Virus record (IMG/VR): IMGVR_UViG_3300025138_000129
Location: 1 to 36,552 of that record
From: a virus
Length of the DNA stretch: 36,552 nucleotides
Reading direction: 5' to 3' (one strand)
In this document: positions 1 to 36,552 of the stretch, one piece after another
How the letters are laid out: every line of letters begins with the position of its first letter
How positions within the stretch are numbered: position 1 is the stretch's first letter
The notes under the pieces: model-generated
Told to the model about the DNA's origin: nothing
Databases searched by the model: none
Seen by the model: the letters and a program-made list of their open reading frames with translations, nothing else
Translations under genes and position numbers: made by a program

Positions 1-1161
1 GACATAAATCATCAGATAGAACTATATAAGTCCAAGATGGATTCACAAGAAAAGTATATCAAAAATCTGGCATCTATTAATAAAGATATGATAGAACAGA
101 AACATCAATCCATAGAAGACCACAAGTCTGAAATAAGTACACTCTTTGAAGATTCTAAGGTAGTAGGTAAAAATCTTACTGCATTAATATCTGCAGAAGA
201 AAAGTCACAAACCATCTTTATGGATAGAATGTCCGATATTAAATCAGCTCAGAATGAAAATAACAATAAGATAAAAACATTAGTAAAAGATGCTAGATTC
301 TTTGAGGACAATGATATATGTCCTACTTGTGAGCAAGAAATAGACGAAAGTATTAAGAATGAAAAACTTAGTGCTTTAAAGAAGAATGCTGCAGATGTAC
401 AAGGTAATATACAAACTATTCAAAAAGAAGTCTCTATTGCAGAACGTGAAGGCAATGAAATTAAGAATAAGTTAAATGAGCTCAGACAAAGACAGCAACG
501 TATTAACTCAAACAATGATAAGATTTCAGTTATACAACGTGAAGTAGATAAAGTCCAAAAAGAAATAAATGGTCTATCAGGACAGACTGGCGATCTTAGA
601 GGTGCTAAGAAAGAATTAGTCGGTCTTAGAAATTCCAAAGATGTATCGACAGAGAAGAAATTGCAGTATGTAGAAGAAAGAACATATAATGAAGTAATCG
701 GCGAAATGTTAAAAGATACTGGAATCAAGACTAAAGTTATTAAACAATATCTACCAGTTATGAATAGGTTAATTAATAATTATCTACAAGTTCTGGACTT
801 CTTTGTTGCATTCCATCTGGATGAAAACTTTAACGAAACAATCAGGTCAAGACATCGTGATTCATTAAAGTTTTCATCCAGATGGAATGCAACAAAGAAG
901 TCAATTGACTTATCTCTCCTATTTACTTGGAGACAGATAGCTAAGATGAAGAATTCTGCCAGTACCAATCTATTGATTCTGGATGAAACTTTTGACTCCA
1001 GTCTGGATGTGGATGGTGTAGAGAATCTGACCAAAATACTAAGTACGCTAGATGATGATTCTAATGTCTTTATCATATCCCATAAGGGAGATATGTTAGA
1101 GAACAAGTTCCGATCCAAGATAGAGTTCTTCAAGCATAAGAATTTCAGTAAAATACGATAG
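1..1161 (+). CDS. gp46: Recombination endonuclease subunit gp46 (SbcC/Rad50-like), 5' truncated by window edge
   Basis: C-terminal part of the T4 gp46 family, the ABC-type ATPase that works with the gp47 nuclease in DNA end resection and recombination-dependent replication. The reading frame is open back to base 1, so the ATG at 37 is internal and the N-terminal Walker A lies outside the window. Visible parts are long coiled-coil segments, a zinc-hook CPTC at 319-330, the Walker B/D-loop region LLILDETFDSSLD near 967-1005 and the H-loop histidine at 1081-1083. The ABC signature (SEGEK-like in this family, expected just before IDLSLLFTWR) is absent. In its place is a peptide encoded by the reverse complement of upstream sequence (see the repeat at 796-902). 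The gene is therefore either a mutated ATPase or carries a sequence artefact. Family assignment is secure. Confidence 0.93.
   Translation, partial: DINHQIELYKSKMDSQEKYIKNLASINKDMIEQKHQSIEDHKSEISTLFEDSKVVGKNLTALISAEEKSQTIFMDRMSDIKSAQNENNNKIKTLVKDARFFEDNDICPTCEQEIDESIKNEKLSALKKNAADVQGNIQTIQKEVSIAEREGNEIKNKLNELRQRQQRINSNNDKISVIQREVDKVQKEINGLSGQTGDLRGAKKELVGLRNSKDVSTEKKLQYVEERTYNEVIGEMLKDTGIKTKVIKQYLPVMNRLINNYLQVLDFFVAFHLDENFNETIRSRHRDSLKFSSRWNATKKSIDLSLLFTWRQIAKMKNSASTNLLILDETFDSSLDVDGVENLTKILSTLDDDSNVFIISHKGDMLENKFRSKIEFFKHKNFSKIR
796..902. repeat. 38-bp perfect inverted repeat inside gp46
   Basis: Arms 796-833 and 865-902 are perfect reverse complements. Allowing one mismatch extends them to 796-837 and 861-902, leaving a 23-nt spacer. 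The left arm encodes the DFFVAFHLDENFNE stretch that fits the gp46 family. The right arm encodes LKFSSRWNATKKS where the ABC signature should be. The two arms together could form a very stable cruciform or hairpin. Confidence 0.95.
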
Positions 1162-1199
1162 ATCAGCCATATTTATTCACGCCAGAGCGACATTAATGG

Positions 1200-1228
1200 T
1201 TGACAAATCTGCCACGCCGTAGTATAAT
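1200..1228 (+). promoter_or_regulatory. Sigma70-type promoter upstream of the VWA gene
   Basis: TTGACA at 1200-1205 and TATAAT at 1223-1228 with a 17-bp spacer. The sequence CCGTAG directly before the -10 box and TATACCTATATTAAA after it are shared with the promoters at 3404 and 25078, and are followed by the same GATAAGGAGTT ribosome-binding segment. Confidence 0.88.
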
Positions 1229-1256
1229 ATACCTATATTAAAGATAAGGAGTTAAT

Positions 1257-3380
1257 ATGAAACAAACCTCACTACTACCCAAACTACTGGCTAAAGAGAA
1301 TGTTACTATTCAACATGGTAATTTTAAGACTGCCTGGTTTGACATCAAGAATCGTGTTCTTGGACTACCCCTGTGGGAAGATATGCATAAAGATGTATAT
1401 GACTTGTTTGTTGGCCACGAAGTTGGTCATGCTCTAGAAACTCCATTTGAAGGTTGGCACGACAGCCCTGATAAATTAAAAGGTTGCCCTAGGTCTTATA
1501 TCAACGTAGTCGAAGACGCAAGAATCGAAAGAAAAATTCAGGCAAGATACCCTGGATTGGTTGGTTCATTTAACAGAGGTTATAACCAATTACTTGATAG
1601 AGAATTCTTTGGAGACTTAACCAATATTGATTGGGATCAAGTTAAACTTATAGACAAGATTAATCTTAAAACAAAACTTGGTACTAAACTAGAAGTACCT
1701 TTCTCTGATGAAGAAAGAACATTCCTAGTCAGATCACTTAACACATCCACATTTGATGAGGTTCTGGACCTAGTTAGAGACATTCTAGCTTGGACTAAAG
1801 AGAACCAAGACGAATTGATGCAGAAACCTGAACCAAAAACCTTAGAGGATCAAAATAATGAGGAGCAAAATTCCGAAGAAAACGATACCCCAGGCCATGA
1901 TGACGCAGAAGATTCGTCAGAAGACACAGAAGAAGCTTCAGGCGACGGCGGAGAATCAGAAGATACTGAATCAGAAGAAAAGACCGAAGAAGTCACAGTA
2001 AATGCAGTTGAACCTGAACACACTCAAGACGAACTGGATATATCTATCACGGACACTATTTTTAGAGAAAAAGAAAAGACCCTTACAATGGGTGATGATA
2101 AAGTCCAACCAGTATTTATCGGCGATGTCAATAAAGATGCAATAGATAAAGTAGTTATTAATTATGCTAAACTTAAAGAAGCTAGAGAATTACATGCAAA
2201 AGAATACGCATCAGATAGTAGTTATGGTTCATACTATTATGAAGACGAAAAGCCAGATTTCAAGACATACTTAAAGTCAGTTAAGAAAAATGTCCAAGTT
2301 GCTGTTAAAGAGTTTGAAATGAGAAAGGCAGCATATCAGTACACTAGAGCTACAACAGCCAAAACCGGTACTATTAATGTTAATAAACTTTGGTCTTATA
2401 AGACCAATGAGGATATCTTTTTAACAGCTACTAATCTAGCCAATGCTAAGAATCATGGAATGATGCTTCTAATTGATATGTCTGGATCAATGTCAGGTTC
2501 AATGAACCAGGTAATGGATCAGGTCATGCACTTGGTTATGTTTTGTAAAGCTACGAACATCCCGTTTGATGTTTATGGGTTTACTTCAACAAACAGGGAC
2601 GTAAATTATGAGTGGCAAAAACAGAACCCAGGTGTAGTTGACTTAGATAATTTGTCAATGCCTAATATATGTTCATCGTCTCTTAATAAGAAAGATTTTA
2701 TTGATTCTATGGAACACATGCACAAGAGAGCAACCATGAGGTCTTCATGGGGTGAATTATGTAGCTATGAGGAGTGGGGTTCAACACCTCTTAATCAGGC
2801 TCTCATGGTTTCACATCACCTTGTTAAGAAGTTCAAAGCTAGACACGGTATTGAGAAAATGAATTTTATCACCTTTACCGATGGTGATGCTAATAATATT
2901 TCTACTTACACTAGGAGTGATGCAGAGATTTGGCCTGATAGACACAATGCGGTTATTCAAGTAGATGGTACTATGATTAAGACCAAAACTGGTTCTAGGG
3001 TCGTAACTAAGTCACTTCTTGATAATCTATCCAAGAAGTACAATACAAATAATATTGGATTCTTTATGGCTGATGACAATCATCACTGGAGACAAAGACT
3101 TTGGATTCTGGCTAACTCATTAAATAAGCATTCAGAAGAATACAAAAAAGATGCGAACAAAGAATATAGACAAAATAAATGTGTTACAGTTGACAATGTT
3201 CTTGGTTACAATGAGTACTACTTAGTAAAAGGTGGTAAAAATCTGGAGACGCAAGAAGATGACTTTTCGGTTAAAGATGATGCGTCTAATGCAAATATCA
3301 GAACGGCATTTAAGAAGTTTGCCAAGAGTAAGAAACAGAACAAAGTATTGATGACTAAGTTCGGAAAGGCAGTAGCATAA
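1257..3380 (+). CDS. Metallopeptidase-like and VWA domain protein (CobT/ViaA-type partner of an AAA+ ATPase)
   Basis: A 707-residue protein. Near the N-terminus it has a zinc-peptidase motif HEVGH (residues 54-58), followed about 28 residues later by NVVEDARIE, which could supply the third zinc ligand. Residues about 190-265 form a very acidic, Glu/Asp/Ser-rich linker. The C-terminal half is a von Willebrand A domain with a MIDAS DMSGS (D407, S409, S411), a STPL threonine near 510 and FTDGD near 541. The next gene is a MoxR-type AAA+ ATPase with the same promoter cassette, the usual arrangement for MoxR-VWA chaperone pairs (CobS-CobT, RavA-ViaA). The acidic linker before the VWA domain also resembles CobT. 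The start has a good AAGGAG. The role in the phage is unknown; activity of the peptidase motif is inferred. No cobalamin genes are seen here. Confidence 0.82.
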   Translation: MKQTSLLPKLLAKENVTIQHGNFKTAWFDIKNRVLGLPLWEDMHKDVYDLFVGHEVGHALETPFEGWHDSPDKLKGCPRSYINVVEDARIERKIQARYPGLVGSFNRGYNQLLDREFFGDLTNIDWDQVKLIDKINLKTKLGTKLEVPFSDEERTFLVRSLNTSTFDEVLDLVRDILAWTKENQDELMQKPEPKTLEDQNNEEQNSEENDTPGHDDAEDSSEDTEEASGDGGESEDTESEEKTEEVTVNAVEPEHTQDELDISITDTIFREKEKTLTMGDDKVQPVFIGDVNKDAIDKVVINYAKLKEARELHAKEYASDSSYGSYYYEDEKPDFKTYLKSVKKNVQVAVKEFEMRKAAYQYTRATTAKTGTINVNKLWSYKTNEDIFLTATNLANAKNHGMMLLIDMSGSMSGSMNQVMDQVMHLVMFCKATNIPFDVYGFTSTNRDVNYEWQKQNPGVVDLDNLSMPNICSSSLNKKDFIDSMEHMHKRATMRSSWGELCSYEEWGSTPLNQALMVSHHLVKKFKARHGIEKMNFITFTDGDANNISTYTRSDAEIWPDRHNAVIQVDGTMIKTKTGSRVVTKSLLDNLSKKYNTNNIGFFMADDNHHWRQRLWILANSLNKHSEEYKKDANKEYRQNKCVTVDNVLGYNEYYLVKGGKNLETQEDDFSVKDDASNANIRTAFKKFAKSKKQNKVLMTKFGKAVA

Positions 3381-3403
3381 TGCAAATTAATTTGACAAAA
3401 GTG

Positions 3404-3432
3404 TTGACAAACGGCCAGAACCGTAGTATAAT
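3404..3432 (+). promoter_or_regulatory. Sigma70-type promoter upstream of the AAA+ gene
   Basis: TTGACA at 3404-3409, 17-bp spacer, TATAAT at 3427-3432. The 38 nt from CCGTAG through AAGGAGTT (3421-3458) are identical to 25095-25132. A second TTGACA at 3392-3397 lies just upstream but has no -10 box at correct spacing. Confidence 0.88.
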
Positions 3433-3464
3433 ATACCTATATTAAATGATAAGGAGTTTTAATT

Positions 3465-4622
3465 ATGAATGAAGTGAGAATATCAACCCAAAACATTGTC
3501 AAGAAATTGATCACAATGTACCCAGACCAGACACAATTCAGAAAGAATGTGATCGTGGATACTGCAAAATCTATGGGATACAGAAGTCCCGATTTTGTTC
3601 CCCTAATCCAAAAAGATGCCAGAGTAAAGATCGGCACTTATGACTTAACCACTGCTATAGAAGTAGTGAAACCAGAAATGAGTAATCAGGTAGTTAATAC
3701 TATGGACCCAACCCCAGTCGCAGCAGCGCAGATGCAGTCAATTGTGAATGACGAAAAATCATATGCAAGAATTGATCCTACTTTTGTCCCATGGGGCGCG
3801 TATACAGACGTTGTTAAGATTGTGAAATCAGAGATGTTTTATCCAGTATATATATCTGGACTCTCTGGTAACGGAAAGACCTTTATGGTTGAACAAGCTG
3901 CAGCTAAACTCGGAAGAGAGTTTATCAGAGTGCAGATTAACCCAGAAACTGACGAGGATGATTTACTTGGTGGATTTAGACTTATTAACGGCGAGACTGT
4001 CTTTTCAAAAGGACCGGTACTTAAGGCAATGGAGAATGGTGCAATTTTACTTCTCGATGAAATTGATAGAGCTACAAATAAAATTATGTGTCTTCAAGGT
4101 ATACTTGAAGGTAAACCTGTCCTCGTTAAGAAAACGGGTGAAACAATTACTCCTGCGTCTGGCTTCAATGTTATAGCGACAGCGAATACAAAAGGTAAAG
4201 GATCCGAAGACGGAAGATTCACAGCGGCGTCTATCATTGACGATGCTTTCTTAGAGAGATTCACAGTGGCTGTTGACCAACAGTTCCCTAGTATTTCGGT
4301 TGAGAAAAAGATCGTGATTAATCACATGAAAAAGTTTGACTTGGTTGACGATGGATTCGCAGAGAATCTGGTCGCCTGGGCTGATATTATCAGAAAGACT
4401 TTCTATGATGATGGTGTTGACGAAGTCATTTCAACCAGAAGGTTGTGCCACATCGTCCAAACCTTCTCCATCTTTAAAGATAAGATGAAGTCAATAGACC
4501 TATGTATTGCGAGATTTGACGATGACACTAAACTGGCTTTCCTTGACCTATACACGAAAGTGGATCAAGGGGTTACATTTGATGAGCCAACAATAGAGGA
4601 AACTAATGAAACCGATTTCTAA
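3465..4622 (+). CDS. MoxR/CobS-type AAA+ ATPase
   Basis: 385 residues. Walker A GLSGNGKT (residues 132-139), Walker B LLLDEID (D198, E199) and a sensor-1 ATANT segment place it in the AAA+ MoxR/CobS group, which remodels complexes together with VWA-domain partners. The N-terminal ~110 residues are a separate, unassigned domain. It follows the VWA-metallopeptidase gene and carries its own copy of the same promoter, so the two are likely expressed at the same time. CobS-like proteins are common in marine T4-like phages, but cobaltochelatase activity cannot be concluded. The start is fixed by AAGGAG at 3450-3455. Confidence 0.88.
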   Translation: MNEVRISTQNIVKKLITMYPDQTQFRKNVIVDTAKSMGYRSPDFVPLIQKDARVKIGTYDLTTAIEVVKPEMSNQVVNTMDPTPVAAAQMQSIVNDEKSYARIDPTFVPWGAYTDVVKIVKSEMFYPVYISGLSGNGKTFMVEQAAAKLGREFIRVQINPETDEDDLLGGFRLINGETVFSKGPVLKAMENGAILLLDEIDRATNKIMCLQGILEGKPVLVKKTGETITPASGFNVIATANTKGKGSEDGRFTAASIIDDAFLERFTVAVDQQFPSISVEKKIVINHMKKFDLVDDGFAENLVAWADIIRKTFYDDGVDEVISTRRLCHIVQTFSIFKDKMKSIDLCIARFDDDTKLAFLDLYTKVDQGVTFDEPTIEETNETDF

Positions 4623-4905
4623 ACCGGATTATAAATTTAACGAAGGGGCTCTTATTGAAGAGCTCCAAGCGTATATTGATTCAACCTACGGCGCTCACTA
4701 TGGACAGGGTGGACTACAGTCTTCCGAAGTCATAGTAGACAGAGGGCATGGGATGGGATTCTTTTTAGGTAATGTAGACAAATATGTTGCACGATATGGA
4801 AAGAAAGGTAAGACCCCTGAGGAATTCCGAAAGGACCTTCAAAAAGTCTTACATTATGGATTGCTTGCTTTGTATGAACACGATCGCATGTATGATGAAA
4901 AATAA
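4606..4905 (+). CDS. DUF3310-family phage protein (nucleotide kinase-like)
   Basis: 99 residues, starting inside the end of the AAA+ gene (17-nt overlap), so probably translationally coupled. The C-terminal half, with GNVDKYVARYG, a G-K-T-PEEFRKDL stretch and a hydrophobic HYGLLALYEHD helix, matches the pattern of DUF3310, a small phage family related to the T7 gene 1.7/SaV proteins. Members are thought to act in nucleotide metabolism, though the evidence is limited. The N-terminus is not recognised. Next comes the gp45 promoter. Confidence 0.6.
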   Translation: MKPISKPDYKFNEGALIEELQAYIDSTYGAHYGQGGLQSSEVIVDRGHGMGFFLGNVDKYVARYGKKGKTPEEFRKDLQKVLHYGLLALYEHDRMYDEK

Positions 4906-4908
4906 CCC

Positions 4909-4937
4909 TTTACTTTTACCAGTAAATGTGTTATAAT
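4909..4937 (+). promoter_or_regulatory. Sigma70-type promoter for gp45
   Basis: TTTACT at 4909-4914, 17-bp spacer, TATAAT at 4932-4937. The block CCCTTTACTTTTA is also found at the promoters near 8958 and 14112 (the 11532 copy agrees in its first 13 bases), and TGTTATAATATA is shared with 8958 and 20231. Confidence 0.88.
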
Positions 4938-4965
4938 ATAAACTATGAATAAAACAGGAGAAAAT

Positions 4966-5637
4966 ATGATTATTTCAGATGATACCCTCAAGGTATTACA
5001 AAACTTTGCTATGGTTAATCCTAACCTAGTACTTAAACCCGGCCAGAAGGTGAAAACAATTTCGGAGGCCAAGAATATCATGGCAATCGCTGAAATCACC
5101 GAGGACTTTCCATTGGAGTTTGGAGTCTATGACTTAAACGAATTCCTATCAGTCCATGGTCTTATTGAAAATGCCACATTGTCTTTTGATGATAAGTCAC
5201 TTACCATGTCGAATGGTGACCAAAAAATCAAATACTATTTTGCAGAAACAGATATTCTAACTCAACCGACTAAGGATATTACAATGCCTGATGCGGAAGT
5301 TGGTATTAATCTAACTGAGAAAGTATTGGATCAGATTAAGAAAGCGGCATCTGTTCTTGGCCACATGGAGTTATCTCTAAGTGGTAATAATGGAGTTGTT
5401 ACAGCAAGTGTCTTGGATGTTAAAGACTCTACTGCCAATACATTTGATATTGTGGTAGATAAAGACAATAACTGCAAAGAAACATTTAATTTCGTGGTTA
5501 ATATCCCGAACTTAAAACTACTACCAGGTGATTATTATGTGTCAATCAGTTCTAAACTGATCTCAAACTGGCAAAATACTAATTATCCAGTAGAATATTT
5601 TATAGCTTTAGAGAGAACTAGTAGCTATGGTGTATAA
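4966..5637 (+). CDS. gp45: DNA polymerase sliding clamp gp45
   Basis: Trimeric clamp that tethers gp43 to DNA and, in T4, also activates late transcription with gp33/gp55. The protein is 223 residues, close to T4 gp45 (228). The N-terminus, with SDDTLKVLQNFAMVNP, lines up with the T4 start. I chose the ATG at 4966 because ACAGGAG sits 5 nt upstream and the homology begins there. The ATG at 4945 is only 7 nt past the -10 box and would add seven residues. It is followed by other replisome genes (gp44, gp62), as in T4. Two proteins in this window end in a motif that could bind this clamp (gp43 and the glycosyltransferase at 13156). Confidence 0.93.
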   Translation: MIISDDTLKVLQNFAMVNPNLVLKPGQKVKTISEAKNIMAIAEITEDFPLEFGVYDLNEFLSVHGLIENATLSFDDKSLTMSNGDQKIKYYFAETDILTQPTKDITMPDAEVGINLTEKVLDQIKKAASVLGHMELSLSGNNGVVTASVLDVKDSTANTFDIVVDKDNNCKETFNFVVNIPNLKLLPGDYYVSISSKLISNWQNTNYPVEYFIALERTSSYGV

Positions 5638-5722
5638 ATATAAGTACACAAACGAATCTCCCATTAAATATGATGGGGATAATATGGTAGTTGCCGGATT
5701 GGCCGGGACTATCTTAAATTAG
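5627..5722 (+). CDS. Possible 31-residue peptide overlapping the gp45 end
   Basis: An ATG in another frame at the end of gp45 opens a 31-codon frame (MVYKYKYTNESPIKYD..., ending GTILN). It fills most of the otherwise non-coding gap between gp45 and the next gene. No clear ribosome-binding site is seen, and a TATAAATA late box lies within its first codons. It could equally be untranslated leader. Confidence 0.25.
   Translation: MVYKYKYTNESPIKYDGDNMVVAGLAGTILN
5633..5640 (+). promoter_or_regulatory. Candidate T4-type late promoter box
   Basis: TATAAATA, the T4 late -10 consensus, at the very end of gp45 and ahead of the gene at 5750, which is closed by a strong terminator at 6014. A weak 5-bp inverted repeat (GTGTA 5630-5634, TACAC 5645-5649) surrounds it. 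Chance matches to this box are common in A+T-rich DNA, so location is the main support. Confidence 0.5.
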
Positions 5723-5749
5723 TCTAACTTTGATCAAAGGAGAAATACA

Positions 5750-6007
5750 ATGACTGAAGAAGTAAACGCAGTAGAAACTGCACAGGACGAGGCACCTCAA
5801 CTGTCTCTACAAGACATCGCAACGATGGTACAGATTATTGATGTCTGTTCCAAGCGTGGTGGCTTTGAAGGACCAGAACTGGAAGCAGTTGGTTCATTGA
5901 GAAACCGAGTAGTAGCATTCTTGAATGCAGCTGCTCCTAAAGACGGTGAAGCACCAACAGGTGAAATGCCGGTCGAAGAAGTGGAAGAAGATTCAGTCGA
6001 ATCTTAA
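5750..6007 (+). CDS. Conserved small acidic phage protein, function unknown
   Basis: 85 residues. An N-terminal acidic tail, a central helical segment (LSLQDIATMVQIIDVCSKRGG, then a helix ELEAVGSLRNRVVAFLN) and a C-terminal acidic, Glu/Val-rich tail. The sequence recalls small hypothetical proteins of marine T4-like phages, but I cannot name a domain. It has a strong AAAGGAG ribosome-binding site and is followed after 6 nt by a strong intrinsic terminator. A TATAAATA box lies about 110 nt upstream. It may therefore be a one-gene late transcription unit between gp45 and the clamp-loader operon. Confidence 0.8.
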   Translation: MTEEVNAVETAQDEAPQLSLQDIATMVQIIDVCSKRGGFEGPELEAVGSLRNRVVAFLNAAAPKDGEAPTGEMPVEEVEEDSVES

Positions 6008-6013
6008 TCACAC

Positions 6014-6040
6014 GGGGCCTTCGGGCCCCTCATTTTTTTT
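6014..6040 (+). terminator. Strong intrinsic terminator
   Basis: GGGGCC (6014-6019), a UUCG tetraloop, GGCCCC (6024-6029), then TCA and eight T residues (6033-6040). It ends the unit containing the gene at 5750. Confidence 0.93.
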
Positions 6041-6055
6041 ATTATGGAGTATATT

Positions 6056-6313
6056 ATGAATACCAATGAAAGTAAAGCGCTACTTGAAGCGCTAAAAAAA
6101 GGAACTGTCACAGTAACTTTTAGAAAAATAGACACAGGGGAACTTAGAGTTATGCCCTGTACTCTCAATCCAGCAGTCCTGGAAGCAAACAACGTTGCAA
6201 ATAAAGTCAATTATGAACCTCAAAACATGGAAGCTTTTCCTGTTTGGTCATTAGACAAAGATGCATGGCGTGCTTTTAGACTAGACACTGTTGAAGGTTG
6301 GGAGGTTCTTTGA
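6056..6313 (+). CDS. DUF2693-like SH3-barrel phage protein
   Basis: 85 residues. The pattern ALLEALKKGTVTVTFRKIDTG...LRVMPCTLNP... ending in a W-x-x-x-R-F/L-D-x segment (DAWRAFRLDTVEGWEV) resembles DUF2693, small SH3-fold barrels common in T4-like phages of marine bacteria. Function is unknown. I chose ATG 6056 because GGAG at 6046-6049 sits at normal distance; the ATG at 6044 overlaps that site. The stop codon overlaps the gp44 start (TGATG), so it is coupled to the clamp-loader operon. Confidence 0.8.
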   Translation: MNTNESKALLEALKKGTVTVTFRKIDTGELRVMPCTLNPAVLEANNVANKVNYEPQNMEAFPVWSLDKDAWRAFRLDTVEGWEVL

Positions 6314-7248
6314 TGGATGATTTCTTATGGGTAGAGAAGTATCGCCCACAGACAATTAATGATACAATTTTACCAAACTCAATTAAGAAAACTTTTGGAG
6401 ATATTGTTAGAGGAGGTGACCTACACAATATGCTTCTTACCGGCACGGCCGGAACTGGTAAAACTACAATCGCTAAGGCTCTGTGTAATGAGCTAGATCT
6501 TGACTTTCTGTTAATAAACGGATCGGAAGAATCTGGTATTGATACACTCCGAAATAAGATTAAGAAGTTTGCCTCGTCGGTCTCCTTACAAGGTGGCTAT
6601 AAAGTAGTAATACTTGATGAGGCAGATTATCTTAATCCCCAATCAACGCAACCTGCATTACGTGGATTCATAGAAGAATTTAGTGCGAACTGTAGGTTTA
6701 TATTGACGTGTAACTTTAAGAATCGTATTATCGAACCACTACACAGTAGATGTTCTGTAATCGAATTCAATATGTCAAAGAAAGATTCTGGAGTCCTATG
6801 TGGCGAAATGCTAAAGAGGATTCAATACATTTTAGATACAGAAGGTGTAACATATGATGTTCCTGTAATTGCAGAACTTATTATGAAACACATGCCAGAT
6901 TGGCGCAGAGTGTTAAATGAATTACAAAGATATTCAGTTTCTGGTACTATTGATACAGGTATATTGGTTACCTTATCTGATGTATCGGTAAACGAACTAA
7001 TGAAATCCCTACAGCGCAAAGACTTTAAGAAAATGCGCCAATGGGTAGCAGATAACATTGACACCGAACCAGCGGCTGTATTCCGTAAGATATATGACAA
7101 TATGGCAGAGTTTGTAGACCCACAATCTATCCCTCAGCTAGTCCTTATCCTTGCAGATTACCAGTATAAAAATGCATTTGTGGCTGATCATGAGCTAAAT
7201 ATCGTGGCATGCTGCACTGAAATTATGGCTGGAGTCAAGTTTAAATGA
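6313..7248 (+). CDS. gp44: Clamp loader large subunit gp44
   Basis: 311-residue AAA+ ATPase that, with gp62, opens and loads the gp45 clamp. Walker A GTAGTGKTT (residues 44-52), Walker B with DEAD box (102-105), and the SRC arginine-finger motif (R146) are all present. The N-terminal WVEKYRPQ is the usual clamp-loader start. The ATG at 6313 overlaps the previous stop, with GGAGG at 6301-6305 as ribosome-binding site. The end overlaps gp62 by ATGA. The length is close to T4 gp44 (319). Confidence 0.96.
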   Translation: MDDFLWVEKYRPQTINDTILPNSIKKTFGDIVRGGDLHNMLLTGTAGTGKTTIAKALCNELDLDFLLINGSEESGIDTLRNKIKKFASSVSLQGGYKVVILDEADYLNPQSTQPALRGFIEEFSANCRFILTCNFKNRIIEPLHSRCSVIEFNMSKKDSGVLCGEMLKRIQYILDTEGVTYDVPVIAELIMKHMPDWRRVLNELQRYSVSGTIDTGILVTLSDVSVNELMKSLQRKDFKKMRQWVADNIDTEPAAVFRKIYDNMAEFVDPQSIPQLVLILADYQYKNAFVADHELNIVACCTEIMAGVKFK

Positions 7249-7628
7249 ACCCATTTGATTATGTAAATAGTATTAATATCACTAAGAAAGATATTATGCA
7301 TGACGATATTTCTGAAAAGGCTTACGCGCCTTTTATGGTTAACAGGGCATTATCATACTTTAATGATACTGTTCTATATGCCAACGAGATGAATATTAAC
7401 CACACTATAGATAATAAGCTTCAATATCATTTTCTTATAAATATAATTAAGAAGAAGAAAAGGTTCTCCAAGTGGCTAAAACCGCAGGAGGTTGAAAACC
7501 TAGAGCTCATTAAAGAATATTATGGATATAGTAATGAAAAGGCTAAATCTGTTATACGATTATTTAATGATGAACATATTGAAACATTGAAACAAAGGAT
7601 TTATAAAGGTGGAAAACGAAAATATTGA
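7245..7628 (+). CDS. gp62: Clamp loader small subunit gp62
   Basis: 127 residues, immediately after and overlapping gp44 (ATGA). It shows the family pattern: YAPFMVNRALSYF near residues 28-40, a central NKLQYHFLINIIKKKKRFSKW segment (58-78) and a basic C-terminus. T4 gp62 is longer (187); this short form is like those of marine T4-like phages. It completes the clamp loader with gp44 and has no ATPase motif of its own. Identification rests on both sequence pattern and synteny. Confidence 0.87.
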   Translation: MNPFDYVNSINITKKDIMHDDISEKAYAPFMVNRALSYFNDTVLYANEMNINHTIDNKLQYHFLINIIKKKKRFSKWLKPQEVENLELIKEYYGYSNEKAKSVIRLFNDEHIETLKQRIYKGGKRKY

Positions 7629-8043
7629 AATCAAAAATTGGGTACCAGCTGATATGCTGGAAATCACCCTAAACGAACCGGATGACTTTCTAAAGATACG
7701 TGAGACTTTAACACGTATTGGAGTAGCATCTCGTAAAGATCAAAAACTGTACCAATCTTGTCACATACTCCATAAACAAGGTAGGTATTTTATCGTTCAT
7801 TTTAAAGAACTGTTTTTGTTAGATGGTAAACCTTCTAACTTAATTGAGAATGACCTAGAACGTAGGAACACAATTGCTACTCTCTTAGCGGATTGGGGAT
7901 TGGTAACAATCTTAAACCCCGCATTAGTGAAGAGTTTAGCCCCATTGCGTCAAATAAAGGTCATTCCATTCAAAGAGAAATCGCAATGGGAACTGTGTCC
8001 AAAATACAATATAGGAAACAGTAATGGAGAAAAGACTAAATAA
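7609..8043 (+). CDS. regA: RegA translational repressor
   Basis: RNA-binding protein that represses translation of early mRNAs in T4. Conserved segments include PDDFLKIRETLTRIGVAS, LYQSCHILHKQGRYFIVHFKEL and the C-terminal WELCPKYNIGN. The reading frame allows a GTG start at 7609, with AAAGGA upstream and overlap with gp62. An internal ATG at 7654 corresponds to the T4 start (M-[IL]-EITL). I kept the longer form because the ribosome-binding site before 7654 is poor. A short tail follows the conserved YNIGN. Order gp44-gp62-regA is as in T4. Confidence 0.93.
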   Translation: MENENIEIKNWVPADMLEITLNEPDDFLKIRETLTRIGVASRKDQKLYQSCHILHKQGRYFIVHFKELFLLDGKPSNLIENDLERRNTIATLLADWGLVTILNPALVKSLAPLRQIKVIPFKEKSQWELCPKYNIGNSNGEKTK

Positions 8044-8116
8044 AGCATGGAAAAAATTTCATAAATTTATGAAATCAGGCAGATTAAATAAAGTTTGTAA
8101 TAAATGCTTAAACTAA
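8024..8116 (+). CDS. Possible 30-residue basic peptide after regA
   Basis: An ATG 20 nt before the regA stop opens a 30-codon frame rich in Lys/Asn and ending CNKCLN. It fills the interval between regA and the hsp20 leader. Its upstream region has only a weak purine stretch. Composition (Lys, Asn, Phe) is what A+T-rich non-coding sequence would also give, so this is a weak call. Confidence 0.3.
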   Translation: MEKRLNKAWKKFHKFMKSGRLNKVCNKCLN

Positions 8117-8128
8117 CAACGAAAGTTG

Positions 8129-8136
8129 TATAAATA
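8129..8136 (+). promoter_or_regulatory. T4-type late promoter for hsp20
   Basis: TATAAATA in the intergenic region 62 nt before the hsp20 start. Its last base is the first base of a terminator-like hairpin (8136-8168). Transcripts starting about 6 nt downstream would lose most of that hairpin's left arm. Confidence 0.68.
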
Positions 8137-8169
8137 AATGTGACTGCCGAATTATCGGGGTCACATTTT
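8136..8169 (+). terminator. Hairpin/terminator after regA, nested with late promoter
   Basis: AAATGTGAC (8136-8144) pairs perfectly with GTCACATTT (8160-8168). An inner CCGA/TCGG helix has an ATTA loop. It is followed by only one further T (TTTT at 8166-8169, then AACC). It may end the gp44-gp62-regA transcript; the short T run makes it moderate. Confidence 0.6.
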
Positions 8170-8198
8170 AACCTTGCTAAAAACAATAGGAGGAAGCT

Positions 8199-8651
8199 AT
8201 GGTAAGAAATACTATGAACGTGCCGCGTTCGTTATTCATTGGGTTTGATCCCATACTAAATGAACTTGAGAGGATCCACTCAGCTGGAAAGTCCCAAGAT
8301 AACTATCCACCCCACAATGTAGTGAAGATTGATGATGAAAATTTTGTCATTGAACTTGCAATTGCGGGCTTTTCGGAAGAAGATATTTCCGTAGAAGTTA
8401 AAGATGGTATTCTGATAGTAAAGGGCAATAAACATGATGAAAAACGAGAGTTTGCACATAAAGGTATCTCGTCCCGCAAATTTGAGAAGTCCTTCCGACT
8501 CTCTGAATTTGTTGTTATTGACGGTGCCAATCTAGTGAATGGTATACTCGTGGTGAATGCCAGAGTAGAAATTCCAGAAGAGAGGCGTCCTAGGAAGATC
8601 GAAATAGGGTCTGCTGGGGCATCAAAGAAGAAGGAATTTATCCAAGATTAA
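8199..8651 (+). CDS. Small heat-shock protein Hsp20 (alpha-crystallin domain)
   Basis: 150 residues. An N-terminal FIGFDPILNELERIH segment is followed by an alpha-crystallin core: YPPHNVVKIDDENFVIELAIAGFSEEDISVEV, then DGILIVKGNK, the GISSRKFEKSFRL segment and NGILVVNARVEIPEE. This is the IbpA-like Hsp20 family. Such ATP-independent chaperones are frequent in marine T4-like phages, often near structural genes; a role in virion assembly is inferred. AGGAGG 6 nt before the ATG fixes the start. A TATAAATA box upstream and a terminator at 8871 suggest a late unit with the small membrane gene at 8708. Confidence 0.93.
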   Translation: MVRNTMNVPRSLFIGFDPILNELERIHSAGKSQDNYPPHNVVKIDDENFVIELAIAGFSEEDISVEVKDGILIVKGNKHDEKREFAHKGISSRKFEKSFRLSEFVVIDGANLVNGILVVNARVEIPEERRPRKIEIGSAGASKKKEFIQD

Positions 8652-8707
8652 TTCCGGTGAGCAGCGAAACTCGGTAGATAATTGTTTAATTACTACTGGA
8701 GAACAAC

Positions 8708-8848
8708 ATGAAACATATGATTCACTTAGTGAACAAATATGAAGACGTTGCCGAGGCCTTAAGAACTACTTTTTTTGCATTAACTGTTACTGGACTAATC
8801 TTAGGATTAGCACCTTTAATAATGTGGATGCAATTAAATAATTTTTAA
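8708..8848 (+). CDS. 46-residue single-span membrane protein
   Basis: A small gene. The first ~20 residues are polar (MKHMIHLVNKYEDVAEALR), followed by one hydrophobic span (TTFFALTVTGLILGLAPLIMWM) and a short QLNNF tail. GGAG at 8698-8701 lies at a good distance from the ATG. It follows hsp20 by 56 nt and is closed by the hairpin at 8871. No family is recognised. Size and topology would fit a small holin-like or membrane accessory protein, but nothing proves that. Confidence 0.75.
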   Translation: MKHMIHLVNKYEDVAEALRTTFFALTVTGLILGLAPLIMWMQLNNF

Positions 8849-8870
8849 GACCAAATTGACATAATCATGC

Positions 8871-8898
8871 GGGGGTAAGAAATTACCCCCAACCTTTT
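8871..8898 (+). terminator. Intrinsic terminator after hsp20 unit
   Basis: GGGGGTAA (8871-8878), GAAA tetraloop, TTACCCCC (8883-8890): a perfect 8-bp stem, followed by AACCTTTTAT. The T run is short but the stem is strong. Confidence 0.75.
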
Positions 8899-8908
8899 AT
8901 GTACATAT

Positions 8909-8932
8909 AAGTGTATACAAACTACACTTTTT
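8909..8932 (+). terminator. Second weaker hairpin with T run
   Basis: AAGTGTA (8909-8915) pairs with TACACTT (8923-8929) over a 7-nt loop, giving TTTTT at 8928-8932. It backs up the terminator at 8871 and isolates the gp43 promoter. GTACATATAA also occurs twice around it (8901 and 8934). Confidence 0.5.
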
Positions 8933-8957
8933 CGTACATATAAATGCTAGAAATCCC

Positions 8958-8986
8958 TTTACTTTTACCCTAGGATGTGTTATAAT
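8958..8986 (+). promoter_or_regulatory. Sigma70-type promoter for gp43
   Basis: TTTACT at 8958-8963, 17-bp spacer, TATAAT at 8981-8986, with the shared CCCTTTACTTTTACC and TGTTATAATATA blocks seen at the gp45 promoter. Confidence 0.88.
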
Positions 8987-9016
8987 ATATACTATTAACA
9001 AGGTGACAAATTCGTT

Positions 9017-11527
9017 ATGAAATTCTACACAAATGTAACTCGATATGGTAATATGTTACTCTATCGTGGCTATGAAAATGGCCAAAAGAAACAAGAAAAG
9101 ATCAAATACAAACCAACTCTGTTTGTCAATACCCCCAAACCAACCCCTTGGAAATCCTTAGACGGAGTACCAGTTGCTCCTATTCAAATGGAATCTATGC
9201 GTGACGCCAAAGAGTGGATCGCTTCTAATAAACAAACAGCCGGTAGGTTAATATTCGGCAATGACCGATACATACCTGCTTATATTAATGACGAATTTCC
9301 AGGCATCATCGAGTGGGATAGAAACAAGATCAATGTAACATCATTTGATATCGAAGTTGCCTCTGATGACGGTTTCCCAGAACCAGATAAAGCAGATTAC
9401 CCAGTAATATCAATTGCCATGAAAAATAATATTGACAATACATATTATGTTTGGGGTCTTAATGACTATGACGTGGAAAATTCTTTAATGAAAGATAACC
9501 GTGTGGTCTACAAAAAATGTGGTTCTGAGGCTGAATTACTATCAGACTTTATATTACACTGGTGTCTACCATCTAACTGCCCCGATGTTATTACAGGCTG
9601 GAACATCAGATTCTTTGATGTCCCCTACCTAGTAAACAGAACAATTAAAATTCTTGGCGATGACATGGCTAAAAGATTTTCGCCGTGGGGTCTTGTTGAC
9701 CGATATGACGTTAAGATGATGGGTCGTGAACAGTGCACATATGACTTAAAAGGTATATCCACAATTGATTACCTAGAATTATTCCAAAAGTTTGGCTACT
9801 CTTATGGTACCCAAGAATCTTACAGACTCGATCACATTGCTAATGTAGTTCTTGGAGAAAAGAAACTATCTTATGCAGAACACGGTTCACTCCATACATT
9901 ATACAAGTTTGACCATCAAAAGTTTATTGATTATAATATCAAAGACGTAGAGTTGGTTGATCGGCTAGAAGACAAGATGGGTCTTATTACTCTATGTCTT
10001 ACAATGGCTTATCAAGGTGGCGTGAATTACAACGACACATTCGGAGTAACTTCGATATGGGAATCAATTATTCATAGATACCTATACGAGAACAAAGTCT
10101 GTATGCCGTTCTATGAGAACAAGGTAAAGACTAATTATCCTGGTGGTTATGTAAAAGATCCAGTGGTTGGTCTACACGAGAACGTAGTTTCGTTTGACCT
10201 TAACTCTCTGTATCCTTCTCTGATTATGCAATATAATATGTCGACAGAAACAATCGCTAATGGTGAAGTAATGAACCTAGACATAGAGAAACTGCTCCAA
10301 GGTTATACCTTTAAGAATCCTGGTAAGGCAATTGGCGGCAACGGGCAGATGTTTAGAACAGATAAGAAAGGCTTTATGCCTACTCTTGTAGATGGTATGT
10401 ACAGCGAACGTGTTGGCATTAAGAAAGAAATGCTCTCGGCACAACGAGAGTTGCAAAAGGTAGATAAACATGATAAACAAAAACTTTATGATATTGAAAG
10501 GCGAATTAACATTGCCGAAAATCGGCAAATGGCTATTAAGATTCTTCTTAATTCTCTTTATGGTGCTATGGGCAACAAGTACTTCAGGTTCTTTGACCAA
10601 CGTATCGCAGAGGCCATTACTCTGTCTGGACAACTTACAATTCGGTGGGCAGAGGTCGCCATTAATAAGTATCTCAACAAGGTGTTGTCTACCAAAGGTA
10701 AGGACTATGTCATTGCCATTGACACCGACAGTTTGTATGTTAGCCTAGATGATTTGGTTAAACTTGTTAACCCAGTCAATAAGATTGATTTCCTAGACAA
10801 GGTTGCAGAAGATAGACTAGAACCAGTACTTGCAGATGCCTATGTAGATTTATATAAGATGATGGGCGGAATCGAAGACAGAATGGTAATGAAAAGAGAA
10901 GTTATTGCTGATCGCGGCATCTGGACAGCAAAGAAAAGATATATTTTAAATGTGTTCGACAATGAAGGGGTTCGTTATGCAGAACCCAAACTTAAAATCA
11001 TGGGTATTGAGGCTATCAAATCATCAACTCCAGAACCATGTCGAGATGCTCTTAAAGAAATCTTTAAAGTGATTATGTCCGGTGATGAAGTAAAGACCCA
11101 GATGGCCATTAAACAATTTAAACGGTATTTTAACTCACTAGATGCAGATAAAATTGCATTTCCCCGCGGAGTCTCTAATGTAACCGACTACCGAGATGCA
11201 GGTACAATCTATAGAAAAGGTACTCCTATTCATGTTCGTGCAGCTTTGTTACACAATAACCTGTTGGACCATTATAGTCTAAATAAGAAGTATGAACATA
11301 TTAAAAATGGCGAGAAGATCAAGTTTATCTATCTTAAAGTACCCAACAGCTTGAAAGAAAATGTTATCGGATTTTCGCAGTATTTACCTGAAGAATTTAA
11401 ACTCGCTAAATACATAGACTATGAATTACAATTTCAGAAAACATTCTTGGCCCCAATCGAGCCAATACTAAAATCAATCGGTTGGTCGTCAGAAGAACAA
11501 TCATCTTTAGAAAGTTTTTTTGGCTAA
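9017..11527 (+). CDS. gp43: DNA polymerase gp43 (family B)
   Basis: 836-residue replicative polymerase with 3'-5' exonuclease. Exo I FDIE (D111, E113), Exo II FFDVPY (D201) and Exo III YNIKD (D310) are intact. Polymerase motif A is FDLNSLYPS (D394), motif B is KILLNSLYG (508-516) and motif C is DTDS (D569, D571). The extreme C-terminus SSLESFFG matches the clamp-binding tail used by T4/RB69 gp43 to hold gp45. It is somewhat shorter than T4 gp43 (898). It has its own promoter of the conserved set and AAGGTGAC ahead of the ATG. Assignment is certain. Confidence 0.98.
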   Translation: MKFYTNVTRYGNMLLYRGYENGQKKQEKIKYKPTLFVNTPKPTPWKSLDGVPVAPIQMESMRDAKEWIASNKQTAGRLIFGNDRYIPAYINDEFPGIIEWDRNKINVTSFDIEVASDDGFPEPDKADYPVISIAMKNNIDNTYYVWGLNDYDVENSLMKDNRVVYKKCGSEAELLSDFILHWCLPSNCPDVITGWNIRFFDVPYLVNRTIKILGDDMAKRFSPWGLVDRYDVKMMGREQCTYDLKGISTIDYLELFQKFGYSYGTQESYRLDHIANVVLGEKKLSYAEHGSLHTLYKFDHQKFIDYNIKDVELVDRLEDKMGLITLCLTMAYQGGVNYNDTFGVTSIWESIIHRYLYENKVCMPFYENKVKTNYPGGYVKDPVVGLHENVVSFDLNSLYPSLIMQYNMSTETIANGEVMNLDIEKLLQGYTFKNPGKAIGGNGQMFRTDKKGFMPTLVDGMYSERVGIKKEMLSAQRELQKVDKHDKQKLYDIERRINIAENRQMAIKILLNSLYGAMGNKYFRFFDQRIAEAITLSGQLTIRWAEVAINKYLNKVLSTKGKDYVIAIDTDSLYVSLDDLVKLVNPVNKIDFLDKVAEDRLEPVLADAYVDLYKMMGGIEDRMVMKREVIADRGIWTAKKRYILNVFDNEGVRYAEPKLKIMGIEAIKSSTPEPCRDALKEIFKVIMSGDEVKTQMAIKQFKRYFNSLDADKIAFPRGVSNVTDYRDAGTIYRKGTPIHVRAALLHNNLLDHYSLNKKYEHIKNGEKIKFIYLKVPNSLKENVIGFSQYLPEEFKLAKYIDYELQFQKTFLAPIEPILKSIGWSSEEQSSLESFFG

Positions 11528-11531
11528 ACCC

Positions 11532-11560
11532 TTTACTTTTAAGACTAAATATGTTATAAT
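11532..11560 (+). promoter_or_regulatory. Sigma70-type promoter ahead of the Sm-like/glycosyltransferase operon
   Basis: TTTACT at 11532-11537, 17-bp spacer, TATAAT at 11555-11560, beginning 5 nt after the gp43 stop. It has the same CCCTTTACTTTTA block as the gp45 and gp43 promoters. Confidence 0.87.
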
Positions 11561-11583
11561 AGACACATTAACAGGAGAAAAAT

Positions 11584-11868
11584 ATGCAATTAGTAAGATT
11601 ATCATCCGGTGAAGAAATCATCGGCAACGTAGAAACAGTGGACGACAGTATTATAATTACTGACGGTTTCAGCCTTATTCCAGCTGGAGAAGGTAAGATA
11701 GGTTTTATGCCATTTATGGCGTACACCAAAGCAGCTGCAGGTATCACAATATCAAATCAATTTGTTTTGTTTATGGTTGAACCTAAAGATGAATTGGTCG
11801 ACCAAATCAAATCTATGCAATCAGGCATTGTAGTACCGCCTAAACAAGGTATTATTACAGGGGCTTAA
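11584..11868 (+). CDS. Sm-like (LSm/SH3 small-barrel) protein
   Basis: 94 residues. The N-terminus VRLSSGEEIIGNVETVDDSIIITDGFSLIP has the Sm1-type arrangement of a short strand, the [S/N]GEE[I/V]xG turn and a second strand. A later FVLFMVEPKDELVDQI could be the Sm2-like half. Such Sm-like small barrels are known in marine T4-like phages, without a proven function; RNA binding is a guess. ACAGGAG precedes the ATG. It is the first gene of an operon with two glycosyltransferases. Confidence 0.62.
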   Translation: MQLVRLSSGEEIIGNVETVDDSIIITDGFSLIPAGEGKIGFMPFMAYTKAAAGITISNQFVLFMVEPKDELVDQIKSMQSGIVVPPKQGIITGA

Positions 11869-11869
11869 T

Positions 11870-12835
11870 ATGCAATCAAGATATCCTATTTACATTATAT
11901 CTAAAGGTCGTGCAGATTCAAGACTGACAGTTAAATCTTTGGACGATATGGGTGCAATGTATAGGGTAGTTATTGAACAATCAGAGTATGATGATTATGC
12001 TGCAGTAATTAACCCTAACAGACTATTAGTACTACCCGAAGGTTTTAGAGAAAATCCAAGATGGGCAAGACCTTGCGATGTGACTGGTCTTATGGGTGGA
12101 TCCATTCCAGTAAGAAACTGGGTATGGGAACATTCTATTAACGAAGGACACAAGCGACATTGGATTATGGATGATAACATTCATAACTTCTATAGGTTAC
12201 ATAACAATAGAAAGACCAAAATGACCACACCCGCATGTTTTAGAGTATGTGAAGACTTTACTGATAGGTATACAGATGTTAAAATGTCTGGTATGAACTA
12301 TGCTTTCTTCTGTCCTGCATTTACTAAACGACCACCTTACTATCACAATACCAGAGTATATTCTTGTATTCTATTATCCAATGATGTATATGAAAGTGGA
12401 GAACTTTACTGGCGTGGTAAGTTCAATGAGGATACAGATCTGTCATTGAGAGTCATGAAAGGTGGATATCACACATACTTGTTTAATGCAATGTTATGTG
12501 GTAAAGTCGCAACATTGACAATGAAAGGTGGTAACACTAAAGAGATATATGGTATAGACCAAGCTGGAACTAAACATGACAGAGCTGGTGAGAACTATGA
12601 CGACAGACGAGAGTTTGCAGAATCTCTACATGCCCAACATCCAGACGAAGTTAGGATTACACAAAAATGGGGCCGTTGGCACCATCACATAGATTATACT
12701 GTATTCCAAAACAAGAAACCTACCAAAAAACCGGACCTAAATATACCTAAAGGTACTAATAATTATGGAATGAAATTGGTAAAATTAAAATCAACAGCAG
12801 CATTAGATGAACAGGAGGAATTAAATGTCGAATAA
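11870..12835 (+). CDS. TAGT-type glycosyltransferase (GREB1/TET-associated family)
   Basis: 321 residues. N-terminal YPIYIISKGRADSRLTVKSL, the EYDDYAAVI segment, GGSIPVRNWVWEHS (77-89), and the nucleotide-sugar/metal motif WIMDDN (D101, D102) fit the phage family described as TET/JBP-associated glycosyltransferases, related to the GREB1 C-terminus. Members are predicted to glycosylate modified bases in phage DNA. FNEDTDLSLRVMKGGY (from about 186) would be the second acidic active-site block, as in GT-A enzymes. No TET/JBP dioxygenase or other base-modifying gene is visible in this window. It starts 2 nt after the Sm-like gene and overlaps the next gene by 11 nt, so it is operonic. Substrate is unknown. 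Confidence 0.75.
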   Translation: MQSRYPIYIISKGRADSRLTVKSLDDMGAMYRVVIEQSEYDDYAAVINPNRLLVLPEGFRENPRWARPCDVTGLMGGSIPVRNWVWEHSINEGHKRHWIMDDNIHNFYRLHNNRKTKMTTPACFRVCEDFTDRYTDVKMSGMNYAFFCPAFTKRPPYYHNTRVYSCILLSNDVYESGELYWRGKFNEDTDLSLRVMKGGYHTYLFNAMLCGKVATLTMKGGNTKEIYGIDQAGTKHDRAGENYDDRREFAESLHAQHPDEVRITQKWGRWHHHIDYTVFQNKKPTKKPDLNIPKGTNNYGMKLVKLKSTAALDEQEELNVE

Positions 12836-13154
12836 AGATTTAAATAAAGCTATTAACTATGAACCACAAAGCCTATTTGTGTTAGATGGTAGCGAAGAAG
12901 AAACAACACCTTATGATTGGGACGATATGCCCGATTTTAACCAGCCACAGGCTGAAGCTCATAAGATGATTAAGATCCGTTTTAGAAATGAAGAGGATTA
13001 TAGAGAGTTTGCAGAACTAATCGGGCAAAGAAATATGACCCATAGAACCAAAAGTATTTGGTATCCTGTTCTTGATAAGAAAGCTCATAGCCTTGAAAGA
13101 TTTGTGCATGAAGACCAAATTGATGAAATGGAAATAGATGAAGTGATTGGTTAA
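12825..13154 (+). CDS. Small protein between two glycosyltransferases, function unknown
   Basis: 109 residues. An acidic N-terminus (DGSEEETTPYDWDDMPDF) is followed by a compact alpha/beta segment, KMIKIRFRNEEDYREFAELIGQ, then TKSIWYPVL and an acidic tail. This KxRFxxxEDxxEFAxLxGQ...TxSIWYP pattern recurs, to my knowledge, in phage proteins near DNA-modification or ParB-like genes, but I cannot name the domain. It overlaps the TAGT gene and ends just before the second glycosyltransferase, with AGGAGG ahead of its ATG, so it probably works with them. Confidence 0.78.
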   Translation: MSNKDLNKAINYEPQSLFVLDGSEEETTPYDWDDMPDFNQPQAEAHKMIKIRFRNEEDYREFAELIGQRNMTHRTKSIWYPVLDKKAHSLERFVHEDQIDEMEIDEVIG

Positions 13155-13155
13155 T

Positions 13156-14103
13156 ATGGCCAAGATTATAATGTACTGGTCTAATATACCAGAAAAATCA
13201 GGTTATACTACCGTTGATGAATGGAGAAATAGTGAATTACAATTTTCTCCGCATCATGATTTAGTATTTAAATCGCACGAAAGATTAGGTAATGATGTAG
13301 AAATATGGACACATCAAAAAGTATCAGAATTTAATTATAGTGGTATTACAATAAAAGATGCTGGCGAAATTATGTCGCATGATATTTGTTTTGATGGTTT
13401 GTCATGGGGCCATTCAATTGCATTTATAGCAGATACCGTAAGAGTCAAGAGAGCAAGTGAAGTATTAGGTATTGTACTAGATATGGATTCTGTTTGTCTA
13501 AGACCATTTCCAGAATATGATAGTTGGTTCAGTACTATGCCAGCAAAAATTACTAGCAGTATGGCTCCTAAATGGGGACCAAAGAAACCACCAATGACAG
13601 TACATGATGGGTCGTGGGATGGTAAAGCTCTTACTGCATTTCCAATTAAAATTGGTTCTACAACACAAAAAGAAATGTCAGCCTTGGCCGATAGTATACA
13701 CGAAAAATTTAAAACAAAGCCTAAAGGTGGATCCGATGAATGGAACTCTATTCTTTGGACAGTAAAGAAGATCGCTAATAATGATACAACTGCTAAAGTA
13801 TTTGAACCAATCTATATGAGTCCGTTACCCGCATGGTTACCAGTTGGCAAATGTTATAGCCTTGAAAGTCCTACTAGATTAGATGGCGTAACAGAAATCT
13901 TTGGTTACCCATTGCCTTCGATTAAAGACATAATGAGCAAGTCGTTTATTGTCGCTCATTTCTTTGAGAGTGCATTTCAGAATGCCGACCAGATCGAGGC
14001 AGACAAATGGGATAGTATATCTGACGACAGTTTGCTAGCGAAAGAAATGGATCTAATAGGCTATAAGAGAAATAAACCCACATCCCTAGACGACTTTTTT
14101 TAA
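13156..14103 (+). CDS. Putative GT32-like (DxD) glycosyltransferase with clamp-binding tail
   Basis: 315 residues. The N-terminal IIMYWSN...ELQFSPHHDLVFKSHERLG and the central SEVLGIVLDMDSVCLRPF, with DxD at 109-111, resemble family-32/capsular-type glycosyltransferases, where DxD binds the nucleotide sugar. The protein ends in SLDDFF (310-315). This closely matches the gp43 C-terminus SLESFFG, the clamp-binding peptide, suggesting that this enzyme docks on gp45. The ATG at 13156 follows the previous stop by one base. An in-frame TTG at 13147 is less likely. Neighbouring the TAGT gene and the replisome, it is a candidate DNA-modifying glycosyltransferase; the acceptor is not known. Confidence 0.62.
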   Translation: MAKIIMYWSNIPEKSGYTTVDEWRNSELQFSPHHDLVFKSHERLGNDVEIWTHQKVSEFNYSGITIKDAGEIMSHDICFDGLSWGHSIAFIADTVRVKRASEVLGIVLDMDSVCLRPFPEYDSWFSTMPAKITSSMAPKWGPKKPPMTVHDGSWDGKALTAFPIKIGSTTQKEMSALADSIHEKFKTKPKGGSDEWNSILWTVKKIANNDTTAKVFEPIYMSPLPAWLPVGKCYSLESPTRLDGVTEIFGYPLPSIKDIMSKSFIVAHFFESAFQNADQIEADKWDSISDDSLLAKEMDLIGYKRNKPTSLDDFF

Positions 14104-14111
14104 AATAACCC

Positions 14112-14140
14112 TTTACTTTTACACAAAAGTGTAGTATAAT
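14112..14140 (+). promoter_or_regulatory. Sigma70-type promoter, giving a nearly leaderless mRNA
   Basis: TTTACT at 14112-14117, 17-bp spacer, TATAAT at 14135-14140. The ATG of the following gene is at 14150, so the expected transcript begins about 2-4 nt before the start codon. GTAGTATAATATA is shared with the promoters at 1200, 3404, 19604 and 25078. Confidence 0.87.
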
Positions 14141-14149
14141 ATACTTATT

Positions 14150-15070
14150 ATGATATCAGGTACGCTATTTAAATCTCTCTATGAGACGGCAACTGTCAAT
14201 AAAATTGACTTTGAGACTTTTGATCAGTTTGAAAAAGTACTGTATAAATTGTCAGATATCCCTAGAAAAGACAAGACATCAGCATATCTAATGTCTCCCG
14301 CATCTTATTTAGAAAATACCACAAGAAAAAATGATAATGTTACTAAATGGGGTAGCTGGTGCGCAGTAGACGTAGATGATTTTGTTGGTGAACTAAAAGA
14401 ATTCCTAGAACAGAAATGCGGCAAGTATCACTTTGTCTGTTATTCTACGGCGTCATCTACTAAAGAAACCCCGAAATTCAGATTGGTATTCCCACTAACT
14501 CGTGAGGTAACCAGAGAAGAAATTAAACATTTCTGGTTTGCTTTAAATACAGAACTGGGCGAGATGGGTGATATTCAGACTAAAGATTTATCAAGAATGT
14601 ATTATATTCCTGGCAAATATGTTAATGCAAATAATTTTATATTTACCAATGAAGGTAGTCATATAGACCCAGAAGTGTTAATGGATTCACATGAGTACAT
14701 TGAAAAAGCTGGTAACACCTTCTTTGATAAATTACCAAAATCTATGCAAGATGCCCTAATTAATCATACAAAGAATTCTCTAACAAATACGGATGTCAAA
14801 TGGAATTCATATCGTGACTGTCCATTCTTTCCAAAACAGTTAGAATCAGAATATAAAGTTATAAGTGGATCAGGTTGGTACTATAAGATGTATCAAATAA
14901 TGGTCGCATTGGCAGGTAATGCTATAAAGGCTAAATACCCTATAACAAGTAAAGAAATTGCATGGATGTGCAGAGAGTTGGACATGGATACTGGTAACTG
15001 GTATGACAAACGTCCATTAGACAAAGAGGCTGATCGGGCCCTAGATTATGTAATGAGGAATCAATTATGA
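14150..15070 (+). CDS. Putative archaeo-eukaryotic primase (AEP)-like protein
   Basis: 306 residues. SWCAVDVDDF has an acidic DhD pair as in AEP motif I. YSTASSTKETPKFRLVFPL resembles the STxSHTxxxPRxRLVxPL segment around AEP motif II, but the usual His is Ser/Thr here. TKDLSRMYYIPGKYV resembles the region around motif III. The C-terminal ~100 residues (KMYQIMVALAGNAI..., TSKEIAWMCRELD) look like a small helical primase-associated domain. It could be the priming protein of this replisome or an inactive relative. I see no gp61 here. It has its own promoter and no ribosome-binding site, as for a leaderless mRNA. Confidence 0.5.
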   Translation: MISGTLFKSLYETATVNKIDFETFDQFEKVLYKLSDIPRKDKTSAYLMSPASYLENTTRKNDNVTKWGSWCAVDVDDFVGELKEFLEQKCGKYHFVCYSTASSTKETPKFRLVFPLTREVTREEIKHFWFALNTELGEMGDIQTKDLSRMYYIPGKYVNANNFIFTNEGSHIDPEVLMDSHEYIEKAGNTFFDKLPKSMQDALINHTKNSLTNTDVKWNSYRDCPFFPKQLESEYKVISGSGWYYKMYQIMVALAGNAIKAKYPITSKEIAWMCRELDMDTGNWYDKRPLDKEADRALDYVMRNQL

Positions 15071-15336
15071 CACAATATGATGAAGAAGTAAAAAGACAGA
15101 AACTGCGAGTAGAAGCAACAGAATGGGCCAAAGGTGTAAAGTGTTTACATGCGCATAGTTTTGATTCAATGGCATACGATGATCGGCCACAAGATACTGC
15201 TAAAGGCACTAAGAGTGTTATTGATTTAGAATTTAATTCTGGGATTATAGAACGCTGGCAAGATGAAAAATTAATTCATACTTTCGGTAAGAAATTAACT
15301 GATGATGAACTTATAGATATGTTTACAAGAAAATGA
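15067..15336 (+). CDS. Hypothetical protein
   Basis: 89 residues, overlapping the primase-like gene by ATGA. Mostly polar, with an N-terminal basic helix (YDEEVKRQKLRVEATEWAKG), then a beta-like DLEFNSGIIERWQDEKLIHTFGKK and a helical end LTDDELIDMF. No family is recognised. The gene is supported by its tight overlap with both neighbours. Confidence 0.72.
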   Translation: MTQYDEEVKRQKLRVEATEWAKGVKCLHAHSFDSMAYDDRPQDTAKGTKSVIDLEFNSGIIERWQDEKLIHTFGKKLTDDELIDMFTRK

Positions 15337-15503
15337 TAAAAAGACTTTGGACAATTTGGAAATTTGCTATAGGCAGTTTTTCTGATGAACAAACCGCAGA
15401 GTTTGACACCCCAGTTGCAATCGCAAGAACCTTTATTGTAGGAATAAATGTGATATGTGCAATTTTAATTATGACTAATATTATAGTAGGATGGATAAAT
15501 TGA
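15333..15503 (+). CDS. 56-residue membrane protein
   Basis: A small gene overlapping its upstream neighbour by ATGA. An amphipathic N-terminus (MIKRLWTIWKFAIG), a polar middle (FSDEQTAEFDTPVAIART) and one hydrophobic span (FIVGINVICAILIMTNIIVGW). It runs into the UDP-glucose dehydrogenase start, so it sits tightly in the operon. No function can be assigned. Confidence 0.7.
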   Translation: MIKRLWTIWKFAIGSFSDEQTAEFDTPVAIARTFIVGINVICAILIMTNIIVGWIN

Positions 15504-16684
15504 AAAATATAACAGTAGTCGGATCTGGTTATGTGGGTATGGCTAATGCCACAATGCTCGCAAAATATAATAATGTAACAATACTTGATATTGATGCAGA
15601 AAGAGTTAAGAGTGTTAACAATAAAATCTCTACCATTGAGGATAAGTATATAGACGAATACTTATTAAATGAATCTCTTACACTAAACGCCACCTTGGAC
15701 CAGAAAGTAGCATATACTGATGCAGAATGGGTAATTATCTGTACTCCTACAGACTATGACGAGACAAAGAATTACTTTAATACCGACAGTATTCAATCAT
15801 GTATTAGAGATTGTATGCATTATAATCCTGATGCTCATATAGTAGTTAAATCCACAATACCGGTAGGTTTTATAACTTCAATGCAGGTCAAGTTTGGCAA
15901 ATTTGATATAATGTTTTCTCCAGAATTTTTAAGAGAAGGTAGTGCATTACGTGATTGCTTGAGACCTGAAAGAATTGTTATAGGTGATAAAAGTCCAGTA
16001 GCTAAGAAATTCGCCAAAATTATACAACAAGCTATTGTACCCGAATTTCCACAGGCCCCAGTATATTATACAGGTAAGAAAGAAGCGGAATCAATTAAAC
16101 TATTCGCTAATACATATCTTGCAATGAGAGTAGCATTCTTTAATGAATTGGATATGTATGCAGAATCCCTTGAATTAAATACAGAAGAAATAATCAAGGG
16201 TGTAACCTCAGACGCAAGAATTGGTAAAGGGTATTCTAACCCATCGTTTGGATATGGTGGTTATTGTTTCCCTAAAGATACTAAACAGCTATTGGCTAAC
16301 TTTCGTAAACAGAGAATACCAAATAAGATAATCCAAAGCATTGTATATGCTAATGAGAATAGAAAAGATTGGATAACAAATAAGATTCTACAATGTGATG
16401 CGGTATCAGTAGTAGGAATACATAGACTAGTAATGAAGTCCGGATCTGATAACTTCCGTTCTTCAGCAATACAAGGTATTATACAAAGATTAACAAATAA
16501 TAATATCAAGGTAATTATATATGAACCGCAACTTACAGATTCGGAGTTTATGGGTTGTATAGTCGAAACGGACCATAAGAAATTTAAAAAATTAGCTGAT
16601 CTTATTGTAACCAATAGATTGGATGATACACTCAAAGATGTTATAGACAAAACTTACACAAGGGATATATTTAATGACAATTAA
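15491..16684 (+). CDS. ugd: UDP-glucose 6-dehydrogenase-like protein
   Basis: About 395 residues. It oxidises UDP-glucose (or a related UDP-/GDP-sugar) to the uronate with NAD+. The Rossmann motif is VVGSGYVGMANA. The catalytic cysteine is in GYGGYCFPKD (C259 counting from 15491). The central domain contains SPEFLREGSA and the C-terminal nucleotide-binding domain is present. The ATG at 15491 directly abuts AGTAGG, whereas a TTG at 15500 has normal spacing and gives MKNITVVGSGYVG, which matches the family N-terminus. The TTG may therefore be the real start. It overlaps the membrane gene and the MazG-like gene. It probably supplies activated sugar for a glycosyltransferase; the exact sugar is unproven. 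Confidence 0.9.
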   Translation: MDKLKNITVVGSGYVGMANATMLAKYNNVTILDIDAERVKSVNNKISTIEDKYIDEYLLNESLTLNATLDQKVAYTDAEWVIICTPTDYDETKNYFNTDSIQSCIRDCMHYNPDAHIVVKSTIPVGFITSMQVKFGKFDIMFSPEFLREGSALRDCLRPERIVIGDKSPVAKKFAKIIQQAIVPEFPQAPVYYTGKKEAESIKLFANTYLAMRVAFFNELDMYAESLELNTEEIIKGVTSDARIGKGYSNPSFGYGGYCFPKDTKQLLANFRKQRIPNKIIQSIVYANENRKDWITNKILQCDAVSVVGIHRLVMKSGSDNFRSSAIQGIIQRLTNNNIKVIIYEPQLTDSEFMGCIVETDHKKFKKLADLIVTNRLDDTLKDVIDKTYTRDIFNDN

Positions 16685-17012
16685 TAACCAAGAAATTTTT
16701 GAATTACACTACTTAATTAGTAAAGTAGAGCAATGGCATGAAGATCGCAATCTTCTTAAAGGAGCTACTGATAAAGATCAAGTATTGAAACTAATACAAG
16801 AAGTCGGAGAACTTTCTGATAATGTATGTAAGGGCCAAGATATCCGTGATGATATAGGAGATATTATGGTGGTCTTAATTAATATCATGGCACGTAACGA
16901 ATTAACTCTGGAGGAGTGTTTATCAGTGGCGTATGATGATATAAAAGACCGAAAAGGTAAAATGGTTGATGGTATATTTATTAAAGACGAAGGGTTGACA
17001 AACACTCATTAA
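16674..17012 (+). CDS. MazG-like nucleotide pyrophosphohydrolase
   Basis: 112 residues. The metal-binding pattern LIQEVGELSDNVCKG...DIRDDIGDIMVVLINI (ExxE followed by ExxD/DxxD) is that of the all-alpha MazG/dUTPase-like NTP pyrophosphatases. These remove NTPs/dNTPs or, as proposed for marine phages, may alter alarmone or nucleotide balance. It overlaps the dehydrogenase end by 11 nt. The promoter for the next gene lies in its last codons. Only one MazG domain is present. Substrate is unknown. Confidence 0.82.
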   Translation: MTINNQEIFELHYLISKVEQWHEDRNLLKGATDKDQVLKLIQEVGELSDNVCKGQDIRDDIGDIMVVLINIMARNELTLEECLSVAYDDIKDRKGKMVDGIFIKDEGLTNTH

Positions 17013-17023
17013 TGTGTTATAAT
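16995..17023 (+). promoter_or_regulatory. Sigma70-type promoter inside the end of the MazG-like gene
   Basis: TTGACA at 16995-17000, 17-bp spacer, TATAAT at 17018-17023, with the TGTTATAATA block. The epimerase ATG is at 17034, leaving an expected leader of about 3-5 nt. Confidence 0.85.
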
Positions 17024-17033
17024 AGGTTATATT

Positions 17034-17891
17034 ATGAATAAAAAAATATTAGTAACAGGCGGCGCAGGATTTATCGGTTCTGCTTTATGTCATAAGTTAG
17101 AAAATCTAGGACATTCGGTCACTAGTTTAGATAACTATTCAAATGGGTCATCAGATAATCATCACCCTGGCGTAGAATATGTAACAGGGTGTACAAACCA
17201 AATATCCATGTATTTTCATGATGATGCAAAGTTTGATTATATCTTCCATTTAGGAGAATATGCTAGAGTAGAGCAATCATTCAATGATTATGCTGAAGTA
17301 ATGGATTATAACTACCATTCGTTTCCTAAGATGTTAGAATTTGCTAAGAAGTCCGGTGCTAAGTTTATTTACTCTGGTTCATCTACTAAATTTTCGGTTG
17401 GAGAAGTTGGTAAGATGATGAGTCCATATGCATATACTAAAGCACAAAATACTGAATTATTAACAGCATATGCTGAATGGAATGATATGCCATATGCAAT
17501 AGTATACTTCTATAATGTATACGGAGAAGGTGAAGTTGCAGATGGTAAGTATTCTACGGTAATTGCTAAGTTTATTAAAATGGTTCAGAACCAAGCGACA
17601 TCATTACCTATTACAAGCCCTGGAACACAAAAAAGAAACTTTACGCACATTGATGATACTGTTGATGGTTTAATTAAAGTAATGGAATTTGGTACTGGAG
17701 ATAATTTTGGTATCGGTAATGATAAATCATATTCTTTATTAGAACTAGCAGAAATATTAGGGGTTAAACCTGATATGCAACCAGAGAAACCAGGTAATAG
17801 AATGTCCGGAGAAGTTCGCAATCAAATGTTGAAAGCTCTAGGCTGGAAACCTAAGACAGATTTAAAAGATTACATTAAGGATAGATTATGA
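17034..17891 (+). CDS. NAD-dependent sugar epimerase/dehydratase (extended SDR)
   Basis: 285 residues. N-terminal VTGGAGFIGSALC is the NAD-binding Rossmann motif, and the catalytic pair is Y132xxxK136 (YAYTK) with the preceding SGSST serine segment. NFTHIDDTVDGL and GNDKSYSLLELAEIL are typical of UDP-glucose 4-epimerase-like enzymes. It probably interconverts a nucleotide sugar, perhaps the product of the neighbouring dehydrogenase. The exact reaction (4-epimerase, decarboxylase or other) cannot be told. The mRNA from the promoter at 16995 would be almost leaderless. It overlaps dexA by ATGA. Confidence 0.86.
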   Translation: MNKKILVTGGAGFIGSALCHKLENLGHSVTSLDNYSNGSSDNHHPGVEYVTGCTNQISMYFHDDAKFDYIFHLGEYARVEQSFNDYAEVMDYNYHSFPKMLEFAKKSGAKFIYSGSSTKFSVGEVGKMMSPYAYTKAQNTELLTAYAEWNDMPYAIVYFYNVYGEGEVADGKYSTVIAKFIKMVQNQATSLPITSPGTQKRNFTHIDDTVDGLIKVMEFGTGDNFGIGNDKSYSLLELAEILGVKPDMQPEKPGNRMSGEVRNQMLKALGWKPKTDLKDYIKDRL

Positions 17892-18466
17892 AAAGTATGA
17901 TATATGATTTCGAGACACTGGGGACAGAATTTGAGAATTCTGCCGTAGTCTCTTTAGCGGCCCTAGTATTTGATTCAAGTCAATTCATTGCACCAGGTTA
18001 CACATACGAAGAACTATTAAATAATGTTAAGACTGTTAAGTTTGATGTTGCTGATCAGGTCCGTAATTACAATAAAAAGATTGATCCCGATACACTAAAG
18101 TGGTGGGGAGAACTAGACCCAGAAGCACAAAAACAACTTAAACCATCACCTGATGATATGTCAATTACTAATTTACAATCTTGGATCACATCAATAGCAG
18201 ATCCTGAAGACATAGAACGAGTATACACAAGAGGTAATACATTCGACCCTATGTTCTTACATTCAATTATAGGTAGAGACCCATACCCACACTGGAAACT
18301 GCGTGACACTAGATCAGTTATTGAAGGTATGACACTTTTTAATACTTCTATTAAGAATGGGTTTATGGTACCTGGTTTAGAAGATAAATTTATACCCCAT
18401 GATGCAAAACACGATGTTGCCATGGATGTAATGAGAATGCAATTTTTAATGAGAGAAATGTTATGA
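17888..18466 (+). CDS. dexA: Exonuclease DexA (DnaQ-like 3'-5' exonuclease)
   Basis: 192 residues. Exo I is YDFETLGT. The middle segment DTLKWWGELDPEAQKQL matches T4 DexA's W-W-x-x-x-x-P-E-A block. RGNTFDPMFLHSI is Exo II, and HDAKHDVAMDVMRMQ is Exo III (H and D). T4 DexA is 227 residues and degrades DNA 3'-5'. It overlaps the epimerase and the wall hydrolase genes by ATGA, so the three are co-translated. Confidence 0.88.
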   Translation: MKSMIYDFETLGTEFENSAVVSLAALVFDSSQFIAPGYTYEELLNNVKTVKFDVADQVRNYNKKIDPDTLKWWGELDPEAQKQLKPSPDDMSITNLQSWITSIADPEDIERVYTRGNTFDPMFLHSIIGRDPYPHWKLRDTRSVIEGMTLFNTSIKNGFMVPGLEDKFIPHDAKHDVAMDVMRMQFLMREML

Positions 18467-18942
18467 GATATTTGATGATAGCCGCGTTACTATTAACCAC
18501 ACCTACACATTCGGTCGCATCAGATGAAAATGGCGAAAGATTCTGCTTGGCCAAGAATATATATTTTGAAGCAGGTAACCAACCTCTGGCTGGTAAGATC
18601 GCTGTATCCCAGGTGGTATTTAATAGAGTACATTCCTCAGCTTATCCAGATACAATATGTGACGTAGTATATCAAGCTAAATGGATTGAGAACTGGAAAG
18701 GAACTGTTGTTCCAGTTAGACATATGTGCCAATTCTCTTGGTTCTGCGATGGTAAATCAGATATACCTGAAGATAGCGATACTTGGATGATGTCACTCAT
18801 GATTGCAGATGAATTATTAAATGGTGCTTGGCACGATATAACCGAAGGGTCTACACATTATCATAATGATACAGTATATCCATACTGGGCAGATTCACTT
18901 AATGAAACTGTAATAATTAATAATCACATCTTTTATAAATAA
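18463..18942 (+). CDS. Secreted SleB/CwlJ-type cell-wall hydrolase
   Basis: 159 residues. An N-terminal Sec signal peptide (MRYLMIAALLLTTPTHSVAS, likely cut before DENGE) precedes a Hydrolase_2 (SleB) domain: CLAKNIYFEAGNQPLAGKIAVSQVVFNRV with catalytic Glu36, then CDVVYQ, QFSWFCDG and THYHNDTVYPYWA near the end. SleB-type enzymes cleave peptidoglycan and act as endolysins in several phages of Gram-negative bacteria. A cleavable signal means export by the host Sec system, without needing a canonical holin. It overlaps dexA. Its end contains a TATAAATA, probably by chance. Confidence 0.87.
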   Translation: MRYLMIAALLLTTPTHSVASDENGERFCLAKNIYFEAGNQPLAGKIAVSQVVFNRVHSSAYPDTICDVVYQAKWIENWKGTVVPVRHMCQFSWFCDGKSDIPEDSDTWMMSLMIADELLNGAWHDITEGSTHYHNDTVYPYWADSLNETVIINNHIFYK

Positions 18943-18953
18943 TAGGAAGAACA

Positions 18954-19193
18954 ATGAGACGAGAACAGACTAACCACTACGAAACCGAATGCACATTAGA
19001 ATGCACAGACAATGGTAGAAAAGTATCTGCGGATGTTGACCAGTTTAAAGAAAAAGAATCAATAACGGTTCTTATAGAAGGTAAAGTTCGTGTACATTTA
19101 AAGTACACAAAATTCAAAGAATATGTGGGTTCAATGTCGGGCCTCGAATTCGTAACCAAAGGGCCTAAATTCTTAGGTTCATCTTATAGGTAA
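18954..19193 (+). CDS. Hypothetical protein
   Basis: 79 residues, with AGGAAGA ahead of the ATG. The sequence alternates charged and hydrophobic residues (KVSADVDQFKEKESITVLIEGKVRVHLKY), which suggests a small beta-barrel, and ends in a basic/aromatic tail. No recognised family. It sits between the wall hydrolase and the cytidylyltransferase with 3-11 nt spacing, so it belongs to the operon. Confidence 0.72.
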   Translation: MRREQTNHYETECTLECTDNGRKVSADVDQFKEKESITVLIEGKVRVHLKYTKFKEYVGSMSGLEFVTKGPKFLGSSYR

Positions 19194-19196
19194 AAT

Positions 19197-19631
19197 ATGA
19201 AAGTAGGTATTACTTGTTCCACATTTGATTTGTTACACTCAGGTCATGTGGCAATGCTAAGAGAAGCAAAAACTGCATGTGATTATTTAATCTGTGCATT
19301 ACAGAATGACCCGTCGGTCGATCGGCCAAATAAGAATCAACCAGTTCAAAATATAGTTGAGAGGCAAGCACAACTTGCCGCTATCAGATATGTGGATGAA
19401 ATTCTTGTATACAATACCGAAGACGAACTAAGGGACATTCTAAGTATGTATCAGATAGATGTTAAGATTATGGGCGAAGAATACAGGGATATAGACTTTA
19501 CTGGTAAAGATATTTGCCAGAAACGTGGAATTGAATTCTATTTTAACAAACGTGATCACAGATTTTCTACATCAGACTTACGCAAAAGAGTCGAAGAAAA
19601 CTCTTTACAAATAGGGAAAAGTGTAGTATAA
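19197..19631 (+). CDS. Cytidylyltransferase (TagD/RfaE-like nucleotidyltransferase)
   Basis: 144 residues. CSTFDLLHSGHV has the HxGH motif (H14, H17) of the cytidylyltransferase superfamily. The KRDHRFSTSDLRKR end is the second nucleotide-binding (xSTSxLR) motif. Relatives activate glycerol-3-phosphate, ADP-heptose precursors or ethanolamine phosphate; the substrate cannot be read from sequence. It fits the local set of sugar/nucleotide-activation genes. Its TAA stop (19629-19631) lies inside the -10 box of the next promoter. Confidence 0.82.
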   Translation: MKVGITCSTFDLLHSGHVAMLREAKTACDYLICALQNDPSVDRPNKNQPVQNIVERQAQLAAIRYVDEILVYNTEDELRDILSMYQIDVKIMGEEYRDIDFTGKDICQKRGIEFYFNKRDHRFSTSDLRKRVEENSLQIGKSVV

Positions 19632-19632
19632 T
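19604..19632 (+). promoter_or_regulatory. Sigma70-type promoter overlapping the cytidylyltransferase stop
   Basis: TTTACA at 19604-19609, 17-bp spacer, TATAAT at 19627-19632. GTAGTATAATATACCTATTAA matches the set used at 1200, 3404 and 25078. The -10 box contains the upstream gene's stop codon. Confidence 0.85.
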
Positions 19633-19664
19633 ATACCTATTAATAAATAACTGGAACTTATATT

Positions 19665-20246
19665 ATGAATGAATTGATTAAAAATAAAACTGATTGGCTT
19701 CCTATCTCATGGATTCCAAGTACCAACTCAACCGAATGGCGCAAATTTGTAAAAGAAAATGGCGTTGATGGGGCCGTCCGAGGATGTTACCAAGTAGCTC
19801 TTGTCAAAGATATTGAAGCTATTGGAGACAACTTAGTGCATAAAGCAATAGGATATAATGGAAAAGCTAAAGATGTAATCGGCCGAACTGGTGGTATTAG
19901 AGCGCCAAAAGGTAGACATGGTGCAAGAGTATATATTGACAAATATAACTTGGATAGAGCCAAAGATGTAGTTATTAGATATCTGATAGTTGATGATGTT
20001 GAAAATAAAGAACTGGAACTAGAGCGTCTTATACACACTGCACACCAAGAGAAGTTTGGATGGGATTTTGCGTGGAGAGAAGCTAGTGGCGGTATAGATG
20101 GTAAGTATGATAAAATTCTAGCAGAAGTTGAATATCTAACATCTAAACAGATGATTGGTATTATCGGAGAGATAATGCAATTATCCAAACAGAAAGCTTT
20201 ACAAGAACATGAAGAAAAGCTAATAAACACTTTACAATCAGAGTAA
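19665..20246 (+). CDS. Putative GIY-YIG-fold nuclease-like protein
   Basis: 193 residues. The central part GCYQVALV ... HKAIGYNGKAKDVIGRTGGIR is arranged like a GIY ... YIG pair followed by the conserved Arg. The downstream ELERLIHTAHQEKFGWDFAWREASGG could supply the catalytic Glu. Comparable proteins are found in marine T4-like phages, usually unnamed. The motif is degenerate (GCY and GYNG), so it may be inactive or a different fold. A coiled C-terminal helix follows. It has its own promoter and precedes that of bS21-uvsX. Confidence 0.45.
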   Translation: MNELIKNKTDWLPISWIPSTNSTEWRKFVKENGVDGAVRGCYQVALVKDIEAIGDNLVHKAIGYNGKAKDVIGRTGGIRAPKGRHGARVYIDKYNLDRAKDVVIRYLIVDDVENKELELERLIHTAHQEKFGWDFAWREASGGIDGKYDKILAEVEYLTSKQMIGIIGEIMQLSKQKALQEHEEKLINTLQSE

Positions 20247-20259
20247 AATGTGTTATAAT
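20231..20259 (+). promoter_or_regulatory. Sigma70-type promoter for bS21-uvsX
   Basis: TTTACA at 20231-20236, inside the end of the upstream gene; 17-bp spacer; TATAAT at 20254-20259, with TGTTATAATATA as at gp45 and gp43. CCGGAG follows at 20274-20279 before the bS21 ATG. Confidence 0.87.
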
Positions 20260-20284
20260 ATATACTTAATAAACCGGAGAACAT

Positions 20285-20548
20285 ATGCCAAGTATTGATT
20301 TACGTCCTAAAAAGAATAGAAATCCAAAGGACAAAAGACCACCTAGGGAGATGCCATTTGATGTGGCACTCAGAAAATTTAAGAAAGCTGTAGAACGAGC
20401 TGGAACCTTACAGAAAGTAAGAGAAAAGGAGTTCTATGAAAAGCCTACTGCTAAGAGAAAGCGTAAGAAAGCAGAGGCCAAGGCCAGGTGGCGTAAACAA
20501 GAACGCTCAATGCAATTAGGACCAGATAGGTCTAGGAGAATAAGATAA
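20285..20548 (+). CDS. rpsU: Phage-encoded ribosomal protein bS21
   Basis: 87 residues. [45 protein letters not shown] matches bacterial S21 (PFDVALRRFKR...REFYEKPT.RKR.K) across most of its length. A ~20-residue basic N-terminal extension and an Arg-rich end are added. bS21 sits on the 30S platform near the mRNA ribosome-binding site and is exchangeable. Phage copies are known, including in marine phages, and may bias initiation to phage mRNAs. The stop and the uvsX start overlap (TAATG). It is highly confident as bS21; the role in takeover is inferred. Confidence 0.93.
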
Positions 20549-21597
20549 TGTCATTAATGGACAAAATAAAAAAGAATTCTAAAATTAAAACCACTGCGGT
20601 TTTAAATAAATCGATATTCTTTACAGAAAAAGACCAAGTTGCTACATCCGTACCTATGGTAAATGTCGCGCTATCGGGCGATATGGATGGTGGACTTACA
20701 TCAGGACTTACAGTTTTGGCTGGTCCAAGTAAACATTTTAAAACATCATTTGCCTTACTTATGGCGGGAGCATACTTAAAAGAACATGAAGACGCAGTAA
20801 TGCTATTCTATGATTCTGAGTTTGGTTCACCCCAATCATATTTTGAATCTTTTGGTATTGATACCAGTAGGGTTCTACATACACCTATCACTGACGTAGA
20901 ACAATTAAAGTTCGATTTAGTAGGTCAGCTAGATAACCTTGAAAGAGGTGATAAAGTTATTATTGTAATAGATTCTATTGGCAACCTTGCAAGTAAGAAG
21001 GAGCTAGAAGACGCTATTAACGAGAAAGGTGTAGCTGATATGTCAAGAGCGAAAGCATTGAAAGGCTTATTCAGAATGGTAACACCTTACCTGAAGATGA
21101 AGAATATCCCTTTACTTGCTGTTAATCATACTTATCAAGAGATTGGATTATTCCCTAAAGCTATTGTATCAGGCGGAACTGGTATATATTACTCAGCGGA
21201 TAATATCTGGATTATTGGTCGTCAACAACAGAAACAAGGCACAGAAATTAAAGGATATAACTTTGTAATCAATGTTGAGAAGTCAAGGTTCGTTAAAGAA
21301 AAGTCCAAGATTCCAGTAAGTGTTACATGGGACGGCGGTATTTCAGAATACGGCGGATTACTTGATGTAGCCATGGCTGGCGGATATGTAGTAAAACCTA
21401 CAATGGGTTGGTACGCAAGAGTTGATCATGCTACTGGAGAGATTGTAGAACCCAAGGTGCGCGAGAAGAATACACAAAGTAAAGAATTTTGGGATCCTAT
21501 TTTAAATGAAACTGACTTTAAGAAGTTTGTTAAAGCACATTATCAAATCGGCCATAAACCAATGCTCGATGTTGAAATTAACATTGAGGAAGAATAA
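20548..21597 (+). CDS. uvsX: RecA-like recombinase UvsX
   Basis: 349 residues. It shares the T4 UvsX landmarks: PMVNVALSGDMDGGL, a Walker A of the form GPSKHFKTS (K65), LFYDSEFG, VIDSIGNLASKKE as Walker B, RAKALKGLFRMVTPY, and the NVEKSRFVKEKSK segment. It catalyses strand exchange and supports recombination-dependent replication and repair with gp46/47. It is slightly shorter than T4 UvsX (about 390), mostly at the C-terminus, and ends in an acidic EEE tail. It overlaps bS21 upstream and a membrane gene downstream by one base. Confidence 0.97.
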   Translation: MSLMDKIKKNSKIKTTAVLNKSIFFTEKDQVATSVPMVNVALSGDMDGGLTSGLTVLAGPSKHFKTSFALLMAGAYLKEHEDAVMLFYDSEFGSPQSYFESFGIDTSRVLHTPITDVEQLKFDLVGQLDNLERGDKVIIVIDSIGNLASKKELEDAINEKGVADMSRAKALKGLFRMVTPYLKMKNIPLLAVNHTYQEIGLFPKAIVSGGTGIYYSADNIWIIGRQQQKQGTEIKGYNFVINVEKSRFVKEKSKIPVSVTWDGGISEYGGLLDVAMAGGYVVKPTMGWYARVDHATGEIVEPKVREKNTQSKEFWDPILNETDFKKFVKAHYQIGHKPMLDVEINIEEE

Positions 21598-21992
21598 TGC
21601 AGCAACCAAATCTATTTAGAAGATTCACAATGTGGATTGTTGATAGTTGGCGTGCTGTAATGGATATAAGATATAATCCGTTAAAGTATGTTCCAGATCC
21701 AAGTTTACAAGCATATTTTATGTTAGTATTATTTGTTATGTGGAGTGCCTTCTTTGGTATGATTGCAGTATTTTATATGGGTATTATTGACTATAGTATA
21801 GTGACAAGTATATTTGTGCACATGGCCATACTAATACCTATTATAATTACTAATGCAATCTTTGTAGACGCCGAACGTGACGGCCATGGTTGGGTACAAG
21901 AATGGAGAAATGAGCAATCTAAATATAAACTATTCCTAAGTAGAACAAATAAAGGTGTTAGAATACTTTGGAATTTGGATAAGGAGGCATAA
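21597..21992 (+). CDS. Two-span membrane protein, function unknown
   Basis: 131 residues. An N-terminal amphipathic segment and NPLKYVPDPSLQAYF loop are followed by two hydrophobic spans (about 41-64 and 68-89). A polar C-terminal tail follows with AERDGHGWVQEWRNEQSKYKLF. It lies between uvsX and gp41 with one-base overlaps on both sides. Similar unnamed genes occur at this position in marine T4-like phages as far as I recall. No function can be assigned. Confidence 0.82.
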   Translation: MQQPNLFRRFTMWIVDSWRAVMDIRYNPLKYVPDPSLQAYFMLVLFVMWSAFFGMIAVFYMGIIDYSIVTSIFVHMAILIPIIITNAIFVDAERDGHGWVQEWRNEQSKYKLFLSRTNKGVRILWNLDKEA

Positions 21993-22330
21993 TGCAGCAT
22001 TATATAGACGAATCAGATTATACATTTGTAGAGAATGATTCAGAAGAATTTTGGGGTATAAAACTAAGAAATGGTTCCCCTTACGCAGGTGTCATAGTAG
22101 TATATGGTACAGTTTCTATTAAAGAATCCGAAGAACTTGATATTGCAACTCTTTCTTTCTCTTATAATGTCCAAGATGCAGGACAGTATAATATAGACGA
22201 GTTAGAAAAATCCGAAGAGTTTAAAAACTATTTAGGCGATTTGTTGCAAAGTATAATTAATGATAATGTAAAGGAAAAGAATGGACATAACAAATCAATT
22301 ACCAACTCATATACTGAATCACCTTCTTAA
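21992..22330 (+). CDS. Hypothetical protein overlapping gp41 start
   Basis: 112 residues, with AAGGAGG before the ATG. Acidic, with a beta-rich core (GIKLRNGSPYAGVIVVYGTVSI ... LDIATLSFSYNV) and a helical Glu-rich end. Its last 50 nt overlap the gp41 start in another frame, so its final ~15 residues are constrained by gp41. No known family recognised. Confidence 0.78.
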   Translation: MQHYIDESDYTFVENDSEEFWGIKLRNGSPYAGVIVVYGTVSIKESEELDIATLSFSYNVQDAGQYNIDELEKSEEFKNYLGDLLQSIINDNVKEKNGHNKSITNSYTESPS

Positions 22331-23678
22331 TAATGAGGATTATTGTAGACGGGTAATTCCATACCTACAGAAAGAGTATTTTGAGGGGACACATAAGACA
22401 GTCTTTGATCTTATTGTCAAGTTTGTTGCTAAACACAATAAATTACCTAGTGGTAGAATTCTCGACCTAGAATTAAGAAAGATTCAAGCCCCCGATGATA
22501 TACTAAACAATGCTGCTAAATTAATCAATGAGATAAAAGAAAAATCAGACGTTGATACAGATTACTTAATTATAGAATCAGAGAAATGGTGCCGAGATCG
22601 CGCAGTATACAATGCCATTATGAATTCAATTCAGATTATTGATGGTAAAGATTCAGAAAAGACTGAAGGTGCTATACCAGAGATTCTATCTGAGGCCCTT
22701 GGAGTTTCATTCGACCAGGCTATCGGTCATGATTACATAGATAATTCAGAAGACAGATATGAATTCTATAATAGAACAGAAGAAAGAATACCATTTGACT
22801 TGGACTATTTTAATAAGATTACAAAAGGTGGGTTACCCAATAAAACACTCAACATTTGTCTAGCAGGTACAGGTGTGGGTAAATCTTTATTTATGTGTCA
22901 TTGTGCAGCATCTGTGCTAGAACAAGGTAAGAATGTTCTATATATTACCATGGAAATGGCAGAAGAAAGAATAGCAGAACGTATAGATGCCAATCTTATG
23001 GACTTACCAATCCAGCAATTAGAAAATCTACCCAAGAATGTATTTGATACTAAGATACAAAAGATAGCACAAGCATCAATAGGTAAATTAATTATTAAAG
23101 AATATCCAACAGGATCTGCTCATACTGGTCATTTTCGTGCATTACTTAATGAACTGAAATTAAAAAAGAACTTTAGTCCGGATATGATTTATATTGATTA
23201 TTTAAATATTTGTGCATCAAGCCGTATGAAAGGTATGGGCGGAAGTATAAATAGTTACACCTACATTAAGGCCATAGCAGAAGAAATGCGTGGTCTTGCT
23301 GTAGAGTTTAATGTACCGATAGTTTCGGCGACACAGACCACTAGGTCAGGATTCAGTAATACTGATGTCGGACTAGAGGATACATCGGAATCATTTGGAT
23401 TACCGGCAACGGCTGATCTTATGTTTGCTCTTATATCTACAGAGGAACTAGAAGAATTAGGCCAATTAATGGTAAAACAATTGAAAAACCGATATAATGA
23501 TCCAACGACATACAAGAGATTTGTTATTGGTGTGGATCGTTCCCGCATGAAATTATATGATGTAGAGGAATCTGCCCAAACCGATCTTATAGGTGACGGC
23601 AGTTCTATCCCCGATAAACCAATTGCAACGTGGGGAGATAGAGAAAATAAAGACACGTTTGCAGATTTTAATATATAG
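22281..23678 (+). CDS. gp41: Replicative DNA helicase gp41 (DnaB-like)
   Basis: 465 residues, hexameric 5'-3' helicase of the replication fork. An N-terminal helical domain (HILNHLLNNEDYCRRVIPYLQKEYFEG) resembles the start of T4 gp41. Walker A AGTGVGKS (K201), YITMEMAEERIAERI, Walker B DMIYIDYLN, and VPIVSATQTTRSG (motif H3) are all present. The length is close to T4 gp41 (475). The start at 22281 has AAGGAAAAG upstream and lies within the preceding gene. Confidence 0.95.
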   Translation: MDITNQLPTHILNHLLNNEDYCRRVIPYLQKEYFEGTHKTVFDLIVKFVAKHNKLPSGRILDLELRKIQAPDDILNNAAKLINEIKEKSDVDTDYLIIESEKWCRDRAVYNAIMNSIQIIDGKDSEKTEGAIPEILSEALGVSFDQAIGHDYIDNSEDRYEFYNRTEERIPFDLDYFNKITKGGLPNKTLNICLAGTGVGKSLFMCHCAASVLEQGKNVLYITMEMAEERIAERIDANLMDLPIQQLENLPKNVFDTKIQKIAQASIGKLIIKEYPTGSAHTGHFRALLNELKLKKNFSPDMIYIDYLNICASSRMKGMGGSINSYTYIKAIAEEMRGLAVEFNVPIVSATQTTRSGFSNTDVGLEDTSESFGLPATADLMFALISTEELEELGQLMVKQLKNRYNDPTTYKRFVIGVDRSRMKLYDVEESAQTDLIGDGSSIPDKPIATWGDRENKDTFADFNI

Positions 23679-23687
23679 GAGAAATAT

Positions 23688-23870
23688 ATGAATATGTTAC
23701 TTAACGCAAAAGATTGGGTCATGGACCGAGTAGGAGAAAGAACATCTATTGATGGACTTGGACTAATCGTAGCCTGTGGTTCAGTTATTTTATTTGGTGG
23801 CCTTGCAAAACTACTCGCATGGGTAGGTTTAGCTTGGGGCATTTACACATTGGTGAAGAAAGAAGGCTAA
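23688..23870 (+). CDS. Small membrane protein after gp41
   Basis: 60 residues, AGGAG ahead of the ATG. A polar N-terminus (NAKDWVMDRVGERTSIDGLG) followed by a hydrophobic stretch (LIVACGSVILFGGLAKLLAWVGLAWGIYTLV) long enough for a helical hairpin or one long span, and a basic KKEG end. Function unknown. Close spacing to gp41 and thyX shows that it is transcribed with them. Confidence 0.78.
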   Translation: MNMLLNAKDWVMDRVGERTSIDGLGLIVACGSVILFGGLAKLLAWVGLAWGIYTLVKKEG

Positions 23871-23877
23871 ATAGTTA

Positions 23878-24537
23878 ATGTTTAAGGTGAAACTTATATC
23901 ATATAGTCAACCACCTGCAGATAGTGAACTATCAGAGGACCTACTGCAGATGGTTGCATATTGCGCCAGAGTCTCTAACCCTGGCAATCAAAGCAATGAA
24001 AAAACAGCTGAGAAGCTTGTAAAATATCTAATCAAACATAAGCACTGGTCACCGTTAGAAATGGTCAGTGCTTGCCTAGAAATAGAAACCACCAGGGATA
24101 TAGGTAGACAGATTCTACGCCACCGGTCTTTTTCTTTCCAAGAATTTTCACAAAGGTATGCAGATCCTACACAGGATATGGAGTTTATTACCCGTGAGGC
24201 TCGCTTACAGGATACAAAGAATAGACAGAATAGCATAGAAATTCCTATGGAAGATTCTATTAATTATGTATGGGAGTCCTATCAAGAAGTTGTTATCGAA
24301 AGATGTAAGAAAGCATATGAATGGGCGGTACAGGCAGGAATTGCAAAAGAACAAGCAAGGGCCGTATTACCTGAAGGACTTACAATGTCCCGTATGTATG
24401 TTAATGGTACTCTTCGTTCGTGGATTCATTATATTCAACTTCGTGCCGAGAATGGCACTCAGAAGGAGCACATAGAAATTGCAAAAGCAGTGGGCGATAT
24501 TATATATCAAATATTCCCACTAGATGACGTAATTTAA
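23878..24537 (+). CDS. thyX: Flavin-dependent thymidylate synthase ThyX
   Basis: 219 residues. It makes dTMP from dUMP with methylene-THF and FAD. The ThyX signature RHRSFSFQEFSQR (81-93) is intact. HWSPLEMVSACLEIE, QARAVLPEGLTMSRM and the C-terminal RAENGTQKEHIEIAKA fit the family. It supplies dTMP for phage replication and replaces T4's ThyA-type gene, as in many marine T4-like phages. It starts 7 nt after the small membrane gene. tRNA-Arg follows 11 nt after its stop. Confidence 0.96.
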   Translation: MFKVKLISYSQPPADSELSEDLLQMVAYCARVSNPGNQSNEKTAEKLVKYLIKHKHWSPLEMVSACLEIETTRDIGRQILRHRSFSFQEFSQRYADPTQDMEFITREARLQDTKNRQNSIEIPMEDSINYVWESYQEVVIERCKKAYEWAVQAGIAKEQARAVLPEGLTMSRMYVNGTLRSWIHYIQLRAENGTQKEHIEIAKAVGDIIYQIFPLDDVI

Positions 24538-24548
24538 ATACAGTTTAA

Positions 24549-24625
24549 GCGCCCGTAGCTCAATAGGATAGAGCAACGGCCTTCTAAGCCGTAGGTTAGA
24601 GGTTCGATTCCTCTCGGGTGCGCCA
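24549..24625 (+). tRNA. tRNA-Arg (anticodon UCU), CCA encoded
   Basis: Complete cloverleaf: acceptor GCGCCCG/CGGGTGC, D-arm GCTC/GAGC, anticodon stem ACGGC/GCCGT with loop CTTCTAA (anticodon TCT), a 5-nt variable loop, T-arm AGAGG/CCTCT with TTCGATT loop, discriminator G and genomic CCA. It reads AGA, the dominant arginine codon in the phage genes here. It lies between thyX and a small hypothetical gene. Confidence 0.98.
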
Positions 24626-24650
24626 ACCAATACAATAAGAGGAAAGAAAA

Positions 24651-24857
24651 ATGCAATACTGTGACTATCACTTTGAAATAAATGAGAATGGATTGAAATT
24701 AACAGATAAAGGATCGCCTGATAAATGGGAACAGGTAGATATAAATAAAACCCCACTTAATGTTGGAGATAGATTTATTTTAACTCAAGATCCAGATGGC
24801 TGTATGTTTTTTGAGAAAGAACAAGTACCTGTCCAACTAGGACTATTTGATGAATAA
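24651..24857 (+). CDS. Hypothetical protein
   Basis: 68 residues, AGAGGAAAG before the ATG. The sequence suggests a small beta protein: YHFEINENGLKLT, then LNVGDRFILTQDPDGCMFFEKE. It ends PVQLGLFDE. No family recognised. Follows the tRNA and overlaps the next gene by 8 nt. Confidence 0.7.
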   Translation: MQYCDYHFEINENGLKLTDKGSPDKWEQVDINKTPLNVGDRFILTQDPDGCMFFEKEQVPVQLGLFDE

Positions 24858-25068
24858 TATTAATATACTTGAGCTAGAAGCTGCTATAATGCAGGCATGG
24901 ACGACAACTGATGATATTGATTTGATATATCACAATACTGATAATTTAAAATTAGATGCTAAAGAATGTGATGAATTACAAAATCAATTACTTGGTTTGC
25001 GGAACATAACAGAATTACGTTTCCAAAAGGTGTTTAACATTTTTGAAAAATTAATTAAAAATAAATGA
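24850..25068 (+). CDS. Hypothetical helical protein
   Basis: 72 residues. The ATG at 24850 overlaps the upstream gene end; an in-frame TTG at 24847 is less likely. Sequence is almost entirely helical, with acidic N-terminal and central parts (LELEAAIMQAWTTTDDIDLIYH, AKECDELQNQLLGL) and a basic C-terminus (FEKLIKNK). No function can be inferred. The next promoter follows directly. Confidence 0.68.
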   Translation: MNNINILELEAAIMQAWTTTDDIDLIYHNTDNLKLDAKECDELQNQLLGLRNITELRFQKVFNIFEKLIKNK

Positions 25069-25077
25069 AAAAAAGTG

Positions 25078-25106
25078 TTGACAAATGGTCTCAGCCGTAG
25101 TATAAT
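25078..25106 (+). promoter_or_regulatory. Sigma70-type promoter, last of the conserved set
   Basis: TTGACA at 25078-25083, 17-bp spacer, TATAAT at 25101-25106. 25095-25132 is identical to 3421-3458, including the AAGGAGTT ribosome-binding segment. It drives the small genes before the structured RNA element. Confidence 0.88.
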
Positions 25107-25137
25107 ATACCTATATTAAATGATAAGGAGTTATAAT

Positions 25138-25479
25138 ATGAAAGAATATATGGATGAATTAATCACCAAGACCAACGAACTACTACAGACTATGCAAGAT
25201 CAACTTCATGGTCAGTTTGAACATGCTCGTGGAGATGTATACAGCTTTGAAGTGGGTAGAAATTACTTAAAACTACTAAGGACTCAGGAGAATGGCTCTG
25301 CCTCGGTTGTAGGTTTTATTGTCAAGAAAGCGCCAAAGTATATTGATAACAAGACCAATCAACCTTTTCAAGTTGGTGATATGTTAATGGCTGCAGGTTG
25401 GAGTAAACCTGCCACGAACTTTGCAAGAGGTAATGTGTTAACTGGTTATAGTAATGTCAGATGGACGGGGATTGGTTAA
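25138..25479 (+). CDS. Conserved hypothetical protein
   Basis: 113 residues. I chose the ATG at 25138 because AAGGAG lies 7 nt before it; the upstream in-frame ATG at 25120 overlaps that region. An N-terminal helix (MDELITKTNELLQTMQDQL) is followed by a beta-rich domain: DVYSFEVGRNYLKLLR, SASVVGFIVKK, PFQVGDMLMAAGWSKPATNFARGNV and a final SNVRWTGIG. The GD-x-L-x-A-A-x-W-x-x-P-A-x-N-x-x-R-G-N pattern is familiar from unnamed cyanophage/T4-like proteins. Function unknown. Confidence 0.8.
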   Translation: MKEYMDELITKTNELLQTMQDQLHGQFEHARGDVYSFEVGRNYLKLLRTQENGSASVVGFIVKKAPKYIDNKTNQPFQVGDMLMAAGWSKPATNFARGNVLTGYSNVRWTGIG

Positions 25480-25480
25480 G

Positions 25481-25648
25481 ATGAAAACAAAAGAATTAAT
25501 AAATACACTTGTCGAGCTGACTATTTCAGAGGACTATGTAAGAAGTGAAGTCGGAGCACCAACACTAGAAGAAGAACAGCTGTGTTGTTGCGGTGAAGAA
25601 TTAGAATCCTGTCCAGATTCCTACGTCCATATGACGTCAGGAGTCTAA
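25481..25648 (+). CDS. Small Cys-rich protein
   Basis: 55 residues from the ATG at 25481 (GGGGATTGG upstream; the in-frame ATG at 25454 lies inside the previous gene). The helical N-terminus ISEDYVRSEV precedes CCCGEELESCPDSYVHMTSG, a Cys cluster that could bind a metal. Similar short CCCG...CPDxYxHMTSG proteins occur in marine T4-like phages to my knowledge, with no function. Its stop immediately precedes the structured RNA element. Confidence 0.68.
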   Translation: MKTKELINTLVELTISEDYVRSEVGAPTLEEEQLCCCGEELESCPDSYVHMTSGV

Positions 25649-25810
25649 GGCAGTCGTCACCTATCGGACGAAATAAAGCGGTAGGGGGTAGTGTCCGAAC
25701 ACTCACGCGGAAATGAAGAAGTCCGTGCAATGGGGGAGAGTCCGGGGTCAGGTTGGTAACCTGTAACCCTCCAAATAACCTAAACATGGAAAGGCCCCGG
25801 ACTCAACTTA
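25649..25810 (+). ncRNA. GC-rich structured RNA element, unassigned
   Basis: The stretch between two small genes is distinctly more G+C-rich than its surroundings and full of helices. Visible pairs: CCTATCG/CGGTAGG (25660-25666 with 25679-25685); AGTGT/ACACT with CCGA loop (25690-25703); CACG/CGTG (25704-25707 with 25724-25727); and a 12-bp closing stem 25738-25749 with 25793-25804 (GAGTCCGGGG with CCCCGGACTC plus two pairs). The last encloses AGGTT/AACCT (25750-25762) and further AACC copies that could pair alternatively. No T run follows, so it is not an intrinsic terminator. It ends about 12 nt before the GGAG of the next gene. It could be a riboswitch-like leader, a ribozyme or a stable small RNA; I could not match it to a named family. 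Confidence 0.65.
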
Positions 25811-25825
25811 TTTTATGGAGTTATT

Positions 25826-26137
25826 ATGAATAATTATCTAGGTTCTCTGCGTTATGATCCGTCCGGCAGAAAAAGAAAAAATGTGCCCGGTCTTAAAAAG
25901 AAACGTAAACTCAAACCACAGTTCACTGAATTTAAACCAGAAAAAAGTTTCGCGCAGATTAAAATGGAAGAATTCAATGCAAAATATCCCTCATATAAAG
26001 GTGATAGTAAGTATGAACCAGCTGAAGACCAGTCATGGAAAACAGAAGCATCTAAGAATTTTACTGTTGCTCCTGCATACAATAAAGGTGCTTATCAAGT
26101 AATACCATCAACTGATGTAAAACACATAGGAAAATAA
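25826..26137 (+). CDS. Basic hypothetical protein
   Basis: 103 residues, TGGAG before the ATG. The N-terminus is very basic (DPSGRKRKNVPGLKKKRKLKPQF), the rest polar and rich in Lys, Tyr and Pro (FNAKYPSYKGDSKYEPAEDQSWKTEASKNF), probably poorly structured. It is the first gene after the structured RNA and so the likely target if that element is a cis-regulator. No family recognised. Confidence 0.75.
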   Translation: MNNYLGSLRYDPSGRKRKNVPGLKKKRKLKPQFTEFKPEKSFAQIKMEEFNAKYPSYKGDSKYEPAEDQSWKTEASKNFTVAPAYNKGAYQVIPSTDVKHIGK

Positions 26138-26138
26138 A

Positions 26139-26285
26139 ATGGCATTTAAAGTAACCGCAAAGGAAAAAAACACAAATAAACTTGTTGCAGAATATATCTT
26201 TGACTCACTAAAAGAAGCTACTAAATTTCATGCAGCTATGGTGGGTAAAGGATACTTTACAGTTCTTTCAAGGATGGAAGTATAA
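26139..26285 (+). CDS. Small hypothetical protein
   Basis: 48 residues, starting one base after the upstream stop, with ATAGGAAAAT before it. It looks like one beta strand (FKVTAKE), a second strand KLVAEYIFDSLKEA and a helix with a final YFTVLSRMEV. Overlaps the next gene by TAATG. Short but well framed between neighbours. Confidence 0.62.
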   Translation: MAFKVTAKEKNTNKLVAEYIFDSLKEATKFHAAMVGKGYFTVLSRMEV

Positions 26286-26449
26286 TGGAAATAATTATAA
26301 TAGTTGCTATATGCATAGCCGGTGTTGGTTATACATCATATAAAATTGGAATTAGAGAAGGCGCAGAAAAGATGCTGGATAAATTGCAAGAAGGAAAGAT
26401 TATATTTATTGATGATTCCGGTCAGATTACCCCAAGGTTTACAAAATAG
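26285..26449 (+). CDS. Small membrane-anchored protein
   Basis: 54 residues. The N-terminus is hydrophobic (MEIIIIVAICIAGVGYTSYKIG) and would insert in the membrane. A charged helix (REGAEKMLDKLQEGKII) and FIDDSGQITPRF follow. The start overlaps the upstream stop. It is the last gene before the late-gene regulatory region at 26467. No function can be assigned. Confidence 0.65.
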   Translation: MEIIIIVAICIAGVGYTSYKIGIREGAEKMLDKLQEGKIIFIDDSGQITPRFTK

Positions 26450-26466
26450 TAAATTTGGGTTTTAAA

Positions 26467-26507
26467 CCTTTATAAATAGATATACTAATGCACAGTATTT
26501 ATAGAGG
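26467..26507 (+). promoter_or_regulatory. Late promoter nested in an RBS-sequestering hairpin
   Basis: CCTTTATAAATA (26467-26478) pairs with TATTTATAGAGG (26496-26507), 12 pairs including one T-G wobble, over a 17-nt loop. The left arm contains the late box TATAAATA (26471-26478). The right arm contains AGAGG, the only good ribosome-binding site for the ATG at 26514. A late transcript starting near 26484 lacks the left arm, so its ribosome-binding site is free. A read-through transcript has it hidden. The same logic is established for T4 genes such as e (lysozyme) and soc. Confidence 0.75.
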
Positions 26508-26513
26508 TTACGA

Positions 26514-27797
26514 ATGCAACTATTACCAATTAATGTAGAAAGTAGATCAGATTCTATACGGATGCTTAATGAAGTCCGTGCACTAAAGAAACTCGGTTCT
26601 GCTTTTACTAGAAAAATAAAAGCTGTTTGGTCTACACTTAAACGAGCTATTGTCAAAGTCTTCAAAACAAAAGTTAAGAAAGCGAAACTATTTGATACGG
26701 TTGAAATTACAATACCGGGTCAAATTAAGGAAGATATTATGAACGATATGAAAGTGTTAAAGGAAGAATCAGGCGCGATCGGAGCAATCAAAGGAAACTA
26801 TAACGAAGCATTAGTATGTCAATTCCTCTTTGACCATCGAGGCGAAGAAGTTGATATATCATCTAATTATGAAAAATACCGTTCTGGTATAGCAAAGACA
26901 GTAAACGATTGGGATAAGAAATTAAAAGCTGCCGATGCAAAGACATATTCTAAAAATATAGGAATTATTAGAAAGGGTAGTGCCGATATGGCCAACTATC
27001 TTATCTCTGCTGCAGTGAGCGAAAAGGCTACTATTGTTGGCGCATATTTAGATAATCTCGCATTCCAAGACGGAATTGATTTTAAAGCGGATATTAGAAT
27101 TGCTGTTATGAAAGAAGGCAAAGAAATCCTTGATGGATACTCTCTTAAACTATATTCTAATAAGACAGTAGGTCTTGCAAATACTACATCAAGAGGCCTT
27201 TGCGGACACCTTGCTGGCCCTAAAGCAGAAGCAGAGTATGATAAGGTAGTAGCAAAAGACAGTAAGTTAGAGGAGTTAATTACAGAAGCTAAAAAGTGGA
27301 ATGCAATTAAACAAGACTTAAAGAAACACCTCAAAGGTGATGCAGCTGCTACGAATAGACTTAAAACTCTAAGAGGGTTGTCTGATTCCGAGATAGAAAA
27401 TTTAAAATTAAGTGAAGTAGATGCAGAAAGAAAAGCTGCTAGAAAACCTATTAATCCTAGATTGGCCCAAATAGTATATGGTATTATAAAAGAATATGAA
27501 GGTACTGATGTATTAGGTGAAAGAGTGCTTGATATTCTAGGGTTTAATGATAAAGAAACTAAGATGTTAATGGCTATTACTACTGAAAAGAAAAGTCAAA
27601 TTATAGCACATCACCCTGACTTGGATTTAAGTAAAATTAAAATAGAAGATCCTAAAGGCAGAGTATCAATTAATATTCTGGGACCAACAGGTAAAAGAAT
27701 AGTATCATTTAATATGAAAGAAGGCGAACAGAAGAAAGTTAGTGGATCCGTTTCTTTTGCAGGAATTGAACCAGAGGAGTATGACGACTACTTATGA
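26514..27797 (+). CDS. Late protein, possible PD-(D/E)XK-type nuclease fold
   Basis: 427 residues, first gene of the late block. The N-terminal ~55 residues are basic (TRKIKAVWSTLKRAIVKVFKTKVKK). In the middle, GNYNEALVCQFLF provides a helix Glu, then DFKADIRIAVMKEGKEILDGYSLKLYS could be the D ... SxK core of a restriction-like nuclease (Ser replacing the second acid). LANTTSRGLCGHLAG follows. The C-terminal half is helical with a final beta-rich region (RVSINILGPTGKRIVSFNM). The nuclease reading is tentative and rests on this pattern only. It overlaps the next gene by ATGA. Its expression would be governed by the hairpin-nested late promoter. Confidence 0.8.
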   Translation: MQLLPINVESRSDSIRMLNEVRALKKLGSAFTRKIKAVWSTLKRAIVKVFKTKVKKAKLFDTVEITIPGQIKEDIMNDMKVLKEESGAIGAIKGNYNEALVCQFLFDHRGEEVDISSNYEKYRSGIAKTVNDWDKKLKAADAKTYSKNIGIIRKGSADMANYLISAAVSEKATIVGAYLDNLAFQDGIDFKADIRIAVMKEGKEILDGYSLKLYSNKTVGLANTTSRGLCGHLAGPKAEAEYDKVVAKDSKLEELITEAKKWNAIKQDLKKHLKGDAAATNRLKTLRGLSDSEIENLKLSEVDAERKAARKPINPRLAQIVYGIIKEYEGTDVLGERVLDILGFNDKETKMLMAITTEKKSQIIAHHPDLDLSKIKIEDPKGRVSINILGPTGKRIVSFNMKEGEQKKVSGSVSFAGIEPEEYDDYL

Positions 27798-29035
27798 AGA
27801 CATTAAATAGTTATCTATATGAGGCCGCTGGCAAAAACACACACATGACTCACATTGAAGATTTGATTCTTGATGGTGGAGTTAAGGGGGCACGCCAAGC
27901 AATATTAGCGCTAAGAAGTTTGCGTGATATGTTAAGTGGTAATTCTAAAAAGTCTGTAGATATTACCGTTAAATGGGACGGTGCCCCCGCCGTATTTGCG
28001 GGTGAAGATCCAAGAGATGGTTCATTCTTTGTTGCTAAGAAAGGTATCTTTAATGCCAATCCAAAGATTTATAAGTCACATGAAGATATTAAAGCAGATA
28101 CTTCTGGCGATCTCACTAAGAAATTAATACTAGCATTCGATGAATTACAGAAGTTAGGTATTAAGGGAGTTATTCAAGGTGACTTCATGTTCGATAATTC
28201 TGATTTAAAAAAGGAGACAATTAATGGAAAGTCTTTTCTTGTTTTTCATCCTAATACCATTGCTTACACTGTCCCTGCTGACTCTGCACTTGCTAAAGAA
28301 ATTAGAGCGGCTAAGATAGGTATTGTATGGCATACTATTTACAATGGTTCTACATTTGAAACTATGCAAGCTGAGTTTGGTAGAGAGATAGTACCAAAGT
28401 TAAAGAAAACAAAGAGTGTTTGGATGGTAGACGCAACATTGCCCGATCTTTCAGGTACTGCAACTCTTACTGCAAAAGAAACTGAGGCAGTAACAAAGAA
28501 TTTATCAGAAGCAGGTAAACTATTTAAACAAATAGCATCATCGGTACTAAAAGAGATAGAACAAAACAAAGAACTAAACATGATTATTAATGTTTATAAT
28601 AATAGGAAAGTAAGAGACGGACAAAGAATAACTAATCCTAAATCTCATGCAACAGGGTTAGTAATGTTTGTCAATGATAGATACGCAAAAGAAATAGATA
28701 AAAGGTCTTCTGATAAAGGTAAACAAACACAAATTACTAAAAGAGACGAATTATTAAAGTTTTTCTCTAAAGGAAATATTAAAAATCTACAAAAAATATT
28801 CGAAATGCAAAATTTTGTAGTGGATAGTAAATTAATTATTATAAATAAACTAAACAAACTTTCTAATATTGGGACGTTTGTGAAGACTAAATCCGGATTT
28901 AGAGTAACCAACCCTGAAGGTTTTGTTGCCATAGATCGCATGGAAGGTGGCGCTGTTAAATTAGTTGATAGAATGGAATTTTCTGCCAACAACTTTAGCA
29001 AAGATATTATAAAAGGTTGGGATAGCCCTAACTGA
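27794..29035 (+). CDS. Ligase-like (covalent nucleotidyltransferase fold) virion-associated protein
   Basis: 413 residues. VDITVKWDGAPAVFAG has the KxDG adenylation motif (K60-G63) of DNA/RNA ligases. GVIQGDFMF is at a position like motif III, NPEGFVAID near residue 375 resembles motif IV (EGxV), and AVKLVDR a motif V-like lysine. The N-terminus MKTLNSYLYE|AAG looks like a capsid-targeting leader with a Leu-X-Glu prohead-protease site. Such proteins are annotated in marine T4-like phages as unknown (I believe DUF6267). A role in nucleic-acid joining or capping is plausible but untested. Confidence 0.68.
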   Translation: MKTLNSYLYEAAGKNTHMTHIEDLILDGGVKGARQAILALRSLRDMLSGNSKKSVDITVKWDGAPAVFAGEDPRDGSFFVAKKGIFNANPKIYKSHEDIKADTSGDLTKKLILAFDELQKLGIKGVIQGDFMFDNSDLKKETINGKSFLVFHPNTIAYTVPADSALAKEIRAAKIGIVWHTIYNGSTFETMQAEFGREIVPKLKKTKSVWMVDATLPDLSGTATLTAKETEAVTKNLSEAGKLFKQIASSVLKEIEQNKELNMIINVYNNRKVRDGQRITNPKSHATGLVMFVNDRYAKEIDKRSSDKGKQTQITKRDELLKFFSKGNIKNLQKIFEMQNFVVDSKLIIINKLNKLSNIGTFVKTKSGFRVTNPEGFVAIDRMEGGAVKLVDRMEFSANNFSKDIIKGWDSPN

Positions 29036-29058
29036 TTAATGGGATAACCGAGGATAAG

Positions 29059-29430
29059 ATGCAATCATTTAAAGAGTATAGTGATGCCCAAGAGGCATTA
29101 ACGATGCAGCAGAGGCAAAAAAGGAAGGCCTCCTTTAGAAAAAACAAAGCTAAAATTATGATAGCCCGAAAGAAAGCGGCTAAAAAATTAGCATCTCCTG
29201 AAAAATTGAAGCAACGAGCAAATGTTGCAGCACGTAAATTAATTATGAAAAAAATCCTAAAGAATAAAGAAAAATCTGACCTATCTTTTGCTGCACGTGC
29301 AGACTTAGAGAAGAAAGTCAGTAAGAAAGCTGGGGCTATAAAAAGAATAGCTAAGAAACTTCTGCCATCAATTAAGAAAGCAGATAGAGCTAAATTAAAG
29401 AAGAACGCTAACAAAACTCCAGGACAATAA
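29059..29430 (+). CDS. Very basic internal virion protein candidate
   Basis: 123 residues, about a third Lys/Arg. MQSFKEYSDAQEALTMQ is the MxSFKEY-type leader seen in its neighbours. The rest is basic amphipathic helix (QRQKRKASFRKNKAKIMIARKKAAKK ...). Similar small basic proteins are widespread in T4-like marine phages at this place. DNA packing inside the head is a reasonable role, comparable to T4 internal proteins, but not shown. GAGGATAAG precedes the ATG. It begins 23 nt after the ligase-like gene. Confidence 0.78.
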   Translation: MQSFKEYSDAQEALTMQQRQKRKASFRKNKAKIMIARKKAAKKLASPEKLKQRANVAARKLIMKKILKNKEKSDLSFAARADLEKKVSKKAGAIKRIAKKLLPSIKKADRAKLKKNANKTPGQ

Positions 29431-29431
29431 T

Positions 29432-30784
29432 ATGAAACCAGTGATAAGTTTTAATCAATATTTAAAAGAAGAAAAAGGTGAAATTACTTTTGTCTTTGGT
29501 CGATTTAATCCACCTACTGTTGGCCATGAAAAACTATTTGATAAACTAAAGAAAGAATCCAGTGGCTCATATAGAATCTACGGTTCTAAATCACAAGACC
29601 CTAAAAAGAATCCTCTTAACTTTAAACAAAAAGTTAAATTCCTGCGTAAGATGTTTCCTAAACATGCAAGATCTGTCATGGCTGATAGTGATGTAAGACA
29701 CGTTATGGATATTGCTGTCAAGTTATACGACCAAGGATATACAACAGTAAATATGGTTGCAGGTTCCGATAGAGTAAAAGAATTTGAAGTACTACTTAAC
29801 AAGTATAATGGTGTTAAGGCTCGTCATGGGTTCTATGAATTTAAAAATGATATAAAAGTAATTTCAGCAGGCGAAAGAGATCCAGATGCAGAAGGAGTGA
29901 CAGGGATGTCCGCTTCTAAAATGAGAGCAGCTGCAGCAGAAGGGGATCAGAGAAGTTTTGCAAAAGGTGTACCGAGTGGTTATGATTCTAAAGAACTATT
30001 TACTACCGTACGAAAAGCAATGGGTATCAAAGAATCTCCAAAGTTTAGAGAACATGTAGAACTACCTAAAGTCTCAGAGACACGCGAAGAATATATAGAA
30101 GGTAATTTATTTTCCGAAGGTGATACAGTTGCATTAAAAGAAACTAATGATGTGGGTACTATTCTAGTATGTGGTACTAATTATCTAGTAGTAGAATTTG
30201 GTCAATGGAAGAAAAGAGTTTGGTTAGACCAAGTTGAACTTATAGAAAAGAGTGGCGCTGGTGAAGAAGGAACCGACGAGTTAGTAAAATCCTATAGAAA
30301 GGGTGTCCCTGGCCAAAAAGAAGAAAAAGAAAAGAAGAAAAGAACTAAAGCATATCATACAGGGTTAAAGAAGTCCACCTCGGATAAAAGACAAGCACAT
30401 TTTAATAAAGGCTCAAAAATGGATGATGATAATCCAGCGGCCTATAAACCTGCACCCGGCGATGCAACTGCCAAAACAAAACCATCGAAACACACTAAGA
30501 AATATGACAAAATGTTTGGAGAATCTTTACTGTCATTTGAAGACTTTAATATTGATGAAGGTAGTGCAGATGCTGGTTTAAAGAAGAAAGCAGATAAGTC
30601 AGGTATGCCTTTAGGTATCTTAAAACAAGTTTATAAAAGAGGTGTTGCCGCATGGCGTACCGGCCATAGACCAGGCACTACTCCACAACAATGGGGATTT
30701 GCTAGAGTTAATTCATTTGTAACTAAATCATCAGGAACATGGGGTAAGGCAGACAAAGACCTTGCTGCCAAAGTTAGAGGGTAA
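29432..30784 (+). CDS. NMNAT-fold nucleotidyltransferase fused to DUF5824-like domain
   Basis: 450 residues. The leader MKPVISFNQYLKE|EKG (Leu11-X-Glu13) looks like a capsid-targeting/prohead-protease sequence. Residues 18-205 are a nucleotidyltransferase of the cytidylyltransferase/NMN-adenylyltransferase fold: GRFNPPTVGH (23-32) and GMSASKMRAAA near 162-172. A short SH3-like segment follows near 225-270 (GDTVALKETNDVGTILVCG). A linker with many Lys precedes the C-terminal domain with GMPLGILKQVYKRGVAAWRTGHRPGTTPQQW and WGKADKDLA, which matches DUF5824. It may act on NAD metabolism in the infected cell; the substrate is inferred. Confidence 0.8.
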   Translation: MKPVISFNQYLKEEKGEITFVFGRFNPPTVGHEKLFDKLKKESSGSYRIYGSKSQDPKKNPLNFKQKVKFLRKMFPKHARSVMADSDVRHVMDIAVKLYDQGYTTVNMVAGSDRVKEFEVLLNKYNGVKARHGFYEFKNDIKVISAGERDPDAEGVTGMSASKMRAAAAEGDQRSFAKGVPSGYDSKELFTTVRKAMGIKESPKFREHVELPKVSETREEYIEGNLFSEGDTVALKETNDVGTILVCGTNYLVVEFGQWKKRVWLDQVELIEKSGAGEEGTDELVKSYRKGVPGQKEEKEKKKRTKAYHTGLKKSTSDKRQAHFNKGSKMDDDNPAAYKPAPGDATAKTKPSKHTKKYDKMFGESLLSFEDFNIDEGSADAGLKKKADKSGMPLGILKQVYKRGVAAWRTGHRPGTTPQQWGFARVNSFVTKSSGTWGKADKDLAAKVRG

Positions 30785-30785
30785 T

Positions 30786-31127
30786 ATGAAATCATTTAAA
30801 GACTTTAATGAATCGGGCCTCTGGGCTAATATTCACAAGAAAAGAAAAGAAGGCCGTCCTATGAGGAAGAAAGGAGCCAAAGGAGCTCCCACTAAACAGG
30901 ATATTGAAAGATCCAGAAGTGAGTCTAAAATTCAAGAAGGCCCATTGGTAATGAATGATGGCGAAATACTAGATTCTGTTTGGAAAAAAGTAAAACCCGA
31001 ATTTGAAAAGCTAATGAAAAAAGGTAACCTCGAAATTATTAATAATTTCGCTCGTATAGGGAAGTATAAAATTACTAAAACTAAACAAGCAAAGGGTAGA
31101 GCATTTAGGTATGATTTAAATAAATGA
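30786..31127 (+). CDS. Conserved phage protein with GLWANIHxKR motif
   Basis: 113 residues from the ATG at 30786 (an upstream in-frame start at 30762 would lie in the previous gene). MKSFKDFNES is a targeting-type leader. GLWANIHKKRKEGRPMRKKGAKGAPTKQDIERSR is a motif often found in unnamed proteins of T4-like marine phages. KIQE|GP (49-52) is a good Ile-X-Glu prohead-protease site. The C-terminal 60 residues look like a small compact domain (EFEKLMKKGNLEIINNFARIGKYKI). Function unknown. Confidence 0.78.
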   Translation: MKSFKDFNESGLWANIHKKRKEGRPMRKKGAKGAPTKQDIERSRSESKIQEGPLVMNDGEILDSVWKKVKPEFEKLMKKGNLEIINNFARIGKYKITKTKQAKGRAFRYDLNK

Positions 31128-32242
31128 ATACATTTAAAGAACATTTTGATTTAATGGAAATGTCTGACGCTGAGTTAACACTACATCTTGAATCACTTAC
31201 CGAAGAACAACTAGATGAAATTCTAGGGTTCTATAAGAAAGTGTATGGTGGTGCCGCTAAATTGGCTGTGAAAGGTGTCAAAGGGGCTGGTAAATTAGCC
31301 GCCAAAGGCGCCAAAGCTGGTGCAAAGGCAGCAATTAAAAAGGGTAAAGAAAAGTTTACGGATAAGGGTAAGTTGGCAGCTGCAGAAAAGAAAGCAAAGT
31401 CAATGGAAGATAAGAGAAAGACCCGAGAGAAATTAGAAGCGGCCCGAGAGAAAATTAAACAAGAAAAAGAAGCATTGAGAAAGAAAAAAGAAAGTATGCC
31501 ACCTAATACATTTAAGAAAATGAGACTTGCACTAAAGAAGAAAGTATCTAAAGTAAATGATGCAGAAGACAATTTAAAAGAATCATATTGTCCTATAATG
31601 GAAGGTGTTAATGATCCTTCTATTTTTAAAGCAGTATTTCTTGCAGGCGGCCCAGGTTCTGGTAAATCGTTTGTAGTTGGTAAAACTGCTCTAAAAGCAT
31701 TAGGGTTTAGATTAATTAACTCTGATGATGCTTTTGAAAAAGGATTAAAGAAAGCAGGCCTTACTACTGATCCAGATGATATAGCATCTGCACAAGGACA
31801 GGCTGTAAGGGCTAGTGCTAAGACACTCACTGGTAAAATAATGGCCAGAGCTTTAGAAGGTAGAATGGGTATTGTTGTTGATGGTACTGGTAAAGATTAT
31901 AGCAAAATTAGAAACCAAGTTGATATGCTAAGAGCACTTGGATATGCGGTACATATGATTTTTGTTAATACTGATTTAGAAACGGCAATGAATAGAAATA
32001 ATAACAGACCACGTTCTTTACCAGATGATATGGTAAGTAAAATGTGGAAAGATGTGCAAAAGAACATTGGTAAATTTCAAGGGCTTTTTAGAAATCGAAT
32101 GATTGTTATAGATAATTCTATAGGGTCTGATATTGAACGGTCTTCTTTAGAAGCATATAAAGATATAAAAACCTGGGCTGCTAAGGCTCCAGAAAATTCC
32201 ATTGCAGTTAAATGGATAAAAGGACAGAAAAATGGAAAATAA
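31124..32242 (+). CDS. Zeta-toxin/PNK-like P-loop kinase with leader and Lys-rich spacer
   Basis: 372 residues. Leader MNTFKEHFDLME|MSD (Leu10-X-Glu12). Residues 35-150 are a basic Lys/Ala-rich helical spacer (AAKLAVKGVKGAGKLAAKGAKAGAKAAIKKG...). A second candidate cleavage site, PIME|G (158-161), directly precedes the kinase domain. That domain has VFLAGGPGSGKS (172-182), INSDD (198-202) and VVDGTGKDYSK, as in zeta-toxin/polynucleotide-kinase-like enzymes, and NTDLETAMNRNNNRPRSLPDD as the lid. Substrate unknown. If cut at 160, a free kinase would be released in the head. Confidence 0.82.
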   Translation: MNTFKEHFDLMEMSDAELTLHLESLTEEQLDEILGFYKKVYGGAAKLAVKGVKGAGKLAAKGAKAGAKAAIKKGKEKFTDKGKLAAAEKKAKSMEDKRKTREKLEAAREKIKQEKEALRKKKESMPPNTFKKMRLALKKKVSKVNDAEDNLKESYCPIMEGVNDPSIFKAVFLAGGPGSGKSFVVGKTALKALGFRLINSDDAFEKGLKKAGLTTDPDDIASAQGQAVRASAKTLTGKIMARALEGRMGIVVDGTGKDYSKIRNQVDMLRALGYAVHMIFVNTDLETAMNRNNNRPRSLPDDMVSKMWKDVQKNIGKFQGLFRNRMIVIDNSIGSDIERSSLEAYKDIKTWAAKAPENSIAVKWIKGQKNGK

Positions 32243-32675
32243 AGAAAGAGATAAGATAGTAAAGTCATTTAATACTAAATGGAAATACAGAAAAGATAAA
32301 GAGCAATACGGCATGGCTGATGCTTGGAAGATAATCTATTCTGAAAATGCAGAAGGTAAACTAGTAGGAGATTGCGAAGACTATGCACTATCTATTCTTT
32401 GGAGACTTTCTGGAGAAAGTCATTTAAAAATGTGGTGGTTACTACTAACCCATCAAGCAGGTATCTGTTGTGTTGGACCAAGTAAGTGGAAGATTTCACA
32501 TGCAGTATTAAGATATAAAGGTGAATGGGTAGATAACTGGACTAAGAAGTTTGGCCCTAAATCTGCTATAGAAAAGAATCATACTTTTCATATCTTTTAC
32601 GGATATGGTTGGGCATATTTTACTGCTCTTAAAATGGTAATGAGTAAGGTAGTAAGAACTATAAAGGGATTATAA
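32232..32675 (+). CDS. Transglutaminase-like cysteine protease (BTLCP-type)
   Basis: 147 residues. VGDCEDYALSILWRL has the catalytic Cys in the GDCEDYA motif, and KISHAVLRYKGEWVDNW supplies His and Asp, as in bacterial transglutaminase-like cysteine proteases. A C-terminal amphipathic helix (WAYFTALKMVMSKVVRTIKG) follows. No targeting leader is present. It overlaps the kinase gene by 11 nt. Target is unknown; protein processing or wall cross-link cleavage are options. Confidence 0.75.
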   Translation: MENKERDKIVKSFNTKWKYRKDKEQYGMADAWKIIYSENAEGKLVGDCEDYALSILWRLSGESHLKMWWLLLTHQAGICCVGPSKWKISHAVLRYKGEWVDNWTKKFGPKSAIEKNHTFHIFYGYGWAYFTALKMVMSKVVRTIKGL

Positions 32676-33043
32676 TGCATAGTTTTTTAGAACATATAGA
32701 AGAACGATTTGGGTTATATGAAGGCCAGCATGTGCCTTTAGACCAACCAATGATTGAAGCTACTAAAGACAAGGATGTTGAACTAAACTCTCCTAAACGG
32801 GGTGGTAAGGCTAAATATTATGTATATGTTAAGAATGCAAAGGGGAATGTTATTAAGATTCAATTCGGTGATACTACTGGATTGAGTGCAAAAATTAACG
32901 ATAGGGATGCTGCACGAAACTTTGCAGCTAGACATCAATGTGCTACTAAGAATGACAAGACAAAAGCCGGATATTGGGCATGTCGTCTTCCTAAGTATGC
33001 AAAACAATTAGGATTAAAAGGTGGTGGATCTTACTTTTGGTAA
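32675..33043 (+). CDS. DUF5872-like phage protein with targeting leader
   Basis: 122 residues. MHSFLEHIEE|RFGLYE|GQ contains two possible [LI]-X-Glu sites (I8-E10 and L14-E16). The domain ELNSPKRGGKAKYYVYVKNAKGNVIKIQFGDTTGLSAKINDRDAARNFAARHQC ... DKTKAGYWACRLPKYAKQLGLKGGG is a very conserved T4-like phage module, DUF5872 as I recall it. Cys and His positions (RHQC, YWAC) could bind a metal. Function unknown. The next gene begins within its end. Confidence 0.82.
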   Translation: MHSFLEHIEERFGLYEGQHVPLDQPMIEATKDKDVELNSPKRGGKAKYYVYVKNAKGNVIKIQFGDTTGLSAKINDRDAARNFAARHQCATKNDKTKAGYWACRLPKYAKQLGLKGGGSYFW

Positions 33044-33335
33044 ACCGTATTGGGAAGATGCTGATGTACGTCAGTTCGACCCTAGTAAAGAGGACGCGGA
33101 GTTCGTTTGGCACCGTGACCATGAGGATCGGGAAATAGAAATTTTAGATGGTGAGGGTTGGCAATTTCAATTACAAGATTGCCTTCCATGGTTGTTAAAG
33201 AAAGGTATGGTCTTCGATATTAAGAAAGAAGAATTCCATAGATTAATAAAGGGGGTAACCCCATTAAAATGCAGGGTAATAAAACATGGCAACAGCACAA
33301 CAGCAGCGAGAAGAGCAGTCCGCGCGTTTAGATAG
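33021..33335 (+). CDS. Cupin-like small protein, GTG start
   Basis: 104 residues, starting with GTG at 33021 (or 33024) within the end of the previous gene, with AAAAGG just ahead. WHRDHEDREIEILDGEGWQFQLQD, PWLLKKGMVFDIKKEEFHRLIKG looks like a minimal cupin-type barrel with a His/Asp-rich first motif and a later FHR. A metal-binding or enzymatic role is only a possibility. The last ~16 residues overlap the next gene in another frame. Confidence 0.68.
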   Translation: MVDLTFGKPYWEDADVRQFDPSKEDAEFVWHRDHEDREIEILDGEGWQFQLQDCLPWLLKKGMVFDIKKEEFHRLIKGVTPLKCRVIKHGNSTTAARRAVRAFR

Positions 33336-33585
33336 GATCGAACAAAAAATTGATCAAATGTCTGAAGCAATTATTGCATTGGCCCGTGCTGAAGAAAAAA
33401 TAATCACCTTAACAGAATTTGGTAAACAACAGGGTGCCCAAATATTAGCTCTTATAAATAGAGTAGACAGGTTGGATGAATTAGTTCGTTCTAATGCTTC
33501 AACTGTGAATATAATTAATAAACTATTCTGGATAGTCATTGCTACAACAGCTACAGCTATTACAGGAATGCTTTTCATACAATAG
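33286..33585 (+). CDS. Coiled-coil protein with C-terminal membrane span (XhlA-like)
   Basis: 99 residues. Heptad-like QREEQSARLDRIEQKIDQMSEAIIAL and a second helix (INRVDRLDELVRSNA) form a coiled coil. A single hydrophobic span (LFWIVIATTATAITGMLFI) closes the protein. This is the layout of the XhlA/haemolysin-like family and some holin-associated proteins. A role in lysis or membrane attachment is possible. No strong ribosome-binding site is seen; it overlaps the upstream gene by 50 nt. Confidence 0.72.
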   Translation: MATAQQQREEQSARLDRIEQKIDQMSEAIIALARAEEKIITLTEFGKQQGAQILALINRVDRLDELVRSNASTVNIINKLFWIVIATTATAITGMLFIQ

Positions 33586-33596
33586 GAGAAATCAAA

Positions 33597-34748
33597 ATGA
33601 AAATCAATGATAAAGAAACTCTAAGCATTGCTGCAGCAGTTAGTGATGTACTAGAGGGTAAGAAACCGGTTCAGGAAATGGACCCAAAGAAACACGTTAA
33701 AAAGAATCCAGATTCTGGAATGTTCTGTGTATATAATACAGCAGGAAAGAAAGTAAAAGAATTCAAGTCTAAGGAAGAAGCAGAAAAGTATGCTACTGAT
33801 AACCATGATGACTTAATGAAAGAAGTTGCAGAACCTGTTGCTAAAGGTGAGAAAGAGTTTAAGGCTAAGCACACAGTTAAAAAGTCAGGAATGAAAGACG
33901 ATGGCACTAACATGAAAGAAGCCTATCACGACGAGAAAGAAGACGAAAAGAAAGATGTCAAGAAAGAAGGTAATAAGTTTACCATGGCTCTTAATGCTGC
34001 TCGTAAGAACGGCGATGACACATTTGTTGTATCTGGTAAGAAGTACAAAGTCGAAGACTATGATGATAAAGACGATAAAGACAAAGAAGAAGTCGAAGAA
34101 GCCAAGTCTAAGTTTCCAAAATCTTTAGTCAAGAAGGCATCAGAACTTGCTCTTAAAATGGGTGGTAATATGACTGGAGCTGCAAAGAAAATTGAAAAGA
34201 TGAAGAAAGGTCTTTCAGATGATCCTGAAGTAAGAGCGGCATTACAACTTGCCAATGAAGAAGTAAATGAAGACGTAGTTGAAGAAGCTCATAAGATGAA
34301 TGAAGCTGAAGATAATAAAGCTAAGTATAAAGCATTCTTTGATAAGGCTCTTAAAAAGTTTGGAGTTGATTCGCCTGCTGAATTAAAGGGTGAGAAGAAA
34401 AAGGAATTCTTTGACTATGTAGATAAGAACTATAACTCAGAAGATGAGCCAGGTAAAGACGGAGTTAATGAAGTCTTGGGATTTGTTAAAAAGGCCGTTG
34501 ATAAAATTAAAGGCAAGCCTGATACTAGTTTTGATCCAACCAAGGTCGCAAAGAAAAATGATGGTTCTAATGATCCAGCACAAATTCTTCAGGATAAAAT
34601 AGACGAGTTGGAAGCTAAAATGAAAGGTTATGCGAAAAAAGAAAAAGATGCTGAGAGTGATGAAAAGGCTGATTACTGGGTCGAGCTCCTTAATAAAGCT
34701 TCTGACAAAGTAGTTGCTCTGAAAAAACAAATGAAAGAGGTTAGATAA
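33597..34748 (+). CDS. Lys/Glu-rich internal or scaffold-like protein
   Basis: 383 residues, AGGAG before the ATG. MKINDKETLSIAAAVSDVLEGKKPVQEM is a start common in unnamed proteins of T4-like marine phages. A FCVYNTAGKKVKEFKSKEEAEKYATDN module follows, and then long Lys/Glu/Asp-rich helical stretches. NKFTMALNAARKNGDDTFVVSGKKYKVEDY and KSLVKKASELALKMGGNMTGAAKKIEK are two small repeated-type modules. The C-terminus is a helical DKIDELEAKMKGYAKKEKDAES. This is likely a head-internal or core-associated protein. Its exact role is unknown. Confidence 0.8.
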   Translation: MKINDKETLSIAAAVSDVLEGKKPVQEMDPKKHVKKNPDSGMFCVYNTAGKKVKEFKSKEEAEKYATDNHDDLMKEVAEPVAKGEKEFKAKHTVKKSGMKDDGTNMKEAYHDEKEDEKKDVKKEGNKFTMALNAARKNGDDTFVVSGKKYKVEDYDDKDDKDKEEVEEAKSKFPKSLVKKASELALKMGGNMTGAAKKIEKMKKGLSDDPEVRAALQLANEEVNEDVVEEAHKMNEAEDNKAKYKAFFDKALKKFGVDSPAELKGEKKKEFFDYVDKNYNSEDEPGKDGVNEVLGFVKKAVDKIKGKPDTSFDPTKVAKKNDGSNDPAQILQDKIDELEAKMKGYAKKEKDAESDEKADYWVELLNKASDKVVALKKQMKEVR

Positions 34749-34750
34749 CA

Positions 34751-35071
34751 ATGAAAACTTTTAAACAGTTTAGACAGTTATTTGAACAACCGTCAACTGT
34801 AATTACATTTGCTGTGCCTTTTCAATTATTTAATAAGGCCGGTAAATCATTTACCTTTGATCTATCTAAAGACTGGAATGTAAGTTCCGTTGCATCTTCT
34901 AATGATAGACACATTGCTATAGCAGGAGAACGTAAAGACCTACAGAAATTGTTAAAAGGTCATCCTATGTTAAAAGGTAAGGTAGACGCTGCAGCAATTA
35001 TGCAAGGTGCGGTTAAGTTTACAGGTAAGGAAAAGTTCGGCAGAGGCAAGGGTAAAAACTTCTCTAACTAA
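34751..35071 (+). CDS. Small late protein with targeting leader
   Basis: 106 residues. MKTFKQFRQLFE|QPS has an ideal Leu10-X-Glu12 prohead-protease site after an MKTF leader. The rest is a small alpha/beta domain (VITFAVPFQLFNKAGKSFTFDLSKDW ... HIAIAGERKDLQKLLKGHPMLKGKV) and a basic Gly/Lys end. No family recognised. It starts 2 nt after the upstream gene's stop. Confidence 0.78.
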   Translation: MKTFKQFRQLFEQPSTVITFAVPFQLFNKAGKSFTFDLSKDWNVSSVASSNDRHIAIAGERKDLQKLLKGHPMLKGKVDAAAIMQGAVKFTGKEKFGRGKGKNFSN

Positions 35072-35088
35072 ACGGTTATATATAATAT

Positions 35089-35460
35089 ATGATGAAAATA
35101 TTTGATACCTTAAATAGGAAAAATTTTGAGCTCTATGCGGCACAGAATTATAATAATCCTGAATGTATAGACATAGGCGAATTTAAGGAGGACTTGGCTA
35201 GATTTAAATATCTTAAAAGGCTCCTTAGACGCTACGAAGTAAATGATGAGTTACAAGAAAGATTGGTTTTAAATCATCTAATAGTATTATATAATGTGTT
35301 TGGTATCGAAGCAGCTAATAAAATGATCTGGTATAAAATAGAACCAGAACATTGGACATATATAAAACCATTTCTGGTATTTTTAAATTATCTACCAGAA
35401 GATGAACAAGTAGGGGTTCCACTAGATCCATATATAGTGGAAGTATTAAGGAAAATTTAA
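35089..35460 (+). CDS. Conserved late T4-like phage protein
   Basis: 123 residues; ATG at 35089 or 35092. ECIDIGEFKEDLARFKYLKRLLRRYEV, then LQERLVLNHLIVLYNVFGIEAANKMIWYKIEPEHWTYIKPFLVFLNYLPE is an all-helical protein highly typical of a conserved unnamed family in marine T4-like phages. Function unknown. There is no clear ribosome-binding site; TATATAATATA precedes the ATG. It ends one base into the next gene. Confidence 0.82.
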   Translation: MMKIFDTLNRKNFELYAAQNYNNPECIDIGEFKEDLARFKYLKRLLRRYEVNDELQERLVLNHLIVLYNVFGIEAANKMIWYKIEPEHWTYIKPFLVFLNYLPEDEQVGVPLDPYIVEVLRKI

Positions 35461-36044
35461 TGGGTGTAGTATCACGTACAGCAGATTTATTTTACGCCTT
35501 TAGGTTTCTAAAGTTATTAGTAACGCCGTGGGATAAAACAGGTGCATACGAACAGGGTATTATTGATGAGAATGGTAAGAATCTCAAGAAGGCAAGAGAC
35601 TTAACAACTGGCCAAGAAAAAGAAGTTTATACAGTATTTCATAGGTTAGTTTTTAATCTTAAAAGATTGTTGATGAAAGTACCATTCGGTAAAACAAAGT
35701 TAGCTTCTTATGCTGCAGCTTTGTTCTTAATTAAAGAAAATACTAATCTAACAGAAGATGAAATTAGGGAAGTATTAGACGAAGTTTTAAATGACTTGGA
35801 TGAATCACTTAATGAGAGTGTATTCTTTATTAAAGATGATGTAATTAATCCAGGTAGGTATAAATTAATTAATGAAATGGCTAGTAATAAAACAGGAGAG
35901 ATAATTGCTTTCCCAGGCCAAGAAGTTATAGTAACACTTCATAGTAAACCAGTGGACTATATGTTTAACACTGGCATATATGAGGTAACACATTCTCTAA
36001 CCAATCAGAAATTATATATAAGTAGTGGAGACATAAAGAAATGA
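35460..36044 (+). CDS. Conserved late T4-like phage protein
   Basis: 194 residues. RTADLFYAFRFLKLLVTPWDKTGAYEQGIIDENGK, EVYTVFHRLVFNLKRLLMKVP and SYAAALFLIKENTNL form a helical N-terminal domain. A beta-rich C-terminal part (VFFIKDDVINPGRYKLINE ... GQEVIVTLHSKPVDYMFNTGIYEV) follows. It commonly pairs with the preceding family in T4-like phages, to my knowledge. LDES/LNES between the two domains is a possible linker. It overlaps neighbours by one base upstream and ATGA downstream. Role unknown, probably virion or head assembly. Confidence 0.82.
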   Translation: MGVVSRTADLFYAFRFLKLLVTPWDKTGAYEQGIIDENGKNLKKARDLTTGQEKEVYTVFHRLVFNLKRLLMKVPFGKTKLASYAAALFLIKENTNLTEDEIREVLDEVLNDLDESLNESVFFIKDDVINPGRYKLINEMASNKTGEIIAFPGQEVIVTLHSKPVDYMFNTGIYEVTHSLTNQKLYISSGDIKK

Positions 36045-36552
36045 AAAAATTTAATGACATGTGGGAAGATGCCGCTGCCAACTCAGTAGGAGCTGGTGGT
36101 GTTGATATGCCGGCAGATGTCCAACAAGATAAAAAGAAAAAGAATAAATCGCCACAGTATGATGGGCGTACTAAAGAAGGCAGAAAGTTTGTTGAAAAGA
36201 TGCTAGCTAGAAGAAAGGCTAAAGAAATTAATGCCTCTAAACAGAATATGGCATCAGTTGCCATGAAAGAAGAAAGTGTAGATGAAGACTTGAAAGAAAA
36301 GGCAGATCCTGATACAATTGCTATGATTAAAGCTAACCCAAAAATGAAAGATAAAGTACTTAAAAGTTTGAATCCAAGAGCGCGTAGAGAAGTAATAAAA
36401 GCACTTGGAGAAGAAAGTGTAGATAAAGAACTCGTAGGAGAGGCCATGACAGATAAAGAAAAGAAGAAAAGACTTGCAATGATTAAGAAATCTGTTGAGA
36501 GAATCAATTCTAAAAATGCAGATAAAGCAAAAAAAGATGCTCTTAGAATGAT
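36041..36552 (+). CDS. Lys-rich late protein with targeting leader, cut by window end
   Basis: The frame is open to the window end (170 codons visible). MKKFNDMWE|DAAANS is a leader like those of neighbours. Then a Lys-rich region (QQDKKKKNKSPQYDGRTKEGRKFVEKMLARRKAK) and two copies of an acidic motif, KEESVDEDLKEKA and GEESVDKELVGEA, about 50 residues apart. The latter resemble repeated spacer or cleavage-site segments of head-internal proteins. Complete function cannot be judged because the end is missing. Confidence 0.75.
   Translation, partial: MKKFNDMWEDAAANSVGAGGVDMPADVQQDKKKKNKSPQYDGRTKEGRKFVEKMLARRKAKEINASKQNMASVAMKEESVDEDLKEKADPDTIAMIKANPKMKDKVLKSLNPRARREVIKALGEESVDKELVGEAMTDKEKKKRLAMIKKSVERINSKNADKAKKDALRM

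Follow-up and report, generated by a model that had tools for sequence, protein, structure and literature searches.

In the window, by which we mean the whole 36,552-nt stretch analysed (record IMGVR_UViG_3300025138_000129), one arm of a long inverted repeat stands in place of the ABC signature of gp46. The best explanation, in our estimate at a probability of about 0.6, is that a single quasi-palindrome template switch produced it as a 'templated' mutation in a T4-like phage of marine origin. The window begins with an open frame (1-1161) whose 386 codons form the C-terminal part of gp46, the Rad50/SbcC-like subunit. The PHROG 77 profile matches this fragment over residues 1-385 (E 1.5e-67), a Pfam search of it gave no match, and a search of solved structures returned a coiled-coil chance match only. 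The Walker A motif belongs to the N-terminal part of the protein, outside the window record, and was read instead in the relative L092, a 15.5-kb record which carries a full-length 571-aa gp46 with the Walker A GQNGAGKST and in which gp47 adjoins gp46 and overlaps its start, in the order gp47-gp46. The features of the gene piece are as follows.

1..1161, + strand: gene 46, 3' two thirds, its 5' part beyond the record end (PHROG 77; full-length homologue in L092).
319..330, + strand: Zn-hook CPTC, residues 107-110, intact in the translation, the Cys being invariant in the alignment.
796..833, + strand: left arm, putatively the source of the copy, with the usual coding sequence of gp46 (DFFVAFHLDENFN region) by identity to the relatives L001, L004 and L083.
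834..864, + strand: spacer of 31 nt, unchanged; 834-840 and 858-864 pair at 5 of 7 positions and are part of the pre-existing quasi-palindrome.
865..902, + strand: right arm, the overwritten tract, reverse complement of 796-833, with altered bases at 867-902.
970..1008, + strand: Walker B / D-loop LLILDETFDSSLD, intact in the translation, with invariant or near-invariant columns.
1072..1086, + strand: switch/H-loop IISHK, intact in the translation, with invariant columns.

Recomputation confirmed the repeat described in the initial annotation: over 38 nt, 796-833 is the perfect reverse complement of 865-902, with a 31-nt spacer between the two, and the arms extend to 45 nt (796-840/858-902) when two mismatches are allowed. 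Given the base composition of the window, about 4e-16 such perfect repeats are expected by chance per window. Folded as single-stranded DNA, the site reaches -45 kcal/mol (z = -11.7), while the corresponding stretch of L001 folds at -10.4 (z = 0.03), no better than its shuffles. In the 1.75 Mb of fetched loci, which come mostly from related phages, a search for further perfect inverted repeats with arms of at least 20 nt found none, and a survey of 0.69 Mb gave no inverted repeat longer than 17 nt besides the window's own.

The ancestral state can be read from a close relative. A pattern search using the left arm and the spacer retrieved L083 (IMGVR_UViG_3300017783_000443, of which L092 is the whole record), which is 97.8% identical to the window over positions 1-3698 (3.7 kb) and has the normal DSFNYASFSEGEKQRI where the window has the derived tract DSLKFSSRWNATKKSI, the two being equal in length. 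At the level of the right arm, the overwrite changes FNYASFSEGEKQR into LKFSSRWNATKKS; the TT at 865-866 is common to the ancestral form, so that the altered tract proper is 867-902. Over the 1161-nt gene piece the window and L083 differ at 37 positions, 21 of them inside 867-902 and the other 16 scattered, and both flanks are intact, with no mismatch at 664-866 or at 903-1095. At each of the 21 mismatches, the window has the base obtained by reverse-complementing its own left arm. That left arm was said to hold the sequence expected for gp46, and it is indeed identical to L083 at all 38 positions (37/38 for L004 and 36/38 for L001). The derived right arm matches the window's left arm at 38 of 38 positions, against 17 of 38 for L083 taken as the ancestral proxy. 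As the copied arm carries the variants of the window's own strain (38/38, where L001 has 36/38), it was templated within the window lineage. Elsewhere in gp46, 13 codons differ from those of L083 synonymously and only 3 non-synonymously. So few non-synonymous changes indicate that the rest of gp46 has not decayed, and therefore that the event is recent, or absent from the organism altogether.

We then compared the tract with the gp46 family. The window reads HRD-SLKFSSRWNATKKS-IDL where relatives read HRD-SFNYASFSEGEKQR-IDL, with 14 residues in both, and the T4 equivalent, SRGREDFSYASFSEGEKARID, has equal length counted from the SR; the length argument of the initial annotation thus holds, for T4 as well as for the relatives. 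Alignment with these relatives also places the right arm at the expected site of the signature, as proposed, and the frame remains open over 1-1161 with the signature replaced. In all 80 loci retrieved by an initial scan, FNYASFSEGEKQR or one of its near variants is present with unchanged spacing, and the tract is almost invariant across 20 aligned relatives. Further gp46 genes were collected by a pattern blind to the motif (H-R-D, 42 nt, I-D-L-x-L-L-F-T-W). Across all fetched loci, 185 of 186 distinct sites have an S-x-G-E-K/R/Q signature between these anchors, and the window is the sole exception, with SSRWNATKK in place of S-x-G-E-K. This rejects the possibility that gp46 genes of this family lack the motif by nature, as the other 185 gp46 genes and that of T4 all retain it. 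Searching IMG/VR with the inverted form in codon-degenerate notation gave no match, a result that applies to strains other than the window's own population, and two exact flank patterns each matched only L083 and the L001 contig, both intact. Structure predictions for the window and L083 fragments gave pLDDT below about 60 across the nucleotide-binding (NBD) half because the N-terminal lobe is absent from them; the predicted start of the signature helix (296 in L083, 304 in the window) comes with confidences too low to use.

The comparison with L083 bears out the proposal of the initial annotation that a template switch in a quasi-palindrome wrote one arm over the other at constant length. The L083 axis (centre 849) is already an imperfect inverted repeat, with 7 of 9 pairs at 858-866, 15 of 23 at 858-880 and 22 of 45 over the full 45 nt; the 15/23 pairing was equalled by only 16 of the 41,553 axes tested in the gene. 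In the proposed sequence of events, the nascent strand would snap back at about position 866, with 858-866 pairing with 832-840. The folded strand would then copy 38 nt of its own earlier product (833 back to 796), unfold, re-anneal in its old register and resume at 903; re-annealing in register would account for the unchanged length. The pre-existing repeat at the axis and the constant-length overwrite fit the Ripley model. Microhomology is present on the entry side and absent on the exit side (GTC/AATTGAC), and entry at about 866 is therefore the likelier direction, but the last copied bases, 901 T and 902 C, would have been mismatched on return, a step that a proofreading polymerase should resist. 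For templated mutations of T4, PMC3016281, citing Schultz et al. 2006, describes how the polymerase uses an imperfect repeat as its template and then goes back to the right position, and the same source reports snap-back synthesis by the T4 polymerase.

We favour, with moderate confidence, an in-vivo origin of the overwrite. The same double template switch could also have occurred in vitro, during whole-genome amplification or library PCR, with a few derived reads setting the consensus near the contig end, and we regard this as possible but doubtful. Among the artefacts of multiple displacement amplification, inverted chimeras predominate (85% of 475 junctions, PMC1855051), and library-preparation artefacts arise at natural inverted repeats (PMC10908179). 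The site also lies 0.8 kb from the record end, where coverage may be thin, and the inverted form is private and damages a gene that is essential in T4. However, amplification chimeras are typically one-junction fold-backs with intervening deletions (PMC1855051), and library artefacts are typically low-frequency soft-clipped reads (PMC10908179), whereas the window has two junctions, an exact in-register return and constant length. In addition, no other unexplained defect of such kind appears against L093 over 16 kb. The right junction, GTC/AATTGAC, does not overlap the sequence that would follow in the copied strand, GTC/CAGAAC, and leaves an assembler without microhomology for joining reads. 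Judged from the junction sequence, a pure assembler join is unlikely to be the origin: without an overlap usable by k-mers, a molecule with that junction was presumably sequenced.

The gp46/47 complex is the phage's own palindrome-specific nuclease, and the affected Rad50-like gene is one that handles hairpins. Lacking its SEGEK signature, gp46 is predicted to have lost all or nearly all capacity for ATP-driven dimerisation. In T4 Rad50, mutation of the signature motif lowers the DNA activation of ATP hydrolysis (Herdendorf and Nelson 2011, cited in PMC13402864), and according to PMC3016281 gp46/47 is essential in T4, with DNA-arrest phenotypes among the strongest; a null or near-null protein would therefore be expected. 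By the same essentiality, a phage carrying the change should be strongly disadvantaged, which counts against the in-vivo reading. The variant is thus most likely recent, private to one record, deleterious and without spread. It is very improbable that the palindrome protects itself, one copying error making a long hairpin and at the same time disabling gp46/47, so that the hairpin is not cleaved and can survive in nature, perhaps with complementation from intact phages that co-infect.

The initial annotation had considered that a fixed change would mean a non-catalytic or reversible gp46. We hold a fixed functional change to be highly unlikely, whether it gives a gp46 without catalysis or retains the hairpin for regulation or structure. 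In its favour, the frame stays open with no stop codon, the remaining protein is conserved and the hairpin formed by the DNA has high stability; nevertheless, a tract almost invariant in the 20 aligned relatives has been replaced wholesale, the inverted form occurs in no relative, and the new peptide is merely the antisense reading of the left arm. Least probable, with close to no chance in our view, is a site that switches back and forth between the SEGEK and inverted forms. Spacer inversion can be mediated by inverted repeats elsewhere (PMC8604942), but inverting the 31-nt spacer would not restore the signature. Because the overwritten 36 nt have no second copy anywhere in the window, they cannot be regenerated by inversion of the spacer or by another fold-back, and only recombination with an intact genome during co-infection would allow a return. 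A reversible gp46 is therefore not supported, since the original 36 nt are lost from the molecule, the inverted form was found in no relative and gp46/47 is essential in T4 (PMC3016281), all of which point to a loss-of-function change and not to a switch.

We also looked at the remainder of the window. No other template-switch scar was found in it, and the other dense clusters of mismatches against L092 or L093 lack a substantial reverse-complement source nearby. One such cluster, at 2187-2229 in the gene 1257-3380, holds 12 differences from L092 (ARELHAKEYASDSS versus ARTLHAEGQADDSS) with no inverted source nearby and looks like ordinary divergence or recombination. A terminator-like hairpin in the region 5996-6280 has stems that differ between the window (GGGGCCTTCGGGCCCC) and L093 (GGGGGGTGTAAAAACCCCCC) and is followed by a highly diverged stretch up to 6280, and a 47-nt intergenic stretch at 8897-8943 (TATGTACATATAAGTGTATACAAACTACACTTTTTCGTACATATA region) is missing from L093. 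Two promoter-like elements are repeated. The first (CCCTTTACTTTTA ... GTTATAATATA) is sigma-70-like and occurs in five mostly intergenic copies, at 4895-4952, 8944-9001, 11518-11575, 14098-14155 and 20217-20274. The second (GTTGACAAA ... CCGTAGTATAATATACCTATATTAAA), which is also common to L092 and L093, is found at 1199-1242, 3403-3446, 19603-19646 and 25077-25120, with a looser copy at 16990-17024.

If the overwrite is real, it would clearly capture, in nature, a templated mutation of a T4-like phage from the environment, for which the ancestor, the source arm and the derived arm are all known, and in which the damage falls in a Rad50-like gene, essential in T4, that itself handles hairpins. 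It would also indicate that phage genomes in the wild undergo single-step replacements of 13 residues. Should it be an artefact, consensus viral contigs can hold in-frame, length-neutral false sequence that is invisible to frameshift checks.

Finally, we compared the site with known systems. It resembles the templated mutations of T4 (Ripley 1982; Schultz and Drake; reviewed in PMC3016281) in that an imperfect repeat of the same molecule is copied, the return is correct and the repeat is perfected, and the type of phage lineage is the same. It differs from them by its long tract (38 nt, 21 changed bases), by a starting repeat that is weak beyond its inner part (22/45), and because it is known from an assembled environmental sequence while the T4 cases are selected laboratory mutants. 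Arm homogenisation in Saccharomyces (PMC8604942) likewise produces an in-frame multinucleotide coding change by one inverted-repeat arm templating the other, although the yeast events mostly alter one or two residues whereas the event in the window replaces a 13-residue block that includes the catalytic signature. With T4 gp46, Rad50 and SbcC, the window shares the gene itself, the gp47-gp46 order (seen in the relative), the Zn hook, the Walker B/D-loop and the switch motif, and it departs from them in the signature motif, which is missing in the window record only. The mutational class is thus already known, and it is the length, the cleanness and the gene affected that are unusual.

Follow-up and report, generated by a model that had tools for sequence, protein, structure and literature searches.

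A predicted clamp-docking tail on a putative DNA glycosyltransferase and on relatives of base-modifying enzymes in marine T4-like phages

Introduction

To escape host restriction, a phage has to get all copies of its DNA modified in time, and what is known of how post-replicative modification keeps up with replication comes from a single in vitro interaction described in T4. The T4 alpha-glucosyltransferase (AGT), an enzyme of GT-B fold, binds the sliding clamp gp45 in vitro (Sommer 2004, cited in PMC13216743, where the binding was also reproduced), and the latter paper concludes that the share of alpha-glucosylation is mainly set by expression and enzyme activity, and not by clamp binding. 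The gp45 clients with a C-terminal clamp motif are a polymerase or transcription factors: T4 gp43, gp55 and gp33 carry similar and interchangeable C-terminal clamp peptides (PMC2988020; PMC7892883), in which a hydrophobic and acidic end peptide, [ST]L[DE]xxF-like, is borne on a linker. Finally, pathways with two sequential DNA glycosyltransferases have been described in T6 (AGT and the TET-associated glycosyltransferase, TAGT) and for the arabinosylation of RB69/NP, the latter with sugar-nucleotide genes (PMC13390438).

We analysed a glycosyltransferase (GT) gene of the virus record IMGVR_UViG_3300025138_000129, within a stretch of 36,552 nucleotides (positions 1 to 36,552) that is called the window hereafter. 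An earlier note on this DNA had proposed that the encoded enzyme modifies DNA while riding on gp45 through a polymerase-type tail, and had presented this coupling as a new arrangement. The feature is real and this reading appears largely correct, but the novelty had been placed on one enzyme. As T4 AGT already binds gp45 (PMC13216743), tying a base glycosyltransferase to the clamp has a precedent and this part of the claim was too strong. The novelty lies in the recurrence of the same tail across base-modifying enzymes of several unrelated kinds.

Results

The window gene encodes a glycosyltransferase of GT-A fold

The open reading frame at 13156-14103 (+), whose coordinates were verified, encodes a protein of 315 residues with the C-terminus ...GYKRNKPTSLDDFF*; an in-frame TTG is found 9 bases upstream. 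The protein has no match of its own in Pfam, PHROG or NCBIfam, be it to PF04488 (DXD glycosyltransferase region), to the TAGT profile (PF20691) or to the AGT profile (PF11440, GT63). PF04488 is nevertheless weakly matched by 11 of the 16 members of its family, with a best E-value of 2.7e-4, and the DXD motif (LDMDS, residues 109-111) is invariant across the alignment of 16 homologues. These homologues come from IMG/VR contigs only; no relative was found in cultured phages and no homologue in the bacterial genomes scanned. Judged by its sequence, the GT is a new family.

A structure model, obtained from the 16-sequence alignment, has a mean pLDDT of 84 and a pTM of 0.86, whereas a shallower alignment with five close homologues gave a pLDDT of 34. 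The model resembles GT-A and not GT-B enzymes: its neighbours are ABO GTB (E 9e-6) and SetA (E 1.5e-5) with Foldseek, and WbbM (Z 12.6), glycogenin (Z 12.2) and YeGT (Z 12.2) with VIA. A PDB sequence search yielded weak matches to SetA and nothing else. The family matches, the model and its neighbours all support the identification as a glycosyltransferase made in the earlier note.

The fold and the DXD motif are common to the GT and to PF04488/GT32-like GT-A enzymes such as glycogenin, WbbM, SetA and the ABO glycosyltransferases, whose known members have glycans, proteins or lipids as targets, and the structural neighbours act on sugars, proteins or glycans, none of them being a DNA enzyme. 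The GT differs from them by its clamp-type tail and its DNA-modification neighbourhood. These affinities, typical of glycan-acting enzymes, would favour an action on a polysaccharide or protein of the host or virion, in which case the resemblance of the C-terminus to that of gp43 would be accidental. We consider this very improbable for reasons that come from the tail, which is kept across divergent homologues, lost outside T4-like phages and matched at C-termini far too often for chance, and from the neighbourhood, in which TAGT and ParB-like domains constantly accompany the GT and a tailed TAGT occupies the same slot in another contig (L059, see below).

The GT ends in a peptide of the type found on gp45 clients

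Alignment of the homologues delineates at the C-terminus an 11-residue add-on, RNKPTSLDDFF (14068-14100, +), composed of a linker and a clamp-type peptide, TSLDDFF. Residues 307-315 are disordered in the model (pLDDT <50), with a short helix predicted at 311-314. The window also encodes the DNA polymerase gp43 (9017-11527, +; 836 residues), which carries a C-terminal clamp peptide and ends in EEQSSLESFFG, and the proposed docking partner, the sliding clamp gp45 (4945-5637, +; 230 residues), matched to the RB69 clamp (1b77/1b8h, E 3.8e-18) and to T4 gp45 (1czd, E 2.9e-17). The earlier statement that the GT ends in SLDDFF, gp43 in SLESFFG and no other protein in this way is exact: the sliding-clamp-type C-terminal pattern is found on these two proteins only among the 51 non-overlapping genes of the window. 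The GT resembles gp45 clients in ending with a short hydrophobic and acidic peptide, in the flexible linker that bears it and in being encoded together with gp45 and gp43. It differs from them in that the peptide sits on a putative DNA-modifying enzyme.

When searched inside proteins, a loose form of the clamp pattern occurs at 1.7e-4 per site in 285 genes (the first contig set and part of T4), from which 0.24 C-terminal matches are expected in these genes; 11 were observed. The 149 kb of T4 that were scanned yielded gp43, gp55 and gp33 and nothing else. A C-terminus arisen by chance is ruled out by this excess, by the survey described below and by the absence of the pattern from all 301 genes of the contigs whose GT has no tail.

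The tail of a DNA glycosyltransferase could also serve a role unrelated to gp45, by contacting gp43, the primase or TAGT, or by stabilising a dimer, its FF or FM core being a generic hydrophobic peptide. We hold this to be unlikely: in the part of T4 that was scanned, the motif is found on the three known gp45 clients and on no other protein, it is borne by enzymes of unrelated folds in gp43/gp45-type phages only, and homologues that lie with other replication genes keep their TAGT neighbour but lose the tail. A docking to gp45 is the reading that we retain.

Two other C-termini were noticed in the window. The gp41-type helicase (22281-23678, +) ends in DTFADFNI and its copy in L059 in DTFANFKI, a weaker resemblance to clamp peptides. 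A 68-residue protein (24651-24857, +) ends in PVQLGLFDE, which contains the bacterial beta-clamp motif QLxLF, and its homologues end in KQLELF (L029:11327-11569) or QLKLPFEE (L082:7739). A C-terminal QLxLF is found in only two of the 1649 genes examined, both of this family, and the window protein is, on this motif, possibly a ligand of the host clamp DnaN.

The tail is conserved in gp43-bearing contigs and absent elsewhere

The earlier note had stated that a tail not conserved in close homologues would refute its idea; within T4-like phages, this check came out in favour of the idea. SLD[DE]F[FM] is kept in every GT homologue with a complete C-terminus in gp43-bearing T4-like contigs, from 100 down to 71-73% identity, as SLDDFF, SLDEFF or SLDDFM, and synonymous codon changes are found within the tail. 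gp43 is present in 10 of the 11 contigs with a tailed GT, the exception (L008, contig G009), which starts inside the GT gene, ending in SLDEFF without a gp43 match in the contig. gp45 was found in three of the longer contigs with a tailed GT.

The GTs of L011-L013, of about 72% identity, stop exactly at ...IGYK and the whole add-on is absent; those of L039-L050, of 40-47% overall identity, are also devoid of tail. In the contigs with a tailless GT, which are fragments, so that absence is not proof, neither gp43, PolB nor gp45 was seen. For gp45, this absence rests on three observations: a search of part of the contigs with the window gp45, the missing PolB and the presence of non-T4 genes; PF02916, tried as a marker of gp45, gave no signal even in its controls. 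PolA, as a marker of these contigs, gave no match. Several of them carry non-T4 genes, such as a primase/helicase fusion (phrog_239; L011 and L039) or genes for portal, head and terminase proteins.

In the best GT tree, the tailed homologue of L018 branches outside a group formed by the tailless pair and the other tailed GTs, which implies two changes; a topology with one tailed clade is, however, not rejected (p-AU 0.325). In its distribution, kept in clamp-encoding phages and absent elsewhere, the tail is what would be expected of a gp45-docking peptide, as had been proposed earlier.

The GT gene lies in a DNA-modification neighbourhood

The gene upstream of the GT (11870-12835, +) encodes a TAGT (PF20691, E 3.5e-42; phrog_842 'beta-glucosyl-HMC-alpha-glucosyltransferase', E 4.6e-40), i.e., a partner DNA glycosyltransferase. 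The TAGT family, which includes the T6-type beta-glucosyl-HMC-alpha-glucosyltransferase, also has the GT-A fold, but the GT does not match its profile and the window TAGT is without tail. The 109-residue protein encoded between both genes (12825-13154, +) is related to a ParB-like protein found alongside the GT in other phages, namely to its C-terminal part, ParB_N being found in full-length relatives. Downstream are encoded a UDP-glucose dehydrogenase (UGD; 15491-16684, +; phrog_9148, E 1.8e-74) and an NAD-dependent nucleotide-sugar epimerase (17034-17891, +; PF01370, E 4.6e-41), both for sugar-nucleotide supply, as well as a cytidylyltransferase-like nucleotidyltransferase (19197-19631, +), a relative of which occurs in several GT loci. 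UGD and epimerase genes are also found in surface-glycan clusters, in line with a glycan target. The TAGT, ParB-like and sugar-nucleotide neighbours, taken together, support a DNA-modification context.

This association is recurrent, also across distant phages. A TAGT accompanies the GT, be it tailed or tailless, in 13 of the 15 contigs tested, one of the two misses (G009) being the contig that starts inside the GT gene, and a ParB-like domain adjoins the GT or TAGT in most GT contigs. In L059, the gene order of the window is found, and the slot between the ORF of the 109-residue type and the primase is occupied by a second TAGT (PF20691, E 6e-35), which ends in NALSEFFN, a tail similar to that of the GT. 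In the GT contigs, which are fragments, a Tet_JBP search gave no match, its control being silent too, and no hydroxymethylase or base-modifying synthase of the ThyA superfamily was found in those examined.

Two GT-ParB fusions were observed, with the ParB-like part C-terminal in L049:3273-4946 and N-terminal in L050:9128-10654. The T4-like contig L018 has, downstream of the GT, metabolic genes that are unusual for a phage (L018:11978-14474), of aldolase-like, cupin and PEPCK-like type (the latter PF01293, E 8e-95), and then a phosphomannomutase-like gene.

The GT gene has replication genes around it and lies 1.6 kb downstream of gp43, and this position bears on another possibility, i.e., that the tail binds gp45 not for modification at the fork but for late transcription, packaging or plain concentration of the enzyme on phage DNA. 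gp45 also tracks DNA as an activator of late transcription (PMC2988020), and the T4 alpha-glucosyltransferase share is not mainly determined by the clamp interaction (PMC13216743). As expression and activity mainly set this share in T4, a benefit of tethering is putative. Against this alternative are the position of the gene and the nature of the other tailed proteins of the survey, which are base-modifying enzymes or their relatives. It keeps some weight, but we deem it clearly less probable than a modification of newly replicated DNA.

Similar tails recur on relatives of base-modifying enzymes

The survey covered 78 loci around gp43 homologues, comprising 826 kb and 1046 genes. The C-terminal motif was found on gp43 in 73 of 75 cases, and otherwise on 12 of 36 relatives of base-modification families versus none of 935 other genes (Fisher p 9e-19, a descriptive value, the families having been delimited once the tailed proteins were known); 1.3 motif matches of any kind were expected by chance. 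These 12 proteins are three AGTs (PF11440), two TAGTs, one Tet_JBP protein, one C-5 DNA methylase, two proteins with HMUDK_hel, the helical domain of 5hmdU DNA kinase, and three proteins of phrog_13881/17781, a family with a long PHROG profile that also matches the HMUDK_hel proteins. With a wider pattern, the counts are 25 of 36 versus 8 of 935, and one TAGT and one amino-acid:DNA transferase (PF18724) are among these eight.

Among marine homologues of PF11440, three have SLEDFFG or TLEGFF tails and a fourth ends in GLEAFF. Marine TAGTs carry clamp-type tails in L018, L067 and L106, the second TAGT of L018 ending in SKLDDFLS. Tails are also found in cultured phages. In C48C1 (L052), whose gp43 is the closest to that of the window (50%), a D12 DNA methyltransferase (22495-23379) ends in STLDAFFG and a TET/JBP oxygenase (38598-40016; WJE87939) in SLEEFFV, and the TET of DLP6 ends in ATLGDFFV. 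The tail is absent from the window TAGT, from enteric TAGTs and from the TET of Cr30, as well as from the TETs of the small phages HTVC112P and P12024L.

Three proteins of 345-347 residues without Pfam family end in QLSDFMV, PLEEFML or QLDEFMV (L093:11977-13020, L095:4018-5055 and L121:18748-19791), that of L121 directly following a tailed phrog_13881 protein. Their C-termini make them candidate DNA-modifying enzymes.

Discussion

We read the results as pointing best to a gp45-tethered DNA glycosyltransferase, working with TAGT and the UDP-sugar genes and representing one case of a wider habit of clamp tails, to which we give a probability of about 0.72. The GT, the adjacent TAGT and the UDP-sugar genes would decorate the bases of the phage's own DNA, the two enzymes probably being sequential glycosyltransferases. 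The flexible C-terminal linker would present TSLDDFF to the hydrophobic patch of the gp45 sliding clamp, and this docking could keep the GT on freshly replicated, clamp-loaded phage DNA. The transfer of a sugar to a base of this DNA, both of which we infer, would then take place at or behind the fork.

Like T4 AGT (GT63, PF11440), the GT is a glycosyltransferase of a T4-like phage tied to gp45, a tie that is here predicted. Both enzymes differ in fold (GT-B versus GT-A) and are not related in sequence, and T4 AGT ends in FDIITK, without a gp43-type tail. Two glycosyltransferases are likewise used in RB69/NP arabinosylation and T6 gentiobiosylation, with sugar-nucleotide genes also in RB69/NP; these pathways differ from the window locus by the glycosyltransferase family involved. 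In animals, DNMT1 is bound to PCNA, and clamp-tailed phage enzymes would represent a functional convergence.

The data allow a stronger claim: in marine T4-like phages, putative base-modifying enzymes of several unrelated chemistries bear a gp43-type clamp peptide, the new GT-A enzyme being one of them. No report of gp43-type tails on DNA-modifying enzymes was found in the literature searched, which mostly did not extend to subscription papers. Enzymes of these chemistries may each have acquired the same clamp tail, and the presence of this tail on DNA-modifying enzymes of related viruses suggests that DNA decoration is tethered to replication. gp45 could then be a general tool-belt for base modification: C5-methylases, TET/JBP, TAGT, AGT, GT32-like enzymes and those of the 5hmdU-kinase and amino-acid:DNA-transferase types would have gained their tails independently, and new DNA would be processed stepwise by enzymes carried on one and the same clamp. 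For this idea as a whole we see the odds as even.

As the predicted docking peptide can be cut or swapped and is found on many unrelated base-modifying enzymes, the coupling is directly testable. A gp43-type C-terminus would also provide a simple sequence rule for finding unknown DNA-modifying enzymes in T4-like phages, of which this GT family is an example.
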